Assembly: GCF_003312425.1 (NCBI RefSeq)
Contig: NZ_QNUX01000003.1
Location: 248,001 to 312,000, forward strand
Reading direction: 5' to 3'
DNA: 64,000 nt
Source of the DNA: Flavobacterium psychrolimnae
GTDB taxonomy: Bacteria; Bacteroidota; Bacteroidia; Flavobacteriales; Flavobacteriaceae
A model generated the notes under the pieces. The model did not search any database and was not told the DNA's origin. It saw nothing but the letters and a program-made list of their open reading frames with translations. Each line of letters begins with the position of its first letter. Position 1 is the first letter of the stretch. The translations under genes were made by a program, and so were the position numbers. Positions 1-64,000 of the stretch are shown here, piece after piece.

Positions 1-322
1 CGCCTTTTTTTGGAATTTCATTCAAGACCACAAATCCTTCCATTTTTAGACGTGCTATTTCCGCAACAATATCTTCTACATCAAAAGCGATATGATGAAT
101 TCCCTCTCCCTTTTTTTCCAGAAACTTGGCAATTGGACTATCCGGATTAGTTGCTGCAAGTAGTTCAATTTTATTGGGGCCATTCATAAAAAAAGAAGTT
201 GTTACTCCTTCACTTTCTACCGCTTCAAATTTATAAGCGGGAGCACCAAAGAGTTTTTCGAAAACTAAATTTGATACTTCCAAGTCTTTAACAGCGATTC
301 CTATATGTTCTATTTTTCTCAT
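1..322 (-). CDS. mce: Methylmalonyl-CoA epimerase (partial, C-terminus cut by window edge)
   Basis: Reading from the start codon at 322, the first 107 codons give a glyoxalase/VOC-fold protein beginning MRKIEHIGIAVKDLE, with IHHIAFDVEDI near residues 80-90. This layout is typical of methylmalonyl-CoA epimerase, which interconverts the (R) and (S) epimers in propionate and succinate metabolism in the cytosol. The visible metal-ligand candidates are His6 and the His pair near residue 80. Family members are about 135 residues long, so roughly 25-30 C-terminal residues lie outside the window. The gene is divergent from the lipoprotein gene at 542. The family call is secure; substrate specificity is inferred. 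Confidence 0.85.
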   Translation of the reverse strand, partial: MRKIEHIGIAVKDLEVSNLVFEKLFGAPAYKFEAVESEGVTTSFFMNGPNKIELLAATNPDSPIAKFLEKKGEGIHHIAFDVEDIVAEIARLKMEGFVVLNEIPKKG

Positions 323-541
323 TATATATTATTTGAAGGCAACGTTATTTTCGTTTGAAAATTCAAATACCGCTACTAGTTATTACTGTACTATTTACTG
401 ATGTAAAATTAAACATTAAAAACAAAAAAAGGGAAGCAATCTAAAAAGTAAGCTGAATTAAATCGCTCATAATAATTCTATAAAAAATTTCGATTGCATG
501 AATTATAATTGTTATTTTGTAGATTCTAATTATGATTTGAT

Positions 542-2200
542 ATGTTGAAAAACAATTTAAAATATACCTTCTTTCTATTGCTTTTAATTACTGTTGGCTG
601 TGCCAAAAGAGGCTCCATAACTGGTGGTTTAAAAGACACCATAGCGCCTATTTTGAAAATGAGTTTCCCTGAAAATTTTAATACCAACTTCAAAGGAAAT
701 GAAATTAAGTTGGTCTTTGACGAGAATATCAAATTGAAAAATTTGAACAAACAATTAATCATTTCACCCCCAATGAAAAACGAACCGTTGATTTTACCAA
801 CAACGGCGAGCAAAACGATTACAATAAAAATAAAAGACACGCTACAACCCAACACCACTTACAGCTTTAATTTTGGCCAAAGTATCGCTGATAATAATGA
901 AGGAAATCCATTAAATCAATTCAAATACGTGTTTTCAACTGGTGATTATATCGATTCTTTAAGCCTTGGCGGAACTGTAAAAAGCGCTTATGACAAAGAA
1001 GTTGAATCATTCGTTTCAGTTATGTTATATGACGTGAATAACACTTTTAAGGATTCTGTAGTCTATAATGAGAACCCAAGATATGTGACTAACACATTAG
1101 ATAGTTTGAAGACTTTTCGTTTTGAGAATTTAAAAGCCGGAAAATATCTTCTTGTAGCCATGAAAGATTACAACAGCAATAATAAATACAATCCAAAAAA
1201 CGATAAAATAGGATTCAGTAAAGATTTTATTACCATTCCTAACGACACCATTTACGAGTTGGAATTATTCAAGGAAACACTGCCTTTTAAAACTTTTAAA
1301 CCAACCCAAGCTTCCGGAAATAGACTCTTTTTGGGATATGAAGGAAATATCAACTCTGTGGCAACAAGCCCAAAAATAATATTAAAAAACAACAATGACA
1401 TCTTAACTACTGTCATTACCAAGTTCCCAAAAAAGGATTCGCTACAAGTATGGTATAAACCATTAAAGGCAGATTCGCTAAATATGGCTGTAGCCAAAGA
1501 CCAATACAAAGCTAATTTCTCCTTTAAAATAAAAGACCAAAAAAGGGACACCCTGAATATCTCTGCTATACAAACTAACGATTTGAAATTCAGAGAACGT
1601 TTTACATTAGAGAGTAAAACTCCCTTGATTAACATCGAAAATTCAAAAATAGAATTAACTAATAACGCAAAAAAAACAGTTCCTTTTACAACAGAATACG
1701 ATGATTTCAATCAGAAATTGTATTTTGATTTCAAAAAAGAGCCCTCAGAAAGCTATACTTTTAAAATTTTACCCGGCGCATTAACTGATTTTTTCGAACA
1801 ATCCAATGACTCACTAACTTACAAGGTAACGACAAGAAGTACTGATGATTACGGGAATCTTACAGTAACATTAGAAAATGTAAAACAATTTCCTGTAATT
1901 ATAGAACTAACGAATCTAAAAGGTGATGTTTTGGCAACTGAATACACAGAAAACAATACCACAATAGCATTTAATTTAATCGAACCCGCTATTTATACCT
2001 TGCGCGCTATTTATGACACCAACAAAAATAAAGAGTGGGATCCAGGAAATTATTTAGAAAAACTTCAGGCAGAAGAAGTGATTTACTTTTCCGAAGAAAT
2101 TCCTGTTCGGACAAATTGGGACGTCACCCAAGCCTTTGATTTGAGTCTTCCCTACATTCCTAAACCTAAAGTGAAAACTGACAAGAAAAATCAGAACTAA
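542..2200 (+). CDS. Lipoprotein with SbsA-type Ig-like domain
   Basis: A 552-residue predicted lipoprotein. The signal peptide ends in the lipobox TVGC, so Cys20 would carry the lipid. Residues about 33-125 (TIAPILKMSFPENF onward, including a conserved FDENI) match the bacterial Ig-like 'Big_5/SbsA' domain found at the N-terminus of many Bacteroidota envelope proteins. Two later stretches (around residues 210 and 510) contain the repeated pattern YD.N.N..(W/Y)(D/N)P, which resembles a calcium-binding or carbohydrate-binding turn. No enzyme motif is visible. A near-consensus -7 box (TTATTTTG) lies about 30 bp upstream. The stop codon overlaps the stop of the convergent amidase gene. The role is probably structural or adhesive in the envelope; this is inference. 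Confidence 0.75.
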   Translation: MLKNNLKYTFFLLLLITVGCAKRGSITGGLKDTIAPILKMSFPENFNTNFKGNEIKLVFDENIKLKNLNKQLIISPPMKNEPLILPTTASKTITIKIKDTLQPNTTYSFNFGQSIADNNEGNPLNQFKYVFSTGDYIDSLSLGGTVKSAYDKEVESFVSVMLYDVNNTFKDSVVYNENPRYVTNTLDSLKTFRFENLKAGKYLLVAMKDYNSNNKYNPKNDKIGFSKDFITIPNDTIYELELFKETLPFKTFKPTQASGNRLFLGYEGNINSVATSPKIILKNNNDILTTVITKFPKKDSLQVWYKPLKADSLNMAVAKDQYKANFSFKIKDQKRDTLNISAIQTNDLKFRERFTLESKTPLINIENSKIELTNNAKKTVPFTTEYDDFNQKLYFDFKKEPSESYTFKILPGALTDFFEQSNDSLTYKVTTRSTDDYGNLTVTLENVKQFPVIIELTNLKGDVLATEYTENNTTIAFNLIEPAIYTLRAIYDTNKNKEWDPGNYLEKLQAEEVIYFSEEIPVRTNWDVTQAFDLSLPYIPKPKVKTDKKNQN

Positions 2201-2967
2201 ATATTTTTTATTTCAAAAGAATCTCTGTCGTTCAAAAAACCTAATTTTTGTCGGGTTTCCAACATTTTTTCTTGGTCTAATTTTACAGTAAAAAAACCTT
2301 CAGATTCTTCTGGTTCCAATACATAATTCCCAAGAAAATCGACCGCTTGCGAATGACCAATGTATTCGTAACCATTAGCATCTGCACCTATTCTATTGAC
2401 GCCAATCGCATAACTCATATTCTCTATCGCTCTGGCTTTCAATAAAGCATCCCAAGCATTCGTTCTTATTTTTGGCCAACTTGCCACATAAATCAATAAG
2501 TCATAATCTTCTGAATTTCTTGAAAAAGCAGGAAATCGCAAATCATAACAAATCAACGGGCAAATTTTCCATCCTAAATAATCCACCACTATTTTTTGGT
2601 TACCACTCGTATAAACTTTGTCTTCTCCAGCCAAAGTAAACAAATGCCTTTTATCATAAAACTGAATTTCTCCAGAGGGAAATACAAACACTAATCGATT
2701 GTAGAAATTTCCATTTTCTGCAATAACTAAACTTCCCGTAATGGCGCATTTTCTGGCTTTCGCCAACACTTTAAGCCAAGTTATTGTTTCACCTTCCATG
2801 GTTTCAGCTACGTTATCTGGATTCATTGTAAAGCCTGATGTAAACATTTCAGGCAATACAATTAAATCAACTGCCGAAGTAATTTCATTTATTTTGGTCT
2901 CAAAATAATCGCGATTTAGCTTTGGATTTTCCCAAATTAAAGGAGATTGGATCAGGGTAACTTGCAT
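2197..2967 (-). CDS. Nitrilase-superfamily amidohydrolase, omega-amidase (YafV) type
   Basis: A 256-residue carbon-nitrogen hydrolase. The catalytic triad of the family is visible: Glu40 in VLPEMFTSGF, Lys106 in FYDKRHLF and Cys140 in LICYDLRFP. The YDKRHLF and CYDLRFP contexts are those of the omega-amidase/YafV branch, which hydrolyses alpha-ketoglutaramate or alpha-ketosuccinamate to the keto acid and ammonia as metabolite repair after transamination. I chose the start at 2967 (MQVTLIQSPLIW) because the 11 codons upstream are hydrophobic and not family-like. The cytosolic location follows from the lack of a signal peptide. The gene shares 4 bp with the convergent lipoprotein gene, so the two stops overlap. 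Confidence 0.88.
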   Translation of the reverse strand: MQVTLIQSPLIWENPKLNRDYFETKINEITSAVDLIVLPEMFTSGFTMNPDNVAETMEGETITWLKVLAKARKCAITGSLVIAENGNFYNRLVFVFPSGEIQFYDKRHLFTLAGEDKVYTSGNQKIVVDYLGWKICPLICYDLRFPAFSRNSEDYDLLIYVASWPKIRTNAWDALLKARAIENMSYAIGVNRIGADANGYEYIGHSQAVDFLGNYVLEPEESEGFFTVKLDQEKMLETRQKLGFLNDRDSFEIKNI

Positions 2968-3041
2968 GATTTTATTTTTTATAAAAATAGGAAATATCAC
3001 AATACCATAAGTTCATTATATTAGCTAAAAAAAATAACTTT

Positions 3042-3605
3042 ATGAAAAAGATACTTCTTGTATACACCATGTTATTCTCTATTTTGATTTTTGGACAAGA
3101 AAAATCAGGTGCGAAACAATTTTGGAAAAACTTACAAAAACAATGCGGAAAATCCTTTGAAGGAGAGGTCAAAGAGGGCGCTGCCAATGACACATTTCGA
3201 GATAAAAAACTAGTGATGCACGTTCGCAACTGTGACGAAAATACGATTCGGATTCCGTTTTTTGTAGGAGAGGACAAATCAAGAACTTGGGTGTTAACCT
3301 ATAAAAATGACCGAATCCAATTGAAACACGATCACCGTCACGAAGACGGTTCCGAAGATAAGGTGACCCAATACGGCGGAATAGCCTCAAATTCTGGCTC
3401 ATCGACGCTTCAGTTTTTTCCGGCAGATCAACAAACCTCTGATTTGATTCCAAATGCTTCCGCAAATGTTTGGTGGATGACTTTAGACGAAACTTCTTTT
3501 ACTTACAACTTAAGACGTATCGGTTCAGACCGACTGTTTACCGTGAAATTTGACTTGACAAAAACAGTAGCAACACCTTCCGCACCTTGGGGCTGGAAAG
3601 ATTAA
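3042..3605 (+). CDS. Secreted protein of unknown function (187 aa)
   Basis: I do not recognise a named family with certainty. The protein begins with a clear signal peptide (MKKILLVYTMLFSILIFGQ, cleavage probably after FGQ). The mature part is about 168 residues, rich in charged residues and Trp, with two Cys (about 35 and 64) that could form a disulphide. It contains a His/Asp-rich segment, KHDHRHEDGSED (about residues 94-105), and ends in SAPWGWKD. The composition suggests a small soluble beta-rich periplasmic or secreted protein. It is a single-gene unit: the upstream amidase gene diverges from it and the strong palindrome at 3628 terminates it. Confidence 0.7.
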   Translation: MKKILLVYTMLFSILIFGQEKSGAKQFWKNLQKQCGKSFEGEVKEGAANDTFRDKKLVMHVRNCDENTIRIPFFVGEDKSRTWVLTYKNDRIQLKHDHRHEDGSEDKVTQYGGIASNSGSSTLQFFPADQQTSDLIPNASANVWWMTLDETSFTYNLRRIGSDRLFTVKFDLTKTVATPSAPWGWKD

Positions 3606-3627
3606 TTTAAGAATGATTATTTTGCAT

Positions 3628-3667
3628 AAAAAACGCATTCAACTTTGACATTGAATGCGTTTTTTAA
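3628..3667. terminator. Bidirectional Rho-independent terminator
   Basis: The arms AAAAAACGCATTCAA (3628-3642) and TTGAATGCGTTTTTT (3651-3665) pair perfectly around an 8-nt loop, with A and T runs on the two sides. It separates the convergent secreted-protein gene and sdhB. Confidence 0.85.
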
Positions 3668-3684
3668 TTATGTACTTTGAATTT

Positions 3685-4431
3685 TTATCCTTTTAAACTT
3701 GCAGATAAATATTCTCTATTCATTCTGGCAATGTTTTCAAGAGAAATTCCTTTTGGACATTCTACTTCACATGCTCCAGTATTAGTACAGTTACCAAAAC
3801 CTTCTGCATCCATTTGGTTTACCATGTTCATTACACGGTCAGCAGCTTCAATTTTACCTTGTGGCAATAAAGCAAACTGAGACACTTTTGCAGAGACAAA
3901 TAACATTGCAGATGAGTTTTTACAACTCGCCACACAAGCTCCACAGCCAATACATGTAGCTGCATCAAAAGCTCTGTCAGCATCGTGTTTAGGAATAGGA
4001 ATTGTATTGGCATCGATAGTATTTCCAGATGTGTTTACAGAAATAAATCCGCCAGATTGCTGGATTCTGTCGAATGCACCTCTATCAACCACTAAATCTT
4101 TAATTACCGGGAAAGCTTTTGCTCTAAACGGCTCGATAAAAATAGTGTCTCCATCTTTAAATTTACGCATGTGCAACTGACAAGTCGTAACCAAACGGTC
4201 AGGACCGTGCGCTTCACCATTGATATACAAGGAACACATTCCGCAAATTCCTTCGCGACAATCATGGTCAAATGCAACGGTATCTTCTCCCTTTACGATT
4301 AACTCATCGTTCAAAATGTCAAGCATTTCAAGAAAAGACATATCTGGTTCAATTCCGTCAATTGGATATTCAACTATTTTTCCTTCTGCAGCGGCATTTT
4401 TCTGACGCCATATTTTTAATGTAAGTTTCAT
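3685..4431 (-). CDS. sdhB: Succinate dehydrogenase / fumarate reductase iron-sulfur subunit
   Basis: A 248-residue iron-sulfur subunit of complex II, passing electrons from the flavoprotein to quinone. Three cluster motifs are readable. The [2Fe-2S] ligands are Cys58, Cys63, Cys66 and Cys84 (CREGICGMC...C). The [4Fe-4S] ligands are Cys160, Cys163 and Cys166 (CIGCGAC), with Cys170, Cys215, Cys221 and Cys225 ([11 protein letters not shown]) completing the second and third clusters. The length is normal for the compact type-B enzymes. It is the last gene of sdhC-sdhA-sdhB, 53 bp after sdhA. That spacer contains a short TTAAG-rich direct repeat (4441-4467). The protein sits at the inner face of the cytoplasmic membrane. 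Confidence 0.96.
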
Positions 4432-4484
4432 TTTTTTTGTAAGTATTAAGTATTAAGAATTAAGTATCGAGACTTTTCTAAATA

Positions 4485-6485
4485 CTATTTATAACTTCTT
4501 TGAACTAGTTTAACATTTTCGAATTTCAACTCTTCTTTATGTAATACTGCATCGCTTGGATTACCTTTATATTCCCATGCTGCAACATATGCAAAGTTTT
4601 CATCGTCACGTTGTGCTTCTCCCTCTGGTGTTTGATACTCTTCACGGAAGTGACCTCCACAAGATTCGTTTCTATGCAAAGCATCTTTAGCAAACAACTC
4701 TCCCAATTCAAGGAAATCTGCAATACGAAGTGCTTTAGCCAGTTCAGTATTGAAACTATTAGCTGTTCCAGGAATTTTCACTTCTTTGTAAAATTCTTCT
4801 CTAATTGCTGCAATTTCACTTTGTGCTTCGGCTAAACCTTTAGCATTACGAGCCATCCCAACTTTATCCCACATGATTTTTCCTAATTTCTTATGGAAAT
4901 AATCCGCTGGTTTAGAACCTCCGTTATTCATTAAAGCTTCAATCTGTTGCTTAACGTTGTTTTCCGCTTGTTCAAATTCTGGAGAATCAGTAGAGATAGT
5001 ACCCATTTTAATATCTGGTGCCAAATAATCTCCGATGGTATAAGGAAGTACAAAATATCCATCTGCCAAACCTTGCATCAATGCAGAAGCACCTAATCTA
5101 TTTGCTCCGTGATCTGAAAAGTTAGATTCTCCAATAGAGAAACAACCCGGAATTGTAGTTTGTAAGTTATAATCAACCCAAGTTCCTCCCATTGTGTAAT
5201 GCACGGCTGGGTAAATCATCATGGGAGTTGAATATGGATTTTCATCCACAATTTTCTCATACATTTGGAATAAGTTACCATACTTATTAGCCACAACTTC
5301 TGTTCCTAATTTAGTAACTAAAGCTTTATCGTTCTCATCTAAATGCTTCAATCTGGCTTGATCCACTCCGTATCTTTCAATTGCCGCAGCAAAATCAAGG
5401 TAAACAGCTTCTCCCGTTTTATTAACACCAAAACCTGCATCGCATCTTTCTTTAGCAGCACGAGAAGCAATATCTCTAGGTACTAAGTTTCCGAAAGCAG
5501 GATATCTTCTTTCTAAATAATAATCTCTGTCCGCTTCTGCAATTTGAGTTGGTTTCAATTTCCCTTCTCTAATCGCCTTAGCATCTTCTAACTTTGCAGG
5601 AACCCAAATACGTCCATCATTACGCAACGATTCTGACATTAATGTCAATTTTGCTTGATGATCTCCGGATACTGGAATACAAGTTGGGTGAATTTGCGTA
5701 TAACAAGGATTTGCAAAATAAGCTCCTCTTTTGTGAATTTTCCAAGCTGCAGTTACGTTACTTCCCATCGCGTTAGTCGAAAGGAAAAACACGTTTCCGT
5801 ATCCTCCTGAAGCAATAACTACGGCATGAGCAGAATGTCTTTCGATTTCTCCTGTAACCAAGTTACGAGCGATAATCCCTCTTGCTTTTCCGTTTACGAT
5901 AACTAAATCCAGCATCTCGTGACGGTTGTGCATTTTTATTTTTCCACGACCTATTTGGCGATTCATTGCTGAATACGCCCCTAACAGTAATTGTTGTCCT
6001 GTTTGTCCTTTAGCATAAAAAGTTCTAGAAACTAATGTACCTCCAAAAGAACGGTTGTCTAATAATCCGCCATATTCACGTGCAAAAGGAACTCCTTGAG
6101 CCACACACTGGTCAATAATATTTGTAGAAACCTCAGCTAAACGGTGAACGTTTGCTTCACGGGCGCGGTAATCTCCTCCTTTTACAGTATCGTAAAACAA
6201 ACGGAACGTTGAATCCCCGTCACCTTGATAGTTTTTTGCAGCGTTAATTCCCCCTTGTGCAGCAATAGAGTGCGCACGACGTGGTGAATCTTGAAAACAA
6301 AAAGCTTTTACGTTATATCCTAATTCTGCTAAAGTTGCAGCAGCAGAACCTCCAGCTAAACCTGTACCAACGACAATTATATCTAAATTACGTTTGTTAG
6401 CAGGGTTTACTAAATTAATATGATCTTTATAATTTGTCCATTTGTCCGAAATTGAACCTCCTGGAATTTTTGAATCTAATGCCAT
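4485..6485 (-). CDS. sdhA: Succinate dehydrogenase / fumarate reductase flavoprotein subunit
   Basis: A 666-residue catalytic subunit that oxidises succinate to fumarate. The N-terminal dinucleotide-binding segment reads [15 protein letters not shown] (about 36-50). [14 protein letters not shown] carries the His (His72) expected to bind FAD covalently. Family residues are visible in [17 protein letters not shown] (substrate site) and [17 protein letters not shown]. The size and sequence style ([10 protein letters not shown]) match the long type-B SdhA of Bacteroidota and epsilonproteobacteria. It lies 13 bp downstream of sdhC, which indicates co-transcription. No defect is seen. Confidence 0.97.
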
Positions 6486-6498
6486 TTATAATTTAATA

Positions 6499-7164
6499 TT
6501 AATGATTAAAATGATGAAATAATGCAATGAAAATGAAACCAAAAGGAACTACAATTGCAAAAGCATATCCTAATTTATGTAATGATCTTGAATATTTATT
6601 ATTGAATCCTACCGATTGGAACGAAGAATTGAAACCGTGCCATAAGTGCAATGACAATAATAAAAAAGAAAGACTGTACAAAACGGTGCGAATCGGACTT
6701 TCAAATTTGTGTGTTAACTCCTCAAAATATCTCGTTTCGTTTAACGGACTTCCATCTACGTATTTGTAAACCATTTCAGGAACCCAAAAATCGTAAAAAT
6801 GCACCAAAATGAATGCAAGAACAACTGATCCAGAAATAATCATGTTTCTTGATGCCCAAGATGAATTTGCCGCTCCATTATTTTTTGCGTAACCAACTGG
6901 CCTTGCACTTCTATTTTTAAAATCCAAAACAAAACCCATAACAAAGTGAAAAATCACTCCCACAATCAAGATAGGCTGAATTACGAATTGAACTAATGGA
7001 TTATTTCCCATGAAATGAGAAATCGAATTAAAGGTGTCGGCACTAAATACCGATGTCATATTGATAAAAAAATGCTGTGCTAGAAACAACATCAAAAAAA
7101 GTCCTGAAAGTGCCATAGCTACTTTTTTTGCTATTGACGATTTCAATAATGCAGATTTTGCCAT
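6499..7164 (-). CDS. sdhC: Succinate dehydrogenase cytochrome b subunit (type B)
   Basis: A 221-residue integral membrane subunit with five predicted membrane spans, as in the single-subunit di-haem anchor of type-B succinate:quinone oxidoreductases. Candidate haem-ligand histidines lie within the spans: His31 (AQHFF), His73 (IFHFV), His122 (LVHFYDFW) and His173/His176 (SLHLWHGF). The gene leads the sdhCAB operon and has a good Bacteroidota promoter directly upstream. It anchors SdhAB to the inner membrane and reduces menaquinone (inferred from the family). Confidence 0.94.
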   Translation of the reverse strand: MAKSALLKSSIAKKVAMALSGLFLMLFLAQHFFINMTSVFSADTFNSISHFMGNNPLVQFVIQPILIVGVIFHFVMGFVLDFKNRSARPVGYAKNNGAANSSWASRNMIISGSVVLAFILVHFYDFWVPEMVYKYVDGSPLNETRYFEELTHKFESPIRTVLYSLSFLLLSLHLWHGFNSSFQSVGFNNKYSRSLHKLGYAFAIVVPFGFIFIALFHHFNH

Positions 7165-7615
7165 AAGATTTATATAATTTGTTTTAAAAAATTATACAAA
7201 AATAGAGCAATTAGACAGTAACTACAACCTTTTCGCTGTTATTTATAATGATTTTAAAGTGTTTTATACAAAATACCAAGAAATCCTTAAATATCAAACA
7301 TAAATGCAAAAACGGGAAGAAAACGGTTAAACAAAAAAAGAAAATAACACAAAATATGCGGTCAAGAAAATGACTAAAAACCAAATATAAAACCGTCTAA
7401 AATTAATAATTCCCTAATTTTTAGTGTTATTTATTTCTAAATCAGCAAAAGGAACAAAAATTTTCTTTTGGCAGCGGAAAAAACAAGCACTTTCAAATCG
7501 TCTTCAAATTTTTATGCTTTAAAATAAAAAATAAAAACAAGTGCTGTAATCTATAAAATTCATAGGACTGACACTAAAGAATCCAGTGCATTTTTATCAA
7601 CAAATTGAATTGATT
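7165..7615. other. Intergenic region between sdhC and the RamB-like regulator
   Basis: A 451-bp A+T-rich gap. It holds the sdhC promoter at its left end and a 7-bp inverted repeat (AGCACTT at 7486, AAGTGCT at 7539). I see no convincing terminator for the regulator gene, no RNA gene and no coding sequence. Confidence 0.6.
7197..7227 (-). promoter_or_regulatory. Promoter of sdhCAB
   Basis: On the minus strand TTG (7227-7225), a 20-bp spacer and TATTTTTG (7204-7197) match the Bacteroidota consensus TTG-N17-23-TAnnTTTG. The predicted leader before the sdhC ATG is about 25-30 nt. Confidence 0.7.
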
Positions 7616-9097
7616 CTAACTGAATTTTGCCATGTATTGCTGCACAATTAAATCTGTATTTTCGTTACGCATTTTTTGCTCTAATTGTATTGGTGGCGAA
7701 GCACGTTCCAAACAATTTTTAACGGCACAGGTTTCACAAGTAACCCCGACAATCTGTTTCTTAAGCGAATCATTCTCGATGAACTTAAATTTTTTCTTCA
7801 TTCCAGCCGTAATCAAAATTCCTACCGATATACTGCGGATACAATCTACTTTAAACGGATCCGGTGTTGCAGATGAAAAAACAAGATATTCATTTTTGCT
7901 GTTTTCATAACTGGAAATTTGCGCGTCAAAAAAATGATTTTTATTCTGCTTCAATGATTGCTCAATCGTACGTATGGAAACCCATCTTCTACAGTAATGT
8001 TCATTCATTTCATTCGCATGCGGTTCCTGCTGGTTCGTAATGTGTAATTCCTTTTTTATTTGATAAGTATCTGTTCCTATTTGATGCGACAATCGCAGAA
8101 AGAAAAGATTCTTCAATTGAAAATCTTTTGGCAAAATATTAGTCAATCTTTGATAAAACGATTCTGGCGAAACATTAAACCCACTCATCAAAGCAATCAT
8201 TTCCTGAGGTTTTGGATCTGTTTTAGACAAAAATAAATTCAGTTCGTCTATCAGTTTCTGCCTTGGAATAAGTAACGCTCCGGCAAAATACGAAGCATAA
8301 AAGTTGTTCAAAACCTGATCGAAGTTATCAAACTTAATCCAACTGAACGTGTACAATCTTTCGGTGATTTCAAGGTAATTATACGCAATTTCTTTGGCCA
8401 GAATAAACGCTTTTTGAGGTTCGTCAATGTCTAACGAAAGTAACAATGTCTTGCTTTTTGGCACAAAAATCGATCTCAAATCACCCAATTGTTCTTGCTC
8501 CGAAAAAACGAGTTCTTTTATCGTATAACCATATTCTTCAATTAAAATCGCCGTGAGTTCTTCAATCGAAATTTTGGCTTCAATATTCACGTGAAACGCT
8601 TTCGAAAACTGCAACACTTTCTGTTCTAAATCTTCAAAATAATTCGTATGCGCTTCTTGGTAAGAACGCAACGAAGCCAAAAAGAAACTCTCTCTTGTCA
8701 AATTATAATGTTGCGCAATCTCGATAATCGTGCTGATAAACGCATTCACTTTTGCAGGTGCATTAGCAATAATATCGATAAGATCGTTTTCCTGAATTCC
8801 GAAAATCTCCAGAGGAATCTCTTTTAGAATACCCGATTTTAGAATTTCTCCAATGGGCGCCAGATTATTATCCAGTTTCAACGATACCATATTATCATAG
8901 GAAATATCGAGTTTTTCGGCTAACAGAATAATTTTATCCGTTTTTGGATACTTTTTACCTTTTTCAATTTCGTTTAAATACGATTTTGAAAGGTCTGTGA
9001 TTTTTGCCAAACCAAATAGTGACAGATTCTTATTGGTGCGAGCCTGCTTGAGTTTTAGCCCAAAAATCAACTTGATATAATCCTTTTCTATGTTCAT
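7616..9097 (-). CDS. RamB-like XRE-family regulator of acetate/glyoxylate metabolism
   Basis: A 493-residue regulator with an N-terminal helix-turn-helix of the HTH_3/XRE class (about residues 8-70; LSLFGLAKITDLSKSYLNEI). The middle resembles the IrrE/ImmA-like domain, and the C-terminal part resembles DUF2083, with a terminal cysteine group C454-x2-C457-x4-C462. This architecture is that of short-chain-acyl regulators such as corynebacterial RamB, which controls isocitrate lyase and malate synthase. The divergent position next to aceB-aceA fits that role well. The metallopeptidase-type HExxH motif is degenerate here, reading AKEIAYNYLE (234-243), so a sensory rather than proteolytic function is likely. 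The start at 9097 is supported by family-like residues from the first codon and by the promoter immediately upstream. Confidence 0.82.
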   Translation of the reverse strand: MNIEKDYIKLIFGLKLKQARTNKNLSLFGLAKITDLSKSYLNEIEKGKKYPKTDKIILLAEKLDISYDNMVSLKLDNNLAPIGEILKSGILKEIPLEIFGIQENDLIDIIANAPAKVNAFISTIIEIAQHYNLTRESFFLASLRSYQEAHTNYFEDLEQKVLQFSKAFHVNIEAKISIEELTAILIEEYGYTIKELVFSEQEQLGDLRSIFVPKSKTLLLSLDIDEPQKAFILAKEIAYNYLEITERLYTFSWIKFDNFDQVLNNFYASYFAGALLIPRQKLIDELNLFLSKTDPKPQEMIALMSGFNVSPESFYQRLTNILPKDFQLKNLFFLRLSHQIGTDTYQIKKELHITNQQEPHANEMNEHYCRRWVSIRTIEQSLKQNKNHFFDAQISSYENSKNEYLVFSSATPDPFKVDCIRSISVGILITAGMKKKFKFIENDSLKKQIVGVTCETCAVKNCLERASPPIQLEQKMRNENTDLIVQQYMAKFS

Positions 9098-9101
9098 ATC
9101 T

Positions 9102-9131
9102 CAAAGATAAACTAAAAAATATTTACGTCAA
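9102..9131 (-). promoter_or_regulatory. Promoter of the RamB-like gene, predicting a leaderless mRNA
   Basis: On the minus strand TTG (9131-9129), a 19-bp spacer and a perfect TATCTTTG (9109-9102) are present. The -7 box ends 4 bp before the ATG at 9097, so transcription should begin at or within the first codon. Confidence 0.65.
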
Positions 9132-9151
9132 AAAAAATATTTTTCATTTTT

Positions 9152-9165
9152 AGCGTACGTTCGCT
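9152..9165. promoter_or_regulatory. Candidate operator palindrome between ramB-like and aceB
   Basis: AGCGTACGTTCGCT is a near-perfect palindrome: AGCG and CGCT arms around a central ACGT. It touches the TTG box of the aceB promoter and lies about 20 bp upstream of the divergent -33 box. It is the most G+C-rich stretch of the intergenic region, so it is a plausible regulator site. No experimental basis. Confidence 0.45.
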
Positions 9166-9194
9166 TGTTTTGTAAAAAACTTTTCGTAACATTG
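9165..9194 (+). promoter_or_regulatory. Promoter of aceB-aceA
   Basis: TTG (9165-9167), a 19-bp spacer and TAACATTG (9187-9194) match the consensus with one mismatch in the -7 box. This leaves a leader of about 15 nt before the aceB ATG at 9215. Confidence 0.55.
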
Positions 9195-9214
9195 TCATGT
9201 AAAACACATTAACC

Positions 9215-10816
9215 ATGAAAGCAAATACCGAAACAACCGAAAAATCGTTACAGTTTTCCAATGAAACGAAAGAGCATTATCCAGAAATTTTGACGAATGA
9301 AGCCATTAATTTTATTACAGAACTTCACGAGCGATTCAATGCCAAAAGACTTTTGTTACTAGACGAAAGAAAAAAACAACAGGATTTATTTGATCAAGGT
9401 GCCTTACCCACTTTTCCTGCTGAGACCAAAAGCATCAGAGAAAGTAATTGGAAAGCGGCGCAAACACCAGACGATTTATTAGACCGTAGAGTCGAAATAA
9501 CCGGTCCAGTCGACAGAAAAATGGTCATTAATGCATTGAATTCGGGTGCAAAAACATTCATGGCTGATTTTGAAGACAGCACTTCTCCTACTTGGAGCAA
9601 CTTAATGACGGGACAGCAAAACCTGAAAGATGCGGTAAATAAAACCATTGCTCTTGAAGATACTATAAAGAATAAAAAATACAGTCTGAACGAAAAAACT
9701 GCAGTACTGCTAGTTCGTCCAAGAGGATTGCATTTGCCGGAAAAAAATATTTTGATTAACGGAGAACAAACTTCAGGATCACTAATTGACTTCGGCTTGT
9801 ATGCTTTTCATAATTACAAACAACTTATGGAAGATGGAACGGCACCGTATTTTTACATTCCAAAACTGGAACATTATCTGGAAGCAAGATGGTGGAATGA
9901 AGTTTTCGAATTTACGCAGGAATATTTAGGTGTAAAAAACGGAACATTCAAAGCCACGGTTTTAATCGAAACCATAACTGCCAGTTTTCAATTGGACGAA
10001 ATCATTTTTGAATTGAAAGATCATATTGTTGGTCTTAATTGCGGACGATGGGATTACATTTTTTCGTACATCAAAAAACTAAGAAAAAATCCAAATTTCC
10101 TAGTTCCAAACAGAGACCAAGTGACGATGACAGCGCCATTTATGAGTGCCTACTCGCAATTGGTTATTCAAAGATGCCACAAAAGAAACATTCATGCAAT
10201 AGGTGGAATGGCTGCACAAATTCCGATAAAAAATAACGAAGAAGCTAATAAAACAGCTTTCGACAAAGTAATTGCCGATAAAGAACGGGAGGTTAAAAAT
10301 GGTCATGACGGCACTTGGGTCGCACATCCGGATTTGGTTTCGCTCGCCATGACGGTATTCGATAAAAACATGCCGACCAAAAATCAGATTCATATAAAAA
10401 GAGAAGACGTACACGTTACCGAAGGTGATTTGCTCGAAACTCCAAAAGGAACCATTACCGAAGAAGGCGTTCGAAAAAACATCAGTATTTCAGTTTTATA
10501 TATCGCTTCATGGCTCAACGGACAAGGTGCAGCAGCGTTACATAATTTAATGGAAGATGCAGCTACTGCTGAGATTTCGAGATCACAATTGTGGCAATGG
10601 CTACAAAACGAAGTCGTTTTAGACAATCAAAAAGTACTGAATGAAAAATACTATCATCGATTGGCCATGGAGGAATTTGAAAAAATAAGAAAGCTTGTTG
10701 GAAACGAAAATCATGAAAAACATAAATACAGACTGGCCGAACAATTATTAGACATTTTGGTCGTGAATGACAATTTTATCGAATTTTTGACAATTCCCGG
10801 ATACAAATACATTTAA
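9215..10816 (+). CDS. aceB: Malate synthase A
   Basis: A 533-residue malate synthase of the A type. It condenses glyoxylate with acetyl-CoA to malate, the second step of the glyoxylate shunt. Readable family blocks include [12 protein letters not shown] (about 110-121), [29 protein letters not shown] and the signature [21 protein letters not shown] (about 269-289). Length is typical of type A (about 530) and much shorter than type G. The gene is the first of an aceB-aceA pair divergent from the RamB-like regulator. Expression on acetate or fatty acids is inferred from the pathway. Confidence 0.96.
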
Positions 10817-10863
10817 AAAATCAATTGCAATACCTATTAACAAACAACCAAAAAAAAAGAAAA

Positions 10864-12144
10864 ATGAAAACTACAGAAACAAGAATTCAAGAATTAGTTA
10901 CCGACTGGATTACGAACACAAGATGGAATGGCATTGAGCGACCTTACACTGCTGAAGAAGTGGTGAAATTGCAAGGTTCTTATCAAATAGAGCACAGTGT
11001 AGCCAGAATTGGAGCGAATAACTTATGGAACAAACTAAATTCTCAGGATTTTGTAGCCGGACTTGGCGCACTTACCGGAAACCAAGCCATTCAAGAAGTA
11101 GAAGCAGGATTAGACGCTATTTATTTGAGCGGTTGGCAAGTTGCCGCTGACGCAAATGTAGCCGGCGAAATGTATCCTGACCAATCTTTATATCCTGCTA
11201 ACAGTGTTCCATTGGTAGTAAAACGAATCAATAATGCCCTTTTGAGAGCAGATCAAATACAAGTAGTAAACGGAACAACCGATAAAAAACAATACTTAGT
11301 TCCTATTGTTGCTGATGCCGAAGCCGGTTTTGGAGGAAACCTTAATGCTTTCGAATTAATGAAATCGATGATTGAAGCGGGAGCTGCCGGAGTTCACTTT
11401 GAAGACCAATTGAGTTCTGCTAAAAAATGTGGTCACTTAGGCGGGAAAGTTTTGGTTCCTACACAAGAAGCCATCAACAAACTGATTGCAGCACGTTTAG
11501 CAGCAGACGTAATGGGAACACCAACGCTGATTGTTGCCCGTACAGATGCTGATGCGGCCAATTTACTAACAAGCGATATTGACCCTAGAGATGCTAAATT
11601 CATCACGGGTGAAAAAACCGGCGAAGGTTTTTTCTATGTAAATTGTGGTGTGGAGCAAGGAATTGACAGAGGATTGAGTTATGCGCCTTATGCTGATTTA
11701 ATTTGGATGGAAACCAGCAATCCAGATCTTGATTACGCAAGAAAATTTGCCGAAGGAATTCACGCAAAATTCCCTGGAAAAATGTTGGCTTACAATTGTT
11801 CGCCTTCTTTCAACTGGGCTGCAAAATTATCCGTTGCTGAAATGGAAACATTCCGCGAAGATCTTGCCGCAATGGGATACAAATTCCAATTCATCACTTT
11901 AGCAGGATTCCACGCGTTGAACACTAGCATGTTCGAATTGTCTAAAGCATACAAAGAAAGAGGAATGGCAGGTTATTCTGAATTACAGGAAAGAGAATTT
12001 GCTTTGCAAAAACACGGTTTCAAAGCCGTAAAACACCAAGGTTTCGTAGGGACATCCTATTTTGATGCGGTACAAAATACCGTAACAATAGGAAAATCTT
12101 CTACCACTGCGATGAAAGATTCTACAGAAGTAGCACAGTTTTAG
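10864..12144 (+). CDS. aceA: Isocitrate lyase
   Basis: A 426-residue isocitrate lyase that splits isocitrate into glyoxylate and succinate. The catalytic signature KKCGHLGGK is present, with the active-site Cys189. [12 protein letters not shown] (about 147-158) holds the Mg-binding Asp. WQVAADAN and YNCSPSFNW are further family blocks. I set the start at 10864 ([12 protein letters not shown]) after an A-rich leader; 13 further upstream codons are open but do not look like the family. The gap to aceB is 47 bp, so the two are probably one operon. A terminator follows at 12161. Confidence 0.96.
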
Positions 12145-12160
12145 AAAAATAGCAACCATA

Positions 12161-12194
12161 AAAAAACACGATTTCATCTGAAATCGTGTTTTTT
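12161..12194. terminator. Bidirectional terminator after aceA
   Basis: The arms AAAAAACACGATTT (12161-12174) and AAATCGTGTTTTTT (12181-12194) pair perfectly around a 6-nt loop. It serves the convergent aceA and the Asp-box protein gene. Confidence 0.88.
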
Positions 12195-12216
12195 GTTTTT
12201 AAAATAAAAGGACCGT

Positions 12217-15054
12217 TTATTTTGATTCTATAATTTCAAGATCAGTAACCACTTTCTCTTTTCCTTTTTGAATGCTTATTTTATTGATTGAAATTGGAAG
12301 GTAATATTTACCGTTTTTGGCTGCTTCTAATTTTAGTTTTTTGTCTTTATTTTTCCAATTATCTGCTGCCGTTTTAGTCATTGAAAGATCATAAATGTGT
12401 TTGTTCAATCCTTTTACAGCTTTTACCTTCTGAGAATAAACCACTTCTTTCAAGCTGTTTTCAATTTGCAAAAGCACTTCTGCATTTTCATTCGAATAAA
12501 ACCAAACCTCTGCTTTTGGTTCTGAAGCCTTAGCCCAAGAACTCCAACTGTTGCCCCATTCTCTTGATTTTTTTATCTTTTTAAGCTCAAAAACATGAAG
12601 ATTTTCCGCTATGACTTTATCATTCAATTGTTGCACTTGTTCCAAATTAACTTTGTACACTGAACGACCGTGAGTTCCCACCACTAAATCTTTTGCTTTC
12701 TTTTGAATCACTACATCGTGAACGGCCACGTTTGGAATTCCGCTAGAAAAATCATCCCAGCTCATTCCCTTATTTAACGAAACATACAATCCGTTGTCCG
12801 TTCCCACGTACAAAACATTCTCGTTGAGATTATCTTCCACAATTACATTCACTGGACTTGCAGGCAAATTATTGGCGATATTTTTCCAGGTTTGACCAAA
12901 ATCATCTGACACATACACATAACTGGTGAAATCATCATTTCGATATCCGTTTAAAGTCGCATACACTCTTTCTTTCTTGTGTGCCGAAGCCACGACTCTG
13001 GAAACCCATCGGTTTTGAGGTAAATTTCCCGAAATTTTATTCCAAGTCGCACCGCCGTCTTTCGAAACATGAATCAATCCATCATCACTTCCCGTGTAGA
13101 GCAAACCAAACTGCAATTGACTTTCGCTGATGGCAGCGATTGTTCCAAAAGCTACATTTCCTTCTTTAGCACCTTGCGTCAAATCAGGCGAAATAGCCGT
13201 CCAAGTTTGTCCTTGATTCATCGAACGGTGCAAGAAATTAGATCCCATGTATAAAATATCTTGGTTGTGCGAAGACAATAAAATAGGCGTTTGCCAATTG
13301 AATCGAAATGGCTTTTCGTCCTTTTGTGGCTTTGGAGAAATATAATCACGTTTATTTTTTGCACGATCAATTCTGTAATAATTTCCAAATTGGAATCCCG
13401 TAAAAACAATACTTGGATTTCTTTTGTCAATTTGAGTTTGCATTCCGTCTCCACCCATCAAATTTTCATACGGATATTTTCCGGTTTGGTACCATTCTGA
13501 TGAATATTTGTAAGTACTTGGTCCAACCCAAACACCATTATCCTGCATGCCGCCATAGATATTATACGGTTCCTGCTCATCCACATTCACTGCATAAAAC
13601 TGACTTACGGAATGCGAATTACTTTTCACCCAATGTGCTCCATCATCATACGAAATATTTAAACCACCGTCATTTCCATTAATTAAATGCCCGGATTTAT
13701 TTGGGTTCACCCAAACAACGTGATGATCCGCGTGAACATTCTCTTCGCTTATGGAGGTGAATGTTTTTCCGCCATCATTTGATTTTATAATGGGTACGCC
13801 CGATAAATAAATTTTATTGACATCGTTTGGATCAACAGAAATAACACTGAAATAATACCCATACGAATAAAAGAAATCATCGATAAAATCTTGATGGGTC
13901 TTCGTCCAATTTTTTCCTCCGTTACTTGATTTGTAAACTTCGGCTCCGATAACTTCTGTTTCGGCTAAACTATTTATCGCATCCAGAACCACTTTTGCAG
14001 CTTCGTTTGGTTGCAAATACCCGTTTTCAACCCAATGCTTGATGTTTTCTGCTCTGTATTTTTCGGTCAATCCGTAATTCTTTAAAATAGAATTCAGACT
14101 TTTATTGGGCAATTTCAAGAATTCGTCTCCCGGCATTGAAAACGCAATCGGTAACGAATTGCTTTTTTTGGATTGCAACGGTCTTTTGAATTGGTTATCT
14201 AAAATGGCATATACATTTGCATCATCATACACCGCTAAACCAATACGGCCAACGCCTTCGCCAACAGGAAATCCGCTTTCAGCATTCGTAAAAAGTTTCC
14301 AAGTCAATCCCGCATCCTCACTTTTATAAATTCCTGAAGTGGCACCGCTTCCAATAAAATCCCACGCTTTTCTATCTTTGCTCCAAGAAGCCGCAAATTG
14401 AACCTTGAAGTTTTTTGGCGAAACAGCCACATCAATAATCCCGGTTTCATCGTCTATATAAAGGGTTTTACTCCACGTTTTTCCGCCATTTGTTGTTTTG
14501 TAAATTCCTCTTTCTTCATTTTTAGAATACAAATGACCCACTGCGCCTACAACAACTTCATCAGGATTTGATGGATTTATCAGGATTCTGCTGATGTGAT
14601 GACTGTCTTGCAATCCCATATTTTGCCAAGTCTTTCCTTTATCTTCGGATTTCAAAACTCCAATTCCGGCATAAGATGATCGGGACGAATTTACTTCACC
14701 AGTTCCTACCCAAATCGTTCCTCGTTTCCAATCTATCGCGATATCACCTACATTTTGCGTTGGCGCCGCATCCATAACCGGCGAAAAACTCATTCCGTTA
14801 TTATTCGTGTACCAAAGTCCGCCCGAAGCATATCCTACATAAAACTCGATTGGATTTTCCGGATTTACATCCACATCCACCACTCTTCCGCTCATCACCG
14901 TTGGACCTACATTTTCAAAAGCAACATTCTGAAAAAGCGATTGATTTTCCATTTGTTTTTTGGATTCCAATGATTGCTGAATCGCTTCCGCAGAAACTTG
15001 TCCCCAAGAGACACTTTGGACTATAAAGGCAGAAAAGAGTACTATTTTTTTCAT
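12217..15054 (-). CDS. Secreted BNR/Asp-box beta-propeller protein (sortilin/VPS10-like)
   Basis: A 945-residue exported protein with a signal peptide (MKKIVLFSAFIVQSVSWGQ). About ten Asp-box motifs of the S-x-D-x-G-x-T-W type are spread along the chain (SEDKGKTW, TTNGGKTW, SEDAGLTW, SSNGGKNW, SNDGGKTF, SYDDGAHW, SMNQGQTW, SKDGGATW, SDDFGQTW, SLNKGMSW). This indicates one or two multi-bladed propellers of the sortilin/glycosyl-hydrolase-like superfamily. The C-terminal 130 residues form a separate beta-rich tail. I see no typical type IX secretion sorting domain. Homologues are often annotated as glycosyl hydrolases, but no sialidase catalytic set is evident, so the activity is unknown. Confidence 0.8.
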   Translation of the reverse strand: MKKIVLFSAFIVQSVSWGQVSAEAIQQSLESKKQMENQSLFQNVAFENVGPTVMSGRVVDVDVNPENPIEFYVGYASGGLWYTNNNGMSFSPVMDAAPTQNVGDIAIDWKRGTIWVGTGEVNSSRSSYAGIGVLKSEDKGKTWQNMGLQDSHHISRILINPSNPDEVVVGAVGHLYSKNEERGIYKTTNGGKTWSKTLYIDDETGIIDVAVSPKNFKVQFAASWSKDRKAWDFIGSGATSGIYKSEDAGLTWKLFTNAESGFPVGEGVGRIGLAVYDDANVYAILDNQFKRPLQSKKSNSLPIAFSMPGDEFLKLPNKSLNSILKNYGLTEKYRAENIKHWVENGYLQPNEAAKVVLDAINSLAETEVIGAEVYKSSNGGKNWTKTHQDFIDDFFYSYGYYFSVISVDPNDVNKIYLSGVPIIKSNDGGKTFTSISEENVHADHHVVWVNPNKSGHLINGNDGGLNISYDDGAHWVKSNSHSVSQFYAVNVDEQEPYNIYGGMQDNGVWVGPSTYKYSSEWYQTGKYPYENLMGGDGMQTQIDKRNPSIVFTGFQFGNYYRIDRAKNKRDYISPKPQKDEKPFRFNWQTPILLSSHNQDILYMGSNFLHRSMNQGQTWTAISPDLTQGAKEGNVAFGTIAAISESQLQFGLLYTGSDDGLIHVSKDGGATWNKISGNLPQNRWVSRVVASAHKKERVYATLNGYRNDDFTSYVYVSDDFGQTWKNIANNLPASPVNVIVEDNLNENVLYVGTDNGLYVSLNKGMSWDDFSSGIPNVAVHDVVIQKKAKDLVVGTHGRSVYKVNLEQVQQLNDKVIAENLHVFELKKIKKSREWGNSWSSWAKASEPKAEVWFYSNENAEVLLQIENSLKEVVYSQKVKAVKGLNKHIYDLSMTKTAADNWKNKDKKLKLEAAKNGKYYLPISINKISIQKGKEKVVTDLEIIESK

Positions 15055-15143
15055 AAAAACTGATTTGAATTGGAAAATTAATCATAAAAATAGTTATCTG
15101 AAAATTTTATAGTGTAATTAACATCCGTTTCTCTCAAAGTTAG

Positions 15144-15151
15144 TATTTTTG
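15144..15151 (+). promoter_or_regulatory. -7 promoter box of the aminopeptidase gene
   Basis: TATTTTTG is a perfect TAnnTTTG box 28 bp before the ATG at 15180. The -33 element is weak. Confidence 0.5.
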
Positions 15152-15179
15152 AATATTCAATGTATAAAAACGAATTGTT

Positions 15180-16472
15180 ATGAAATATCATCAAATTGAC
15201 CGAGATTTATTTATAAAAAATAGAGAAAAATTCATGGCTCAGATGAAGCCAAAAAGCGTTGCCATCTTCAATTCTAATGATATTTATCCCGTTTCTGCCG
15301 ATAGTACTTTGCCATTTGCACAACACCGCGATATCTTTTATTTAAGCGGAGTAGATCAGGAAGAAAGTATTTTATTGCTTTTCCCGGATGCGCCATACGA
15401 GCACCAAAGAGAAATGGTTTTCTTGAAAGAAACCAGCGAACACATTGCCATTTGGGAAGGTGAAAAACTGACTAAAGAGCGTGCTTTTGAAGTAACAGGA
15501 ATCAGAACCGTACATTGGTTACAGGATTTCGAAAAAGTTTTATTCGAAATGATGACGCACGCTGAAACCATTTACATCAATACAAACGAGCATTACCGTG
15601 CCACTGTAGAAACTGAAACGCGTGAAGCCCGTTTTGTGAAATGGTGGAAAGAGAAATATCCGGCACATGCTGTTGCAAAAAGTAATCCGATATTGCAACG
15701 TCTTCGCTCCGTAAAAGAAACCGAAGAATTGGACTTAATCCAAAAAGCCTGTAATATTACGGAGCTTGGTTTTAGAAGATTATTGCCTTTCGTGAAACCA
15801 AACGTGACCGAATACGAAATCGAAGCCGAGCTGATTCACGAATTCATTCGCAACCGTTCCAGAGGTTTTGCTTACACGCCAATTATCGCTTCCGGAAATA
15901 ATGCCAATGTGTTGCACTACATCGAAAACAACCAACAATGCAAAGCCGGTGATTTGATTTTATTGGATGTTGCGGCTGAATATGCCAATTATTCCAGTGA
16001 CATGACGCGTACCATTCCAGTTTCAGGAAAATATACCAAAAGACAAAAAGAAGTGTACAATGCCGTTTTAAATGTAAAAAACGAAGCGACCAAAATGCTG
16101 ACTACAGGAACACTTTGGAAACAATACCATATCGAAGTGGGGAAATTAATGACTTCAGAATTGTTAGGTTTAGGTCTTATTGACAAAGCCGATGTGCAAA
16201 ACGAAAACCCGGAATGGCCCGCTTATAAAAAATATTTCATGCACGGAACTTCCCACCACATGGGATTGGACACGCACGATTACGGAATCTTGACCGAACC
16301 CATGCAAGCCAATATGGTGTTTACAGTAGAGCCTGGAATTTACATTCCTGCCGAAGGTTTCGGAATCCGTCTGGAAGATAACGTCATCGTTCAGGAAAGT
16401 GGCGAACCATTCAACATGATGCGCAACATCCCAATTGAAGTGGATGAAATCGAAGAATTAATGAACAGTTAA
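15180..16472 (+). CDS. pepP: Xaa-Pro aminopeptidase (aminopeptidase P family, M24B)
   Basis: A 430-residue metallopeptidase that releases N-terminal residues preceding proline. The N-terminal third matches the aminopeptidase P N domain (FPDAPYEHQREMVFLKETSE, IWEGEKLT). The C-terminal pita-bread fold carries the dinuclear metal ligands: Asp263 in LLDVAAEYANYSSDMTR, Asp274 in SSDMTR, His in GTSHHMGLDTHD, Glu in FTVEPGIYIP and Glu in GIRLEDNVIV. There is no signal peptide, so it acts in the cytosol. It is a single-gene unit with its own -7 box and terminator. Confidence 0.93.
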   Translation: MKYHQIDRDLFIKNREKFMAQMKPKSVAIFNSNDIYPVSADSTLPFAQHRDIFYLSGVDQEESILLLFPDAPYEHQREMVFLKETSEHIAIWEGEKLTKERAFEVTGIRTVHWLQDFEKVLFEMMTHAETIYINTNEHYRATVETETREARFVKWWKEKYPAHAVAKSNPILQRLRSVKETEELDLIQKACNITELGFRRLLPFVKPNVTEYEIEAELIHEFIRNRSRGFAYTPIIASGNNANVLHYIENNQQCKAGDLILLDVAAEYANYSSDMTRTIPVSGKYTKRQKEVYNAVLNVKNEATKMLTTGTLWKQYHIEVGKLMTSELLGLGLIDKADVQNENPEWPAYKKYFMHGTSHHMGLDTHDYGILTEPMQANMVFTVEPGIYIPAEGFGIRLEDNVIVQESGEPFNMMRNIPIEVDEIEELMNS

Positions 16473-16492
16473 TTCCATAAATACATACAACC

Positions 16493-16528
16493 AAATCGGT
16501 TTACAGCAATGTGAACCGATTTTTTTTT
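16493..16528 (+). terminator. Terminator after the aminopeptidase gene
   Basis: AAATCGGTTTAC (16493-16504) pairs with GTGAACCGATTT (16511-16522), with one G-T pair, followed by a run of T. It directly abuts the repeat element at 16529. Confidence 0.8.
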
Positions 16529-16640
16529 GGGCGCAACCCAGCTTCCGTAAACTCCAGCTGCGTCGGGCTATCCGCTATAAGTCCTCGTCTCGTCCAAAAA
16601 CACAAGACTGTGGGCTTTCCGCTGTTATCCCTTGCGCGCT
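16529..16640 (-). repeat. Intergenic hairpin repeat, subfamily 1 (copy D)
   Basis: GGGCGCAACCC starts the element and TATCCCTTGCGCGC ends it. Inside it holds GTCGGGCTATCCGCTATAA. Read on the minus strand it matches the copy at 32045-32138 (GCGTGAGGGAT...GCGGATAGCCCGAC...CACGCCC). The central hairpin sequence differs between copies. A short open reading frame through this stretch is not a gene. Confidence 0.7.
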
Positions 16641-16770
16641 ACAACGAGAAAATCTGTAATTCCAAAACACGAATTCCAAAATTCATGGTAAAACTGTAAC
16701 TTTATAATCACCCTTCCGACTTATTTAAAACAACAACTATTTTTTAAAACATATTCAATATGTGATTTGA

Positions 16771-16833
16771 ACCATTAAGAAATTAAGAAAAATTAAGCTC
16801 TGATTCTTAATGAAACTTATATTTCTTAATGGT
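16771..16833. repeat. Inverted repeat with TTAAG units upstream of the AIM24 gene
   Basis: ACCATTAAGAAAT (16771-16783) and ATTTCTTAATGGT (16821-16833) are perfect 13-bp inverted arms. Further TTAAGAAA / TTCTTAAT words lie between them. It ends 36 bp before the ATG at 16870, so it could fold in the leader or be a slippage-derived repeat. Confidence 0.6.
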
Positions 16834-16869
16834 AAAAACTTTTAAATAAAAACTTAAAATAAAGAAATC

Positions 16870-17670
16870 ATGCAAGCACACGAAATAGACTACCACATTT
16901 ACGGCGAGGAAATGCAATATGTGGAAATAGAACTGGACCCACAGGAAATTGTAATTGCCGAAGCGGGAAGTTTTATGATGATGGACAATAATATCCAAAT
17001 GGAAACCATTTTTGGAGACGGTTCCGAACAAGAAAACGGATTGTTCGGTAAACTTTTAAGCGCAGGAAAAAGAGTTTTAACAGGCGAAAGTCTTTTTATG
17101 ACAGCATTTATCAATCAAAACAATACCAAAAGCAAAGTTTCATTTGCATCGCCTTATCCAGGAAAAATAATCCCAATTGACTTAACACAATTTGGCGGAA
17201 AATTCATTTGCCAGAAAGACGCTTTCCTTTGCGCTGCCAAAGGCGTTTCTGTGGGAATCGAATTTTCTAAGAAACTCGGTCGTGGGCTTTTTGGCGGTGA
17301 AGGTTTCATCATGCAAAAAATAGAAGGCGACGGAATGGCGTTTGTACATACCGGCGGAACATTGGCCAAAAAAGAATTAGCAGCAGGCGAAATCCTAAAA
17401 GTCGACACCGGCTGTATTGTTGGTTTTACCAAAGATGTTGATTATGACATTGAGTTTATTGGCGGCATCAAGAATTCTATTTTTGGTGGTGAAGGTTTGT
17501 TTTACGCTACACTTCGCGGTCCGGGAACAGTTTATGTACAATCCTTACCTTTCAGTCGACTCGCCGACAGAATCATTGCATCTGCACCAAGAGCTGGCGG
17601 AAACAGTCGTGACGAGGGCAGCTTATTGGGCGGATTAGGAAGTTTGCTTGATGGAGACAGACGATTTTAA
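16870..17670 (+). CDS. AIM24 / TIGR00266 family protein
   Basis: A 266-residue protein of the AIM24 (TIGR00266) family. Its beta-helix-like repeats are rich in the pattern GGEG and GTL: IAEAGSFMMMDNNI near residue 30, LFGGEGFIMQKIEGDG near 140, SIFGGEGLFYATLRGPGTVYVQSLP near 200. Members are of unknown molecular function, and the mitochondrial namesake affects inner-membrane organisation. There is no signal peptide or membrane span. The tail is glycine-rich (GGNSRDEGSLLGGLGSLL). The gene is flanked upstream by a hairpin repeat and downstream by a terminator, so it is probably monocistronic. Confidence 0.88.
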   Translation: MQAHEIDYHIYGEEMQYVEIELDPQEIVIAEAGSFMMMDNNIQMETIFGDGSEQENGLFGKLLSAGKRVLTGESLFMTAFINQNNTKSKVSFASPYPGKIIPIDLTQFGGKFICQKDAFLCAAKGVSVGIEFSKKLGRGLFGGEGFIMQKIEGDGMAFVHTGGTLAKKELAAGEILKVDTGCIVGFTKDVDYDIEFIGGIKNSIFGGEGLFYATLRGPGTVYVQSLPFSRLADRIIASAPRAGGNSRDEGSLLGGLGSLLDGDRRF

Positions 17671-17681
17671 ATTTTATAAAC

Positions 17682-17708
17682 GGCTTTCAGAAATGGAAGC
17701 CTTTTTTT
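17682..17708 (+). terminator. Terminator after the AIM24 gene
   Basis: GGCTTTC (17682-17688) pairs with GGAAGCC (17695-17701) around AGAAAT, followed by seven T. Confidence 0.75.
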
Positions 17709-17780
17709 AAACCATATAAGGCATTTAAGCAAATGAAAGTAATGCTTACATGAACTTAAATGGTTAAAAAAATAAAATGC

Positions 17781-17788
17781 TATTTTTG
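17781..17788 (+). promoter_or_regulatory. -7 promoter box of the alpha/beta hydrolase gene
   Basis: TATTTTTG is a perfect match 17 bp upstream of the TTG start codon at 17806. The predicted leader is only about 10-12 nt. No clear -33 TTG is seen at the right spacing. Confidence 0.5.
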
Positions 17789-17805
17789 TAGACTAAATTT
17801 CCATT

Positions 17806-18588
17806 TTGAAACAAATTCTCTTTAAAAACACCAACATCTCTTATTCCGATACCGGGAAAGGAACCGCTATTGTCTTACTTCATGGTTTCTTGGAAAACAA
17901 AGGCATGTGGGATTTTTATATTCCGGAGTTTGCTAAAAAAAACCGCGTCATTATTATAGATTTATTGGGACATGGCGAAACGGAATGTTTGAGTTACGTG
18001 CAAACAATGGAAGATAATGCCGATGCTGTTCACGCTGTTTTATCGGAATTACGCATCCGGAAAGCCATTTTTGTCGGGCATTCTATGGGTGGTTATGTTG
18101 CTTTGGCTTTCGCCGAATTATATCCTGACACTATAAAAGGATTGGTTTTATTAAACTCGACCGCAAGAGCCGACAGTGAGGAACGAAAAACAAATCGGGA
18201 TCGAGCTATTAAAGCGGTAAAACAATCTTTTATGAATTTTGTTTCACTTTCTATTGCAAACTTATTCAGCGAAGCCAACAGAGAACGACTTTCATCCGAA
18301 ATTGAAAGCGTAAAAAAAGAAGCTTTAAAGACACCGCTTCAAGGAATCGTTGCGTCACTGGAAGGAATGAAAATACGACAAGATCGGGAAGTGTTATTAC
18401 ATCTTACACCTTATCCAAAATTATTAATTCTTGGCGAAAAAGATCCTGTTTTAAATTACGAAGAAACCAAAGAACAGATAGAAAACACTGCAGTAAAACT
18501 GGTGACTTTTCCGGACGGACACATGAGTCATATTGAGAATCAAGACGAGTTATTAAACGTATTGTTCGCTTTTTTCAAAAGCATCTAA
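17806..18588 (+). CDS. Alpha/beta hydrolase (TTG start)
   Basis: A 260-residue alpha/beta-fold hydrolase. The oxyanion block is VLLHGFLENKGMW (about 23-35), and the nucleophile elbow GHSMGGYVAL carries Ser93. The acid is probably Asp in LGEKDPVLN (about residue 213), and the final His is in GHMSHIEN. It resembles esterase and MenH-like enzymes, but the substrate cannot be read from the sequence. The start must be TTG: an in-frame TAA lies at 17794-17796 and there is no ATG before residue 34. Its stop overlaps by 4 bp the stop region of the convergent ABC gene. Confidence 0.88.
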   Translation: MKQILFKNTNISYSDTGKGTAIVLLHGFLENKGMWDFYIPEFAKKNRVIIIDLLGHGETECLSYVQTMEDNADAVHAVLSELRIRKAIFVGHSMGGYVALAFAELYPDTIKGLVLLNSTARADSEERKTNRDRAIKAVKQSFMNFVSLSIANLFSEANRERLSSEIESVKKEALKTPLQGIVASLEGMKIRQDREVLLHLTPYPKLLILGEKDPVLNYEETKEQIENTAVKLVTFPDGHMSHIENQDELLNVLFAFFKSI

Positions 18589-19256
18589 ATCATTCCTGAT
18601 TTCAAATATCCTTTTTCCACCAATTCACTTTTGTCTTTCAAGTGGTGCATTTTTCCTTCTTTCATCAACGCCAGTTTTGTGGAAACCTTAATCACATTTT
18701 CATAGTTATGATCCGTGATAATGATGCCTTTTACACTGGACATTGCAGTGATTAATTTATTAATTTTTTCAATCATTATGGGTGACAAACCATTGTATGG
18801 CTCGTCCAGCAAAACAAATTTTGATGCGTTATTCAGGATTAATTTAATTTCTAAATACCGTAATTCTCCACCGGACAAATGCTTTATTTTTTTGTTCAGC
18901 ATTGATTGAATCATTTCATCGGCATAAAATTCCTGCAGTTTCTCTTTGGCAATAGCCAATTGAATAGTCTTTTTTATCGAAAATGAATTTGGAATAAAAT
19001 TATCTTGAGGCAAATAACTGATTTCGTTTAGCAAATCGCTGGTCTTTGCTTTCACGACTCCATCGACCCGAACAAATTTAAAATCAGCAGCTACAATTCC
19101 GAAAATGATTTTCAACAAAGTAGATTTCCCGGAACCATTTCTTCCTAAAACGCCAATAATATCAGCGGTTTCACATTTCAAATACACATCTGAAACTATG
19201 ATTTTCCCATCATACTGTTTTTGAACGCTATCTACTTCTAAAACACTCTTTGTCAT
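18585..19256 (-). CDS. ABC transporter ATP-binding protein
   Basis: A 223-residue ATPase with Walker A GRNGSGKST (about 38-46), Q-loop YLPQDN (about 81-86), signature HLSGGELRYLEIKL, Walker B FVLLDEPYNGLSP and switch His in TDHNYENV. It would power a membrane transporter from the cytoplasm. The only partner nearby is the small membrane protein encoded upstream, whose stop overlaps this start by ATGA. That indicates translational coupling. The domain is most like exporter or lipopolysaccharide-type ATPases, but the cargo is unknown. Confidence 0.88.
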   Translation of the reverse strand: MTKSVLEVDSVQKQYDGKIIVSDVYLKCETADIIGVLGRNGSGKSTLLKIIFGIVAADFKFVRVDGVVKAKTSDLLNEISYLPQDNFIPNSFSIKKTIQLAIAKEKLQEFYADEMIQSMLNKKIKHLSGGELRYLEIKLILNNASKFVLLDEPYNGLSPIMIEKINKLITAMSSVKGIIITDHNYENVIKVSTKLALMKEGKMHHLKDKSELVEKGYLKSGMI

Positions 19257-19504
19257 ACGAGTTTGATTCCTACATTAATGACTAAAATCAGCAGCATCGA
19301 AAAAACAAAATTCATTAGAAAACCATACACAAACAATTGCATTTTTGAAATTCCGTTGTTGTAATAAAACAGGTATCCATTTTTAGCATTCACCTCTTTT
19401 ATCAAAATGCTAATGAAGAAACCAAAAATAATAAGTACATATTTGAAGGTTTCAAATCCTCCAAAAACCCATGCCAAAGCACTTATTGACACATTAATCG
19501 TCAA
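19253..19504 (-). CDS. Small membrane protein partnered with the ABC ATPase (start uncertain)
   Basis: A hydrophobic protein of at least 83 residues with about three possible membrane segments (SALAWVFGGFETFKYVLIIF, FGFFISILI and QLFVYGFLMNFVFSMLLILV) and a central YLFYYNNGISK motif. The stop codon overlaps the ATPase start by ATGA. The only canonical in-frame start is TTG at 19504. However, the frame stays open for 18 more codons back to the stop of the AddB-like gene (19559-19561), and those codons read like a protein (RKLANIFEFYKSTL). The true start may therefore be a non-standard codon upstream. Probably the membrane part of a small ABC system. Confidence 0.6.
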   Translation of the reverse strand: MTINVSISALAWVFGGFETFKYVLIIFGFFISILIKEVNAKNGYLFYYNNGISKMQLFVYGFLMNFVFSMLLILVINVGIKLV

Positions 19505-19558
19505 AGTGCTTTTATAAAACTCGAAGATGTTGGCTAATTTTCTGATTGGGAATTTTGT

Positions 19559-22336
19559 TTAAATTATTTTCTCTTTAAAAGGAATACTCTCATCTAAAAT
19601 TTCGCTTAATAAAAGAACCATTTGTTCTAAATAATTCCTCAAAATTTCTTCATTTATAATTGAATTTATTTCTTTGTCTTCTTTAAAACTAAACGGAAGA
19701 AAACCTGCTTTTAAATTCTTGAAAGAGATAATTCCGGCTTCAATTGGCTTTCCTTTTGCTTCGTGCTCATACATAAAAGCATACGCCAGAACCTGAATGA
19801 TTTTATCGCTTTTAATATCTTCGGTTAATCGGCTCCAAGATTTCAGAGTGACACTCGCTTTTTCAACTTTTCCAGTTTTGTAATCGATAATTCGAATCAC
19901 TCCGTTGCGCTCTTCAATTCTATCTACATTTCCTTTTATCAATACAGGAAAAGGCAAATTAGGATGATTTAAAGTTCTGCCAAAAGTTTGTTCTAAAGCT
20001 ATAATTTTTATCGCATCGCCGTTTTTAATACTTTCCAATTCCACTTTCAGGAAATTCGAAACATTTCGCTTGGCAACTTCAAACGCCAATAAATTTCTAC
20101 CTTTTTTGATTTCACCTTCTTTGTAAACCAATTTAAACTGTTTCAAAACCTCAGCGTCAATTTGTTTAAAACAATTTAAAATATTACTTTCTGATATAAA
20201 TTTACCAATGAATGGCTCGTACAAAACTTTTAGAGTTTCGTGGATAATGGTTCCCAATGTATTCAAGGCAATGTTCTCCTCTACTTCTTCTACTTCGCTG
20301 ATGCGTAAAATCTTCTGAAAATAAAACTGAATCGGATTCCGAATATAACTCGTCAATGCCGATGGAGAAAACCCTTTTTCGGCAATTTCTTTCAATCGTA
20401 ACATCACACTTTCCGATTTAGGAATGACCATCGGTTGATACGCAGTTTCGGGTAAAACCGCATTATAAATTTCGTGCGTAAGGATATGATTATTTTGCTT
20501 TTCAACTTCCAATTGCGTGATGAATCGGCTTTTTTCACCCGCATCCAGACCTTCACTTTCGGTATTATACAGCAAGTAAATGTTTTTGGCGCGTTGCAAC
20601 AAATGATAGAAATGATAGGTATAAATAGCGTCTTTTTCTTTGAATGTAGGCAAACCTAATTCGCGTTTCACATCATACGGAATAAACGAATTTTGTGATT
20701 TTCCCGCCGGAAATTTCCCTTCATTCATCGAAGTGACAATAACGGTATCAAAATCCAAGACACGACTTTCTAAAACTCCCATAATCTGCAAACCGTTCAA
20801 CGGTTCTCCCTCAAAAGAAACTTCGGCCAAATCAATTACTTGTTTGTAAATGGCATAAAGCGTTTCAATTTTATCGATATGTTCATGTTTGGAATAATAA
20901 TTAATCAGTTTATTAATGACTTTAAAAATGGCGAAAACAAAAGCCTTAGTGATTTTTTCTTCTTCGTTATCGTTGCTTAAATTTTCTTTTATGATTTGCA
21001 ATAATTTAGAAATCGTCTCTAATACCGGAATCGAACCCTTTTCCCATTTTTGGAATAATAAGAGAAACAATTCACTCGGAATTGCATTCAATTCCATCAA
21101 TTTATGATGCGTAATAAAAGTATAATTATTTTGATTGATAGTATGGACAAGCGCGCTGGTTTTCGAATACGGCTCCACCAAAGGATGCGTCAAAATATCC
21201 AATACATCTTTGTAATATAAGACATAACTTTTAGCATTTCTGGACAACGCATTCGTGTGCATTTTGAATAATTTGGCTATCAAAATCTGGGCAGGATTGT
21301 TCTTGCTTGAATACCCCATCGTGATATTCAAAGCTCCAACGCTTGACGGTAACGAATATAAAAGCGGGACTAGAAGATTTTCCTCACCTAGAACCACAGC
21401 CACTTTATCCAACTTGCCTTCAGTCCCGAGGCTTCGGGATTCATTGATGACATTCTCGATAATACTTCCGGCTATTTTGGCTTGACCAATTGTTTTTGGT
21501 GTACCAATCACCTGAATGTTTTTTATCTGCGAAAAGTCATTCACAATCCATTCAAACGGATGCTGCTTATAATGTTTCCAACTTTCTTTGAAACGGTGTA
21601 CAAACAGTCCTGCATCATGATACGGATCATTGAGAAAGGTTTGGTCTACATCCCAATATATTTTGGCCTGATCAGAAGCGATAAGGTGTTGGATTATTTT
21701 TTCTTCGGCGGCATTCAACGCGTTAAAACCTGCAAATAGGAATTGTTTCCCTTGTACAGAATTCGAAAAATGATTTAGATTATTAACTGCTTCACGATAA
21801 ATTAAACCTTGATATCCGATTCCTTTGTTCAGTAAATGAGTATAAAGGGATTGATAATAATTGGGTAGTAATTTCCAAAAATCGATATATTTCTCTAATA
21901 ATACCGTTTTATTTTCGACTTCAATTCCCCATTTTTTAATATCCTCGATATCTTTCAAATACGAAAGAACATGTGATGGCTCTAATAAATAGCGGTCAAT
22001 TTCATTAAAATCTTGTAACAGCGTTTTTGCCCAATTGGCAAACAATTCAAACGTTTGTTGGTTTGCTTTATCGGTAATGGATAAATAGACTTCGTAGAAT
22101 TCAAATAATAGTTCAATGGGATCTATGGTGCGAATACCTGCAATATTTTGAACAAAATCTTCAATACTTATAATTTCAGGAGAAAGTATATTTGTTGTTA
22201 CCTGATTTTTTAACGCTTTAATCAGGAATATTTTAGCTCGTTTGTTTGGTAAAACTACAATCGTATTGGAAAGATTGCCTGAGTAATTTTCAATTAAAAC
22301 TGCGGCTATTTTATCTAAAAAAGAAGTATTTGTCAT
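19559..22336 (-). CDS. AddB-like PD-(D/E)XK nuclease / inactivated helicase subunit
   Basis: A 925-residue protein. It opens with IVVLPNKRAKIFL (about 25-37), the AddB-type pseudo-Walker region. It ends in a RecB-type nuclease domain with the metal-binding core GNVDRIEE...IRIIDYKTGK (about 815-840). No complete Walker A is visible, which is normal for the non-motor AddB-type subunit in Bacteroidota. It would pair with the AddA-like protein encoded at 25203-28949 for double-strand-break end processing and recombination. The segment SRSLGTE (about 300-306) is encoded by a palindromic repeat and looks inserted. It begins 63 bp after the ompA stop, behind the ompA terminator. Confidence 0.85.
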   Translation of the reverse strand: MTNTSFLDKIAAVLIENYSGNLSNTIVVLPNKRAKIFLIKALKNQVTTNILSPEIISIEDFVQNIAGIRTIDPIELLFEFYEVYLSITDKANQQTFELFANWAKTLLQDFNEIDRYLLEPSHVLSYLKDIEDIKKWGIEVENKTVLLEKYIDFWKLLPNYYQSLYTHLLNKGIGYQGLIYREAVNNLNHFSNSVQGKQFLFAGFNALNAAEEKIIQHLIASDQAKIYWDVDQTFLNDPYHDAGLFVHRFKESWKHYKQHPFEWIVNDFSQIKNIQVIGTPKTIGQAKIAGSIIENVINESRSLGTEGKLDKVAVVLGEENLLVPLLYSLPSSVGALNITMGYSSKNNPAQILIAKLFKMHTNALSRNAKSYVLYYKDVLDILTHPLVEPYSKTSALVHTINQNNYTFITHHKLMELNAIPSELFLLLFQKWEKGSIPVLETISKLLQIIKENLSNDNEEEKITKAFVFAIFKVINKLINYYSKHEHIDKIETLYAIYKQVIDLAEVSFEGEPLNGLQIMGVLESRVLDFDTVIVTSMNEGKFPAGKSQNSFIPYDVKRELGLPTFKEKDAIYTYHFYHLLQRAKNIYLLYNTESEGLDAGEKSRFITQLEVEKQNNHILTHEIYNAVLPETAYQPMVIPKSESVMLRLKEIAEKGFSPSALTSYIRNPIQFYFQKILRISEVEEVEENIALNTLGTIIHETLKVLYEPFIGKFISESNILNCFKQIDAEVLKQFKLVYKEGEIKKGRNLLAFEVAKRNVSNFLKVELESIKNGDAIKIIALEQTFGRTLNHPNLPFPVLIKGNVDRIEERNGVIRIIDYKTGKVEKASVTLKSWSRLTEDIKSDKIIQVLAYAFMYEHEAKGKPIEAGIISFKNLKAGFLPFSFKEDKEINSIINEEILRNYLEQMVLLLSEILDESIPFKEKII
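21424..21439. repeat. In-frame palindromic repeat inside the AddB-like gene
   Basis: TCCCGAGGCTTCGGGA pairs with itself (one G-T pair). The same core occurs in intergenic copies at 29046-29061 (TCCCGAAGCTTCGGGA) and 29139-29153. Here it lies within coding sequence without shifting the frame. Confidence 0.65.
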
Positions 22337-22343
22337 TCTATAA

Positions 22344-22379
22344 AAATAAAAAAAACGCCTCGATAAATCGAGGCGTTTT
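22344..22379 (-). terminator. Terminator after ompA
   Basis: AAAACGCCTCGA (22352-22363) and TCGAGGCGTTTT (22368-22379) pair perfectly around TAAA. On the minus strand the stem is followed by a T-rich run. It lies between the ompA-like gene and the downstream AddB-like gene. Confidence 0.85.
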
Positions 22380-22399
22380 CTAAAAAAATTTTGGAAAAA

Positions 22400-23848
22400 T
22401 TATTTTTGTAAAATAACTTCTGTTCTTCTGTTTTTTGCTTTACCAGCAGCAGTTTTATTTGTTTCAACTGGACTTCCTTCACCAAAACCAACAGCATTTA
22501 AGTTTTCACCTTTAATACCTCTTTCTAACAAAGCTTCTCTAACTACGTTAGCTCTGTCTTCAGAAAGTTTTTGGTTAAATTCATCTGAACCATCGCTATC
22601 AGTATGTCCTTCAACACTGAATTTAGCATTCGGATAATTTTTAAGAATATTTGCCATAGCATCTAATCTAGCTGGAACATCACCCGCTTTGAAAGTAGCT
22701 TTACCTGAATTAAAGTAGATTGCTCTAGCTTGAATTTTAAGATTATCTAAAGCCTCAGTAGTTACTTCTGGACATCCTCTGTTACTAGCTGGACCAGCTA
22801 CAGTAGGACAATCATCATCTTTGTCTAATACTCCGTCTCCGTCAGTATCTGGCCAAGGACAACCACCATTTTCTTTAGGACCTGCAACATTAGGACATTT
22901 GTCATCTTTGTCAGCAATTCCATCTCCATCAGCATCAGGACAACCGTTTAATGCAGCTAAACCAAAAACAGTAGGACATGCATCATTTTTATCAGCAACA
23001 CCATCTCCGTCAGTATCAGGACAACCGTTTAATGCAGCTAAACCAAAATCATTTGGACACTCATCAGCACTATCTTGAATTCCATCTCCATCAGTATCAG
23101 GACAACCATTGAATTCTTTTAAACCAGCAACTTCAGGACAAGCATCATCTTTATCATAAATTCCGTCACCATCTGTATCTTTACCTCCAAATTTGAATAT
23201 AAGACCAGCAGTGTGTTGAAAAAGAGAAGGAGCATCTGGAGTAGCAAAATTTACATTCCCTTCAGTTCTGTCTCCAAAAGATTTTTTATATCTTGTTGCA
23301 AGTTCCAAACCTACATTGTCAGTAAACCAGAAAGTTAAACCAGCACCTGGATTTAAAGTACCAAAACTACTATCTCCAAAGAATGTATATCCTCCACCAA
23401 CAGATAAAGATGGATCAATAACTTTAGATTTAATTAAGTTCATGAAACTATATTTGATAGTTGCATCAACACCATAATACATTAAATCTCCAGGATTAGT
23501 AACTATGTAACCACGACTATCATGCATTACAGAAGCAGGTTCTGGAGCAAATGTTACAAATTTATTGATTTTGTTCACAGATCCAGAAAGACCGAAAGAG
23601 AAATTATCTCCTACGAATCTAGATACACTAAGGTACGATACAGAAGGCAGGATATTCCAGTTATCTTTAACAGCAAAAGGCTGAGAAAAATGACGATCAA
23701 GCCAATTATGTCCACCTTCAGCACCTGCTTTAGTGTCAACGGCATTAACTCCAAAAGAGATAGCCCAAGGATTGTTACTGTCTTGTGCGTGCGAGCTTAA
23801 ACCCATCACCATCATCACAGCAACTAAAATTTTGTTAAGATGTTTCAT
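22400..23848 (-). CDS. OmpA-family outer-membrane protein with thrombospondin type-3 repeats
   Basis: A 482-residue protein with a signal peptide ([21 protein letters not shown]). Residues about 22-220 form an N-terminal outer-membrane barrel. About five calcium-binding type-3 repeats of the form DTDGDGxxDxxDxCP follow (about 224-361). The C-terminal OmpA peptidoglycan-binding domain reads [25 protein letters not shown] and [17 protein letters not shown] to the [10 protein letters not shown] end. It probably tethers the outer membrane to peptidoglycan and is likely highly expressed, having a near-perfect promoter and a strong terminator. Confidence 0.94.
22765..23180 (-). repeat. Tandem repeat encoding thrombospondin type-3 units
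   Basis: About five imperfect copies of a unit of roughly 75-78 bp encode DTDGDGxxDKxDxCPxxxGxxxxxGCP. Copies around 22920-23050 are nearly identical, so unit number could vary between strains. Confidence 0.75.
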
Positions 23849-23885
23849 ACTTAATTTTTTTAATTACAATTTAGTTAATTATATG

Positions 23886-23915
23886 CAAAAGTAGCACGTA
23901 AATTTTAAACTACAA
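23886..23915 (-). promoter_or_regulatory. Promoter of the ompA-like gene
   Basis: On the minus strand TTG (23915-23913), a 19-bp spacer and TACTTTTG (23893-23886) match the consensus fully, giving a leader of about 30 nt. Confidence 0.72.
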
Positions 23916-23960
23916 AATGAAATGTTAAATAAAACCTCCAAACATGAATAAATGTGGGAA

Positions 23961-25154
23961 TTATACAACATTTAACATTTTTCCAACCTCGACAAATGCA
24001 TTAATCGCCTTGTCAATATGTGCTGTAGTGTGAGCTGCAGATAGTTGTACTCTAATTCTTGCTTTATCTTTAGGCACTACTGGAAAAAAGAATCCAATAA
24101 CATAAATACCTTTTTTTAACAGTTCATCAGCCATAGTTTGGGACAATTTTGCATCATAAAGCATAACAGGAACAATAGCTGAATCGCCATCAATGATATC
24201 AAAACCAGCTTTTTTCATTCCTGCTTTGAAATAATTAGTGTTCCATTCCAGTTTATCACGTAAAGTAGTATCCTTTTCTAATAATTCAAAAACTTTTATA
24301 GAAGCCCCGACAATAGCTGGCGCTAAAGAATTAGAAAACAAATACGGTCTGGATCTTTGACGCAATATTTCGATAATTTCTTTTTTGGCAGTCGTATAAC
24401 CTCCCATTGCACCTCCAAGTGCTTTTCCTAATGTTCCAGTAATAATGTCAACTCTTCCCATTACACCTTTTGCTTCAAGCGTCCCTTTTCCGGTTGCTCC
24501 AATAAATCCGGCAGCATGGCATTCATCAACCATAACCATCGCATCATACTTATCAGCTAAATCACAAATTTTATCCAAAGGAGCCACAACACCATCCATA
24601 GAGAAAACACCATCTGTAACAATTAATTTGAAACGAGTTCCTGCTTCAGTAGCTTTGATTAATTGTTGTTCTAAATCTTCCATATTGCTATTTTCATAAC
24701 GATAACGAGCCGCCTTACACAAACGAACACCATCTATAATAGAAGCATGATTTAAACTGTCTGAAATTATAGCATCGTTTTCTCCTAACAAAGGTTCGAA
24801 AACACCGCCGTTAGCATCAAAAGCTGCCGCGTAAAGAATGGTATCTTCAGTACTATAAAATTCAGAAATTTTTCTTTCCAATGTTTTATGAATATCCTGA
24901 GTTCCGCATATAAAACGAACTGATGACATTCCGAAACCATGGGTATCCAAAGCATCTTTAGCAGCCTGAATCACTTCTGGGTGCGATGATAATCCAAGAT
25001 AATTATTGGCACAAAAATTCAGAACAGTTTCTCCTGTAGAAATAGTGATTTCTGCTCCTTGAGGCGAAGTTATAATTCTTTCTTTTTTGAAAATTCCATT
25101 ATCTTCAATAGTTTGTAATTCTGCTTGAAGATGTTCTTTTATTTTTCCGTACAT
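23961..25154 (-). CDS. kbl: Glycine C-acetyltransferase (2-amino-3-ketobutyrate CoA ligase)
   Basis: A 397-residue PLP enzyme of the alpha-oxoamine synthase family. It cleaves 2-amino-3-ketobutyrate with CoA to glycine and acetyl-CoA in threonine breakdown. The PLP-binding lysine is Lys244 in [39 protein letters not shown] and [14 protein letters not shown] are classic blocks of Kbl, and the length (E. coli 398) and Lys number agree. It lies 48 bp downstream of the AddA-like gene on the same strand. No threonine dehydrogenase gene is in the window. Confidence 0.94.
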
Positions 25155-25202
25155 TTTTTATGTTTTTTAAAGTTCAGTTTTGCGAATTATTCACTTTTTA
25201 GG

Positions 25203-28200
25203 CTACAAATTTACTACATCGATTTCTTTTCCGATGTAAATAAGTGCTTTTTTTGTCACTTTATAACCCATTAACTCAATTGCTGTTTGATAATTTTCCA
25301 ATTGCTGTTGGTATTTCACATTATGTGTTCCTGTTTTATAATCCAGCAACAACACTTCTTTGTTTTTTGTCAAAACCATTCGGTCCGGTTTAATGGTTTT
25401 ACCTTCTTTTTGAATAATAGTTTGCTCATTCAAAACGTCATTCCCTTCGGCAAAACAAATTTCTAATTCACTGTGATTAACAATTTCCTGAATCGTTTTA
25501 AAAACTATTTCTTTTTGAGCAAAAGTTATCAATCCGTTTTCAATAGACTTTGTAATTGCCAAATCAACATCGTTTTTAGTTTTTACAAAGGACAAAATTT
25601 CATGAATAACATTCCCATATTCTATAGCTTCCTGCTGATGCGTTCCCCACATTAATGCTTCACGCTGCGCAATTTTTATATTCTTTGGATTTAGAATTTC
25701 AGAAACCAAAGGAATCGTTTTTGAAGTATCGACATGCTCTTTTCCCGCAGACAATTTTATCGAATTTCCAAATTCATATTCTAATTTATCTTCGGCAAAT
25801 TCGCCTTTATTACCCAAATAATTAATAAAAAATGAACACATATTATTCTTTGGCAATTCCCCTTTACTGGATAAATTCATATTCGAAATAACATATAATT
25901 GTTCTTCGGCTCGGGTTAAAGCCACATACAAAACATTGATATTATCCAATAATTCTTCCTGCTTTTTTTGATTGTAAACCTCAGCAGCCTCTTCACCAAA
26001 CCCTTCAACCGCACTGCTGTTATCAATCAACACTTTTGGTAAACCAAAATCTTGTTCTGTAGCATTTAGCCATAACTTATCTTTTGGCTTTCTATTGTAA
26101 TCTTCTTCAGCAAAAGGGAAAATAACAACCGGGAATTCCAATCCTTTCGATTTATGAATCGTCATAATCCGAACGGCATTAGTCCCTTCCGGAGAAGGAA
26201 TACTAAATTTCTCCGCATTTTTATCCCAGAAATTCAAGAAATCTGAAATTCCTGCTTGGTTGCGAATATCTCGCTCCAGAACAATGTCTAGGAAATATTG
26301 AACGTAGGCATTCCCCTCCCCAACCCTCCCCGAAGGGGAAGGAGCCGAAACTGGAGCAATAGAATCTAGTAAAATTTCTTGACTGACTAACTCCTTTTTT
26401 ATCTCTTTTAAAACTTCTGAAATACTCTTTACTACTTGCTCATTGGTAAATCGAATGACTTTATAGCCTAATTTATTTAAAGTAATTGTTCTATAATTAT
26501 CCAACTGAACTTGTTCTTCAGTAAAATGGTATTCACCATCTACTTCAACAACCAGTTTTTTGGACAAGCAAACAAAATCAACAATAAAATCATTTATCAA
26601 ATGTTGTTGCCTAAATTTATAATCTTCCAGTGATTTAGATTTAAGCTCCATCCAAAGAACTTTCTCAGCATGCGTGGGCTGCTTTCGCATTTCTTTTGCT
26701 TTTTCTATCAAAAGATGAGAATAATTACCACCCGTCATGTACCCTAATTTATTTGATTCAATAAGACTATTTTTATCCACACGATTAACCACTCCGTCAC
26801 CCTTTCCTTTGGAGAGGGCTGGGGTGAGGAACTTTGTTATTATTGTCTCCACCGCTTCATACAATGATTTTTTTCTAATGTTTTGAAACGAAAGTGAAAC
26901 ATCAAAACTCATCAACCACTCTTCGAAATCAGCTTCCTGAAATAATGCCATTCCTTGAGCGATAAAATCATGAATAGGTAATTTATGATGACTGTTTTGC
27001 GCTAAATATTGAAGAAAATTTGCTTTGGATTCCAGATCAGAACTGTTTTTCAAGTACTTTAATAAATGAATAATCAATCGAACTTCGGTTGCATTTTGAA
27101 TCATCAAGGTTTCTGATGACAAAAGCGGAATTCCTTGTTCTGTCAAATAATTCGCAATCGCAATTCCTTGACTTCTTTTTCGAGTCAGAATCACAATGTC
27201 TTTGTATTCAAAACCTTCTTTTAAAGTTTTTTGAATCGTATTTAAGGTTGCCAAAACATACAAATCGGTTTTATCCAAAGTTTCTTCGTCATCTTCCGAA
27301 GTTTCTACTTTTGGAATAAAAGAAATATTTACATAACCACCCGTTTTATCATTCGTTTTTTGATGACTATGATTTTCATACAAATCTTTATAATCCAAAT
27401 GCTCGAATTCATTCGATAACAATTTGAAAAAATCATTATTGAATTCGATTATCTGCGAATAAGAGCGGTAATTTTTATCTAAATGTTCAAGTCTTTTATC
27501 GGGATTATTGAACGGATTTTGGTCTTTACTCAATTCAATAAATTGTTCCGCTTTTCCGCCACGCCATCTGTAAATCGATTGTTTTGGATCGCCCACAATC
27601 ATCAAAGTTCCTTTTACTCCAAAATCATCCTGACCCGAAAGTGCATTATCAATCAGCGGAATTAGATTTTGCCATTGCATTTCTGAAGTATCCTGAAATT
27701 CATCAATAAAAAAATGACGGTAGCGTTCGCCTAATCGTTCATATATAAAAGGTGCCGGCTGATTTTGGATTTCCCGATGGATAATGGCATTGAATTCCGA
27801 GATGGAAAGTACATTTTGTTCTTCCTGAATCTTGGCCAATTCATTGCTGACGGTATTTAATAATGATAGCGGCGTAATATTTTTTAGAAAAGCTTTGTAG
27901 AAATTTATCTTTTCAAAAGCGGTATAAACTTTAGTCAGTATTTGCAAAAATTCAGGAATCAAATTCTCAATAATCGCACGGTCTTTTGCAGTTTTATTGA
28001 TTGCTATATCATCAAACTCATGAAAAGTTTTATTCTTGGGATTGAACTTTCCTTGCTGAATACTATTAATATGATTTGGAAAAGTACCCCTGGAAAAGGA
28101 TTTTACATCAATTCCGTTTTTATCAATTAAGGTCAACATTTCTTCTGCAAAAACAATAGTTTGCTTTTCTAAGTCTTTGCAGGCTTCGGAAAGTTTGGTT

Positions 28201-28949
28201 TTGATTTCGACAAACTCAGCGATAGATTTATCTTGAAAATGCGTGATTTCGTTTCTATTATTTTCGTTTAAAACCAAACGACCGGTTTCAAGAATTTCAC
28301 GCGAAATATCCCAAGATTTATCATCATCGGTTTTTTCCATCGTGAAATCGATAAGCAATTTTGTTAATGTTTCATCTTCTCCGGCTTGCGCGATGATGGC
28401 ATCGACGGCTTCTACCAACAAATTTTCAGTATCCAAAGTGACTTCAAAAGTCATAGGTAAATTCAAATCGTGTGCAAAAGCACGAATAACTTTATGTGTG
28501 AATTTATCAATTGTAGAAATATCAAAAGCAGCATAATTATGAATAATATGCTTGATGATTTGCTGTGATTTAGTTTTGATTTGGATAATCGAAAGTCCTA
28601 TTGGTTCTTCGCTCCATTCTTCAGGATTATTTTCATTTCGTTTTCCGTTCACCAAATCCTGCATTAAATCCTGCGCTTTTGCACTTGGTTCATCCTTGGC
28701 AAATTCGGACAAACTGCCTACGATTCGGGATTTCATTTCGTGTACCGCCTTATTAGTAAACGTAATGGCGAGAATATTGCGGTAGGCATCATTTTTTGGC
28801 GCGACAAGTATAATTTTGAGGTATTCTTTGACAAGCGCATAGGTTTTTCCGGAGCCGGCGGATGCGTCGTATATGGAGAATGAAGGTCTCCCCTCCATAA
28901 CATTCCCCGAAGGAGAGGAAGCCGAAACTGGATTTATTTTATGTTCCAA
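25203..28949 (-). CDS. AddA/RecB-like UvrD-family helicase-nuclease with an inserted DUF559 domain
   Basis: A 1248-residue protein. The helicase motifs are complete: Walker A DASAGSGKT (about 28-36), FTNKAVHEMKSRI, Walker B FIDEFQDTSEMQWQ, VGDPKQSIYRWRGG, MTIHKSKGLEFPVVIFPF and VALTRAEEQLYVI. The C-terminal RecB-type nuclease core is DRMVLTKNKEVLLLDYKTG. It probably works with the AddB-like protein on DNA ends. Residues about 707-880 are foreign: a DUF559 endonuclease domain bounded by repeat-encoded peptides (LTPALSKGKG and PVSAPSPSGRVGEG). The N-terminus also carries repeat-encoded PVSASSPSGNVMEG. The start is either TTG at 28949 or the ATG at 28898, which lies within the repeat; a TAA in frame closes the frame upstream. 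Confidence 0.88.
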   Translation of the reverse strand: MEHKINPVSASSPSGNVMEGRPSFSIYDASAGSGKTYALVKEYLKIILVAPKNDAYRNILAITFTNKAVHEMKSRIVGSLSEFAKDEPSAKAQDLMQDLVNGKRNENNPEEWSEEPIGLSIIQIKTKSQQIIKHIIHNYAAFDISTIDKFTHKVIRAFAHDLNLPMTFEVTLDTENLLVEAVDAIIAQAGEDETLTKLLIDFTMEKTDDDKSWDISREILETGRLVLNENNRNEITHFQDKSIAEFVEIKTKLSEACKDLEKQTIVFAEEMLTLIDKNGIDVKSFSRGTFPNHINSIQQGKFNPKNKTFHEFDDIAINKTAKDRAIIENLIPEFLQILTKVYTAFEKINFYKAFLKNITPLSLLNTVSNELAKIQEEQNVLSISEFNAIIHREIQNQPAPFIYERLGERYRHFFIDEFQDTSEMQWQNLIPLIDNALSGQDDFGVKGTLMIVGDPKQSIYRWRGGKAEQFIELSKDQNPFNNPDKRLEHLDKNYRSYSQIIEFNNDFFKLLSNEFEHLDYKDLYENHSHQKTNDKTGGYVNISFIPKVETSEDDEETLDKTDLYVLATLNTIQKTLKEGFEYKDIVILTRKRSQGIAIANYLTEQGIPLLSSETLMIQNATEVRLIIHLLKYLKNSSDLESKANFLQYLAQNSHHKLPIHDFIAQGMALFQEADFEEWLMSFDVSLSFQNIRKKSLYEAVETIITKFLTPALSKGKGDGVVNRVDKNSLIESNKLGYMTGGNYSHLLIEKAKEMRKQPTHAEKVLWMELKSKSLEDYKFRQQHLINDFIVDFVCLSKKLVVEVDGEYHFTEEQVQLDNYRTITLNKLGYKVIRFTNEQVVKSISEVLKEIKKELVSQEILLDSIAPVSAPSPSGRVGEGNAYVQYFLDIVLERDIRNQAGISDFLNFWDKNAEKFSIPSPEGTNAVRIMTIHKSKGLEFPVVIFPFAEEDYNRKPKDKLWLNATEQDFGLPKVLIDNSSAVEGFGEEAAEVYNQKKQEELLDNINVLYVALTRAEEQLYVISNMNLSSKGELPKNNMCSFFINYLGNKGEFAEDKLEYEFGNSIKLSAGKEHVDTSKTIPLVSEILNPKNIKIAQREALMWGTHQQEAIEYGNVIHEILSFVKTKNDVDLAITKSIENGLITFAQKEIVFKTIQEIVNHSELEICFAEGNDVLNEQTIIQKEGKTIKPDRMVLTKNKEVLLLDYKTGTHNVKYQQQLENYQTAIELMGYKVTKKALIYIGKEIDVVNL
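26311..26344 (+). repeat. Left terminal inverted repeat of the DUF559 cassette
   Basis: The 34 bases starting TTCCCCTCCCCAACCCTCCC match the reverse complement of 26798-26831 at about 25 positions. The inner part contains the hairpin CCCCGAAGGGG. Confidence 0.75.
26798..26831 (-). repeat. Right terminal inverted repeat of the DUF559 cassette
   Basis: Read on the minus strand it begins TTCCTCACCCCAGCCCTCTC and continues CAAAGGAAAGGG, parallel to the left end. In the host protein it encodes FLTPALSKGKG. Confidence 0.75.
28889..28932 (-). repeat. Solo copy of a DUF559-cassette end at the 5' end of the AddA-like gene
   Basis: This stretch aligns with 26312-26355 over its whole length, including identical CCCCGAAGG and GCCGAAACTGGA blocks, in the same orientation. 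In protein it gives PVSASSPSGNVMEG against PVSAPSPSGRVGEG inside the gene. It contains the ATG at 28898-28896. Confidence 0.75.
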
Positions 28950-29013
28950 ATTGATGTTATTTATAAATTATGATTTCTGATTTAGAATTAGCGTTCTAAT
29001 TTCCCAAATCCCT

Positions 29014-29100
29014 AGCCCTGATGGTAGCGGCATCCTTTCCTGCCGTCCCGAAGCTTCGGGATGGCAGGAAAGATATAGTGTACAGCAGGAAATAGCTTCT
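29014..29100 (+). repeat. Intergenic hairpin repeat, subfamily 2 (copy A)
   Basis: The flanks AGCCCTGATGGTAGCGGCAT and ACAGCAGGAAATAGCTTCT surround a nearly perfect loopless hairpin at 29035-29072 (CTTTCCTGCC ... GGCAGGAAAG with a CCCGAAGCTTCGGG centre). The same flanks occur at 43638-43742 around a different hairpin. Confidence 0.75.
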
Positions 29101-29123
29101 AAAAATACACGTATTAATAGGTT

Positions 29124-29167
29124 ACTTTTAAAATTTGCCCCGAAACTTCGGGATAAAACTTAAAAGT
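29124..29167 (+). promoter_or_regulatory. Hairpin upstream of rbfA
   Basis: ACTTTTA (29124-29130) and TAAAAGT (29161-29167) are outer arms around CCCGAA...TTCGGG (29139-29152). The structure ends 2 bp before the -7 box of rbfA, so it overlaps the promoter at DNA level. Confidence 0.5.
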
Positions 29168-29169
29168 AG

Positions 29170-29177
29170 TATTTTTG
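29170..29177 (+). promoter_or_regulatory. -7 promoter box of rbfA
   Basis: TATTTTTG is a perfect match ending 4 bp before the ATG at 29182, so an mRNA with almost no leader is predicted. Confidence 0.5.
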
Positions 29178-29181
29178 CAGC

Positions 29182-29574
29182 ATGGAAACAAATAGACAGA
29201 AAAAAATAGGTGGGGTTATCCAAAAAGATTTGGTTGATATTCTGCAAGGTGAAGTGAGAAAAAACGGACTGGCTAATTTAATCATTTCGGTATCCAAGGT
29301 TACTGTGACTACAGATTTATCAGTAGCGACGGTACATTTAAGTGTTTTTCCTCAGGAAAAAGCAAAAGAGATTTTAGAGGCGGTTAAGTCCAATGCTAAA
29401 AATATTAAGCATGATTTATCACAACGTGTTCGTTTGCAATTGAGAAAAGTTCCAAATTTGGTTTTCTTTATTGATGACTCTTTAGATTACATTGAAAAAA
29501 TTGACAATGCGCTAGCCAATAGAGATAATCCTATTGAAAACAGAGATCTTTTGGACAAACGCAGATTTCAATAA
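29182..29574 (+). CDS. rbfA: 30S ribosome-binding factor A
   Basis: A 130-residue KH-like protein that helps 16S rRNA processing and 30S maturation, especially in the cold. The start METNRQKKIGGVIQKDLVDI and the block VTVTTDLSVATVHLSVFP (about 43-60) fit RbfA, as does the downstream VRLQLRKVPNLVFFIDDSLDY (about 90-110). Length is normal. The gene is followed after 3 bp by the permease gene, an arrangement common in Flavobacteriia. Confidence 0.93.
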   Translation: METNRQKKIGGVIQKDLVDILQGEVRKNGLANLIISVSKVTVTTDLSVATVHLSVFPQEKAKEILEAVKSNAKNIKHDLSQRVRLQLRKVPNLVFFIDDSLDYIEKIDNALANRDNPIENRDLLDKRRFQ

Positions 29575-29577
29575 AAT

Positions 29578-30777
29578 TTGAATTTCCCCCTTTACATAGC
29601 CAAACGCTACATTCTTAGCAATAGTAAAAATAATGCTATAAACATCATCAATCGTATTGCCAGTTTGGGAATTATTGTTGGTGCTATGGCTTTGTTTGTG
29701 GTTTTGTCCGTTTTTAGCGGGTTGAAGGTTTTTAGTCTTTCATTTACTAATGACATTGATCCCGATTTAAAAATAAGCAGCACTTTAGGAAAATCCTTTT
29801 TGATTTCCCCAAGTCAGGAAAGCCAAATCAAGAAAATTGACGGCTTGGTTTCGTATACTAAAATTATTGAAGAGCGAGTTTTATTCACTTTTAATGGAAA
29901 GCAAGAAGTTACTTACCTGAAAGGTGTTGATGCTAATTTCAGCAAAGTTAATGCTATCGAGAAAAAACTTTTCAACGGGCAGTGGCTGAAACCGGATACG
30001 TATCAAGTAGTGGTAGGTTATGGAATTTCTCAAAAATTCTCGATGGGATTATTGGATTTTAATAATCAGTTGGAAGTTTTGGTTCCAAAGCCAGGAAAAG
30101 GCGCTATTGAAAATCCAGAACAAGCTTTTAATAAAACAGATGTAATTCCTGTTGGGATTTACGCTATTAGCGACGACCTTGATTCAAAATATGTTTTTGC
30201 CGATTTAGGTTTGGCCCAAGAATTACTGGAATACAAAACCAATCAGGTTTCCGGGATTGAAATCAAGACGAAAACGGATGCTGATGAAAGTGCCATTACA
30301 GAGCAGCTTCAAACCATTTTCGACAATAAAATCACCGTAAAAAACAGGGCGCAACTCAACGAATCGCTCTATAAAATGTTGAATACGGAGAATATTGCGG
30401 TTTATTTAATCTTTACTTTGGTGATTGTCGTGGCGCTATTCAACTTGATTGGCGCGTTAATTATGATGATTTTAGACAAAAAAGGAAACCTAAAAACCCT
30501 TTTTAATCTTGGAACTGAAATCAAGGATTTACGAAAAATATTCCTGCTTCAAGGCACTTTATTGAGTGTTTTTGGCGGAATTATTGGCTTGGCTCTAGGA
30601 ATTATAATCGTATTGTTACAAGAATATTTTCAGTTAGTTATGATTACTCCTACACTGGCTTATCCTGTGATTTTCTCTCTCGAAAATGTTCTTATTGTTA
30701 TGGGAACTATAGTCACGCTTGGCTTTGTTGCTTCCTTAATTGCAAGTAGCCGCGTGAGCAAGAAGTTGCTTGAATAA
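29578..30777 (+). CDS. FtsX/LolC-E-type ABC permease (TTG start)
   Basis: A 399-residue membrane protein of the lipoprotein-releasing permease family. It has one N-terminal span (about 22-44, IASLGIIVGAMALFVVLSVF), a large periplasmic domain (about 45-270) and three C-terminal spans (about 272-295, 322-345 and 362-387). A LolCDE-like complex extracts lipoproteins from the inner membrane. The ATPase partner is not adjacent. The start is TTG at 29578, 3 bp after the rbfA stop; the in-frame TAA of rbfA excludes an upstream start. Co-transcribed with rbfA. Confidence 0.88.
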   Translation: MNFPLYIAKRYILSNSKNNAINIINRIASLGIIVGAMALFVVLSVFSGLKVFSLSFTNDIDPDLKISSTLGKSFLISPSQESQIKKIDGLVSYTKIIEERVLFTFNGKQEVTYLKGVDANFSKVNAIEKKLFNGQWLKPDTYQVVVGYGISQKFSMGLLDFNNQLEVLVPKPGKGAIENPEQAFNKTDVIPVGIYAISDDLDSKYVFADLGLAQELLEYKTNQVSGIEIKTKTDADESAITEQLQTIFDNKITVKNRAQLNESLYKMLNTENIAVYLIFTLVIVVALFNLIGALIMMILDKKGNLKTLFNLGTEIKDLRKIFLLQGTLLSVFGGIIGLALGIIIVLLQEYFQLVMITPTLAYPVIFSLENVLIVMGTIVTLGFVASLIASSRVSKKLLE

Positions 30778-30832
30778 GATTTTTGATTGATGATTAACGA
30801 TTTTTGATTTCAGATTTAAAAAAAAATTAAAT

Positions 30833-30884
30833 ACAAATTCCACTTATTTACACGAAATCATTTGTGCAAATAAGTGGAATTTGT
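30833..30884. terminator. Long bidirectional hairpin between convergent genes
   Basis: ACAAATTCCACTTATTT (30833-30849) and AAATAAGTGGAATTTGT (30868-30884) pair perfectly over 17 bp around an 18-nt loop that itself has CAC/GTG pairing. It serves the permease gene and dusB. Confidence 0.75.
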
Positions 30885-30899
30885 GTTTAAAATATTTAG

Positions 30900-31898
30900 T
30901 TAAACAACTTCATATCCTGCATATGCTTCTTCGATTTCATTTAAAGCTGCGAATAATTCTTCAGGTCTATCTAGCGTTACTAATTTTTGTTTGTGCGTTT
31001 TAAAAGAATGAATTCCTTTGAAATAATTGGTGTAATGAGGACGCGTTTCCACAATTCCTAATCGTTCGCCTTTCCATTCCATGGCCCAAGTGAGGTGATT
31101 TCTAACGGCTTCTACTCTGTCTATAACAGTTGGTTTTGCTAAATGTTCTCCCGTTTTGAAGTAATGTTTGATTTCGTCAAAAATCCAAGGATAACCAATG
31201 GCAGCGCGACCAATCATGATTCCGTCGATGCCGTACTCATTTTTATATTGTAATGCTTTTTCCGGCGAATCGATATCTCCGTTACCGAAAATAGGCATTG
31301 TGATTCTAGGATTGTTTTTGACGCGGGCAATGTGCGACCAGTCAGAATGACCTTTATACATTTGGGCGCGTGTTCTAGCATGTATGCTCAAAGCGGCTAC
31401 CCCAATATCTTGCAAACGTTCCGCAACCTCATCAATATTAATCGAATTATCATCCCAACCCAAACGGGTTTTTACGGTTACAGGTAAATGCGTACTATCA
31501 ATAACGGCTTGTGTTAAGCGAATCATCAAATCTACATCCTTAAGAACTCCGGCTCCGGCACCTTTGCAAACCACTTTTTTGACAGGGCAACCAAAATTGA
31601 TGTCTATTAAATCCGGATTTACAGTTGAAACAATTTTGGAGGACAATGCCATAGCTTCTTCGTCGCCGCCAAAAATCTGGATTCCTACAGGTCGTTCGTA
31701 ATCGAAAATATCTAATTTCATTCGGCTTTTGATGGCGTCACGAATTAAACCTTCGGATGAAATAAATTCAGAATACATCATATCGGCACCATGCATTTTG
31801 CACAATCTACGAAACGGCGGATCACTCACGTCTTCCATGGGTGCAAGAAGTAAAGGGAAATCAGGTAATTCTATGTTGCCAATCTTAATCATCTTCAT
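30900..31898 (-). CDS. dusB: tRNA-dihydrouridine synthase
   Basis: A 332-residue FMN enzyme that reduces uridine to dihydrouridine in tRNA. The TIM-barrel blocks are clear: LLAPMEDVSDPPFRRLC (about 17-33), INFGCPVKKVVCKGAGAGVL with the conserved catalytic Cys (in KVVCKGAG), VTVKTRLGWDD, SIHARTRAQMYKG, GNGDI and GIMIGRAAIGYPWIF. The usual start could be either the first Met (31898) or the third codon Met (31892). The DusB/NifR3 branch is the best fit for a Bacteroidota genome. Cytosolic. Confidence 0.92.
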   Translation of the reverse strand: MKMIKIGNIELPDFPLLLAPMEDVSDPPFRRLCKMHGADMMYSEFISSEGLIRDAIKSRMKLDIFDYERPVGIQIFGGDEEAMALSSKIVSTVNPDLIDINFGCPVKKVVCKGAGAGVLKDVDLMIRLTQAVIDSTHLPVTVKTRLGWDDNSINIDEVAERLQDIGVAALSIHARTRAQMYKGHSDWSHIARVKNNPRITMPIFGNGDIDSPEKALQYKNEYGIDGIMIGRAAIGYPWIFDEIKHYFKTGEHLAKPTVIDRVEAVRNHLTWAMEWKGERLGIVETRPHYTNYFKGIHSFKTHKQKLVTLDRPEELFAALNEIEEAYAGYEVV

Positions 31899-31909
31899 TT
31901 AATTTGGTG

Positions 31910-31917
31910 CAAAATTA
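31910..31917 (-). promoter_or_regulatory. -7 promoter box of dusB
   Basis: On the minus strand TAATTTTG is a full TAnnTTTG match 11 bp before the start codon; no -33 TTG is evident. Confidence 0.4.
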
Positions 31918-32044
31918 CAACATTTAGATGAATAGCAGAAAGCAGTTGCCGAAAAGAGTTCTTACTTAACCCATTAGTTTACTAATTCTAGGCTTTGAAG
32001 CTATTGATTTTAGCTTATATTTGCAGATTAATTGTCGCTGTTTG

Positions 32045-32138
32045 GCGCTTGCGTGAGGGATAGTAGTGAAAATCCTTTTCCTTTTTTCTTTAAAAAGGAA
32101 AAGATTGTAGCGGATAGCCCGACCCTTGTGGTCACGCC
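32045..32138 (+). repeat. Intergenic hairpin repeat, subfamily 1 (copy B)
   Basis: GCGCTTGCGTGAGGGATAGT opens the element and GGTCACGCCC closes it; GCGTGA and TCACGC are outer inverted arms. The inner hairpin CTTTTCCTTTTT / AAAAAGGAAAAG (32075-32103) is followed by GATTGTAGCGGATAGCCCGA, which is shared with the copy at 16529-16640 in reverse orientation. Confidence 0.75.
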
Positions 32139-32152
32139 CTGAAATAAATTTG
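32126..32152 (+). promoter_or_regulatory. Candidate promoter of lepA, partly within a repeat
   Basis: TTG (32126-32128), a 16-bp spacer and TAAATTTG (32145-32152). The TTG and most of the spacer belong to the right end of the hairpin repeat. The leader would be about 10 nt. Confidence 0.5.
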
Positions 32153-32166
32153 ATATTATTTAGAAC

Positions 32167-33963
32167 ATGAAACATATTAGGAATTTTTGCATTATTGCAC
32201 ATATTGATCACGGAAAAAGTACGCTTGCTGACCGATTACTTGGTGCTACGCAAACCGTTACCGCTCGGGAAGAAAAGGCGCAATTGCTGGACAATATGGA
32301 CTTGGAGCGCGAACGTGGCATTACCATAAAAAGTCACGCCATCCAGATGGAATACACCTATAAAGGGGAAGAATATATCCTGAATTTGATTGACACACCG
32401 GGTCACGTAGATTTTTCGTATGAAGTTTCCCGTTCGATTGCGGCTTGCGAAGGCGCGCTTTTGATTGTAGATGCGGCACAAAGTATTCAGGCACAAACGA
32501 TTTCAAATTTGTATTTGGCTTTAGAAAATGACTTGGAAATTATCCCGGTTTTGAATAAAGTTGATTTGCCTAGCGCTAACCCAGAAGAAGTGAGCGACGA
32601 TATTGTTGACTTATTGGGTTGTAAATTGGAAGATATTATTCACGCTTCCGGAAAAACGGGTTTTGGTGTAGAAAATATTTTGGCGGCCATTATCGAAAAA
32701 ATTCCACCACCAAAAGGGAACGTTGACGAACCTTTACAAGCATTGATTTTCGATTCGCATTACAATCCGTTTCGTGGAATCGAGGTGATTTTCCGTGTGA
32801 AAAATGGTCAGATCAAGAAAGGGCAAAAGATTAAGTTCATGGCAACTGGCAATGAATATTTTGCTGATGAAATTGGCACTTTGAAATTGAACCAAGTTCC
32901 GAAACAAGTGATTTCTGCAGGTGATGTTGGGTATTTGATTTCCGGAATTAAGGAAGCCAAAGAAGTAAAAGTGGGAGATACGTTGACGGATGCTAAAAAT
33001 CCAACAACAAACATCATACACGGTTTTGAAGATGTAAAACCAATGGTTTTTGCGGGAATTTATCCTGTAGACACCGAAGATTACGAAGAGTTGAGAAACT
33101 CGATGGAAAAATTGCAGTTGAACGATGCTTCGTTGGTGTTTTTACCAGAAAGTTCGGCAGCATTAGGTTTTGGTTTCCGTTGTGGATTCTTGGGAATGTT
33201 GCACATGGAAATTATCCAAGAACGTTTGGAGCGTGAGTTTAACATGACCGTGATTACTACAGTTCCCAACGTTTCGTATTTAGCATATACCAAGAAACAT
33301 CCAGAAACGCCACTTATAGTAAATAATCCTTCGGACTTACCGGAGCCTTCTCGTTTGGATCATGTAGAAGAGCCTTTTATAAAAGCAACCATCATCACCA
33401 AATCCGATTATGTTGGAAATGTAATGAGTTTGTGTATCGAAAAACGAGGCTTGATTACTAACCAAACGTATTTGACTACGGAGCGTGTGGAATTAACTTT
33501 TGACATGCCATTGGCAGAGATTGTATTTGACTTTTACGACCGTTTGAAAACCGTTTCTAAAGGATATGCTTCTTTTGATTACACGCCAATTGGGATGAGA
33601 ACTTCTAATTTGGTTAAAGTGGATATCTTATTGAATGCTACTATTGTTGATGCTTTATCCTCTTTGATGCATGCCGATAATGCGTATTCTATTGGAAAAA
33701 AAATGTGTGAAAAATTGAAAGAATTAATTCCACGTCAACAATTTGATATTCCTGTTCAAGCTGCAATTGGAGTAAAAGTAATTTCACGTGAAACCATTAA
33801 AGCATTGCGTAAAGACGTTACCGCCAAATGTTATGGTGGAGATATTTCTCGTAAACGTAAATTATTGGAAAAACAGAAAAAAGGTAAAAAACGTATGAGA
33901 TTGGTAGGGAATGTTGAAATTCCTCAAGAAGCGTTTATGGCTGTTTTGAAGTTGAATGACTAA
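32167..33963 (+). CDS. lepA: Elongation factor 4
   Basis: A 598-residue translational GTPase that acts on ribosomes in an unfavourable translocation state. The G motifs are [16 protein letters not shown] (about 9-24), the switch region [23 protein letters not shown] and [11 protein letters not shown]. The C-terminal half has the EF-G-like domains and the LepA-specific CTD ([11 protein letters not shown]-like block, [31 protein letters not shown]). The length matches family members (about 595-600). Monocistronic, with a terminator at 34004. Confidence 0.97.
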
Positions 33964-34003
33964 TTTATTTTAGAGTAAAGAAGAAAGAGAATAGGATATA
34001 TAG

Positions 34004-34037
34004 AAACCTGACGATGTGAAAATTGTCAGGTTTTTTT
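34004..34037 (+). terminator. Terminator after lepA
   Basis: AAACCTGAC (34004-34012) pairs with GTCAGGTTT (34025-34033) around a 12-nt loop, and T residues follow. Confidence 0.78.
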
Positions 34038-34041
34038 GTTT

Positions 34042-34974
34042 TTATTTATTCTTCAACCATTCAAACAATCGTTTTGCATCTTCACCTTTGAACAATTGGG
34101 TTCCTTCATTCATAGTTGTTGCTGAACCGCAAGCAACCCCCCAACGGATGACTTCTTTCAGGCTTTTATTTTGCGAAAGCGCCCAAACCATTCCACCCAC
34201 CATACTGTCTCCGGCACCTACTGTACTTTTTTTGGCCACGTTGGGAGCTGGAACAAACTCGTAAACATCTTTTGTAACCAACACCGCACCTTGGGGACCG
34301 AGAGAAACAACTACGATTTCGGCGCCACCTTTAGCTATGATTTGTTTTGCGGCTTCATTTACTTCCTCCAGTTCCAATCGCTCTACGCCAATCAGTTTTG
34401 CAAGTTCACCAACATTAGGTTTGATCATATAAACACCCACTTCTAACGCTTTTTTCAATGCTTCGCCCGAGGTATCCACAATTAATTTAGCATTTGATTT
34501 TTTTGCGATTTCTGCAATTTTTCGATAAAAATCATCAGACAAACCTTCATTCAAACTGCCGCTGGCTACTAGGAATTTTGGTTTTAAAGCTGCTATGGCT
34601 TCTAAAATTCTTTCGCTTTCTTCTTCGGAAATTTTTCCACCGGTAAATCCAAAACGGTATTGAGAATTCGTATTGTCATCCACGGCAACAAAACTTTCTC
34701 TGGTCCAACTTTCAACGGCAATTCCTTCATAGGCAATTCCTTCTTTAGTAACCAATTCTTCCAGCATTTTACCTGTAGGTCCACCAGAAGTAAAAACTGC
34801 CAATGAAGCTCCGCCCAAACGGGAAATTGCTTTAGATACGTTGATTCCGCCTCCACCAGCATCAAACCTCGGTTCCTCACATCTAATTTTCTGTTCTGGA
34901 ACCAAGCCTTTAAAATGGGTGCTTTTATCCAAAGCCGAGTTAACTGTTATAGTAATGATATCAAATGATTCCAT
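34042..34974 (-). CDS. PfkB-family phosphosugar kinase (6-phosphofructokinase II / 1-phosphofructokinase type)
   Basis: A 310-residue ribokinase-superfamily enzyme. The N-terminal block ITITVNSALDKSTHF and FDAGGGGINVSKAISRLGG (about 38-56) are typical of phosphosugar kinases such as PfkB, FruK and LacC. The catalytic block STVGAGDSMVGGMVWAL (about 252-268) contains the base Asp and the anion hole. The sequence resembles E. coli PfkB most, so fructose 6-phosphate is the likely substrate, but tagatose 6-phosphate or fructose 1-phosphate cannot be excluded. It is convergent with lepA. Confidence 0.85.
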   Translation of the reverse strand: MESFDIITITVNSALDKSTHFKGLVPEQKIRCEEPRFDAGGGGINVSKAISRLGGASLAVFTSGGPTGKMLEELVTKEGIAYEGIAVESWTRESFVAVDDNTNSQYRFGFTGGKISEEESERILEAIAALKPKFLVASGSLNEGLSDDFYRKIAEIAKKSNAKLIVDTSGEALKKALEVGVYMIKPNVGELAKLIGVERLELEEVNEAAKQIIAKGGAEIVVVSLGPQGAVLVTKDVYEFVPAPNVAKKSTVGAGDSMVGGMVWALSQNKSLKEVIRWGVACGSATTMNEGTQLFKGEDAKRLFEWLKNK

Positions 34975-35049
34975 TGTTGATGATTTTAATTACTTAAAGA
35001 TGCGAAAAAATGGCGAAAATTGATGCAATTCAAGGCGAATATTTCTTTG

Positions 35050-35057
35050 TATATTTG
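35050..35057 (+). promoter_or_regulatory. -7 promoter box of thiL
   Basis: TATATTTG is a perfect -7 match 22 bp upstream of the ATG at 35080. It supports that start over longer open-frame alternatives, which would place the box inside the gene. Confidence 0.55.
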
Positions 35058-35079
35058 CAACTTCAAAACAATAAAAATA

Positions 35080-36126
35080 ATGATCGAAGATAAAAGCCCA
35101 CAACGTACAAGTATTGCCCAATTAGGAGAATTTGGATTGATAGACCATTTGACAAAAAACTTTGAAATCAACCAGCCTACTACTCTAAAAGGTATTGGCG
35201 ATGATGCTGCCGTTTTGGACTTCAAAGATAAAAAGGTCGTTATCTCTACAGATTTACTGATTGAAGGTGTGCATTTTGATTTGACTTACATGCCCTTAAA
35301 ACATTTAGGCTACAAAGCTGTTGTTGTCAATGTTTCTGACATTTGCGCGATGAATGCTAAGCCAACACAAATCACGGTTTCTGTTGCGGTTTCCAATCGT
35401 TTTCCTTTGGAAGCATTAGATGAATTATTTGCAGGAATTACGCATGCAGCACGTGAATATAATGTTGATGTTATAGGTGGAGATACAACCTCATCACAAA
35501 AAGGATTAATTATCAGCATTACTGCCATTGGCGAAGCTGATGCAGAGGAGATTGTTTATAGAAATGGCGCAAAGCAAACTGATTTATTAGTAGTTACTGG
35601 TGATATTGGTGCTGCTTACATGGGATTGCAAGTTTTAGAAAGAGAAAAGCAAGTTTTTCAGGTGAATCCAAATTCACAGCCTGATTTAGATGCATATACA
35701 TATCTTATAGAACGTCAATTGAAACCGGAAGCACGTAAAGATGTTCGCACTTTATTGCATGCTTTAGAAATAAAACCAACTTCAATGATTGATATTTCTG
35801 ATGGATTATCATCGGAGATTATGCATTTGTGCAAACAATCCAAAGTGGGTTGTAATTTATATGAGGACAAATTACCTATAGATCCAACATTTATTAATGT
35901 ATGCGAAGAATTCAATATTGACAGTACAACAGTTGCCATAAATGGCGGTGAAGATTACGAATTGCTTTTCACCATTGCTATGGAAGATTTTGAAAAAATA
36001 AAAGGAAATCCAAATTTCACTATTATTGGACACATGACACAAGAAAGTGAAGGCATACATTTAGTTACTCGTGCCAATACAAAAATTGCTTTAAAAGCAC
36101 GTGGTTGGGATGCTTTGACCCAATAA
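35080..36126 (+). CDS. thiL: Thiamine-monophosphate kinase
   Basis: A 348-residue kinase that phosphorylates thiamine monophosphate to the active diphosphate. Characteristic blocks are GIGDDAAVLDF (about 39-49) and ISTDLLIEGVHFDLTYMPLKHLGYKAVVVNVSDI, split over residues 57-90, with the ATP/Mg-binding Asp residues. IGGDTTSSQKGLIISITAIGEA, MIDISDGLSSEIMHL and INGGEDYELLFTI follow. I chose 35080 (MIEDKSPQRTSIAQLGEFGL) because ThiL proteins begin near this motif and the promoter box lies just upstream. The terminator at 36142 ends the unit. Confidence 0.94.
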   Translation: MIEDKSPQRTSIAQLGEFGLIDHLTKNFEINQPTTLKGIGDDAAVLDFKDKKVVISTDLLIEGVHFDLTYMPLKHLGYKAVVVNVSDICAMNAKPTQITVSVAVSNRFPLEALDELFAGITHAAREYNVDVIGGDTTSSQKGLIISITAIGEADAEEIVYRNGAKQTDLLVVTGDIGAAYMGLQVLEREKQVFQVNPNSQPDLDAYTYLIERQLKPEARKDVRTLLHALEIKPTSMIDISDGLSSEIMHLCKQSKVGCNLYEDKLPIDPTFINVCEEFNIDSTTVAINGGEDYELLFTIAMEDFEKIKGNPNFTIIGHMTQESEGIHLVTRANTKIALKARGWDALTQ

Positions 36127-36141
36127 ATTTTCTTCCTAAAC

Positions 36142-36172
36142 AAAAAACGACACCTATTAAGTGTCGTTTTTT
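36142..36172. terminator. Bidirectional terminator between thiL and the response regulator gene
   Basis: AAAAAACGACAC (36142-36153) and GTGTCGTTTTTT (36161-36172) pair perfectly around CTATTAA. Confidence 0.85.
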
Positions 36173-36184
36173 GTTTATGATTAT

Positions 36185-36880
36185 CTAAAAAAGTAGCCCT
36201 TTATTTTTAGCTTCTCGGACCAAGTCAATATCGCTGCCTTCCTCGACTTTCAAAAGCTCTTTCAAATTTATTTTTCTTCTTTCGATGGCACCCAACGAAA
36301 TTGGAATATATTGTGGTATATCATTAAGTTTAGTTCCTTTGGATATATGAAACAAAATCTGTTTGTCTATTTGGTCAATTTCTATCGTATTTTCCTCAGA
36401 TAAATTCAGCATTTTCACAACTGATTCACTATAATACGTTTCATCTTTTATAACTTTATCAAAGGCAAAAAGTAATTCATCAAAAGTTAAATCATTTTTT
36501 ATCACCAGACCGCTAGGGTTAATTGTTTTGATAATGGTTTTAATCTTTAACAATTCGGTATACATCGTCAGCAAAATAATTTTGCAGTTTGGCATGTATT
36601 CAGAAATCAATTTAGCCAAATCCTCTCCGTTGTAAATTCCTTTTTCTTCGTAAGGAGGCATACTAATATCCAAGAAAGCGATGTCAAATGCTTCTACATC
36701 CGGATTTGTAATAATATTATATGCTGATTCACAATCTTTAGCCTTTGTTATAGAAAACTCAAACTCATCAGGATTATATCTCGTAATTGCATTTTTATAT
36801 CCTTCTATGATAAAAGGATGATCGTCAACTATTATTATTTTGTTCTTTGTTGTTAATGTATCAACTGAATCAATCGTCAT
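36185..36880 (-). CDS. Response regulator (REC plus NarL-type helix-turn-helix-like C-terminus)
   Basis: A 231-residue response regulator. The receiver domain spans about 13-140: acidic pair Asp19/Asp20 in IIIVDDHP, phospho-acceptor Asp71 in FLDISMPP, Thr in ILLTMY and Lys in LVIKNDL. The C-terminal region (about 165-215; IDKQILFHISKGTKLNDIPQYIPISLGAIERRKINLKELL) resembles a diverged LuxR/NarL DNA-binding domain. It starts 25 bp after the stop of the TPR histidine kinase gene, so kinase and regulator are a co-transcribed pair. The target genes are unknown. Confidence 0.87.
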   Translation of the reverse strand: MTIDSVDTLTTKNKIIIVDDHPFIIEGYKNAITRYNPDEFEFSITKAKDCESAYNIITNPDVEAFDIAFLDISMPPYEEKGIYNGEDLAKLISEYMPNCKIILLTMYTELLKIKTIIKTINPSGLVIKNDLTFDELLFAFDKVIKDETYYSESVVKMLNLSEENTIEIDQIDKQILFHISKGTKLNDIPQYIPISLGAIERRKINLKELLKVEEGSDIDLVREAKNKGLLF

Positions 36881-36905
36881 TTTTTATAAATTGTAGGTTT
36901 ATTTT

Positions 36906-38930
36906 TTATTCTATTGGAGCTGTAACTGTAATGATTGTACCTTCGCCTTTTGATGATTTTATGTCAAAAACGCCATCACATTCTTTAGCTCTAAAAAGTA
37001 TATTTTGGAGGCCAATCCCTTTTCTAGCTGTTTTAACATTGAAACCAATACCGTCATCGGTGATCTTCAAAATCAAGTGATCCTCTACTTTTTTTAGTTC
37101 AATTTTGATGATATTCGCATTAGCATATTTATTAATATTTTGAAGTGCCTCCTGCAGAATACGATAAAAATTAATTTTCAAGGAGTTACTCACCAATTCC
37201 CATTTTATAGCTGGATCAATACTGGAAACAAATTTAGATTTATGTGTCTTTTTCTGTTCTTCGAATAAATTATCAACTATGGCGACGAAGTTATTAATTA
37301 ATTCTGATTTTTCTCTATTCAGATCATGAGAAATCTCACGGATATCCTGTTCAATATTCTTTAATTCTGTTAAATAGTTGTTTCTTTTCTCAACGGCGGT
37401 CTCATCTAGAATTTTATTCAAACTATCTAAATTAATTCGCACACCAAACATCCTACCCAATACTCCATCATGCAGCTCGCGAGCTACCCTTTTTTTCTCC
37501 TTAATTCTATTTATTTCAATTGAATTTTGTTGTGAAATCATCAAATTATAGATTTCTTCATTTGCCATTTGCTGCTGTTGCTTGAATAACAGTTCTCTAT
37601 TTTTTGCTTTTTGTGTTTTAATGACAAACGAAAACAAACCGAGCATCGCTAAACCAGTGAAAAAATATAGTAAGTTTCTATTTTGTTGCACTAAGTCGGT
37701 ATTTTCACTTTTGATTTCCTCCGTTTCGTATTCTATTCGGGTGAATTTATTACCCATCTTACGTTCTGATTTTTGGAGTTTCTCGCTGACCTTAATATAA
37801 TCATTTGCATAAACCGCAGCATTTTGTGGTTCAATAACCGATAATTGTTTTAAAGAATTTAAAACGTTTCGGTAATTGTCTGTCTTTTGAGACAATTCAA
37901 GCGCTTGTTTTGCATATTGACTTGCTTGTGCAGTATCTTTCTTTGAAATAAAATACTCAGATAAATTTATTTTACTTGCTATGATACCGGCAGTAAGTTG
38001 TAAACTATCCCTGATTTTCAATGATTTAAAAAACAAGTCTGGTAACTTTTCCTTTTCGTGAAGCTTGAATTTAGAATACGCTAAATTATTTAACAACATG
38101 GCATAAATATATGGCTTATCTCTCGATATGTTTTTTTGGACTAATCCTTTTTGGAAGTAGCTTTTGGCTTGTTGGTATTTTTCTCTTTTAAGGTATAGAT
38201 AACCTATATTATTGTAAGAAGTTGCTTTTGGCTGATAAAAAGAGGCCATTAACTCATCATCTATACTTGCTAAAGCTCTTTTGTGATAAACCATTGCATT
38301 GTCATAATCTTCCAGTTCATTATAAATTAATCCTAATAAATTATATGCATCATACAATACGTCACTTTGGTTGGTATTTTTTATAATTTTTAATGCTTTT
38401 GAAGCAGCTTTTTCAGATCCTAAAAAGTCGCTTTGATTAAATTGTATGTTTGCCTTTTTTATAATTGTTTTTGCCAAATTATAATCATCATTTAACTCAA
38501 CATACATTTTCTCTGCTTTGTCATAGTATAAAAATGAACTATCCGGTATCCCCTGAGAATCATAATAATCTCCTAAATAATTATTACCTTTTGCCATACT
38601 AAAAGCATCTTGCTTCATTGCAGATTTTTCTAGCACTAATCGCACCATTCTTTTATACTCCTTCCAGTTTTCTAAGTTATAATATCGATTTGCTACCTTG
38701 AAGAGGTTTACACGATGTAAAGAATCATTTTCTTGAGGTCTAATAATTTTAAAGGCCTTTTGTATGTATTTTTCTCGTTGTTCAGATGGTAAATCAAAAT
38801 TGTTCGCTAATGACAAATACTTAGAGAGACTGTCTCTAGAATCTATTGATGTTTCGGATTGAGTACTTTTTTTAGTACACCCAAAAAATAAAGAAATAAA
38901 AAAAAGTATTATATATAATGGATGTTTCAA
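36906..38930 (-). CDS. TPR-containing sensor histidine kinase with lipoprotein signal (TTG start)
   Basis: A 674-residue sensor. The N-terminus looks like a lipoprotein signal (FISLFFGC, Cys18). Residues about 45-390 are tetratricopeptide repeats (GNNYLGDYYDSQGIPDSSF, NIGYLYLKREKYQQAKSYF). A coiled stretch, a membrane span (about 420-437, LLYFFTGLAMLGLFSFVI) and a second coil lead to the HisKA_3 dimerisation helix with His487 in RVARELHDGVLG. The HATPase domain follows (LQNINKYANANIIKIELK, DDGIGFNVKTARKGIGLQNI). It would sense an envelope signal through the TPR domain. The start is TTG; a -7 box lies just upstream. Confidence 0.88.
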   Translation of the reverse strand: MKHPLYIILFFISLFFGCTKKSTQSETSIDSRDSLSKYLSLANNFDLPSEQREKYIQKAFKIIRPQENDSLHRVNLFKVANRYYNLENWKEYKRMVRLVLEKSAMKQDAFSMAKGNNYLGDYYDSQGIPDSSFLYYDKAEKMYVELNDDYNLAKTIIKKANIQFNQSDFLGSEKAASKALKIIKNTNQSDVLYDAYNLLGLIYNELEDYDNAMVYHKRALASIDDELMASFYQPKATSYNNIGYLYLKREKYQQAKSYFQKGLVQKNISRDKPYIYAMLLNNLAYSKFKLHEKEKLPDLFFKSLKIRDSLQLTAGIIASKINLSEYFISKKDTAQASQYAKQALELSQKTDNYRNVLNSLKQLSVIEPQNAAVYANDYIKVSEKLQKSERKMGNKFTRIEYETEEIKSENTDLVQQNRNLLYFFTGLAMLGLFSFVIKTQKAKNRELLFKQQQQMANEEIYNLMISQQNSIEINRIKEKKRVARELHDGVLGRMFGVRINLDSLNKILDETAVEKRNNYLTELKNIEQDIREISHDLNREKSELINNFVAIVDNLFEEQKKTHKSKFVSSIDPAIKWELVSNSLKINFYRILQEALQNINKYANANIIKIELKKVEDHLILKITDDGIGFNVKTARKGIGLQNILFRAKECDGVFDIKSSKGEGTIITVTAPIE

Positions 38931-38950
38931 TAGTAGAAATGTTTTACCAT

Positions 38951-38958
38951 CAAAAATA
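38951..38958 (-). promoter_or_regulatory. -7 promoter box of the histidine kinase-response regulator operon
   Basis: On the minus strand TATTTTTG, 20 bp before the TTG start at 38930. It lies after the terminator of the upstream peptide gene, so the operon has its own promoter. Confidence 0.5.
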
Positions 38959-38980
38959 AGAAAATAAACTTCTTGACATA

Positions 38981-39014
38981 AAAAAAGCTGTCAAAATATT
39001 TTGACAGCTTTTTT
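38981..39014. terminator. Terminator after the small peptide gene
   Basis: AAAAAAGCTGTCAAAA (38981-38996) and TTTTGACAGCTTTTTT (38999-39014) form a 16-bp perfect hairpin with a 2-nt loop. Confidence 0.85.
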
Positions 39015-39040
39015 TTGCTAATAGGATTATTCTAAATTAA

Positions 39041-39220
39041 TTAGTCCATTTTCTTATTTCCACCTGTTCCACCATTTCCAGCAAGATCTAGTTTCACATT
39101 TTCGATTTTGAAAACTTCTGATTTATTGTCGTTTGTTGAAGTAACTTCTTCATTTGAAGTAAATGAAGTTAATACCATTACTAAAGAGAATAATCCGATT
39201 GTTAAAATTGCTTTTTTCAT
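39041..39220 (-). CDS. Small secreted peptide, 59 residues, unknown function
   Basis: A short gene not resembling any family I know. It starts ATG at 39220 with MKKAILTIGLFSLVMVLTSF, a clear signal peptide that would be cut near TSFTS. The mature part of about 38 residues is hydrophilic: acidic at first (NEEVTSTNDNKSEVFKIE) and ending in a glycine-rich, basic tail (DLAGNGGTGGNKKMD). A perfect terminator follows its stop at 39014-38981, which supports it as a real gene. It sits between a LytTR regulator gene and a TPR histidine kinase gene, all on one strand, so a role as a signal peptide sensed by the kinase is possible but unproven. Confidence 0.68.
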   Translation of the reverse strand: MKKAILTIGLFSLVMVLTSFTSNEEVTSTNDNKSEVFKIENVKLDLAGNGGTGGNKKMD

Positions 39221-39396
39221 AATTTGGGGATTTTTATGTTGTTGTTTGATTTTGTTTGTTTTAGAATCGCATTAGCGTTGAATTCTTTTGTAAAACTACA
39301 CAGACAACTTCACTTTTTCTTACAAAAAACAGCAGATATGGTAGAATACTCCCGAATGAGAGTGAATGAATGTCAAATCTGGGTGAATGGATTATT

Positions 39397-40209
39397 TTAG
39401 ATTTCTAAATAATTTCCGTTGGCAAATTCGGAGATAATTAGGTCTATATTTTTCTTATAAGACTTAGAAAAAGGAAGTTTGACAGGACTGTTTTTAATAT
39501 AACACACAGAGTTCCCACTGTGAATTCTGGAGATATAACTCCTATTGACAATATAACTGTTATGAATTCTGATGAAAGGATAGGACAAAACGCCTTCAAA
39601 ATGCTTTAATGTTTTGAATGCGGTAATCATTTCGCCATTATTTAAATAAATATCCGTTGAATTATTATCTGCTCGAAGATAACAAATGTCTTTTGCCGCA
39701 ATATAACGATGATCTCCATAGGACTTAATACACAATGTCAACGATTGGCCTTGATTTATGCTTTCGGGTTGGGCGATAAAAATTGGTTTCTCTTCCTGAA
39801 TTACAGATTCCTCCGAATCGACAACATTTTCGGTTTGTGATTTATTTAATTTCAAAATCAGTTTTACCAAATCGATTCTAACCAATGGTTTTATCAAATA
39901 ATCCGTTACTTCATATTTTATAGCTTCAAAAGCTAAATCTTTTTTCCTCGTTGTAATGATAATTTTAGGGATGACCTTTAAATACCTGTGTAGTTCATTG
40001 ATCAAAGACAAAGACAAATTACTGGCTGTATCTAAAGGATCGATTTCGAGAAAAATTAATTGCGGATTCTGTTCTAATATAAGATTTATACCTTCCTCGT
40101 AATTATTTGCCGATGCTACGAAATCAAGTTCTGAAAAACAATCAGCTACTGCTTTAGTTTTCAAAACACTTTCTTGATTGTCGTCAATAATAATGTACGA
40201 ATACTTCAT
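39397..40209 (-). CDS. LytTR-family response regulator with Glu at the phospho-acceptor site
   Basis: A 270-residue protein with a receiver domain (1-120) and a C-terminal LytTR DNA-binding domain (about 165-260; LTLCIKSYGDHRYIAAKDICYLRADNNS, FIRIHNSYIVNRSYISRI). The acidic pair Asp9/Asp10 (IIIDDN), the Thr of IITT and Lys of YLIKPL are present. The expected phospho-acceptor Asp is Glu55 in LIFLEIDPL, which suggests a phosphorylation-independent or constitutively active form. I prefer ATG at 40209 over a TTG one codon earlier. No histidine kinase of the LytS type is adjacent. Confidence 0.85.
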   Translation of the reverse strand: MKYSYIIIDDNQESVLKTKAVADCFSELDFVASANNYEEGINLILEQNPQLIFLEIDPLDTASNLSLSLINELHRYLKVIPKIIITTRKKDLAFEAIKYEVTDYLIKPLVRIDLVKLILKLNKSQTENVVDSEESVIQEEKPIFIAQPESINQGQSLTLCIKSYGDHRYIAAKDICYLRADNNSTDIYLNNGEMITAFKTLKHFEGVLSYPFIRIHNSYIVNRSYISRIHSGNSVCYIKNSPVKLPFSKSYKKNIDLIISEFANGNYLEI

Positions 40210-40672
40210 CAATGGTTTTTTCCTGGAATTTTAAGGCATTACGCAATACATCTAAAGTATAAATTCACTTTAAACTATTAAGTAATATTGGTGATTTTGG
40301 GAAACTAATTAAACAAAAAACTATTATTTAACATTCTAAAAATAAGCATTTAACAATTTTTACCTATCTCTTGTTAATATGTTTTTAACAAATGTTGACA
40401 TGTTAAGATGAAGTGCAAATATATCCGATAAAGAGCATTATTTTTTATTTTAAAACCAGTTAAAAATTATAACTGTCTAGTAAATCATGCCTGAAAACAT
40501 CACGTTATTATCCAAAAAAAATTCCAATAGAAAATCTTTTACCCATTTTATTGAGGACGTAAAAATTTAACATATCGATTGTTTATAACATTGTCCGAAT
40601 TAACAATCAAAAAAGTATACGAAAAACACTTTTTTTACAAATTTATCTTACTTTTATCCGAAAAAACAACCT
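40210..40672. other. Intergenic region between divergent LytTR and barrel genes
   Basis: A 463-bp very A+T-rich gap between divergent starts. It contains a 7-bp inverted repeat (GATTGTT 40577-40583, AACAATC 40602-40608). A 7/8 match to the -7 box (TACTTTTA, 40649-40656) lies before the barrel gene. No coding sequence or stable RNA is evident. Confidence 0.5.
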
Positions 40673-41194
40673 ATGAAAAAATTATTCGTGTTATTATGCC
40701 TATCCCTTTTTGCAGTTGGTTACAGCCAAGATGACAAACAAACTGATTATCCAAAAAATGAAATGAAAATAAATGCCTTATTTTTAGTGGCAGGAGCTTT
40801 AGAGGTAAGCTATGAAAGAATTCTTAATGAAGAATCCGCCTTTGGTGCTTCTTTGTTATTACCAATAGATGACGACATTGATACAAAACTAATGTTTACT
40901 CCTTACTATCGCTATTATTTTGGTAAAAAGCCTGCAGCAGGTTTTTTTGCGGAAGGTTTTGGTATGCTTAACAACTACGAAAGCTACAAATACAACACCA
41001 TTGGAAACGAATCAAGAACAACTAATCGCACTGATTTTGCTTTAGGTTTTGGGCTCGGTGCCAAATGGATTACCAAAAAAGGATTTATCTTTGAAATAAA
41101 TGGTGGTGTGGGACGTAATCTTTTTAATAGTACAGATACGGATTACGAAATCGTAGGCCGAGGCGGCATAACCTTTGGTTACCGATTTAACTAA
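40673..41194 (+). CDS. Small outer-membrane beta-barrel protein
   Basis: A 173-residue exported protein. The signal peptide is MKKLFVLLCLSLFAVGYSQ. The mature part is a series of alternating amphipathic strands, with aromatic girdle residues such as YYRYYFGKKPAAGFFAEGFG (about 84-103), ALGFGLGAKWITKKGF and a terminal GRGGITFGYRFN ending in Phe-Asn. This is the pattern of small porin-like barrels of the DUF3575/OmpW-like type. Function is not deducible. The divergent LytTR regulator could control it; that is inference from position only. Confidence 0.8.
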   Translation: MKKLFVLLCLSLFAVGYSQDDKQTDYPKNEMKINALFLVAGALEVSYERILNEESAFGASLLLPIDDDIDTKLMFTPYYRYYFGKKPAAGFFAEGFGMLNNYESYKYNTIGNESRTTNRTDFALGFGLGAKWITKKGFIFEINGGVGRNLFNSTDTDYEIVGRGGITFGYRFN

Positions 41195-41201
41195 AATAAG
41201 A

Positions 41202-41230
41202 AAGGCTTCTCAATCGAGAAGCCTTTTTAA
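41202..41230. terminator. Bidirectional terminator between the barrel gene and glyS
   Basis: AAGGCTTCTC (41202-41211) and GAGAAGCCTT (41216-41225) pair perfectly around AATC, with T residues after. Confidence 0.82.
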
Positions 41231-41247
41231 TATAAATGAATCTGTGA

Positions 41248-42789
41248 TTACATTTTCATCAACCAGTTTTTCATTGAAACTTCATTTTCGATAATGGATT
41301 TCAAGTCTGAAATAGCCACACGATCTTGTTTCATGGTATCTCTATGACGAATTGTTACCGTTTGATCTTCTATTGTTTGATGATCAACAGTTATACAAAA
41401 CGGAGTTCCTAATGCATCTTGTCTTCTATAACGTCTTCCTACCGCATCTTTTTCATCATACGAAACATTGAAATCCCAACGCAAATCATCAATAATTTTA
41501 TGTGCGATTTCTGGTAATCCGTCTTTTTTCACTAATGGTAAGATGGCTGCTTTTGTCGGAGCCAAAACCGAAGGTAATTTCAACACTGTTCTTGTAGAAC
41601 CATCTTCTAACGTTTCTTCTTTTAATGAAGTTGCAAAAACTGCCAAGAACATTCTATCCAAACCTACAGAAGTTTCCACAACATAAGGAACATAATTCTG
41701 GTTCAGTTCCGCATCAAAATACTGTAATTTTCTACCGGAGAATTGTTCGTGCGCTTTCAAGTCAAAATCCGTACGAGAGTGAATCCCTTCTAATTCTTTG
41801 AATCCAAAAGGAAAATTAAATTCAATATCAGCAGCAGCATTGGCATAATGCGCTAATTTTTCGTGATCGTGGAAACGATAATTTTCTCTTCCTAAACCAA
41901 GTGATAAATGCCATTTCAAACGAGCTTCTTTCCAGAATTCATAATGCTTCATTTCTTCGCCTGGACGTACAAAAAACTGCATTTCCATTTGTTCAAACTC
42001 ACGCATACGGAAAATGAACTGTCTTGCAACGATTTCATTTCTAAATGCTTTTCCGGTTTGTGCAATTCCAAAAGGAACTTTCATTCGTCCTGATTTTTGA
42101 ACATTCAGGAAGTTGACAAAAATACCCTGAGCTGTTTCCGGACGCAAATATAAATCCATTGCTGAATCAGCTGAGGCACCAAGTTTTGTTCCGAACATCA
42201 AGTTGAATTGACGCACTTCGGTCCAGTTTCTTGAACCTGATTCCGGACAAGCAATTTCTAATTCTTCGATTAATGCTTTTACATCTTCCAAATCTTCGTT
42301 ACCAAGAGAGCGAGCCATTCTTTCCAGAATTTCTCTTTCTTTGGCTTTGTACTCCATCACACGGGCATTTGTTGTTACAAACTCCTGTTCGTTGAAAGCA
42401 TCTCCAAAACGAGCTCTGGCTTTTTCGATTTCTTTGATTGCTTTTTGATTTAGTTTTTCAGCATAATCTTCAATCAAAACATCGGCTCTATATCTTCTTT
42501 TCGAATCTTTGTTGTCAACTAATGGATCGTTAAAAGCGTCAACGTGACCCGATGCTTTCCAAGTAGTTGGATGCATCAATATTGCCGCGTCAAGACCTAC
42601 AATATTATCGTTCATTTGAACCATCGCTTTCCACCAATATTCGCGTATGTTCTTTTTTAATTCTACTCCGTTTTGTGCATAATCATAGACTGCACTTAAA
42701 CCATCGTATATTTCGCTTGACGGAAAAATAAATCCGTATTCTTTTGCATGCGAAACTACATTCTTAAATAAATCTTCTTGTTTTGCCAT
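41248..42789 (-). CDS. glyS: Glycine--tRNA ligase (single-chain, class II)
   Basis: A 513-residue class II synthetase of the homodimeric eukaryote/archaeal-like type used by Bacteroidota. Family blocks: GFIFPSSEIYDGLSAVYDYAQNGVELK (split at residues 14-40), the motif 2 region KAFRNEIVARQFIFRMREFEQMEMQFF (split at about 250-275), and motif 3 ETSVGLDRMFLAVF. The C-terminal anticodon-binding domain starts near KLPSVLAPTKAAILPLV. Cytosolic and essential. A single-gene unit with terminator at 41202 and a -7 box upstream. Confidence 0.96.
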   Translation of the reverse strand: MAKQEDLFKNVVSHAKEYGFIFPSSEIYDGLSAVYDYAQNGVELKKNIREYWWKAMVQMNDNIVGLDAAILMHPTTWKASGHVDAFNDPLVDNKDSKRRYRADVLIEDYAEKLNQKAIKEIEKARARFGDAFNEQEFVTTNARVMEYKAKEREILERMARSLGNEDLEDVKALIEELEIACPESGSRNWTEVRQFNLMFGTKLGASADSAMDLYLRPETAQGIFVNFLNVQKSGRMKVPFGIAQTGKAFRNEIVARQFIFRMREFEQMEMQFFVRPGEEMKHYEFWKEARLKWHLSLGLGRENYRFHDHEKLAHYANAAADIEFNFPFGFKELEGIHSRTDFDLKAHEQFSGRKLQYFDAELNQNYVPYVVETSVGLDRMFLAVFATSLKEETLEDGSTRTVLKLPSVLAPTKAAILPLVKKDGLPEIAHKIIDDLRWDFNVSYDEKDAVGRRYRRQDALGTPFCITVDHQTIEDQTVTIRHRDTMKQDRVAISDLKSIIENEVSMKNWLMKM

Positions 42790-42796
42790 AATGATG

Positions 42797-42804
42797 CAAA
42801 AATA
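42797..42804 (-). promoter_or_regulatory. -7 promoter box of glyS
   Basis: TATTTTTG on the minus strand, 7 bp before the ATG at 42789, predicting a very short leader. No -33 TTG is evident. Confidence 0.4.
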
Positions 42805-42886
42805 TAAAAAGTGAACTTAAAAAAAAGAAAATTGTTAAAGATTGAAGCATTGATTTGTCTATTTTTATAAATAAATCCCTGATTAC

Positions 42887-43570
42887 ATGTTTGAAAGCAT
42901 TATTAATCTCTTTTTTCCAAAAGTCTGTTCCGGTTGCAGCTCTTTTTTATTGTCCAATGAAAATGTAATTTGTACGGTTTGCAGACACGATATTCCGCTG
43001 ACGAATCATCATTTGAATCCAGAAAATGATGCTTTCAAAAAGTTTTATGGACGAATTCCTGTAATGCATACTTCGGCCTTATTTTATTTTCATAAAAAGG
43101 GAATTGCACAGGAGCTCATTCATAATTTAAAATACAAAGGGCATGAAGAAATAGGGGCAATTCTTGGCGAATGGTACGCTGAAGATTTAAAAACGATCGA
43201 TTTATTACAATCTGTTGATGAAATTATTCCGGTTCCATTGCACCGAAGAAAACTAAAAGAAAGAGGATACAATCAAGTTACTGCTTTTGGAAAAGCACTT
43301 TCTTCGAGTTTAAATATCGATTATAATGATTCTATTTTGGTTCGAAATGTGTACTCGAAAACACAATCCAAGAAAAATTTATTAGGCAGAACAGAAGGAA
43401 TCGAAAGCACTTTTGATGTTTCCTTTACTGAAAAAGACCACAATAAACATTTCCTTTTAATAGATGACGTCATAACAACAGGATCAACACTGGAAGCTTG
43501 TTCCAGAGCATTACTGAAAATTCCTGGCGCAAAAATCAGCATTGTTTGTATGGCAATGGCGCAATCATAA
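42887..43570 (+). CDS. comF: ComF-family phosphoribosyltransferase-like protein
   Basis: A 227-residue ComF family protein. The N-terminal zinc-binding motif is C14-x2-C17...C29-x2-C32 (CSGCSSF, CTVCRHD). The C-terminal part is a phosphoribosyltransferase fold with EIIPVPLHRRKLKERGYNQ (about 109-127) and the PRPP loop FLLIDDVITTGSTLEAC (about 193-209). ComF relatives take part in natural transformation or in purine-related repair in other phyla; the role in Bacteroidota is uncertain. Divergent from glyS. Confidence 0.9.
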   Translation: MFESIINLFFPKVCSGCSSFLLSNENVICTVCRHDIPLTNHHLNPENDAFKKFYGRIPVMHTSALFYFHKKGIAQELIHNLKYKGHEEIGAILGEWYAEDLKTIDLLQSVDEIIPVPLHRRKLKERGYNQVTAFGKALSSSLNIDYNDSILVRNVYSKTQSKKNLLGRTEGIESTFDVSFTEKDHNKHFLLIDDVITTGSTLEACSRALLKIPGAKISIVCMAMAQS

Positions 43571-43637
43571 TTTGGTAATTTATATTCTAAAATGGATATG
43601 TAAAACATAATGGCAATTTAAAGCACTGTCGTTTTTT

Positions 43638-43742
43638 AGCCCTGATTGCAGTGGAAATCCTTTCTAGTCCTGAACTTGTTTCAGGATTCTGAAACAAGTT
43701 CAGAACTGGAAAGATTGTAGCGAAAAGCAGGAAATAGCTCCT
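43638..43742 (+). repeat. Intergenic hairpin repeat, subfamily 2 (copy C)
   Basis: The flanks AGCCCTGATTGCAGTGGAAA and AGCAGGAAATAGCTCCT surround a large hairpin. The 15-bp perfect stem is CTGAACTTGTTTCAG (43670-43684) with CTGAAACAAGTTCAG (43689-43703). Outer arms CTTTCTAGT / ACTGGAAAG add 9 bp. The flanks match copy A at 29014-29100; the hairpin core does not. Confidence 0.78.
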
Positions 43743-43836
43743 GAAAACAAGTCTGTTACAACTCCAAAGAGCACACTATCAATTAATTTAATGAAATTAT
43801 AACGAAATAGAATTTCCGTTTCCAAAGTTTAATGTT

Positions 43837-43844
43837 TAAATTTG
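43837..43844 (+). promoter_or_regulatory. -7 promoter box of the superoxide dismutase gene
   Basis: TAAATTTG, a full match 34 bp upstream of the ATG at 43879. No clear TTG at the -33 distance. Confidence 0.4.
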
Positions 43845-43878
43845 AATAAATATTTATAAATCATTAAACAATCATATT

Positions 43879-44487
43879 ATGGCTTTTGAATTACCACAAT
43901 TACCTTATGCGTACGACGCATTAGAACCTTATATTGATGCGCGCACGATGGAAATTCATCACACGAAACATCACAACGCTTACATTACCAACGTGAATGC
44001 TGCAATTGCAGGTACGGATATGGAAGGTAAGACCATCGAAAATATTTTGATTAATCTTGATATGAAAAACATGCCAGTTCGTAACAATGGTGGTGGTTTT
44101 TATAATCATAATTTGTTTTGGACGGTTATGACACCAGACGGTGGCGGACTTCCAACTGGAGATTTATTGGCAGCGATTGAAGCTTCTTTTGGAACTTTTG
44201 AAGAATTTAAAGCAAGTTTCAGCAAAGCTGGAGCAACACAATTTGGTTCTGGATGGGCTTGGCTTTGTGTTCATAAAGGTGGAAAATTAGAAGTTTGCGG
44301 CACTCCAAATCAAGACAATCCATTGATGCCAGGTGTAGGTTGTGGCGGAACTCCAATTTTAGCGATGGATGTTTGGGAACATGCTTACTATTTGCATTAT
44401 CAAAACAGAAGACCAGATTATATCGAAGCTTTTTTCAATGTAATTAACTGGACGGAAGTGGCTAGAAGATTTGCTTTAGAGAAATAG
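43879..44487 (+). CDS. sodA: Superoxide dismutase (Mn or cambialistic Mn/Fe)
   Basis: A 202-residue Fe/Mn superoxide dismutase. The metal ligands are His27 (MEIHHTKHH), His77 ([10 protein letters not shown]), Asp164 and His168 ([10 protein letters not shown]). The outer-sphere Gln in NQDNPLM (about 145) and Gly in the NNGGGFYNH segment favour Mn over Fe; the Fe type normally has Gln in the latter position. There is no signal peptide, so it is cytosolic. It has its own -7 box and a terminator directly after. The metal is inferred. Confidence 0.93.
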
Positions 44488-44524
44488 TTTTTTTTTCGAA
44501 AAACCTAGAATAAAGAATATAGAG

Positions 44525-44565
44525 AATAGACAAAGTGACTTAAAAGTTAATTTGTCTATTTTTTT
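44525..44565 (+). terminator. Terminator after sod
   Basis: AATAGACAAA (44525-44534) pairs with TTTGTCTATT (44551-44560), followed by T residues. Confidence 0.75.
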
Positions 44566-44597
44566 ATGCCTTATAGTTTGCTCATATTTCACATCAA

Positions 44598-44632
44598 AAA
44601 AGACGAATAAACTCTTGGCTTATTCGTCTTTT
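44598..44632. terminator. Second hairpin in the sod-purF gap
   Basis: AAAAGACGAATAA (44598-44610) and TTATTCGTCTTTT (44620-44632) pair perfectly around a 9-nt loop. It may terminate either strand. Confidence 0.65.
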
Positions 44633-44689
44633 CTATTTTCTATTCTCTTTCTTCTATTCTCTTTTATCAGACTTTATTCCAATAAAAAA

Positions 44690-44712
44690 GGTGGAATTGC
44701 TTCCACCCTTTT
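44690..44712 (-). terminator. Terminator after the PurF-type gene
   Basis: GGTGGAA (44690-44696) and TTCCACC (44701-44707). On the minus strand the stem is followed by a run of T (44689-44684). Confidence 0.68.
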
Positions 44713-44842
44713 TGCCCCAAATCTACCATAAACTTAACCTACTAATGTTATGGTGAGTCAAAATTATAGTACTTGTTCGTTGCTGCCAAATAAATTAGAT
44801 GAACAACTTAGAAAACCGATTAAAACCCCATCAGGCCAAATA

Positions 44843-46741
44843 TTAATAGGCTCTGGCGTCTTTTCCTTCATAAAAGTTCATGAATGCTCGGTTTACTACT
44901 CGGTTTCCTCCTGGCGTAGGATAGTCTCCGGTAAAATACCAATCTCCTAAATTCTTAGGACAAGCAATGTGTAAATCTTCTACAGTTTGGAAAATAATTT
45001 TCACTTCGGCTTTGATTTCTGGTGAACTCAACATTTCGGCAATTTTATCCGAAACCTCTTGCGCTTCAAAAGGTGCATATATCGCTGTCACATAATTTAC
45101 AACCTCACTATCCTTGAAATTTTCCTGCGCTTTGCATTTCGCGTAAACTTCATCAACAATATGATACAAGTTTCTTTCTTTTAGCAATTCTAAAGCTGCT
45201 TTGAAAGCCACTAAACCTTCCAGTTTTGCCATATCAATTCCGTAACAATCCGGATAGCGTATTTGTGGTGCCGATGAAACGACAACAATTCGCTTTGGAT
45301 TCAAACGATCCATCATTTTGATAATACTCATTTTCAAGGTAGTTCCTCGAACAATACTATCATCAATAATAACTAAATTATCCGTTGGTTTTATAACGCC
45401 ATAGGTTACATCATAAACGTGAGCTACTAAATCGTCACGACTACTATCCTCTGTAATAAAGGTTCTTAGTTTCGCATCTTTGATGGCTACTTTTTCCGTA
45501 CGAATTTTTACTGCTAATAATTCTTGCAGTGATTCCTTCGTTAATGTATTTCTGTTTTGCAGAATATAATTATTCTTTCTTTGATTCAAGAAATCTTGTG
45601 CCGCTTCAACCAATCCGTAGAAAGAAGTTTCAGCCGTATTTGGAATATAAGAGAAAACCGTATTGTCTGTATCTTGATCAATTGATTTCAAAACCGCCGG
45701 AAGAATAAGTCTTCCCAGTGTTTTTCTTTCTTGATATATTTCGGCATCACTTCCTCTGGAGAAATAAATTCGCTCAAAAGAACAGGCTTTTTTAACCGTT
45801 GGCGCAAGAATTTCCTGCATAGAAACCGTTCCGTTTTTCTTGATAATTAATGCGTTTCCTGGTTCAATTTCCTGAACTTTTTCGAAAGGGACATTGAAAA
45901 CCGTTTGGATTACAGGTCTTTCTGAGGCTACTACCACTATTTCATCATCTTGATAAAAATAAGCGGGACGAATTCCTGCCGGATCTCTAAAAACAAATGA
46001 ATCACCATGACCTAAAAGTCCTGCCATTGCGTAACCGCCATCTAAATTTTTAGAAGCTCGGGCCAAAATCTTGGCAACATCAAGTTTCTCTGCAATTACC
46101 GGCGAAGCTTCTCTTTTTGTCAATCCATTATTTTTACATTCTTGGTACAAATCAGTTACTTCATCATCCAAAAAGTGACCTATTTTTTCCATTACCGTAA
46201 CCGTATCCGCCATTTCTTTTGGATGCTGACCTAGTTCCACTAAACTTTGAAAAAGCTCTTTAACATTCGTCATGTTGAAATTTCCAGCCAAAATCAAGTT
46301 TCTGTGCATCCAGTTATTCTGACGTAAAAAAGGATGAACACTTTCGATGCTGTTTTTCCCAAAAGTTCCGTAACGAACGTGTCCCAAAAACAATTCACCT
46401 AAATAAGGAATTTTATGTTTTTGTAACGCCACATCATCTGCGTATTCGGGATGAGCGGCCATTTCCTCATTTATTCTGTCGTTTATCTGAGCAAAAACAT
46501 CCTGAATTGGTTGCGCGTGATTGGAACGAACACGACTAATGTAGCGTTCTCCCGGTTCCACGTCTAATTTAATACTTGCAAAACCAGCACCATCTTGACC
46601 GCGATTGTGTTGTTTTTCCATCAAAAGATACATTTTTTGGATTCCGTAAAAAGCTGTTCCGTATTTCTCTTTGTAAAATTCAAGCGGTTTAAGTAATCTA
46701 ATTAAGGCTATACCACACTCGTGTTTTAAAGCATCGCTCAT
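44843..46741 (-). CDS. purF: Amidophosphoribosyltransferase-type protein (long PurF form)
   Basis: A 632-residue protein with an N-terminal glutamine amidotransferase class II domain. The nucleophile is probably Cys9 in LKHECGIALIRL, preceded by a short propeptide; HNRGQDGAGFASI and FLGHVRYGT are further Ntn-hydrolase blocks. The phosphoribosyltransferase domain contains VIIDDSIVRGTTLKMSI (about 466-482). PurF transfers ammonia from glutamine to PRPP in the first step of purine synthesis. At 632 residues it is longer than typical PurF (about 500), with extra C-terminal sequence, so it may be a paralogue specific to Bacteroidota. It follows the PfkB-type kinase gene by 129 bp, with a weak terminator between. 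Confidence 0.82.
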   Translation of the reverse strand: MSDALKHECGIALIRLLKPLEFYKEKYGTAFYGIQKMYLLMEKQHNRGQDGAGFASIKLDVEPGERYISRVRSNHAQPIQDVFAQINDRINEEMAAHPEYADDVALQKHKIPYLGELFLGHVRYGTFGKNSIESVHPFLRQNNWMHRNLILAGNFNMTNVKELFQSLVELGQHPKEMADTVTVMEKIGHFLDDEVTDLYQECKNNGLTKREASPVIAEKLDVAKILARASKNLDGGYAMAGLLGHGDSFVFRDPAGIRPAYFYQDDEIVVVASERPVIQTVFNVPFEKVQEIEPGNALIIKKNGTVSMQEILAPTVKKACSFERIYFSRGSDAEIYQERKTLGRLILPAVLKSIDQDTDNTVFSYIPNTAETSFYGLVEAAQDFLNQRKNNYILQNRNTLTKESLQELLAVKIRTEKVAIKDAKLRTFITEDSSRDDLVAHVYDVTYGVIKPTDNLVIIDDSIVRGTTLKMSIIKMMDRLNPKRIVVVSSAPQIRYPDCYGIDMAKLEGLVAFKAALELLKERNLYHIVDEVYAKCKAQENFKDSEVVNYVTAIYAPFEAQEVSDKIAEMLSSPEIKAEVKIIFQTVEDLHIACPKNLGDWYFTGDYPTPGGNRVVNRAFMNFYEGKDARAY

Positions 46742-46843
46742 TGTAAAGTTGTTTGTGTTGTTGTGTTATTCTAAAAAATAAATTGAACTGATTAAAAAAT
46801 GATAAATCAGATGTAATTCCCTGCTAATTTTTGGTGACAAAAA

Positions 46844-46863
46844 AAACCCCGTTTCCGAGGTTT
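46844..46863 (-). terminator. Weak terminator after the PfkB-type gene
   Basis: AAACCCCG pairs with CGAGGTTT around TTTC with one mismatch. On the minus strand a run of T follows the stem. Confidence 0.55.
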
Positions 46864-46870
46864 CAATATA

Positions 46871-47794
46871 TTATAATTCTATGTCAAATTGTGTCAGTGA
46901 TTTGAATTGTTGCAATCTGGACACTACTTCTGTTTTATCTAAATCGAGCATTCTTTCGGTTCCAAATTTCTCCACACAAAAGGAAGCCAAATTCGATCCC
47001 TGAATAATTGCATTTTTCATATTTTCGAATGAAATATTTTCGCTCTGTGTTAAATATCCTGCAAATCCTCCGGCAAAAGTATCTCCTGCTCCAGTTGGAT
47101 CAAAAACTTCTTCAAGTGGTAATGCCGGTGCAAAGAAAACTTCTTTATTATGAAAAATAAGTGCTCCGTGTTCCCCTTTTTTAATTACAACATATTTAGG
47201 TCCCATCGCTTGGATTTTTGCAGCCGCTTTCACTAAAGAATATTCTCCAGAAAGTTGTCTTGCTTCCTCATCATTGATGGTTATTACATCTACACGTTTT
47301 ATTACATCCATCAATTCCGGCAACGCACAATCCATCCAAAAATTCATAGTATCTAATACTGTTAATTTAGGCTGAGTCTCCATTTGGTCCAAAACACTGC
47401 TTTGTACCAATGGATGTAAGTTTCCTAACATTACTATTTCGGCATTTTTATAGTCTTGAGGAACTTTTGGTTGAAAATCAGCCAAAACGTTTAATTGAGT
47501 ATCCAGCGTATCTCTAGAATTCAAGTCATTGTGATAACGACCACTCCAAAAGAAAGTTTTCCCACCATTTACAACTTCAAGACCAGAAATATCTATGTTT
47601 CTTGCGGTCAATAAATCTAAATATTCTTGTGGAAAATCATCACCAACTACAGAAACTATAGCAGATTGTACATTAAAAAAAGAAGCGGATAGACCGATAT
47701 AAGTTGCTGCACCACCTAAAATTTTGTCCGTTTTTCCAAATGGAGTTTCAATTGCGTCGAAAGCTACTGTTCCAACAATCAATAATTTATTCAT
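46871..47794 (-). CDS. PfkB-family carbohydrate/nucleoside kinase
   Basis: A 307-residue ribokinase-superfamily kinase. The N-terminal block ILGGAATYIGLSASFF (about 25-40) is the GG switch region, and DPTGAGDTFAGGFAGYL (about 233-249) is the catalytic signature with the base Asp. The substrate cannot be fixed; the sequence is closer to the ribokinase/adenosine-kinase branch than to phosphofructokinases. It precedes the long PurF-type gene on the same strand, suggesting a link to ribose or nucleoside metabolism. Confidence 0.85.
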   Translation of the reverse strand: MNKLLIVGTVAFDAIETPFGKTDKILGGAATYIGLSASFFNVQSAIVSVVGDDFPQEYLDLLTARNIDISGLEVVNGGKTFFWSGRYHNDLNSRDTLDTQLNVLADFQPKVPQDYKNAEIVMLGNLHPLVQSSVLDQMETQPKLTVLDTMNFWMDCALPELMDVIKRVDVITINDEEARQLSGEYSLVKAAAKIQAMGPKYVVIKKGEHGALIFHNKEVFFAPALPLEEVFDPTGAGDTFAGGFAGYLTQSENISFENMKNAIIQGSNLASFCVEKFGTERMLDLDKTEVVSRLQQFKSLTQFDIEL

Positions 47795-47817
47795 TATATA
47801 CGTTTCGAATTAAGGCG

Positions 47818-47848
47818 CAAAGATAGTTTATAAGTTGTAAAGTTGCAA
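47818..47848 (-). promoter_or_regulatory. Promoter of the PfkB-type kinase gene
   Basis: On the minus strand TTG (47848-47846), a 20-bp spacer and TATCTTTG (47825-47818), with a leader of about 18 nt. Confidence 0.65.
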
Positions 47849-47954
47849 TGGTTTTAAATCTCAAAGTTTACTTAAAATATTAGCTTAATTTCTATTTATA
47901 AAAGGTTTCTAAATGTATTACTTAAAATTTTCATTTTGATAAATTGGCTTAAAT

Positions 47955-47981
47955 TTGCTTGTCGTTTTTTAACTAAATTTG
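47955..47981 (+). promoter_or_regulatory. Promoter of the small lipoprotein gene
   Basis: TTG (47955-47957), a 16-bp spacer and TAAATTTG (47974-47981), 20 bp before the ATG at 48002. Confidence 0.5.
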
Positions 47982-48001
47982 TTTAACAATAATTTAAAAT
48001 A

Positions 48002-48577
48002 ATGAAAATAAAATCAAGTTTCTTAGTTTTAATTTTTTTGCTAATCTCATGCGAAAGTAAGGAGCCAAATTTTTCTAAAGAAATTATTAGAAATTTTAGC
48101 GAATCTAGCGAGGTTAACGACACTATAATCAAAGTACCTCCGCCCATTTCATACCAAATTGACTTATACGTTAAGGCTAGTGATAAAGAAATACTTTTAA
48201 GTAGCGTTAGTGAATTGTTATTTATATATAAAAACCATTACTTTTTAGAATTTGATTCTTTTGCAAAATTTCTAAATGCTGTTTTAAATCAAGATTATGT
48301 TTTGGACAATAAAGTACATAATAAAAAAACTTATTTAGAAAGTTTTAAAGTTAACCCAAATATTGAAAAAGATTTCAACCGCTTAGGTATTAAGGGGTTT
48401 TTAACAAAATATTCAAAAGAAACAGCTTCAAAAAGAATAGCTCTCAAACGCGAAATTATAAAAGAAGGAGAATACTCAACCATAGCATACATTTTATTCA
48501 AAAATGGGTATGATTTAAGTTCTGATTGTTATCTAGGAATTGATTACATTAGAAAAAGAGAAGAATCTTTTAAATAA
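48002..48577 (+). CDS. Predicted lipoprotein of unknown function (191 aa)
   Basis: I do not recognise the family. The N-terminus is a lipoprotein signal (SFLVLIFLLISC, Cys17). The mature part is highly charged, Lys/Glu rich and probably mostly helical, without enzyme motifs. Base composition looks even more A+T rich than that of its neighbours, which may mean recent acquisition. It has its own promoter. Its stop codon directly abuts the stop of the convergent rnhA gene (48577/48578), leaving no room for a terminator between them. Confidence 0.7.
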   Translation: MKIKSSFLVLIFLLISCESKEPNFSKEIIRNFSESSEVNDTIIKVPPPISYQIDLYVKASDKEILLSSVSELLFIYKNHYFLEFDSFAKFLNAVLNQDYVLDNKVHNKKTYLESFKVNPNIEKDFNRLGIKGFLTKYSKETASKRIALKREIIKEGEYSTIAYILFKNGYDLSSDCYLGIDYIRKREESFK

Positions 48578-49057
48578 TCACAACAGTTTTGCCTCTTCTT
48601 TTTCATAGAAAGCATCTACAGAAAGTTGTTTTTGCATCGAAGCCATAACGGCCAATTCATCGCACCTTTCGTTTTGAACATGATTGTTATGCCCTTTGAT
48701 CCATTTGAAATCTACTTTGTGTTTTCTGTAGACTATTAAAAAACGCTTCCACAAATCGGAATTTTTCCTATCAACAAATCCTTTTTTTTCCCAACCTAAA
48801 ACCCATTTTTTAACCACCGAATCAACTACATATTTAGAATCAGAAACAACTAAAACCCTAGTGTTCGGATTTTTTAACTTTTCAAGACCAACAATAACAG
48901 CTAATAATTCCATTCTATTATTGGTCGTACGACGAAAACCTTCATAAAATTCTTTCTTATACGGTTTTCCCACCCATTCCATGACTACTCCGTAACCGCC
49001 ATTTCCAGGATTCCCTTTGGCAGCACCATCAGTATATATATGTACGTCGTGTTCCAT
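48578..49057 (-). CDS. rnhA: Ribonuclease HI
   Basis: A 159-residue RNase H1 that degrades the RNA strand of RNA-DNA hybrids. The catalytic acidic residues are Asp10 (IYTDGAAKGNPG), Glu50 (NNRMELLAV), Asp73 (VVSDSKYVVDSV) and Asp133 (NERCDELAV), with His123 in KGHNNH. It has the basic handle region (WVLGWEKKGFVDRKNSDLW) of E. coli-like enzymes. It follows purN on the same strand with a 7-bp gap, so they are probably co-transcribed. Confidence 0.95.
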   Translation of the reverse strand: MEHDVHIYTDGAAKGNPGNGGYGVVMEWVGKPYKKEFYEGFRRTTNNRMELLAVIVGLEKLKNPNTRVLVVSDSKYVVDSVVKKWVLGWEKKGFVDRKNSDLWKRFLIVYRKHKVDFKWIKGHNNHVQNERCDELAVMASMQKQLSVDAFYEKEEAKLL

Positions 49058-49064
49058 TTATGAA

Positions 49065-49634
49065 TTAGGATTTTTGATTTAGGATTCCCTCTATTACTGT
49101 TGGGAAATATTTTTGTTCTAATTCATGTATTTTTGCAGCTACTTCTTCCGGTGTTTCATCACCCGCTAAAACAACATTTTGTTGAAAAATAATATTTCCT
49201 TCATCATAATTTTCATTTACAAAATGAATGGTAATTCCCGTTTCCTTTTCATTATTGGCAACAATTGCATTGTGAATGTGCATGCCATACATTCCTTTTC
49301 CGCCATACTTTGGCAACAATGCAGGATGAATATTTATGATCTTATCCGGATAGGCTGCAATGATATTTTCTGGAAATTTCAACAAAAAACCAGCTAAAAC
49401 AATCAAATCAGGTTGAATTACGTTTATTTTTTGTAATAATTCACTTTCAAAAAGCTGTTCTTTTGAGAAAATTTGTGTTGGAACCCCATACTTTTTTGCT
49501 CTTTCAATTACTTTGGCATTTGGGTTGTTTGTGAACACCGCTGCTACGGTTCCCAGTTTAGATTGTACAAAATACTTTATGATATTCTCAGCATTAGTAC
49601 CCGATCCAGAAGCAAAAAGCACAATTTTTTTCAT
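49065..49634 (-). CDS. purN: Phosphoribosylglycinamide formyltransferase
   Basis: A 189-residue enzyme that formylates GAR with 10-formyl-tetrahydrofolate in purine synthesis. The start MKKIVLFASGSGTNAENII gives the phosphate-binding loop at 8-14. INIHPALLPKYGGKGMYG (about 101-118) and GITIHFVNENYDEGNII hold the catalytic Asn/His/Asp set. I chose 49634 because the 19 upstream codons are hydrophobic and not family-like. It lies upstream of rnhA, and the acpP cluster diverges from it. Confidence 0.94.
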   Translation of the reverse strand: MKKIVLFASGSGTNAENIIKYFVQSKLGTVAAVFTNNPNAKVIERAKKYGVPTQIFSKEQLFESELLQKINVIQPDLIVLAGFLLKFPENIIAAYPDKIINIHPALLPKYGGKGMYGMHIHNAIVANNEKETGITIHFVNENYDEGNIIFQQNVVLAGDETPEEVAAKIHELEQKYFPTVIEGILNQKS

Positions 49635-49751
49635 AACGTAGCATGTTTTAATTGCACAAAAAAAGGCATAAAAAATGAAAATAAATAACATTGTCTCGGG
49701 TTTGTTAAAATAAATTTCATAAATTAGATGTCACATTTATTAACTAAATAG

Positions 49752-49780
49752 TTGTTTTAAAATAAAGTTTTTTATTTTTG
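49752..49780 (+). promoter_or_regulatory. Promoter of acpP
   Basis: TTG (49752-49754), an 18-bp spacer and TATTTTTG (49773-49780): one of the best consensus matches in the window. The leader is about 25 nt. Confidence 0.75.
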
Positions 49781-49810
49781 CCAACAAATTAAATTCTAAA
49801 ATTAAAGATT

Positions 49811-50047
49811 ATGTCAGACATTGCATCAAGAGTAAAAGCGATTATCGTAGACAAATTAGGCGTTGACGAAAACGAAGTTGTAACAGAAGCAAGCTTCACT
49901 AATGATTTAGGAGCTGACTCATTAGACACTGTTGAGCTTATTATGGAATTCGAAAAAGAATTTGATATCCAAATTCCAGACGATCAAGCAGAAAACATCG
50001 CTACTGTAGGTCAAGCAATCTCTTACATCGAGGAAGCTAAAAAATAA
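49811..50047 (+). CDS. acpP: Acyl carrier protein
   Basis: A 78-residue acidic carrier of growing acyl chains. The phosphopantetheine attachment site is Ser37 in [14 protein letters not shown], followed by [21 protein letters not shown]. Length and motif are standard. It is the first gene of the acpP-fabF-rnc cluster. A strong terminator follows immediately, which fits the need for much more carrier than FabF. Confidence 0.98.
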
Positions 50048-50055
50048 TAAAGTAC

Positions 50056-50095
50056 ACACCCGTTTGCATTTTTGTAAACGGGTGTTATTATTTTT
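50056..50095 (+). terminator. Terminator or attenuator between acpP and fabF
   Basis: ACACCCGTTT (50056-50065) pairs with AAACGGGTGT (50076-50085), and a long T run follows. It probably stops most transcripts after acpP. Confidence 0.8.
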
Positions 50096-50230
50096 TTTTT
50101 AAAATTAAATTCGAGATTGAATTTCAATCAAAAATATATTTATTGTAATACCCATGGCTCTTTTGTAATAGTAATACAGTAAAGAAAGCATGGGTTTTAT
50201 TTGTTTAAAGATAACAAAAATAAAGAATTT

Positions 50231-51484
50231 ATGGTATTAAGACGAGTTGTTGTAACAGGTTTAGGCGCTCTTACACCTATTGGAAATAACATTGAAGAAT
50301 ATTGGAACGGACTTATTAACGGGGTTAGCGGTGCCGCTCCAATAACCTATTTTGACGCTTCAAAATTTAAGACCCAATTTGCCTGCGAATTGAAAAATTT
50401 TAATGCTGAAGATTTTTTAGACAGAAAAGAAGCTCGAAAAATGGACCGTTATGCACAATATGCAATGGTTTCATCTGATGAAGCAGTACTTGATGCTGGT
50501 TTTAATTTCGAAAAATTAGACAAAGACAGAGTTGGTGTTATTTGGGGTTCAGGAATTGGCGGATTAGAAACGTTTCAAATTGAAATGTTGAACTTTGCAG
50601 CCGGCGATGGTACACCAAAATTCAATCCTTTCTTTATACCAAAAATGATTTCGGATATTGCCGGTGGCCATATTTCTATAAAATACGGATTCAGAGGTCC
50701 GAACTTTACCACTGTTTCAGCTTGTGCTTCTTCCACAAATGCTATTATTGATGCTTTCAACTACATCCGATTAGGTCATGCAGATGCCATGGTAACTGGA
50801 GGATCTGAAGCAGCAGTAACTATAGCAGGAATGGGAGGATTTAATGCTATGCATGCTTTATCTACCAGAAATGATGACCCTAAAACCGCTTCAAGACCAA
50901 TGGATAAAGACCGTGATGGTTTTATCTTAGGTGAAGGAGCCGGAGCACTAGTACTTGAAGAATATGAACACGCTGTAGCCCGTGGAGCAAAAATTTATTG
51001 TGAAGTAGGTGGCGGCGGAATGTCAGCTGATGCATATCACATTACTGCACCGCATCCTGAAGGATTAGGCGCTAAAAACGTAATGTTGAACTGTTTAAGA
51101 GATGCTGGCTTGCAAGCAACCGACGTTGATGGTGTAAATATGCACGGAACTTCAACACCACTTGGTGATATGGCAGAATCTAAGGCAATTTTACATGTTT
51201 TTGGTGAACATGCCTACACGATGAACTTAAATTCAACTAAATCCATGACGGGCCATTTACTTGGAGCAGCAGGAGCAGTTGAAACAATTTCTTCGATTCT
51301 TTCCTTGAAACATGGAATAGTACCTCCTACAATTAATCATTTTACGGATGATGAAAACATAGATTCTAAACTAAACTTTACATTTAATAAAGCTCAGAAA
51401 AGAGATATGAATGTTGTTATGAGTAATACTTTTGGTTTTGGAGGTCACAATGCTTGTGTATTGGTTAAAAAATTAGAAATCTAA
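50231..51484 (+). CDS. fabF: Beta-ketoacyl-ACP synthase II
   Basis: A 417-residue condensing enzyme of fatty-acid elongation. The catalytic Cys165 lies in TVSACASSTNAI, and the two histidines are in NMHGTSTPLGD and KSMTGHLLGAAGAVE. The C-terminal block NTFGFGGHNACVLVKK is typical. I set the start at 50231 (MVLRRVVVTGLGALTPIG); an upstream in-frame TTG would add ten codons unlike the family. The rnc gene follows after 6 bp. Confidence 0.96.
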   Translation: MVLRRVVVTGLGALTPIGNNIEEYWNGLINGVSGAAPITYFDASKFKTQFACELKNFNAEDFLDRKEARKMDRYAQYAMVSSDEAVLDAGFNFEKLDKDRVGVIWGSGIGGLETFQIEMLNFAAGDGTPKFNPFFIPKMISDIAGGHISIKYGFRGPNFTTVSACASSTNAIIDAFNYIRLGHADAMVTGGSEAAVTIAGMGGFNAMHALSTRNDDPKTASRPMDKDRDGFILGEGAGALVLEEYEHAVARGAKIYCEVGGGGMSADAYHITAPHPEGLGAKNVMLNCLRDAGLQATDVDGVNMHGTSTPLGDMAESKAILHVFGEHAYTMNLNSTKSMTGHLLGAAGAVETISSILSLKHGIVPPTINHFTDDENIDSKLNFTFNKAQKRDMNVVMSNTFGFGGHNACVLVKKLEI

Positions 51485-51490
51485 TTATAT

Positions 51491-52231
51491 ATGCGTATAA
51501 TCAGAAAAATATTTTCAAAATCCCGTTCTACAGAAGACGGGATTTTTTTTGATTCTATTCAGAAAATCTTAGGATTTGCTCCCGTAAATCTTGATTTTTA
51601 TAAAAAAGCATTCACCCATCGCTCCTCAAATCGCCTCGATATTTTAGGGAATCCCATCAATTACGAACGTTTAGAATTTTTGGGTGACGCTATGTTAAGT
51701 TCTGTTATTGCTGCTCATTTATTCAACAAAGCACCTGCAGGAGATGAAGGTTATTTGACTAAAATGCGCTCTAAAATTGTGAGCAGAGAGCACTTGAACG
51801 AATTAGGTAAAGACCTAAACTTAGTACAATATATAGAAAGCAAAGTGCCACTTCAGCATTTTGGAGAAAACATTCATGGTAATATTTTTGAATCATTAGT
51901 CGGAGCAATTTACCTAGACCGAGGTTATGTTTATTGTGAAAAATTCATTCAAAAAAGAGTTATAGTTCCTTACGTAGATATTGCAAGACTAGAAGGAAAA
52001 GTAATCAGCTATAAAAGTCTGATTATAGAATGGTGTCAAAAAGAGAAAAAAATATTTCATTATGATATTTTTGAAGACAATGCCATTGACGGGCAACGGT
52101 TGTTTGGTGTAAAACTAAGCATCGATAATAAAGTAATTGCAAAAGCAAGAGCAACCTCTAAAAAGAAGGCAGAAGAAAAAGCATCCCAACGCGCTTATTT
52201 TGCATTTCAAGAAAAAATGGATAGGAAATAA
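51491..52231 (+). CDS. rnc: Ribonuclease III
   Basis: A 246-residue double-strand-specific endoribonuclease for rRNA and mRNA processing. The signature NYERLEFLGDAMLSSVIA (about 54-71) and the metal-binding FESLVGAIYLDRG (about 135-147) are intact. The C-terminal double-stranded-RNA-binding domain runs from about 175 (SLIIEWCQKEKK) to KARATSKKKAEEKASQRAYF. The order fabF-rnc-IPExxxVDY-pyk suggests an operon, though a 114-bp gap follows. Confidence 0.94.
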   Translation: MRIIRKIFSKSRSTEDGIFFDSIQKILGFAPVNLDFYKKAFTHRSSNRLDILGNPINYERLEFLGDAMLSSVIAAHLFNKAPAGDEGYLTKMRSKIVSREHLNELGKDLNLVQYIESKVPLQHFGENIHGNIFESLVGAIYLDRGYVYCEKFIQKRVIVPYVDIARLEGKVISYKSLIIEWCQKEKKIFHYDIFEDNAIDGQRLFGVKLSIDNKVIAKARATSKKKAEEKASQRAYFAFQEKMDRK

Positions 52232-52345
52232 TCCCAATCTTAATAAAACTATATCGTTTTCGTTCATAAATTAACAAAAACAACACGTTTTGAGGGGCTT
52301 ATACTTCGTTAGAAATACTATATTTACATCTTATTTTTTCATGAA

Positions 52346-52834
52346 ATGGCTATTCATAAACTGGATCTTGGCGAATTTGACGAAATAGATTACTATCTTA
52401 TTGCAATTCATACTTCCTTAGAAGACTATCGATTGGCATTTTTTATTAATCAAAAGCTGCCTATAAACCTAAGTAAAAGTGAGAATGAAATTCAAATCAA
52501 TATAAAAGAAGGAGAGACTAATTTTTCCAGATTTTATTATAATGATATGGAAAGTACCATTACTTGGAATTTAATTCAAAATAAAAATGAGGTTGTCCAA
52601 TATAAAAAAGGAAATACTCAAAATCTATTTTCAGATGTAACAATGGAAGTAGCTACAAAAGTCTTTTTACTTCCTGAGTTTAAAAAAGTAGACTATTTTT
52701 TGAAAATAGAAAACAATGACGATGCTATGGATATATTCAAAATTCAGCTCCTATTAAATACCATAGACAGCATATCAACTGTTTATATAGTAGATACAAA
52801 TCAAATCAAATCTAAAAACAATTTAATTTTTTAA
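52346..52834 (+). CDS. IPExxxVDY family protein
   Basis: A 162-residue protein of the Bacteroidota-specific IPExxxVDY family, of unknown function. The defining motif appears as LPEFKKVDYFLKI (109-121), with Leu replacing the first Ile. The N-terminal half (DYYLIAIHTSLEDYRLAFF) is mixed alpha/beta, and there is no signal peptide or membrane span. It stands 5 bp before pyk and 114 bp after rnc, the usual place for this family. The conserved linkage suggests a link to glycolysis or to the fatty-acid cluster, but no role can be stated. Confidence 0.85.
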   Translation: MAIHKLDLGEFDEIDYYLIAIHTSLEDYRLAFFINQKLPINLSKSENEIQINIKEGETNFSRFYYNDMESTITWNLIQNKNEVVQYKKGNTQNLFSDVTMEVATKVFLLPEFKKVDYFLKIENNDDAMDIFKIQLLLNTIDSISTVYIVDTNQIKSKNNLIF

Positions 52835-52839
52835 TACAA

Positions 52840-54270
52840 ATGCTTACAAACAAAAAAACTAAAATTGTAGCCACACTTGGGCCTGCATGTAGTACAAGAG
52901 AAATCATTAAAGATATGATTGACGCAGGTGTGAATGTGTTCAGAGTAAATTTTTCGCATGCTGATTACGAAGATGTAAAAGAAAAGATAAACATTATCCG
53001 AGGTCTAAACGAAGAGTTTGGCTACACTACAGCAATCCTTGGCGATTTACAAGGTCCTAAACTTCGTGTAGGAGTTATGGAAGAAGGCGTTGTAGTACAG
53101 GACGGGGACTTAATTACTTTCACAACTGCTGAAGATATTCTTGGAACTGCAAAGAAAGTATTCATGAAATACCAAAACTTTCCAAACGATGTAAATCCAG
53201 GAGAAAGAATTTTGCTTGATGATGGAAAACTTATTTTTGAAATCGTTGAGACGGATAAAAAATCAGAAGTTATAGCAAGAGTAATTCAAGGTGGTGAATT
53301 AAAATCTAAAAAAGGAGTTAATTTACCAAATACCAAAATATCTCTTCCGGCTATGACTGAGAAAGATATTGCAGATGCTATTTTTGCCATTGGACAAAAT
53401 GTAGACTGGATTGCATTATCATTTGTAAAAACACCAAGAGACTTACAAGATCTACAAGAATTAATTGCAGAACACTCTGAATATAAAATTCCAATTATTG
53501 CCAAAATAGAAATGCCTGAAGCATTAGAAAATATCGACAAAATTGTTGCATATTGTGATGCTTTAATGGTTGCTCGTGGAGATTTAGGAGTTGAACTTCC
53601 TGCTCATGAAGTGCCTTTAGTTCAAAAAGAATTAATTCGCAGAGCTAAAACAGCTCGTATTCCAGTTATCGTTGCTACGCAAATGATGGAGACAATGATT
53701 ACTTCCCTTACGCCAACCCGTGCAGAAGTAAATGATGTTGCCAACTCTGTTATGGATGGTGCCGATGCAGTAATGCTTTCTGGAGAAACAGCTACCGGTA
53801 ATTACCCAGTACAAGTTATTCAAAAAATGACGCAAATCATTGAAGCTGTAGAAGATTCTCCGCTAATCCAAGTGCCACAAAACACACCTCAAATAAAAAC
53901 AAAACGTTTTATCACTAAAACAATTTGTCACCACGCTGCGACAATGGCAAACGTCATCAAAGCGAAAGCAATTTGTACTTTGACAAATAGTGGATATACT
54001 GCTTTCCAAATTTCAGCTTGGAGACCAAATGCACACATTTTAGTTTTTACATCTAACAAAAGAATCCTTACCCAACTTAATTTATTATGGGGAGTAAAAT
54101 CTTTCATGTACACTAAAGATGTAAGTACAGATGATACCGTAACAGATATTAATGAAATTGTAAAACAAAAAGGTTTTGTACAAAAAGGAGATTTCCTTAT
54201 CAATTTAGCAGCAATGCCTATCAAAGATAAAGGAATGGTTAACACCTTGAGAGTATCTGAAATTGAATAG
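52840..54270 (+). CDS. pyk: Pyruvate kinase
   Basis: A 476-residue pyruvate kinase converting phosphoenolpyruvate and ADP to pyruvate and ATP. Blocks: KIVATLGPACSTREII (about 7-22), NVFRVNFSHADYED, LGDLQGPKLRVG, the active-site signature IPIIAKIEMPEALENID (the Lys and Glu of AKIE bind metal) and MVARGDLGVELP, ATQMMETMI and SGETATGNYPV. It ends with the usual allosteric C domain. The gene is last in the acpP-to-pyk series and is followed by a terminator. Confidence 0.97.
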   Translation: MLTNKKTKIVATLGPACSTREIIKDMIDAGVNVFRVNFSHADYEDVKEKINIIRGLNEEFGYTTAILGDLQGPKLRVGVMEEGVVVQDGDLITFTTAEDILGTAKKVFMKYQNFPNDVNPGERILLDDGKLIFEIVETDKKSEVIARVIQGGELKSKKGVNLPNTKISLPAMTEKDIADAIFAIGQNVDWIALSFVKTPRDLQDLQELIAEHSEYKIPIIAKIEMPEALENIDKIVAYCDALMVARGDLGVELPAHEVPLVQKELIRRAKTARIPVIVATQMMETMITSLTPTRAEVNDVANSVMDGADAVMLSGETATGNYPVQVIQKMTQIIEAVEDSPLIQVPQNTPQIKTKRFITKTICHHAATMANVIKAKAICTLTNSGYTAFQISAWRPNAHILVFTSNKRILTQLNLLWGVKSFMYTKDVSTDDTVTDINEIVKQKGFVQKGDFLINLAAMPIKDKGMVNTLRVSEIE

Positions 54271-54292
54271 CAAATGCTATTGAAAAATATTT

Positions 54293-54334
54293 AAAAGTCT
54301 GTCTCGTTTGAAAAATGAGACAGACTTTTTGTTT
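54293..54334 (+). terminator. Terminator after pyk
   Basis: AAAAGTCTGTCTC (54293-54305) and GAGACAGACTTTT (54317-54329) pair perfectly around an 11-nt loop. Confidence 0.85.
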
Positions 54335-54395
54335 TAAAGACATTTTAAGATTCATCATAAAAAATTAGGAATAATTACACGGTCTTTTATTAAAT

Positions 54396-54432
54396 AAAAT
54401 TTATATTTGGTAGAACAAAAAATATAAATTTT
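54396..54432 (+). promoter_or_regulatory. 13-bp perfect inverted repeat over the promoter of the Bax-inhibitor-1 gene
   Basis: AAAATTTATATTT (54396-54408) and AAATATAAATTTT (54420-54432) are exact inverted arms with an 11-nt spacer. The left arm overlaps the -7 box TATATTTG (54402-54409), and the right arm ends at the base before the ATG at 54433. Confidence 0.6.
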
Positions 54433-55203
54433 ATGAGTTTTAATTCTAAAAATCCATTTTTAAATAACAAAACTTTTTCCACTGCCGTTTCAAAAAATGA
54501 GCAAGTGCATCAAGCTACGGCCATTGATTACAATCAAGAGATGACTTTATCAGGCACCATCAATAAAAGTTTAATCTTATTTTTGCTTCTTACCGCATCT
54601 GCAACTGTAATATGGTGGTTGACTTTTAACGGAATAAATCCTTTAGTTCCTGCAATTGGCGGCGCCGTGGTTGGATTAGTTTTAGTGCTTATTGCTGCTT
54701 TCAAACCACAATATTCTCCTTATTTAGCTCCCGGATATGCATTATTCGAAGGATTATTTATTGGTGGAATTTCAGCAATATTTGAAGCAATGTATCCTGG
54801 AATCGTAATTCAAGCGGTAGGTGCAACATTTGTTACTTTTATGGTTTGTCTGGGATTGTATAAATATAAAATTGTTAAAGTAACCGAACAATTCAAATCA
54901 GTAGTAGTCGCTGCTACTTTGGCTATTGCAACGTATTACCTTATCTCTTGGGTTTTTTCTATGTTTACGAGTTTTGTTCCCGTGCACTATGGAAACTCCA
55001 TGATGAGCATTGGAATCAGCATTTTTGTTATTGTGATTGCTTCTTTAAATCTATTTTTAGATTTTGATCGAATAGAGAAAGGAGCAGAACAAAAAATGCC
55101 AAAATACATGGAATGGTATGGTGCTATGGGACTAATGATAACACTGGTTTGGTTGTATATAGAGTTTTTAAGATTGCTTTCTAAATTAAACAGTAAAAGC
55201 TAA
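54433..55203 (+). CDS. Bax inhibitor-1 / YccA family membrane protein
   Basis: A 256-residue protein with a polar N-terminal stretch of about 45 residues and seven predicted membrane spans. The family-like block YLAPGYALFEGLFIGGISAIFEAMYPG (split at about 96-122) and the ending FLDFDRIEKGAEQKMPKYMEWYGAMGLMITLVWLYIEFLR, given here only as landmarks near residues 198-240, include FDRIE and the di-acid region typical of BI-1 proteins. Members are linked to calcium leak and stress or membrane-protein quality control. The substrate is unknown. Confidence 0.88.
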   Translation: MSFNSKNPFLNNKTFSTAVSKNEQVHQATAIDYNQEMTLSGTINKSLILFLLLTASATVIWWLTFNGINPLVPAIGGAVVGLVLVLIAAFKPQYSPYLAPGYALFEGLFIGGISAIFEAMYPGIVIQAVGATFVTFMVCLGLYKYKIVKVTEQFKSVVVAATLAIATYYLISWVFSMFTSFVPVHYGNSMMSIGISIFVIVIASLNLFLDFDRIEKGAEQKMPKYMEWYGAMGLMITLVWLYIEFLRLLSKLNSKS

Positions 55204-55224
55204 TCCACTACATTAAAAAAAGAA

Positions 55225-55251
55225 AAAACCTTTCCGAACTGGAAAGGTTTT
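55225..55251. terminator. Bidirectional terminator between the BI-1 and PAS genes
   Basis: AAAACCTTTCC (55225-55235) and GGAAAGGTTTT (55241-55251) pair perfectly around GAACT. Confidence 0.82.
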
Positions 55252-55257
55252 CTCTTT

Positions 55258-55773
55258 TTAGGCAGCTTTCTCAAAAGCGATATAATGACTCAAATCACCT
55301 TTAGTATTAAAAACAGGAAATCCTTTTATCAAACAAGCATATACTTCTCCATTCTTTTTGTAATTCATTACAATTTTCTCAAAAGGTTGCTGATCAACAA
55401 TAGCTTTACGAATTTCATTTGAGGTAATTTGGTTAGTCGCCTCGCCTTGAAACATTTTTGGACTTTTACCCAAAACCTCCGCTTCTACATAGCCATTCAT
55501 TTTCACGATATTGTGTGATGCAAAAACAATCTTCAATTTAGCATCAGTAACAATTATCACTTCCTCTTTGAGACTATTTTTTATATCCCAATTATTCTGA
55601 ATCCATTTGTTTTGCGAAGCAATTGAATTTAGCTTATTTAAATCCTGAAAAAAGCTCTTTACTGCAGTCAAAAATTCATTATGAAAATCCCAACAAAAAA
55701 TTGGAGGTGTTTTTACATTTAAACCATTGTGATACATCGCAATAGCATCTTCATATTGTCTAAAATTATTCAT
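55258..55773 (-). CDS. Single PAS-domain protein
   Basis: A 171-residue cytosolic protein. An N-terminal helical part (1-65) precedes one PAS domain (about 68-168): EEVIIVTDAKLKIVFASHNIVKMNGY, split at about 70-95, and LGKSPKMFQGEATNQ. The end, CLIKGFPVFNTKGDLSHYIAFEKA, is a PAC-like strand set. The position of the flavin-reactive Cys of LOV domains (GxNCRFLQ) is occupied by Pro (GKSPKMFQ), so it is not a classic photoreceptor. It has no output domain, so it may be a partner-binding adaptor or sensor. It is preceded by the dinB gene on the same strand. Confidence 0.82.
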   Translation of the reverse strand: MNNFRQYEDAIAMYHNGLNVKTPPIFCWDFHNEFLTAVKSFFQDLNKLNSIASQNKWIQNNWDIKNSLKEEVIIVTDAKLKIVFASHNIVKMNGYVEAEVLGKSPKMFQGEATNQITSNEIRKAIVDQQPFEKIVMNYKKNGEVYACLIKGFPVFNTKGDLSHYIAFEKAA

Positions 55774-55866
55774 GATATATCGATTTAAAAACCAAAAGTA
55801 ATTTTATTTACAACGATAAAATAACAATTTTCCGACTTTAACCATTGTTGAACGATCAAAAATTAA

Positions 55867-56949
55867 TTAAAAGTCAAATTTTAATTGCACTACCACAAAC
55901 TTTTTTTCCTCAGTATTCAAATTACTCAATGAAATTCCGAGCAACCGGACGGAATCTTTCATGCGTTCCTGATACAACAATTCCTTTACAATTTCTAAAA
56001 TCAATGCCTTATCTGAAATGAAATATGGCAACGTTTTACTCCTGGTTTGCTGCGAAAAATCACTGTATTTTATTTTTAATGTCACTGTTTTACCAGCCAC
56101 AGCATACCTTTTTAACCTTTTCTCCAATGCAGTCGCAATAATTTCCAATTTCTCTATCATGAAAATTTCAGACGAAAGATTGACATCAAAAGTATGTTCT
56201 GCAGCAACTGATTTTGTAATTCGATCTGATTTCACTGCGCTGTTATGAATGCCTCGAACCACATGAAAATAAAAAGCTCCTGACTTGCCAAAATGTTTCT
56301 CCAGAAACTCCAACGATTTACTTTTTAATTCCAAACCGGTAAAAATACCCAGTTGGTACATTTTTTCAGTGGTTACTTTTCCCACACCATGAAACTTCCG
56401 AACAGGTAATTCTTCCAAAAATGAGATCACTTCATCTGGATTTACCGTTTTTTGTCCATTGGGTTTGTTATAATCGCTAGCAATTTTTGCCACAAATTTA
56501 TTGACTGATATCCCCGCAGAAGCGGTCAAACCCACTTCATCAAAAATGCGCTGTCTTATTTCCTTTGCCAATAATGTAGCACTTGGATTTCCTTTTTTAT
56601 TAGTACTGACATCTAAATAAGCTTCATCAAGCGATAAAGGCTCCACCAAATCCGTATACTCATAAAATATCTTTTGAATTTTACTCGAAATTTCCTTGTA
56701 ACGGTCAAAACGTGGTTTGACGAAAATAAGTTCCGGACAATTCTTCTTGGCCATAACTCCACTTATAGCACTTCGGACACCAAATTTCCTCGCCTCATAA
56801 CTTGCTGCTGCCACCACTCCACGATTTTCCGAGCCACCTACCGCAATAGGTTTCCCCCGCAACAATGGATTGTCCATCTGCTCTACAGACGCATAAAAAG
56901 CATCCATATCTACGTGTATAATTTTTCTATTTGGAATTGATTCCTGCAT
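55867..56949 (-). CDS. dinB: DNA polymerase IV (Y family)
   Basis: A 360-residue translesion polymerase. The first catalytic acidic block is IIHVDMDAFYASVEQ (10-24), and the second is PLSLDEAYLDVS (about 101-112). ASAGISVNKFVAKIASDYNKPNG and a helix-hairpin-helix block (FHGVGKVTTEKMYQLGI) follow, then the little-finger domain. The length matches DinB (about 350-360). Cytosolic. Induction under DNA damage is expected from the family; I see no recognisable LexA-type site by eye. Confidence 0.95.
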   Translation of the reverse strand: MQESIPNRKIIHVDMDAFYASVEQMDNPLLRGKPIAVGGSENRGVVAAASYEARKFGVRSAISGVMAKKNCPELIFVKPRFDRYKEISSKIQKIFYEYTDLVEPLSLDEAYLDVSTNKKGNPSATLLAKEIRQRIFDEVGLTASAGISVNKFVAKIASDYNKPNGQKTVNPDEVISFLEELPVRKFHGVGKVTTEKMYQLGIFTGLELKSKSLEFLEKHFGKSGAFYFHVVRGIHNSAVKSDRITKSVAAEHTFDVNLSSEIFMIEKLEIIATALEKRLKRYAVAGKTVTLKIKYSDFSQQTRSKTLPYFISDKALILEIVKELLYQERMKDSVRLLGISLSNLNTEEKKFVVVQLKFDF

Positions 56950-56994
56950 CTTAAACGAATTGGTAAACCGTTCTTATTTGGAATGTTTTACACA

Positions 56995-59082
56995 CTAAGA
57001 ACTTTTTGGTTCGTCCGAGTGTAAATAATTTTCAACCACAACTGATTTACTTTTCTTTTCTGTGGGAAAAAAGAAACTCATGGGTCTCGATTTAAAATGA
57101 TTCCAAATGGAAACCGTAACAAATCGCAACTCAAATAACGAAATAGCCCGCGAACGGAACGCAAGACCTAATGAAAGACTAAAACTCACCATAAAGTTCA
57201 CTAAACCTATGATTCCAATTCCAAAAATACCCCAGAATAACATGGAATCACTCACTTCATAATTTGCTCCATATAACGCTAGAGCTAAGTTTCCACTACC
57301 AAAAGTAATGTGTCGAATGTCAAGATTTAATCCTAAAAACAACCCAACTGACGCTGTACTTCCCATAAATATTCCGAACCAAAAATTTGAAATAATACCT
57401 GCCCATCTTTTTTCATACAATTTAGCCAGTTTCACAGTTCTAGTTTTTCCGAAATTTCTTTTCAGGAAAGGATGTTCAGTAATCCTGAAATAAACCTGAT
57501 TGTGTTTATCTCTATTTGCAACGCTCCCCGAAATAATTCCGGATAAAAACAGAAAAACTCCTGCAATAGCCGCATGAAAAATTGCTAAAGAATGAATTGG
57601 ACTCAAATCAATCAATAACGATTCCCATTTAGTGGCAGCAATATTGTAATGTAAAAAATGATCAATCAACCAGATTCCGAGTAATGAAACCGGAAAAGCC
57701 ATAATCACATTTCCAACAAACGCAATAAACTGTGAGCGGAATACGCGAGCAAAAAGAATGGCAAAGGCTTTATATTTTTCAGCATCTTTCCCTTTTTTCA
57801 GAACGCCTTCCTCTAATGCTTTAATCAATGCAGAAGCTGTCATTGCCGGTTGTTTTGTTGCCAAAGTAAAACCTAGTAGATAGATGGCAATAAAACCAAA
57901 TGCATAATTCATACTATACAAAAAAGCATGACCAAAAAAGCTCGTCTCCGCTTTAGAGAGCAACACTTTTATAACACATAAAATCCCAACAATGAATCCA
58001 CCACCCATTGCTGTTTTGAACATTTTATAATATTCTTTTCGGCTTTCTGTGATATATTGTTCTCCTGTTTTTGCTGTGTGTTGTGTTATTTCGTAAGAGA
58101 TCAATTGTGTACTTTCACCAATAAATTTTCGAACATTATTTTTATAACAATTGAATTTAATTAATCGCAATGCCAATATAATTCCGTTATTTTTTTTGTC
58201 TTTTTCTTTCTCAATCACTAACAGCGAAATCAAAAATTTCAAGCGCTCTAATTGCTGCCTGATTTTCAATAAATTTTGGTTTACACGAAGTGAAATTCCA
58301 TATTTTGAACTGTTATGAAATGCTTTCTCCACAAAACCTTCGCATTGCTTATGCAAAACTAACAACTGCGCATACGATAAATCATCCGATAAAATATAAT
58401 GTCTATCTGAACTTCTAATCCGCTCTTCAATTAAGAATAATTCCTTTTCAAAAGCAGAAAAAGGACTTTCAAGATCATCAAATTCCGGTACCATTTTGAT
58501 TACATCCGTTTCCATCGCACGACCACTAATTCGTTGCGTTATCAAATGCATGGCCGTTAATAATTCAGATAAAACAGAATTAGGTTCCGTACTATTGTAA
58601 ATAGATTTAAACCTCAAAAGATCATATAATTCTTCCAACTGACTTAATGGAATTTTGTTAATCCAAATGCCGTCGTTCGCAAGATAAAAAACTTGATTCA
58701 GAATATATTCTAAAGTATCTTTCTGGGGCTGATACGGTAAAAACTTAGCGAAAATTCTTTTTTTGACCTCAAAAATAAAATCTACATCCTGAAGAATTGC
58801 AGCATCAGAGAGAATTTTATTAAACTTTTTATCTTTTAAAATCTCTTTGAGGTAAATTGAAAGCTGTTTGCGACACGAATAATTCTCCTTCAAAAAAGTA
58901 ATGATTTCTTGTAAATCTACTCTTTGTACATTTTTAATTTTTAAAGGTCGCACTAACCGAATTAATTCAACAAGAGGCTCTAAAGTATCATTTGTTTCAC
59001 GCCATGATTGTGCTTCACCAAAAAACTCAGTTAAAAGTCCAGCAATGGTTGGCTTTGGTGTTGCTTTGAAAAATGCCTTCAT
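56995..59082 (-). CDS. Membrane protein of the 'site-specific recombinase Gcr' family
   Basis: A 695-residue protein that matches the SpecificRecomb (Gcr) family in layout: a long helical N-terminal half (1-340) and about six or seven membrane spans in the C-terminal half (about 357-640; MGGGFIVGILCVIKVLL, YAFGFIAIYLLGFTLAT, FVGNVIMAFPVSLLGIWL, AIAGVFLFLSGIISGSVANRDKHNQ). The ending includes LSLGLAFRSRAISLFELR. Despite the family name, no recombinase catalytic motif is seen and the membrane topology argues against one, so the function is effectively unknown. Same strand as dinB, 45 bp upstream. Confidence 0.78.
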   Translation of the reverse strand: MKAFFKATPKPTIAGLLTEFFGEAQSWRETNDTLEPLVELIRLVRPLKIKNVQRVDLQEIITFLKENYSCRKQLSIYLKEILKDKKFNKILSDAAILQDVDFIFEVKKRIFAKFLPYQPQKDTLEYILNQVFYLANDGIWINKIPLSQLEELYDLLRFKSIYNSTEPNSVLSELLTAMHLITQRISGRAMETDVIKMVPEFDDLESPFSAFEKELFLIEERIRSSDRHYILSDDLSYAQLLVLHKQCEGFVEKAFHNSSKYGISLRVNQNLLKIRQQLERLKFLISLLVIEKEKDKKNNGIILALRLIKFNCYKNNVRKFIGESTQLISYEITQHTAKTGEQYITESRKEYYKMFKTAMGGGFIVGILCVIKVLLSKAETSFFGHAFLYSMNYAFGFIAIYLLGFTLATKQPAMTASALIKALEEGVLKKGKDAEKYKAFAILFARVFRSQFIAFVGNVIMAFPVSLLGIWLIDHFLHYNIAATKWESLLIDLSPIHSLAIFHAAIAGVFLFLSGIISGSVANRDKHNQVYFRITEHPFLKRNFGKTRTVKLAKLYEKRWAGIISNFWFGIFMGSTASVGLFLGLNLDIRHITFGSGNLALALYGANYEVSDSMLFWGIFGIGIIGLVNFMVSFSLSLGLAFRSRAISLFELRFVTVSIWNHFKSRPMSFFFPTEKKSKSVVVENYLHSDEPKSS

Positions 59083-59391
59083 CAGTTAAGTTCAATTTTT
59101 GTAAAAATACAAATCGGAAAACAAACTACTGTAACTTATTGATAAAATTACGGGTTGTAAAACAGAATCAACAATCGAAATCTAATAAAGTAAAAATTTT
59201 GATACCTTTGAATGTTATAGGATTTCAAATTAAACCAGAATTCATAAACTGAAAACAATGTTTTATTTTAAAAAAGTAGCTCAAAAAGCTTAATTTTTAA
59301 AACATAAAAAATCTTACGACGGACTGAAAAGAAACAAACGAAATCTCCTATCCGAATTGAAAAAGAAAACTCCTGCACTTATATATAAAAA
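59083..59391. other. Intergenic region before the CYTH gene
   Basis: A 309-bp gap between divergent starts. It contains a -7 box at 59203 and the interrupted small frame 59258-59395. Nothing else is recognised. Confidence 0.55.
59203..59210 (+). promoter_or_regulatory. -7 promoter box upstream of the small frame and CYTH gene
   Basis: TACCTTTG is a full TAnnTTTG match 48 bp before the small ATG at 59258. It predicts a transcript that covers the small frame and the CYTH gene. Confidence 0.42.
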
Positions 59392-59395
59392 ATGA
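59258..59395 (+). pseudogene. Interrupted small basic reading frame overlapping the CYTH start
   Basis: From ATG at 59258 the frame gives MFYFKKVAQKA, then TAA (59291-59293). It continues in the same frame as LKHKKSYDGLKRNKRNLL and a further Lys-rich stretch ending IYKK, with stop TGA at 59393-59395. That stop overlaps the CYTH start codon as ATGA, the mark of a coupled upstream gene. No canonical start exists between the TAA and the first third of the second part. It may be a small gene with a nonsense mutation, a leader peptide plus coincidence, or noncoding. I do not recognise the product. Confidence 0.35.
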
Positions 59396-59859
59396 TTGAA
59401 ATAGAAAGAAAATTTTTAGTTAGAAACGATTCCTTTAAGAAAGAAGCTTTCGCAAAAAATCACATTGCGCAAGGGTATTTAAGTTCTGTTCCGGAGCGCA
59501 CTGTTCGGGTTCGTATAAAAGGTGAAAAAGGATTTTTGACGATAAAAGGAGCATCAAATGACAGCGGTTTGTCTCGATTTGAATGGGAAAAGGAAATCCC
59601 TGTTTCCGAAGCAAAATCACTATTGCTTTTATGCGAAAAAGGCGTTATCGATAAAACCCGGTTTGAAATAAAAAAGGGCAATCATGTATTTGAAGTAGAT
59701 GAGTTTTACAACGACAATGAAGGTTTAATTGTTGCAGAAATTGAACTTTATTCTGAAAACGACACCTTTGAAAAACCAGATTGGCTAGGAAAAGAAGTAA
59801 CAGGGGACATCCGATATTACAATGCCTATTTGAGCAAAAATCCATTCAAAAATTGGTGA
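59392..59859 (+). CDS. CYTH-domain phosphohydrolase
   Basis: A 155-residue CYTH-fold protein beginning with the diagnostic EXEXK motif (MIEIERKFLV; Glu3, Glu5, Lys7). RVRIKGEKGFLTIKGA (about 40-55) and FEVDEF/AEIELYSE (about 100-125) supply the other tunnel residues. Bacterial members hydrolyse inorganic triphosphate or thiamine triphosphate; some are adenylate cyclases. The compact form without a CHAD domain fits a triphosphatase. Its stop lies 1 bp from the stop of the convergent RlpA-like gene. Confidence 0.9.
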   Translation: MIEIERKFLVRNDSFKKEAFAKNHIAQGYLSSVPERTVRVRIKGEKGFLTIKGASNDSGLSRFEWEKEIPVSEAKSLLLLCEKGVIDKTRFEIKKGNHVFEVDEFYNDNEGLIVAEIELYSENDTFEKPDWLGKEVTGDIRYYNAYLSKNPFKNW

Positions 59860-59860
59860 T

Positions 59861-60337
59861 TTACTTGTCCATTACTTCTATGGTTACCAGCATTCCTCCA
59901 CTTCCCTTATTTGAAGTAATATCCATAAAAGCCCGCTTGGAAAGATCAATTTCTCTGGATTTAACAAAAGGGCCTCGATCCGTTATTTCTACAATAACCC
60001 ATTTGCCATTTTTCTCATTGGTAACTCTTACTTTAGTTCCAAAAGGGAGCTTTTTGTGAGCTGCAGTATATTTATTATTGTCAAATTTTCTACCACTGGT
60101 AGTTCTTCTTCCATTAAATTTATCTGCATAATAGGATGCATGCGCCTCTTTTTTGAAAGGTTTAAAAACCCCTAATACATTAACTAAAGAGTCAATTTTT
60201 TTATCTTGAGTTTCTAATACAAGTTTACTCTTTTTTATGGAGTCTTTTTGGACTAGCGTTCTTTGTCTGGTTGAACTTTGACTACTTAGTATGCTTATAA
60301 ATGCAAGTAAAAAAAATAAAGTAATTGATTTTTTCAT
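59861..60337 (-). CDS. RlpA-like septal-ring lytic transglycosylase family protein
   Basis: A 158-residue exported protein. The signal peptide is MKKSITLFFLLAFISILSSQ. Residues about 65-155 form the double-psi beta-barrel of RlpA: HASYYADKFNGRRTTSGRKF, TAAHKKLPFGTKVRVTN, KNGKWVIVEITDRGPF and REIDLSKRAF, with the conserved Asp of TDRGPF. RlpA acts on peptidoglycan strands lacking stem peptides. It has no SPOR domain, so division-site targeting is not evident. There is no lipobox. Confidence 0.9.
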   Translation of the reverse strand: MKKSITLFFLLAFISILSSQSSTRQRTLVQKDSIKKSKLVLETQDKKIDSLVNVLGVFKPFKKEAHASYYADKFNGRRTTSGRKFDNNKYTAAHKKLPFGTKVRVTNEKNGKWVIVEITDRGPFVKSREIDLSKRAFMDITSNKGSGGMLVTIEVMDK

Positions 60338-60385
60338 AAATATTTTCTATTAATTAAATCTATTAAAACAAAAACCATACCTAGA

Positions 60386-60410
60386 TAAAAAAAGCCCTAT
60401 TTCTAGAGCT
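60386..60410 (-). terminator. Terminator after the small membrane protein gene
   Basis: On the minus strand AGCTCT (60410-60405) pairs with AGGGCT (60398-60393) with one G-T pair, followed by seven T. Confidence 0.65.
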
Positions 60411-60421
60411 TTATTCGGTTT

Positions 60422-60844
60422 TTATAACCACATATTCCATGGAATTCTACTCAAAATAAGTACTAAACCTAGGCCGTAAAAAATAGAAAAAGTTTTAAAT
60501 TTTGATTCACTAATCAATAATTTTTTATGCTTTGACCAACCAATTGTAATAAGAACAATCGCAATGATATTGATTAACGGATGTTCTAATGATGTCAATC
60601 GCAATGCTTTGTCAGCCATTTGTCCGAATGAAGCGAATCCTAAAGGAGACACAAAATATAAAATGATACCAACTAATAATTGAATGTGAATTGCAATCAA
60701 GGCAAACAACGCAATTTTTCGATCTTTTGAAGTGAAATCTTTTTTAGAAAACATCCCAATAAAGGAATTAATTACTGCAACCACTAATACTAAAAGTGCT
60801 AAATAAGCCCAACCCGAATGAAATTTTTGAATGAAATCGTACAT
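60422..60844 (-). CDS. Small four-helix membrane protein (cytochrome-b-like)
   Basis: A 140-residue membrane protein with four spans (about 9-30, 45-65, 87-105 and 118-136). MYDFIQKFHSGWAYLALL, ALIAIHIQLLVGIILYFVSP and the His residues in the first two spans resemble small haem-binding membrane proteins found across Bacteroidota, but haem binding is inferred. I chose the start at 60844 because this is the usual family start and the upstream 14 codons run over the -7 box. Function unknown. Confidence 0.78.
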   Translation of the reverse strand: MYDFIQKFHSGWAYLALLVLVVAVINSFIGMFSKKDFTSKDRKIALFALIAIHIQLLVGIILYFVSPLGFASFGQMADKALRLTSLEHPLINIIAIVLITIGWSKHKKLLISESKFKTFSIFYGLGLVLILSRIPWNMWL

Positions 60845-60864
60845 AAATAATGTTTTTGTTTTAA

Positions 60865-60872
60865 CAAATATA
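60865..60872 (-). promoter_or_regulatory. -7 promoter box of the small membrane protein gene
   Basis: On the minus strand TATATTTG, 20 bp before the ATG at 60844. It lies after the terminator of the TonB-receptor gene. Confidence 0.5.
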
Positions 60873-60891
60873 AGAAAAAAAGGCATAAAAA

Positions 60892-60920
60892 AACCCTCAT
60901 TTCAAATTGAAATGAGGGTT
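60892..60920 (-). terminator. Terminator after the TonB-dependent receptor gene
   Basis: AACCCTCATTTCAA (60892-60905) and TTGAAATGAGGGTT (60907-60920) form a 14-bp perfect hairpin. On the minus strand a run of T follows. Confidence 0.85.
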
Positions 60921-60938
60921 AGAAAATTTTAAACTAAA

Positions 60939-63900
60939 CTAGTTGAACGTGTAACGAACACCCGTTTGCATTTGCCATCTTGATGAGTTCAAACCTACAT
61001 CATCAACTTGATTGATGCTGTTACCAACTCTTGGGTCATAACTAAATGAAGGGGCAGCATTAGCAGGAACACTACCTACTAATCTTAACAACTGAACTTG
61101 GTCATTAGATGTAAAATATCTTTTACCCCAATTTTTATTTAAAAGATTGGTGAAGTTAAATACATCAGCAGTCAACTCAATCGTGTGTTTCTTTTTACCC
61201 ACATTAATCGTAAATTCTTGAGCAAATTTTAAATCCACTACATGACTCGTTTTTAAACGGTCACCGTTACGTTCTGCATAAGTACCTTTTCTATCTCTTA
61301 AATACTCATTACTTTCAATAAATGCACTTAAAGCGTCCCATTGTTGATCTGGTGTTAAACCATTTGCAGCAACTAATTTTATATCAGATTTCTGTGCAGG
61401 AACAAATATTAAAGCAGAATTAGAGAATGTATCTTGTAGTAAAGCGCCTCCATCATTGTAAACATAACTGATTGGAGTTCCTTGTGCTCCTTCGTAGAAG
61501 AAACCGATTCTAGTTTTAGTAAACTTGCTCCATTTTAATGTTGCATTACCATTAGAAACAATTCTTCTTCCTGGATCAAAATCAGATCTTGAAAGCCCTA
61601 AATAATTTGCACCATTAACTGTTTCTGTATTGTTCCATTGTGAGCTGTTTTGAGAAGATGTTGCATCCATTAAAACAGTTGATTTACCGTAAGAATATGT
61701 TCCAGAAATATTAGCATCAATAAATTCAGATCTAAAGTTTTTAGCTAAAGTAAATGCTACGTTATATGCTTTACCTTCGCTTGTATTAGAACCTAAATAA
61801 ACTCCTAAATATGATTGGTCAACTCTAGTATTTCCATTGTAACGTGGTCTTGTATCAGCACCAGTCAAGTTACTTGATGAATTTCTAATGTTTAAATTTT
61901 CATAAGTCACTGCACTCATGTTATCATTATAAGTGATCTCAGATGTCAAAACAAAACCTAAAGGTAATTTTTGATCTACAGCAAAACTTGCTTTGAAAAC
62001 TTGTGGCAATTTAAAGTCTTTTGCAAACAAATCAATGTTTCCACCAGTACGTCCTGAACCTGGCAATGGGCCTAAGGCAACTGTTCCATTCATAATTTGA
62101 CTATCAACACTTGGGTTAGGGTCGAAAACTGGCATTTGAGCTGCAGTAGTAATTTGAATAGCACCTTGAGTAACCCCATTATTATTGTAAGTTCCACCTG
62201 GCCATACTAATGGCAATCTTGAAGTAAATACACCTACACCACCTCTAAGTTGAGTAGATTTTTTACCATTCACATCATAATTAAACCCTAAACGTGGTGC
62301 AAAGTGAGCAGTAGTGTTAATACTTTCTCCTACTCTTGCTCCTTGTAAATTTTTACCAGCAGCTTCTAATAAAGGAATTGTTCTGTTATTGAAATCATTA
62401 TTACCTAAACCGTCTTCCCAAACTGGTACATCAACTCTTACTCCATAAGACAATTTAAAATTATCAGATAATCTCATGTCATTTTGTAAGTAAAATCCAA
62501 ATTGCTTAGTACCGAATTCAGCAGCACCTTGAGAATCATCACCGCTTCCTCCTACTAAAGAGTAATTCAATATGTATCTGTTCGGTTTTTCATCTTTTAG
62601 AAATGCATCTAAAGTAGCATATCTGTAAGATCCAAAATTGTTTCCAAAGAAAACGTTTTTAGATTGAGAGAATTCATTGTGAGTACCAATAGTAATTTTA
62701 TTCATACCAACATTGATTTCAAAATTATCAGTGATAGTTAAAATCTTTTGGTCTAAAAGGTTCGCAGTAGAAAATCCTTCTGCTCCAAAGAAAATACTTT
62801 GGTTAGCTCCATCAAAAATTTGTACAGTTGGAAACGGATCTCCAGCAGCATCTCTATCATCTACAACACTTGTGTAAGCAACAACTAAATTATTTGAAAA
62901 TTTATTTCCAAATCTTGAGTTTAACTCTAAAGAGGTTGAGTTCGTTTTAGAATTAAATAATTGACTCCCGTTTATGAAACTAATTGCAGTCGCAGAAGAA
63001 CGGCTTGGAGAAAATTGTTCAGCAGAAACGTAACTGTGTTTTAAAGACAATTTGTGATTATCATTAATATTCCAGTCTAATTTACCGATGATTTTATCAC
63101 TCACTAAAGTTCTTACATTATTTTCGAAAGATCCTGGATCATATCCGTAAGTAGCAAGTTTAGTTCTTAATTCTCCTAATCTGCTTCCTGATAAACCTGT
63201 GTAAGTTGACGGATCAAAAGGTTGTGGAGTTTCATTGTCTTGTTTTTCATAGTTAATGAAATAAAACAATTTATCTTTTACTATAGCCCCACCTGCACGA
63301 ACTCCGTATGTTTGAGCTGAGAAATCCGCTAATTTTTGTCTTCCGTTTGTTCCTGCTAATGAAGGAGGTGTTTTTGCAGCTAAAGATTCATCTCTGTTTA
63401 AGAAATAAGCTGAACCTTCAAAGTTGTTTGTTCCTGAACGTGTAATTGCACTAATAGCTCCACCTGCAAATCCAGACAATTTAACATCATAAGGAGCTAC
63501 GCTCACTTGAAATTGCTCGATAGCATCAATTGAGATAGGACTTACTCCTGTTTGACCACCATTTGTTCCGTTTGCAGCCAATCCAAAAACGTCATTACTT
63601 ACAGCTCCGTCAATATAAATTGCATTGAATCTGTTATTTTGACCACCAATAGATAAAACATCATCTCCTCTTAATTGAGCTTGTGGTGTTAACCTCGCAA
63701 AGTCAGAAATATTTCTAGACAAAGATGGCAACGCTTTAATTTTATCTGAATTGATTACTGTTTGGGCTCCAGTTCTTTGAGAATTAAATGTATTATCTCT
63801 TGAAGTTCTAACTACAACTTCTTGTAATTCATTTGATTCTTCCGCTAAAACAACTTTAAAAGTTTTGTTTTCACCTAATTGAAGATAAACATCATTGTCT

Positions 63901-64000
63901 ACAAAATTTGAAAAACCTACAAATGTTATTGTAACCTTGTATGGTCCACCAACTCTCATATTTGAAATACTAAAATTACCCGTACCATCAGTTGATGCAG
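60939..64000 (-). CDS. TonB-dependent receptor with regulatory-like N-terminal domain (partial, N-terminus cut)
   Basis: At least 1020 codons are open to the window edge. The first visible residues (TDGTGNFSISNMRVGGPYKV, then TITFVGFSNF) are the end of a carboxypeptidase-regulatory-like beta-sandwich. The plug domain follows, with ELQEVVVRTSRDNTFNSQRTG, ALPSLSRNISDFARLTPQ and SIDAIEQFQVSVAPYDVKLSGFAGGAI. The remaining 800 residues are the 22-strand barrel, ending in QMQTGVRYTFN. Such OmpA/oar-like receptors import or bind large substrates at the outer membrane, powered by TonB. The substrate is unknown. There is no SusD partner downstream. Confidence 0.93.
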   Translation of the reverse strand, partial: ASTDGTGNFSISNMRVGGPYKVTITFVGFSNFVDNDVYLQLGENKTFKVVLAEESNELQEVVVRTSRDNTFNSQRTGAQTVINSDKIKALPSLSRNISDFARLTPQAQLRGDDVLSIGGQNNRFNAIYIDGAVSNDVFGLAANGTNGGQTGVSPISIDAIEQFQVSVAPYDVKLSGFAGGAISAITRSGTNNFEGSAYFLNRDESLAAKTPPSLAGTNGRQKLADFSAQTYGVRAGGAIVKDKLFYFINYEKQDNETPQPFDPSTYTGLSGSRLGELRTKLATYGYDPGSFENNVRTLVSDKIIGKLDWNINDNHKLSLKHSYVSAEQFSPSRSSATAISFINGSQLFNSKTNSTSLELNSRFGNKFSNNLVVAYTSVVDDRDAAGDPFPTVQIFDGANQSIFFGAEGFSTANLLDQKILTITDNFEINVGMNKITIGTHNEFSQSKNVFFGNNFGSYRYATLDAFLKDEKPNRYILNYSLVGGSGDDSQGAAEFGTKQFGFYLQNDMRLSDNFKLSYGVRVDVPVWEDGLGNNDFNNRTIPLLEAAGKNLQGARVGESINTTAHFAPRLGFNYDVNGKKSTQLRGGVGVFTSRLPLVWPGGTYNNNGVTQGAIQITTAAQMPVFDPNPSVDSQIMNGTVALGPLPGSGRTGGNIDLFAKDFKLPQVFKASFAVDQKLPLGFVLTSEITYNDNMSAVTYENLNIRNSSSNLTGADTRPRYNGNTRVDQSYLGVYLGSNTSEGKAYNVAFTLAKNFRSEFIDANISGTYSYGKSTVLMDATSSQNSSQWNNTETVNGANYLGLSRSDFDPGRRIVSNGNATLKWSKFTKTRIGFFYEGAQGTPISYVYNDGGALLQDTFSNSALIFVPAQKSDIKLVAANGLTPDQQWDALSAFIESNEYLRDRKGTYAERNGDRLKTSHVVDLKFAQEFTINVGKKKHTIELTADVFNFTNLLNKNWGKRYFTSNDQVQLLRLVGSVPANAAPSFSYDPRVGNSINQVDDVGLNSSRWQMQTGVRYTFN

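Follow-up and report, generated by a model that had tools for sequence, protein, structure and literature searches.

In the genus Flavobacterium, a family of genetic elements consists of one reading frame for a Vsr-like DUF559 endonuclease placed between two inverted, hairpin-forming, G+C-rich (REP-like) ends. We show here that, within the genus, host genes of at least five kinds harbour these elements in frame, and that empty, solo-repeat and internally deleted alleles occur at the same sites. On the best reading, to which we give a probability of about 0.6, these are homing-like elements with REP-like ends that undergo no splicing and that proteins tolerate in their variable stretches. Both cleavage and movement are inferences, neither having been observed for any copy.

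The window, a stretch of 64,000 nucleotides from Flavobacterium psychrolimnae, carries one such element within a helicase-nuclease gene, with the following features.

25203-28949, minus strand: host gene for an AddA/RecB-like UvrD-family helicase-nuclease, 1248 residues with the insert, no stop.
26313-26826, minus strand: insert of 514 bp replacing about 16 bp of the empty allele, delimited by DNA comparison with the empty alleles L061-L064.
26798-26831, minus strand: 5'-side end repeat (in the coding direction), overlapping 5 host bases and encoding approximately LTPALSKGKG.
26311-26344, minus strand: 3'-side end repeat (in the coding direction), encoding approximately PSPSGRVGEG.
26388-26705, minus strand: DUF559 (PF04480) nuclease domain, residues 749-854, with the conserved acidic positions present and a matching fold.
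26736-26738, minus strand: internal in-frame ATG, residue 738.
About 28890-28932, minus strand: solo repeat copy without nuclease at the 5' end of the AddA-like gene, with the peptide NPVSASSPSGNVMEG, read directly from the sequence.

Pfam analysis of the host protein reports the UvrD-helicase and UvrD_C domains together with DUF559 (E 1.8e-33), and RecB-like helicase models of NCBIfam match it with E-values down to 2e-94, under their curated cut-offs. The closest named match of the gene is from Flavobacterium petrolei (97%). As compared with the empty orthologues L061-L064, the insert brings a net gain of 166 codons and keeps the frame. The first-pass annotation had described a DUF559 cassette with inverted ends lying in frame in an AddA/RecB-like helicase, and this description holds, down to the absence of any stop codon. 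Its suggestion that the internal ATG could yield a separate nuclease fares less well: the codon is present, but the methionine is not invariant even among the inserts of the AddA site (it is a leucine in L054) and is missing in most of the inspected rows of other sites. A structural model of the full-length host protein is poor (pTM 0.27) and shows only DUF559 as a unit of its own between low-confidence linkers. Elsewhere in the window, a Flavo-1 RNA (RF01705, 66.5 bits, above the gathering score) lies just upstream of the AddA-like gene (29010-29096, plus strand), and positions 22400-23848 (minus strand) encode an OmpA-like protein with many DTDGDGVxDxxDxCP repeats of calcium-binding type.

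When one arm of the insert is inverted onto the other, 25 of 34 positions agree, while the runner-up among 25 register shifts gives 19; each end is a G+C-rich hairpin in its own right. Taken alone, the end pair of the window is only mildly unusual and within chance reach (local score 13.5, equalled by 9/380 control placements); the strength of the case lies in the family of elements. The core of the 3'-side repeat has 14 further copies in the same genome at no more than 3 mismatches (none for a reversed-pattern control), and three inverted pairs of the core are found there, 71-122 nt apart. The insert is the sole DUF559 match of this genome.

The fold predicted for the DUF559 domain (mean pLDDT of 81) most resembles 3hrl, a DUF559 protein (Z 15.0), followed by the homing endonuclease I-Bth0305I (Z 12.1) and Vsr (Z 10.1). 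The resemblance to I-Bth0305I extends to the sequence, with a phmmer hit of E 0.0013 to 3r3p. I-Bth0305I is thus the nearest named functional relative, while the closest match overall is an uncharacterised DUF559 protein. The conserved D/E/D residues are present in 116/118 domains, the exceptions being L174 and L184, both of which have low end scores, as have many intact domains; a Vsr/DUF559 nuclease fold with its conserved acidic residues is therefore assigned. In-frame residence in conserved genes recalls inteins, and one could suppose that the product loses the insert, through intein or intron splicing or through a bypass. We regard such removal as very improbable: Pfam reports neither an intein nor a Hint domain for the window protein or for 17 scanned proteins of the phylum, Rfam lists no intron family for positions 24000-30000 at E-values up to 1, and removal at the RNA level would need no open frame.

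Across the genus, PF04480 matches in 80/150 genomes. The analysis was restricted to the 101 distinct DUF559 places of these 150 genomes with E 1e-21 or better, weaker matches being excluded, and host frames were assigned by blastp clusters and alignments. Long host frames contain 59 of the 101 places: AddA-like (11), LeuS (16), MetH (21), RecG (8) and type ISP (3), with two insertion sites each in LeuS and MetH. The other 42 lie in short frames (250 residues at most), a criterion of length that does not imply an intergenic position; the strongest of these copies are about 440-900 bp long. Two inserts occur within one gene in the MetH of G131 and G138 and in the LeuS of G016. In the single-contig genome G112 (L126), MetH is split at its second insert into frames of 715 and 355 residues, a case of failed in-frame residence. 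About 40 weak PF04480 matches (E 5e-9 to 6e-4) are also found in the genus, most spanning only family positions 66-108 in frames of about 150 residues; they may represent a related short protein or another family.

Inverted ends accompany many of these places, as a search for the same ends beside other DUF559 genes, proposed by the first-pass annotation, has revealed for other host genes as well as for short frames. End scores of at least 18.5 are reached at 42/100 scorable places and by none of 380 control placements, shifted within the same loci; at a threshold of 15 the figures are 54/100 and 4/380. At this lower threshold ends are found at 31/42 short-frame places, 10/15 and 1/1 places of the two LeuS sites, 4/14 and 2/6 of the two MetH sites, 4/11 AddA and 2/3 type ISP places, and at none of the eight RecG inserts, whose nucleases are nonetheless intact. 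No consistent target-site duplication flanks the 24 strongest short-frame elements, so that this hallmark of DDE insertion sequences and MITEs is not met. Arms open in all six frames amount to 18/84, as compared with 22% of shuffled arms and 3% of random pieces from the same loci. A selection of the ends for openness in all frames is rejected, as shuffled arms equal them, and this openness is a consequence of the G+C-rich composition.

Local conservation is below the mean at all six insertion sites, which are hence variable stretches. Inteins usually choose conserved sites; insertion at conserved motifs in their manner was considered and rejected for the present elements, as conserved blocks lie no closer to the six sites than to other positions.

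Alleles without the full element are abundant. The AddA-like site was compared in 79 loci and the window, and 18 of these 80 alleles are filled, the rest being empty, repeat remnants or, in L098, N. Isolates of F. petrolei and F. caseinilyticum have a filled AddA-like gene, and that of F. johnsoniae strain CI04 (L119) is empty. The close relatives L061-L064 have an intact FLNPK/S..SNAY stretch where filled alleles bear the insert. One in-frame hairpin repeat stands alone at this site in L081 and half of one in L084, short repeat remnants are found in L065, L066 and L121, and nine further alleles resemble worn remnants by eye. At MetH site 2, L021 and L036 have repeat pairs without a nuclease and L038 an internally deleted insert. 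Empty alleles are present at the LeuS, MetH and RecG sites as well. A misassembly or sequencing artefact, for which one could point to the 23-contig draft of the window's genome, can practically be set aside, since filled AddA alleles occur across many species and in one- or two-contig assemblies (G036 and G139), and filled LeuS in G112 and G139. Among the matches listed, G147 alone of the 15 genomes that carry a filled LeuS has a second full gene for it, so the filled gene is probably the working copy. As a separate observation, some empty alleles contain unrelated palindromic or tandem repeats in frame (L214 at LeuS site 1, L277 and L284 at MetH site 2, and L208, L223, L278 and L282), and such stretches look as if they were hot spots for any repeat.

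The distribution of filled and empty alleles was compared with host trees. At the AddA site, 12 changes between the filled and empty states are counted on a host tree of 79 rows, 9 of them forced by well-supported branches, the mean for shuffled states being about 15.5; the tree was built without the insertion site and without L057 (for which a different frame was picked), and L098 and the repeat-remnant alleles were scored as empty. The sister pairs L049/L064 and L087/L083 differ in state. LeuS exhibits 7 changes over 44 rows (L206 left out) and MetH site 1 exhibits 10 over 43 (L019, L030, L126, L143, L266, L274 and L284 omitted); the empty alleles in these two trees are the best 30 loci of each search, which is not a random draw. 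In the nuclease tree, from which L205 was omitted and L019 dropped as a duplicate of L125, the 28 AddA-site inserts are all united in a single clade (98/96), and the 8 RecG-site inserts all belong to a second one (100/99). The MetH site-1 inserts L017 and L018 group with site-2 inserts (99/87), a placement that is, to judge by the tree, a switch between the two MetH sites. LeuS site-1 inserts fall into at least two groups, one of which adjoins the AddA clade, without strong support. Site-specific presence and absence together with site-loyal nuclease lineages, a criterion of homing genes, are thus met at the AddA and RecG sites. The empty alleles nested among filled ones retain the target letters that the insert replaces, and are therefore not simple excision products or scars. 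Repeated replacement of alleles through recombination is the simplest reading of this pattern, the nuclease as its driver being an inferred step.

Direct signs of horizontal spread were sought in two further ways. The tree of the AddA inserts and that of their hosts mostly agree where they are resolved; the one named conflict (Q, L047 and L069) is rejected on the insert data (p 0.012) and hardly better placed on the host data (p 0.0625), and tree conflict gives only weak support to such spread. Inserts exceed every host window in identity in 20/276 pairs. Ordinary host windows do so in up to 24/253, so that this excess is not used and horizontal spread on identity alone is rejected.

The agreement of the AddA trees would also fit DUF559 being an old accessory domain with a host function, inherited vertically and often lost, whose G+C-rich flanks are linkers that gained REP-like repeats. 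Selection can be read the same way: median dN/dS by site is 0.13-0.35 (4-20 pairs each). All tested sites have low values, the smallest being that of RecG (0.13, 7 pairs), where the inserts have no scorable ends, and by this codon-based measure we find the nuclease here to be under purifying selection. Several of the hosts act on DNA. However, the hosts also include LeuS, MetH and a methylmalonyl-CoA mutase, the majority of orthologues lack the insert, 7-12 changes of state are counted, short-frame copies have strong ends and the ends follow the nuclease clade, all of which makes an old host domain improbable. The selfish element proposed at first pass would have been refuted if every AddA-like orthologue had carried the segment or if such ends had been absent from other DUF559 genes; neither is the case, and that proposal gains support, its mobility remaining an inference without any observed movement.

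Nuclease and ends diverge together. For the 53 elements with an end score of at least 16 (L205 again excluded), nuclease identity correlates with end similarity at a Mantel r of 0.852, none of 2000 permutations reaching this value, and at 0.824 for pairs below 70% identity. This joint divergence bears on whether DUF559 might be a mere passenger between two copies of ordinary REP-type repeats moved by a RAYT, an IS or recombination. Filled genomes do commonly contain REP-like copies that lack DUF559, in some cases arranged as inverted pairs with a spacing of 71-122 nt, Y1_Tnp proteins are found in 108/150 genomes of the genus, and the unrelated repeats in empty alleles at LeuS site 1 and MetH site 2 point the same way. 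Against this stand the divergence of the ends with the nuclease, the genome G029, where the repeat core occurs 12 times without any Y1_Tnp match, and the window's own genome, whose only Y1_Tnp match has an E-value of 5.7e-4. Moreover, copies of the repeat core outside the element are found in 10/11 AddA-filled genomes versus 20/139 others (Fisher 2.5e-7, not corrected for relatedness). We consider a passenger role unlikely, though not negligible. Pfam reports no Y1 domain in the window protein, so that the REP/RAYT criterion of an associated HUH (Y1) transposase is not met by the element; a RAYT as mover is not excluded in general, but G029 is without a Y1_Tnp match.

Beyond the genus, DUF559 matches in 138/247 Bacteroidota genomes. 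Ends scoring at least 18.5 flank 18/57 examined places versus 1/237 controls; many of the 57 places were picked for their long frames, and 11 loci were scored with longer flanks only. Hosts in this phylum comprise LeuS, MetH, RecG, an AddA/RecB-like protein, a methylmalonyl-CoA mutase fusion, a GATase_5 protein, N-formylglutamate amidohydrolase, HsdR, HsdM, type ISP and Eco57I-like enzymes, a DNA methylase and an M23 peptidase. On plasmids, ten stretches were inspected from 40 records with a match: in three, the ends score above all 40 controls (maximum 18.0), with 63 in Pseudanabaena, 45.5 in Deinococcus psychrotolerans and 26 in Sphingomonas parapaucimobilis, and in the remaining seven they do not. 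The Sphingomonas copy is a hairpin-ended DUF559 gene between sufB and sufC (L371, 2465-2875), and that of Deinococcus lies between paaD and paaZ (L373, 2474-2827); among the matches listed, related plasmids have sufB-sufC or paaD-paaZ without the DUF559 gene. Similar elements hence occur across Bacteroidota, and hairpin-ended short-frame copies in three other phyla. Whether they all form an undescribed class of autonomous mobile elements, in which a Vsr-like DUF559 recognises the REP-like hairpins at its own ends, movement requires no transposase, intron or intein, solo and paired repeats are non-autonomous progeny, and the element persists in essential genes as a permanently translated domain, is a tentative proposal for which we claim somewhat less than even odds.

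The homing-like reading can be put as a sequence of inferred steps. The nuclease would be made within the host protein, or alone from short-frame copies, and may cut either the matching empty allele or the hairpin ends. Host recombination would then repair the break from the filled copy, so that the element would spread by allelic conversion (homing), and occasionally it may reach a new site. The ends would be translated as flexible Pro/Ser/Gly linkers and the host protein would tolerate the insert without splicing; being G+C-rich with few stop codons, and yielding such linkers, they would make insertion in a variable stretch tolerable. Decay would leave solo repeats and nuclease-free remnants. 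Several results count against this reading: the broad agreement of insert and host trees at the AddA site, identities that do not exceed those of ordinary host windows, RecG inserts with intact nucleases but without scorable ends, sites no closer to conserved blocks than chance positions, and the broken MetH frame of G112.

To our knowledge, selfish nucleases have been thought to need an intron or an intein inside genes that cells cannot lose. The present nuclease appears to live unspliced in LeuS, MetH, RecG and an AddA-like helicase, where it preserves the reading frame and its repeat ends serve as linkers. Should this be true, it would suggest one way in which palindromic elements that reside in frame, like those of Rickettsia, could have spread in the first place, would give a role to DUF559, a widespread domain of unknown function, and would link some REP-like repeats with a nuclease that is not a RAYT. 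It would also caution against taking every such domain of a housekeeping protein for a host function, since some can be parasites. Since filled, empty, solo and decayed alleles stand side by side in the genus, homing without splicing is directly testable.

In the open-licence literature, as far as titles and the openings of abstracts go, no work was found that treats DUF559 as mobile or as an in-frame guest of housekeeping genes. Free-standing DUF559 proteins (3hrl; NCBIfam PRK09767) belong to the same domain family and are annotated as of unknown function. With REP/REPIN sequences and their RAYT (the REPtron), the elements share short G+C-rich hairpin repeats, single or in inverted pairs, and a flanked gene that diverges with the copies, but this gene encodes a PD-(D/E)XK-type DUF559 nuclease and not an HUH tyrosine transposase; REP families and RAYTs are covered in PMC3733652. 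The palindromic elements of Rickettsia lie in frame inside genes, are about 150 bp long and have a short conserved peptide frame, as described in PMC10969869. The likeness to them drawn at first pass is fair as to the outcome: in both cases hosts tolerate a palindromic element that keeps the frame of genes unrelated to one another and whose repeats encode peptides. The full element described here carries in addition a nuclease and inverted hairpin ends, and has empty, solo and deleted alleles at its sites. Lastly, the homing endonucleases of the EDxHD family (I-Bth0305I) share with it the nuclease fold and sequence similarity, the sporadic pattern of filled and empty alleles and the site-loyal clades, whereas the present element is without intron or intein, keeps its nuclease in the host frame between inverted hairpin ends, and occupies sites in variable stretches.
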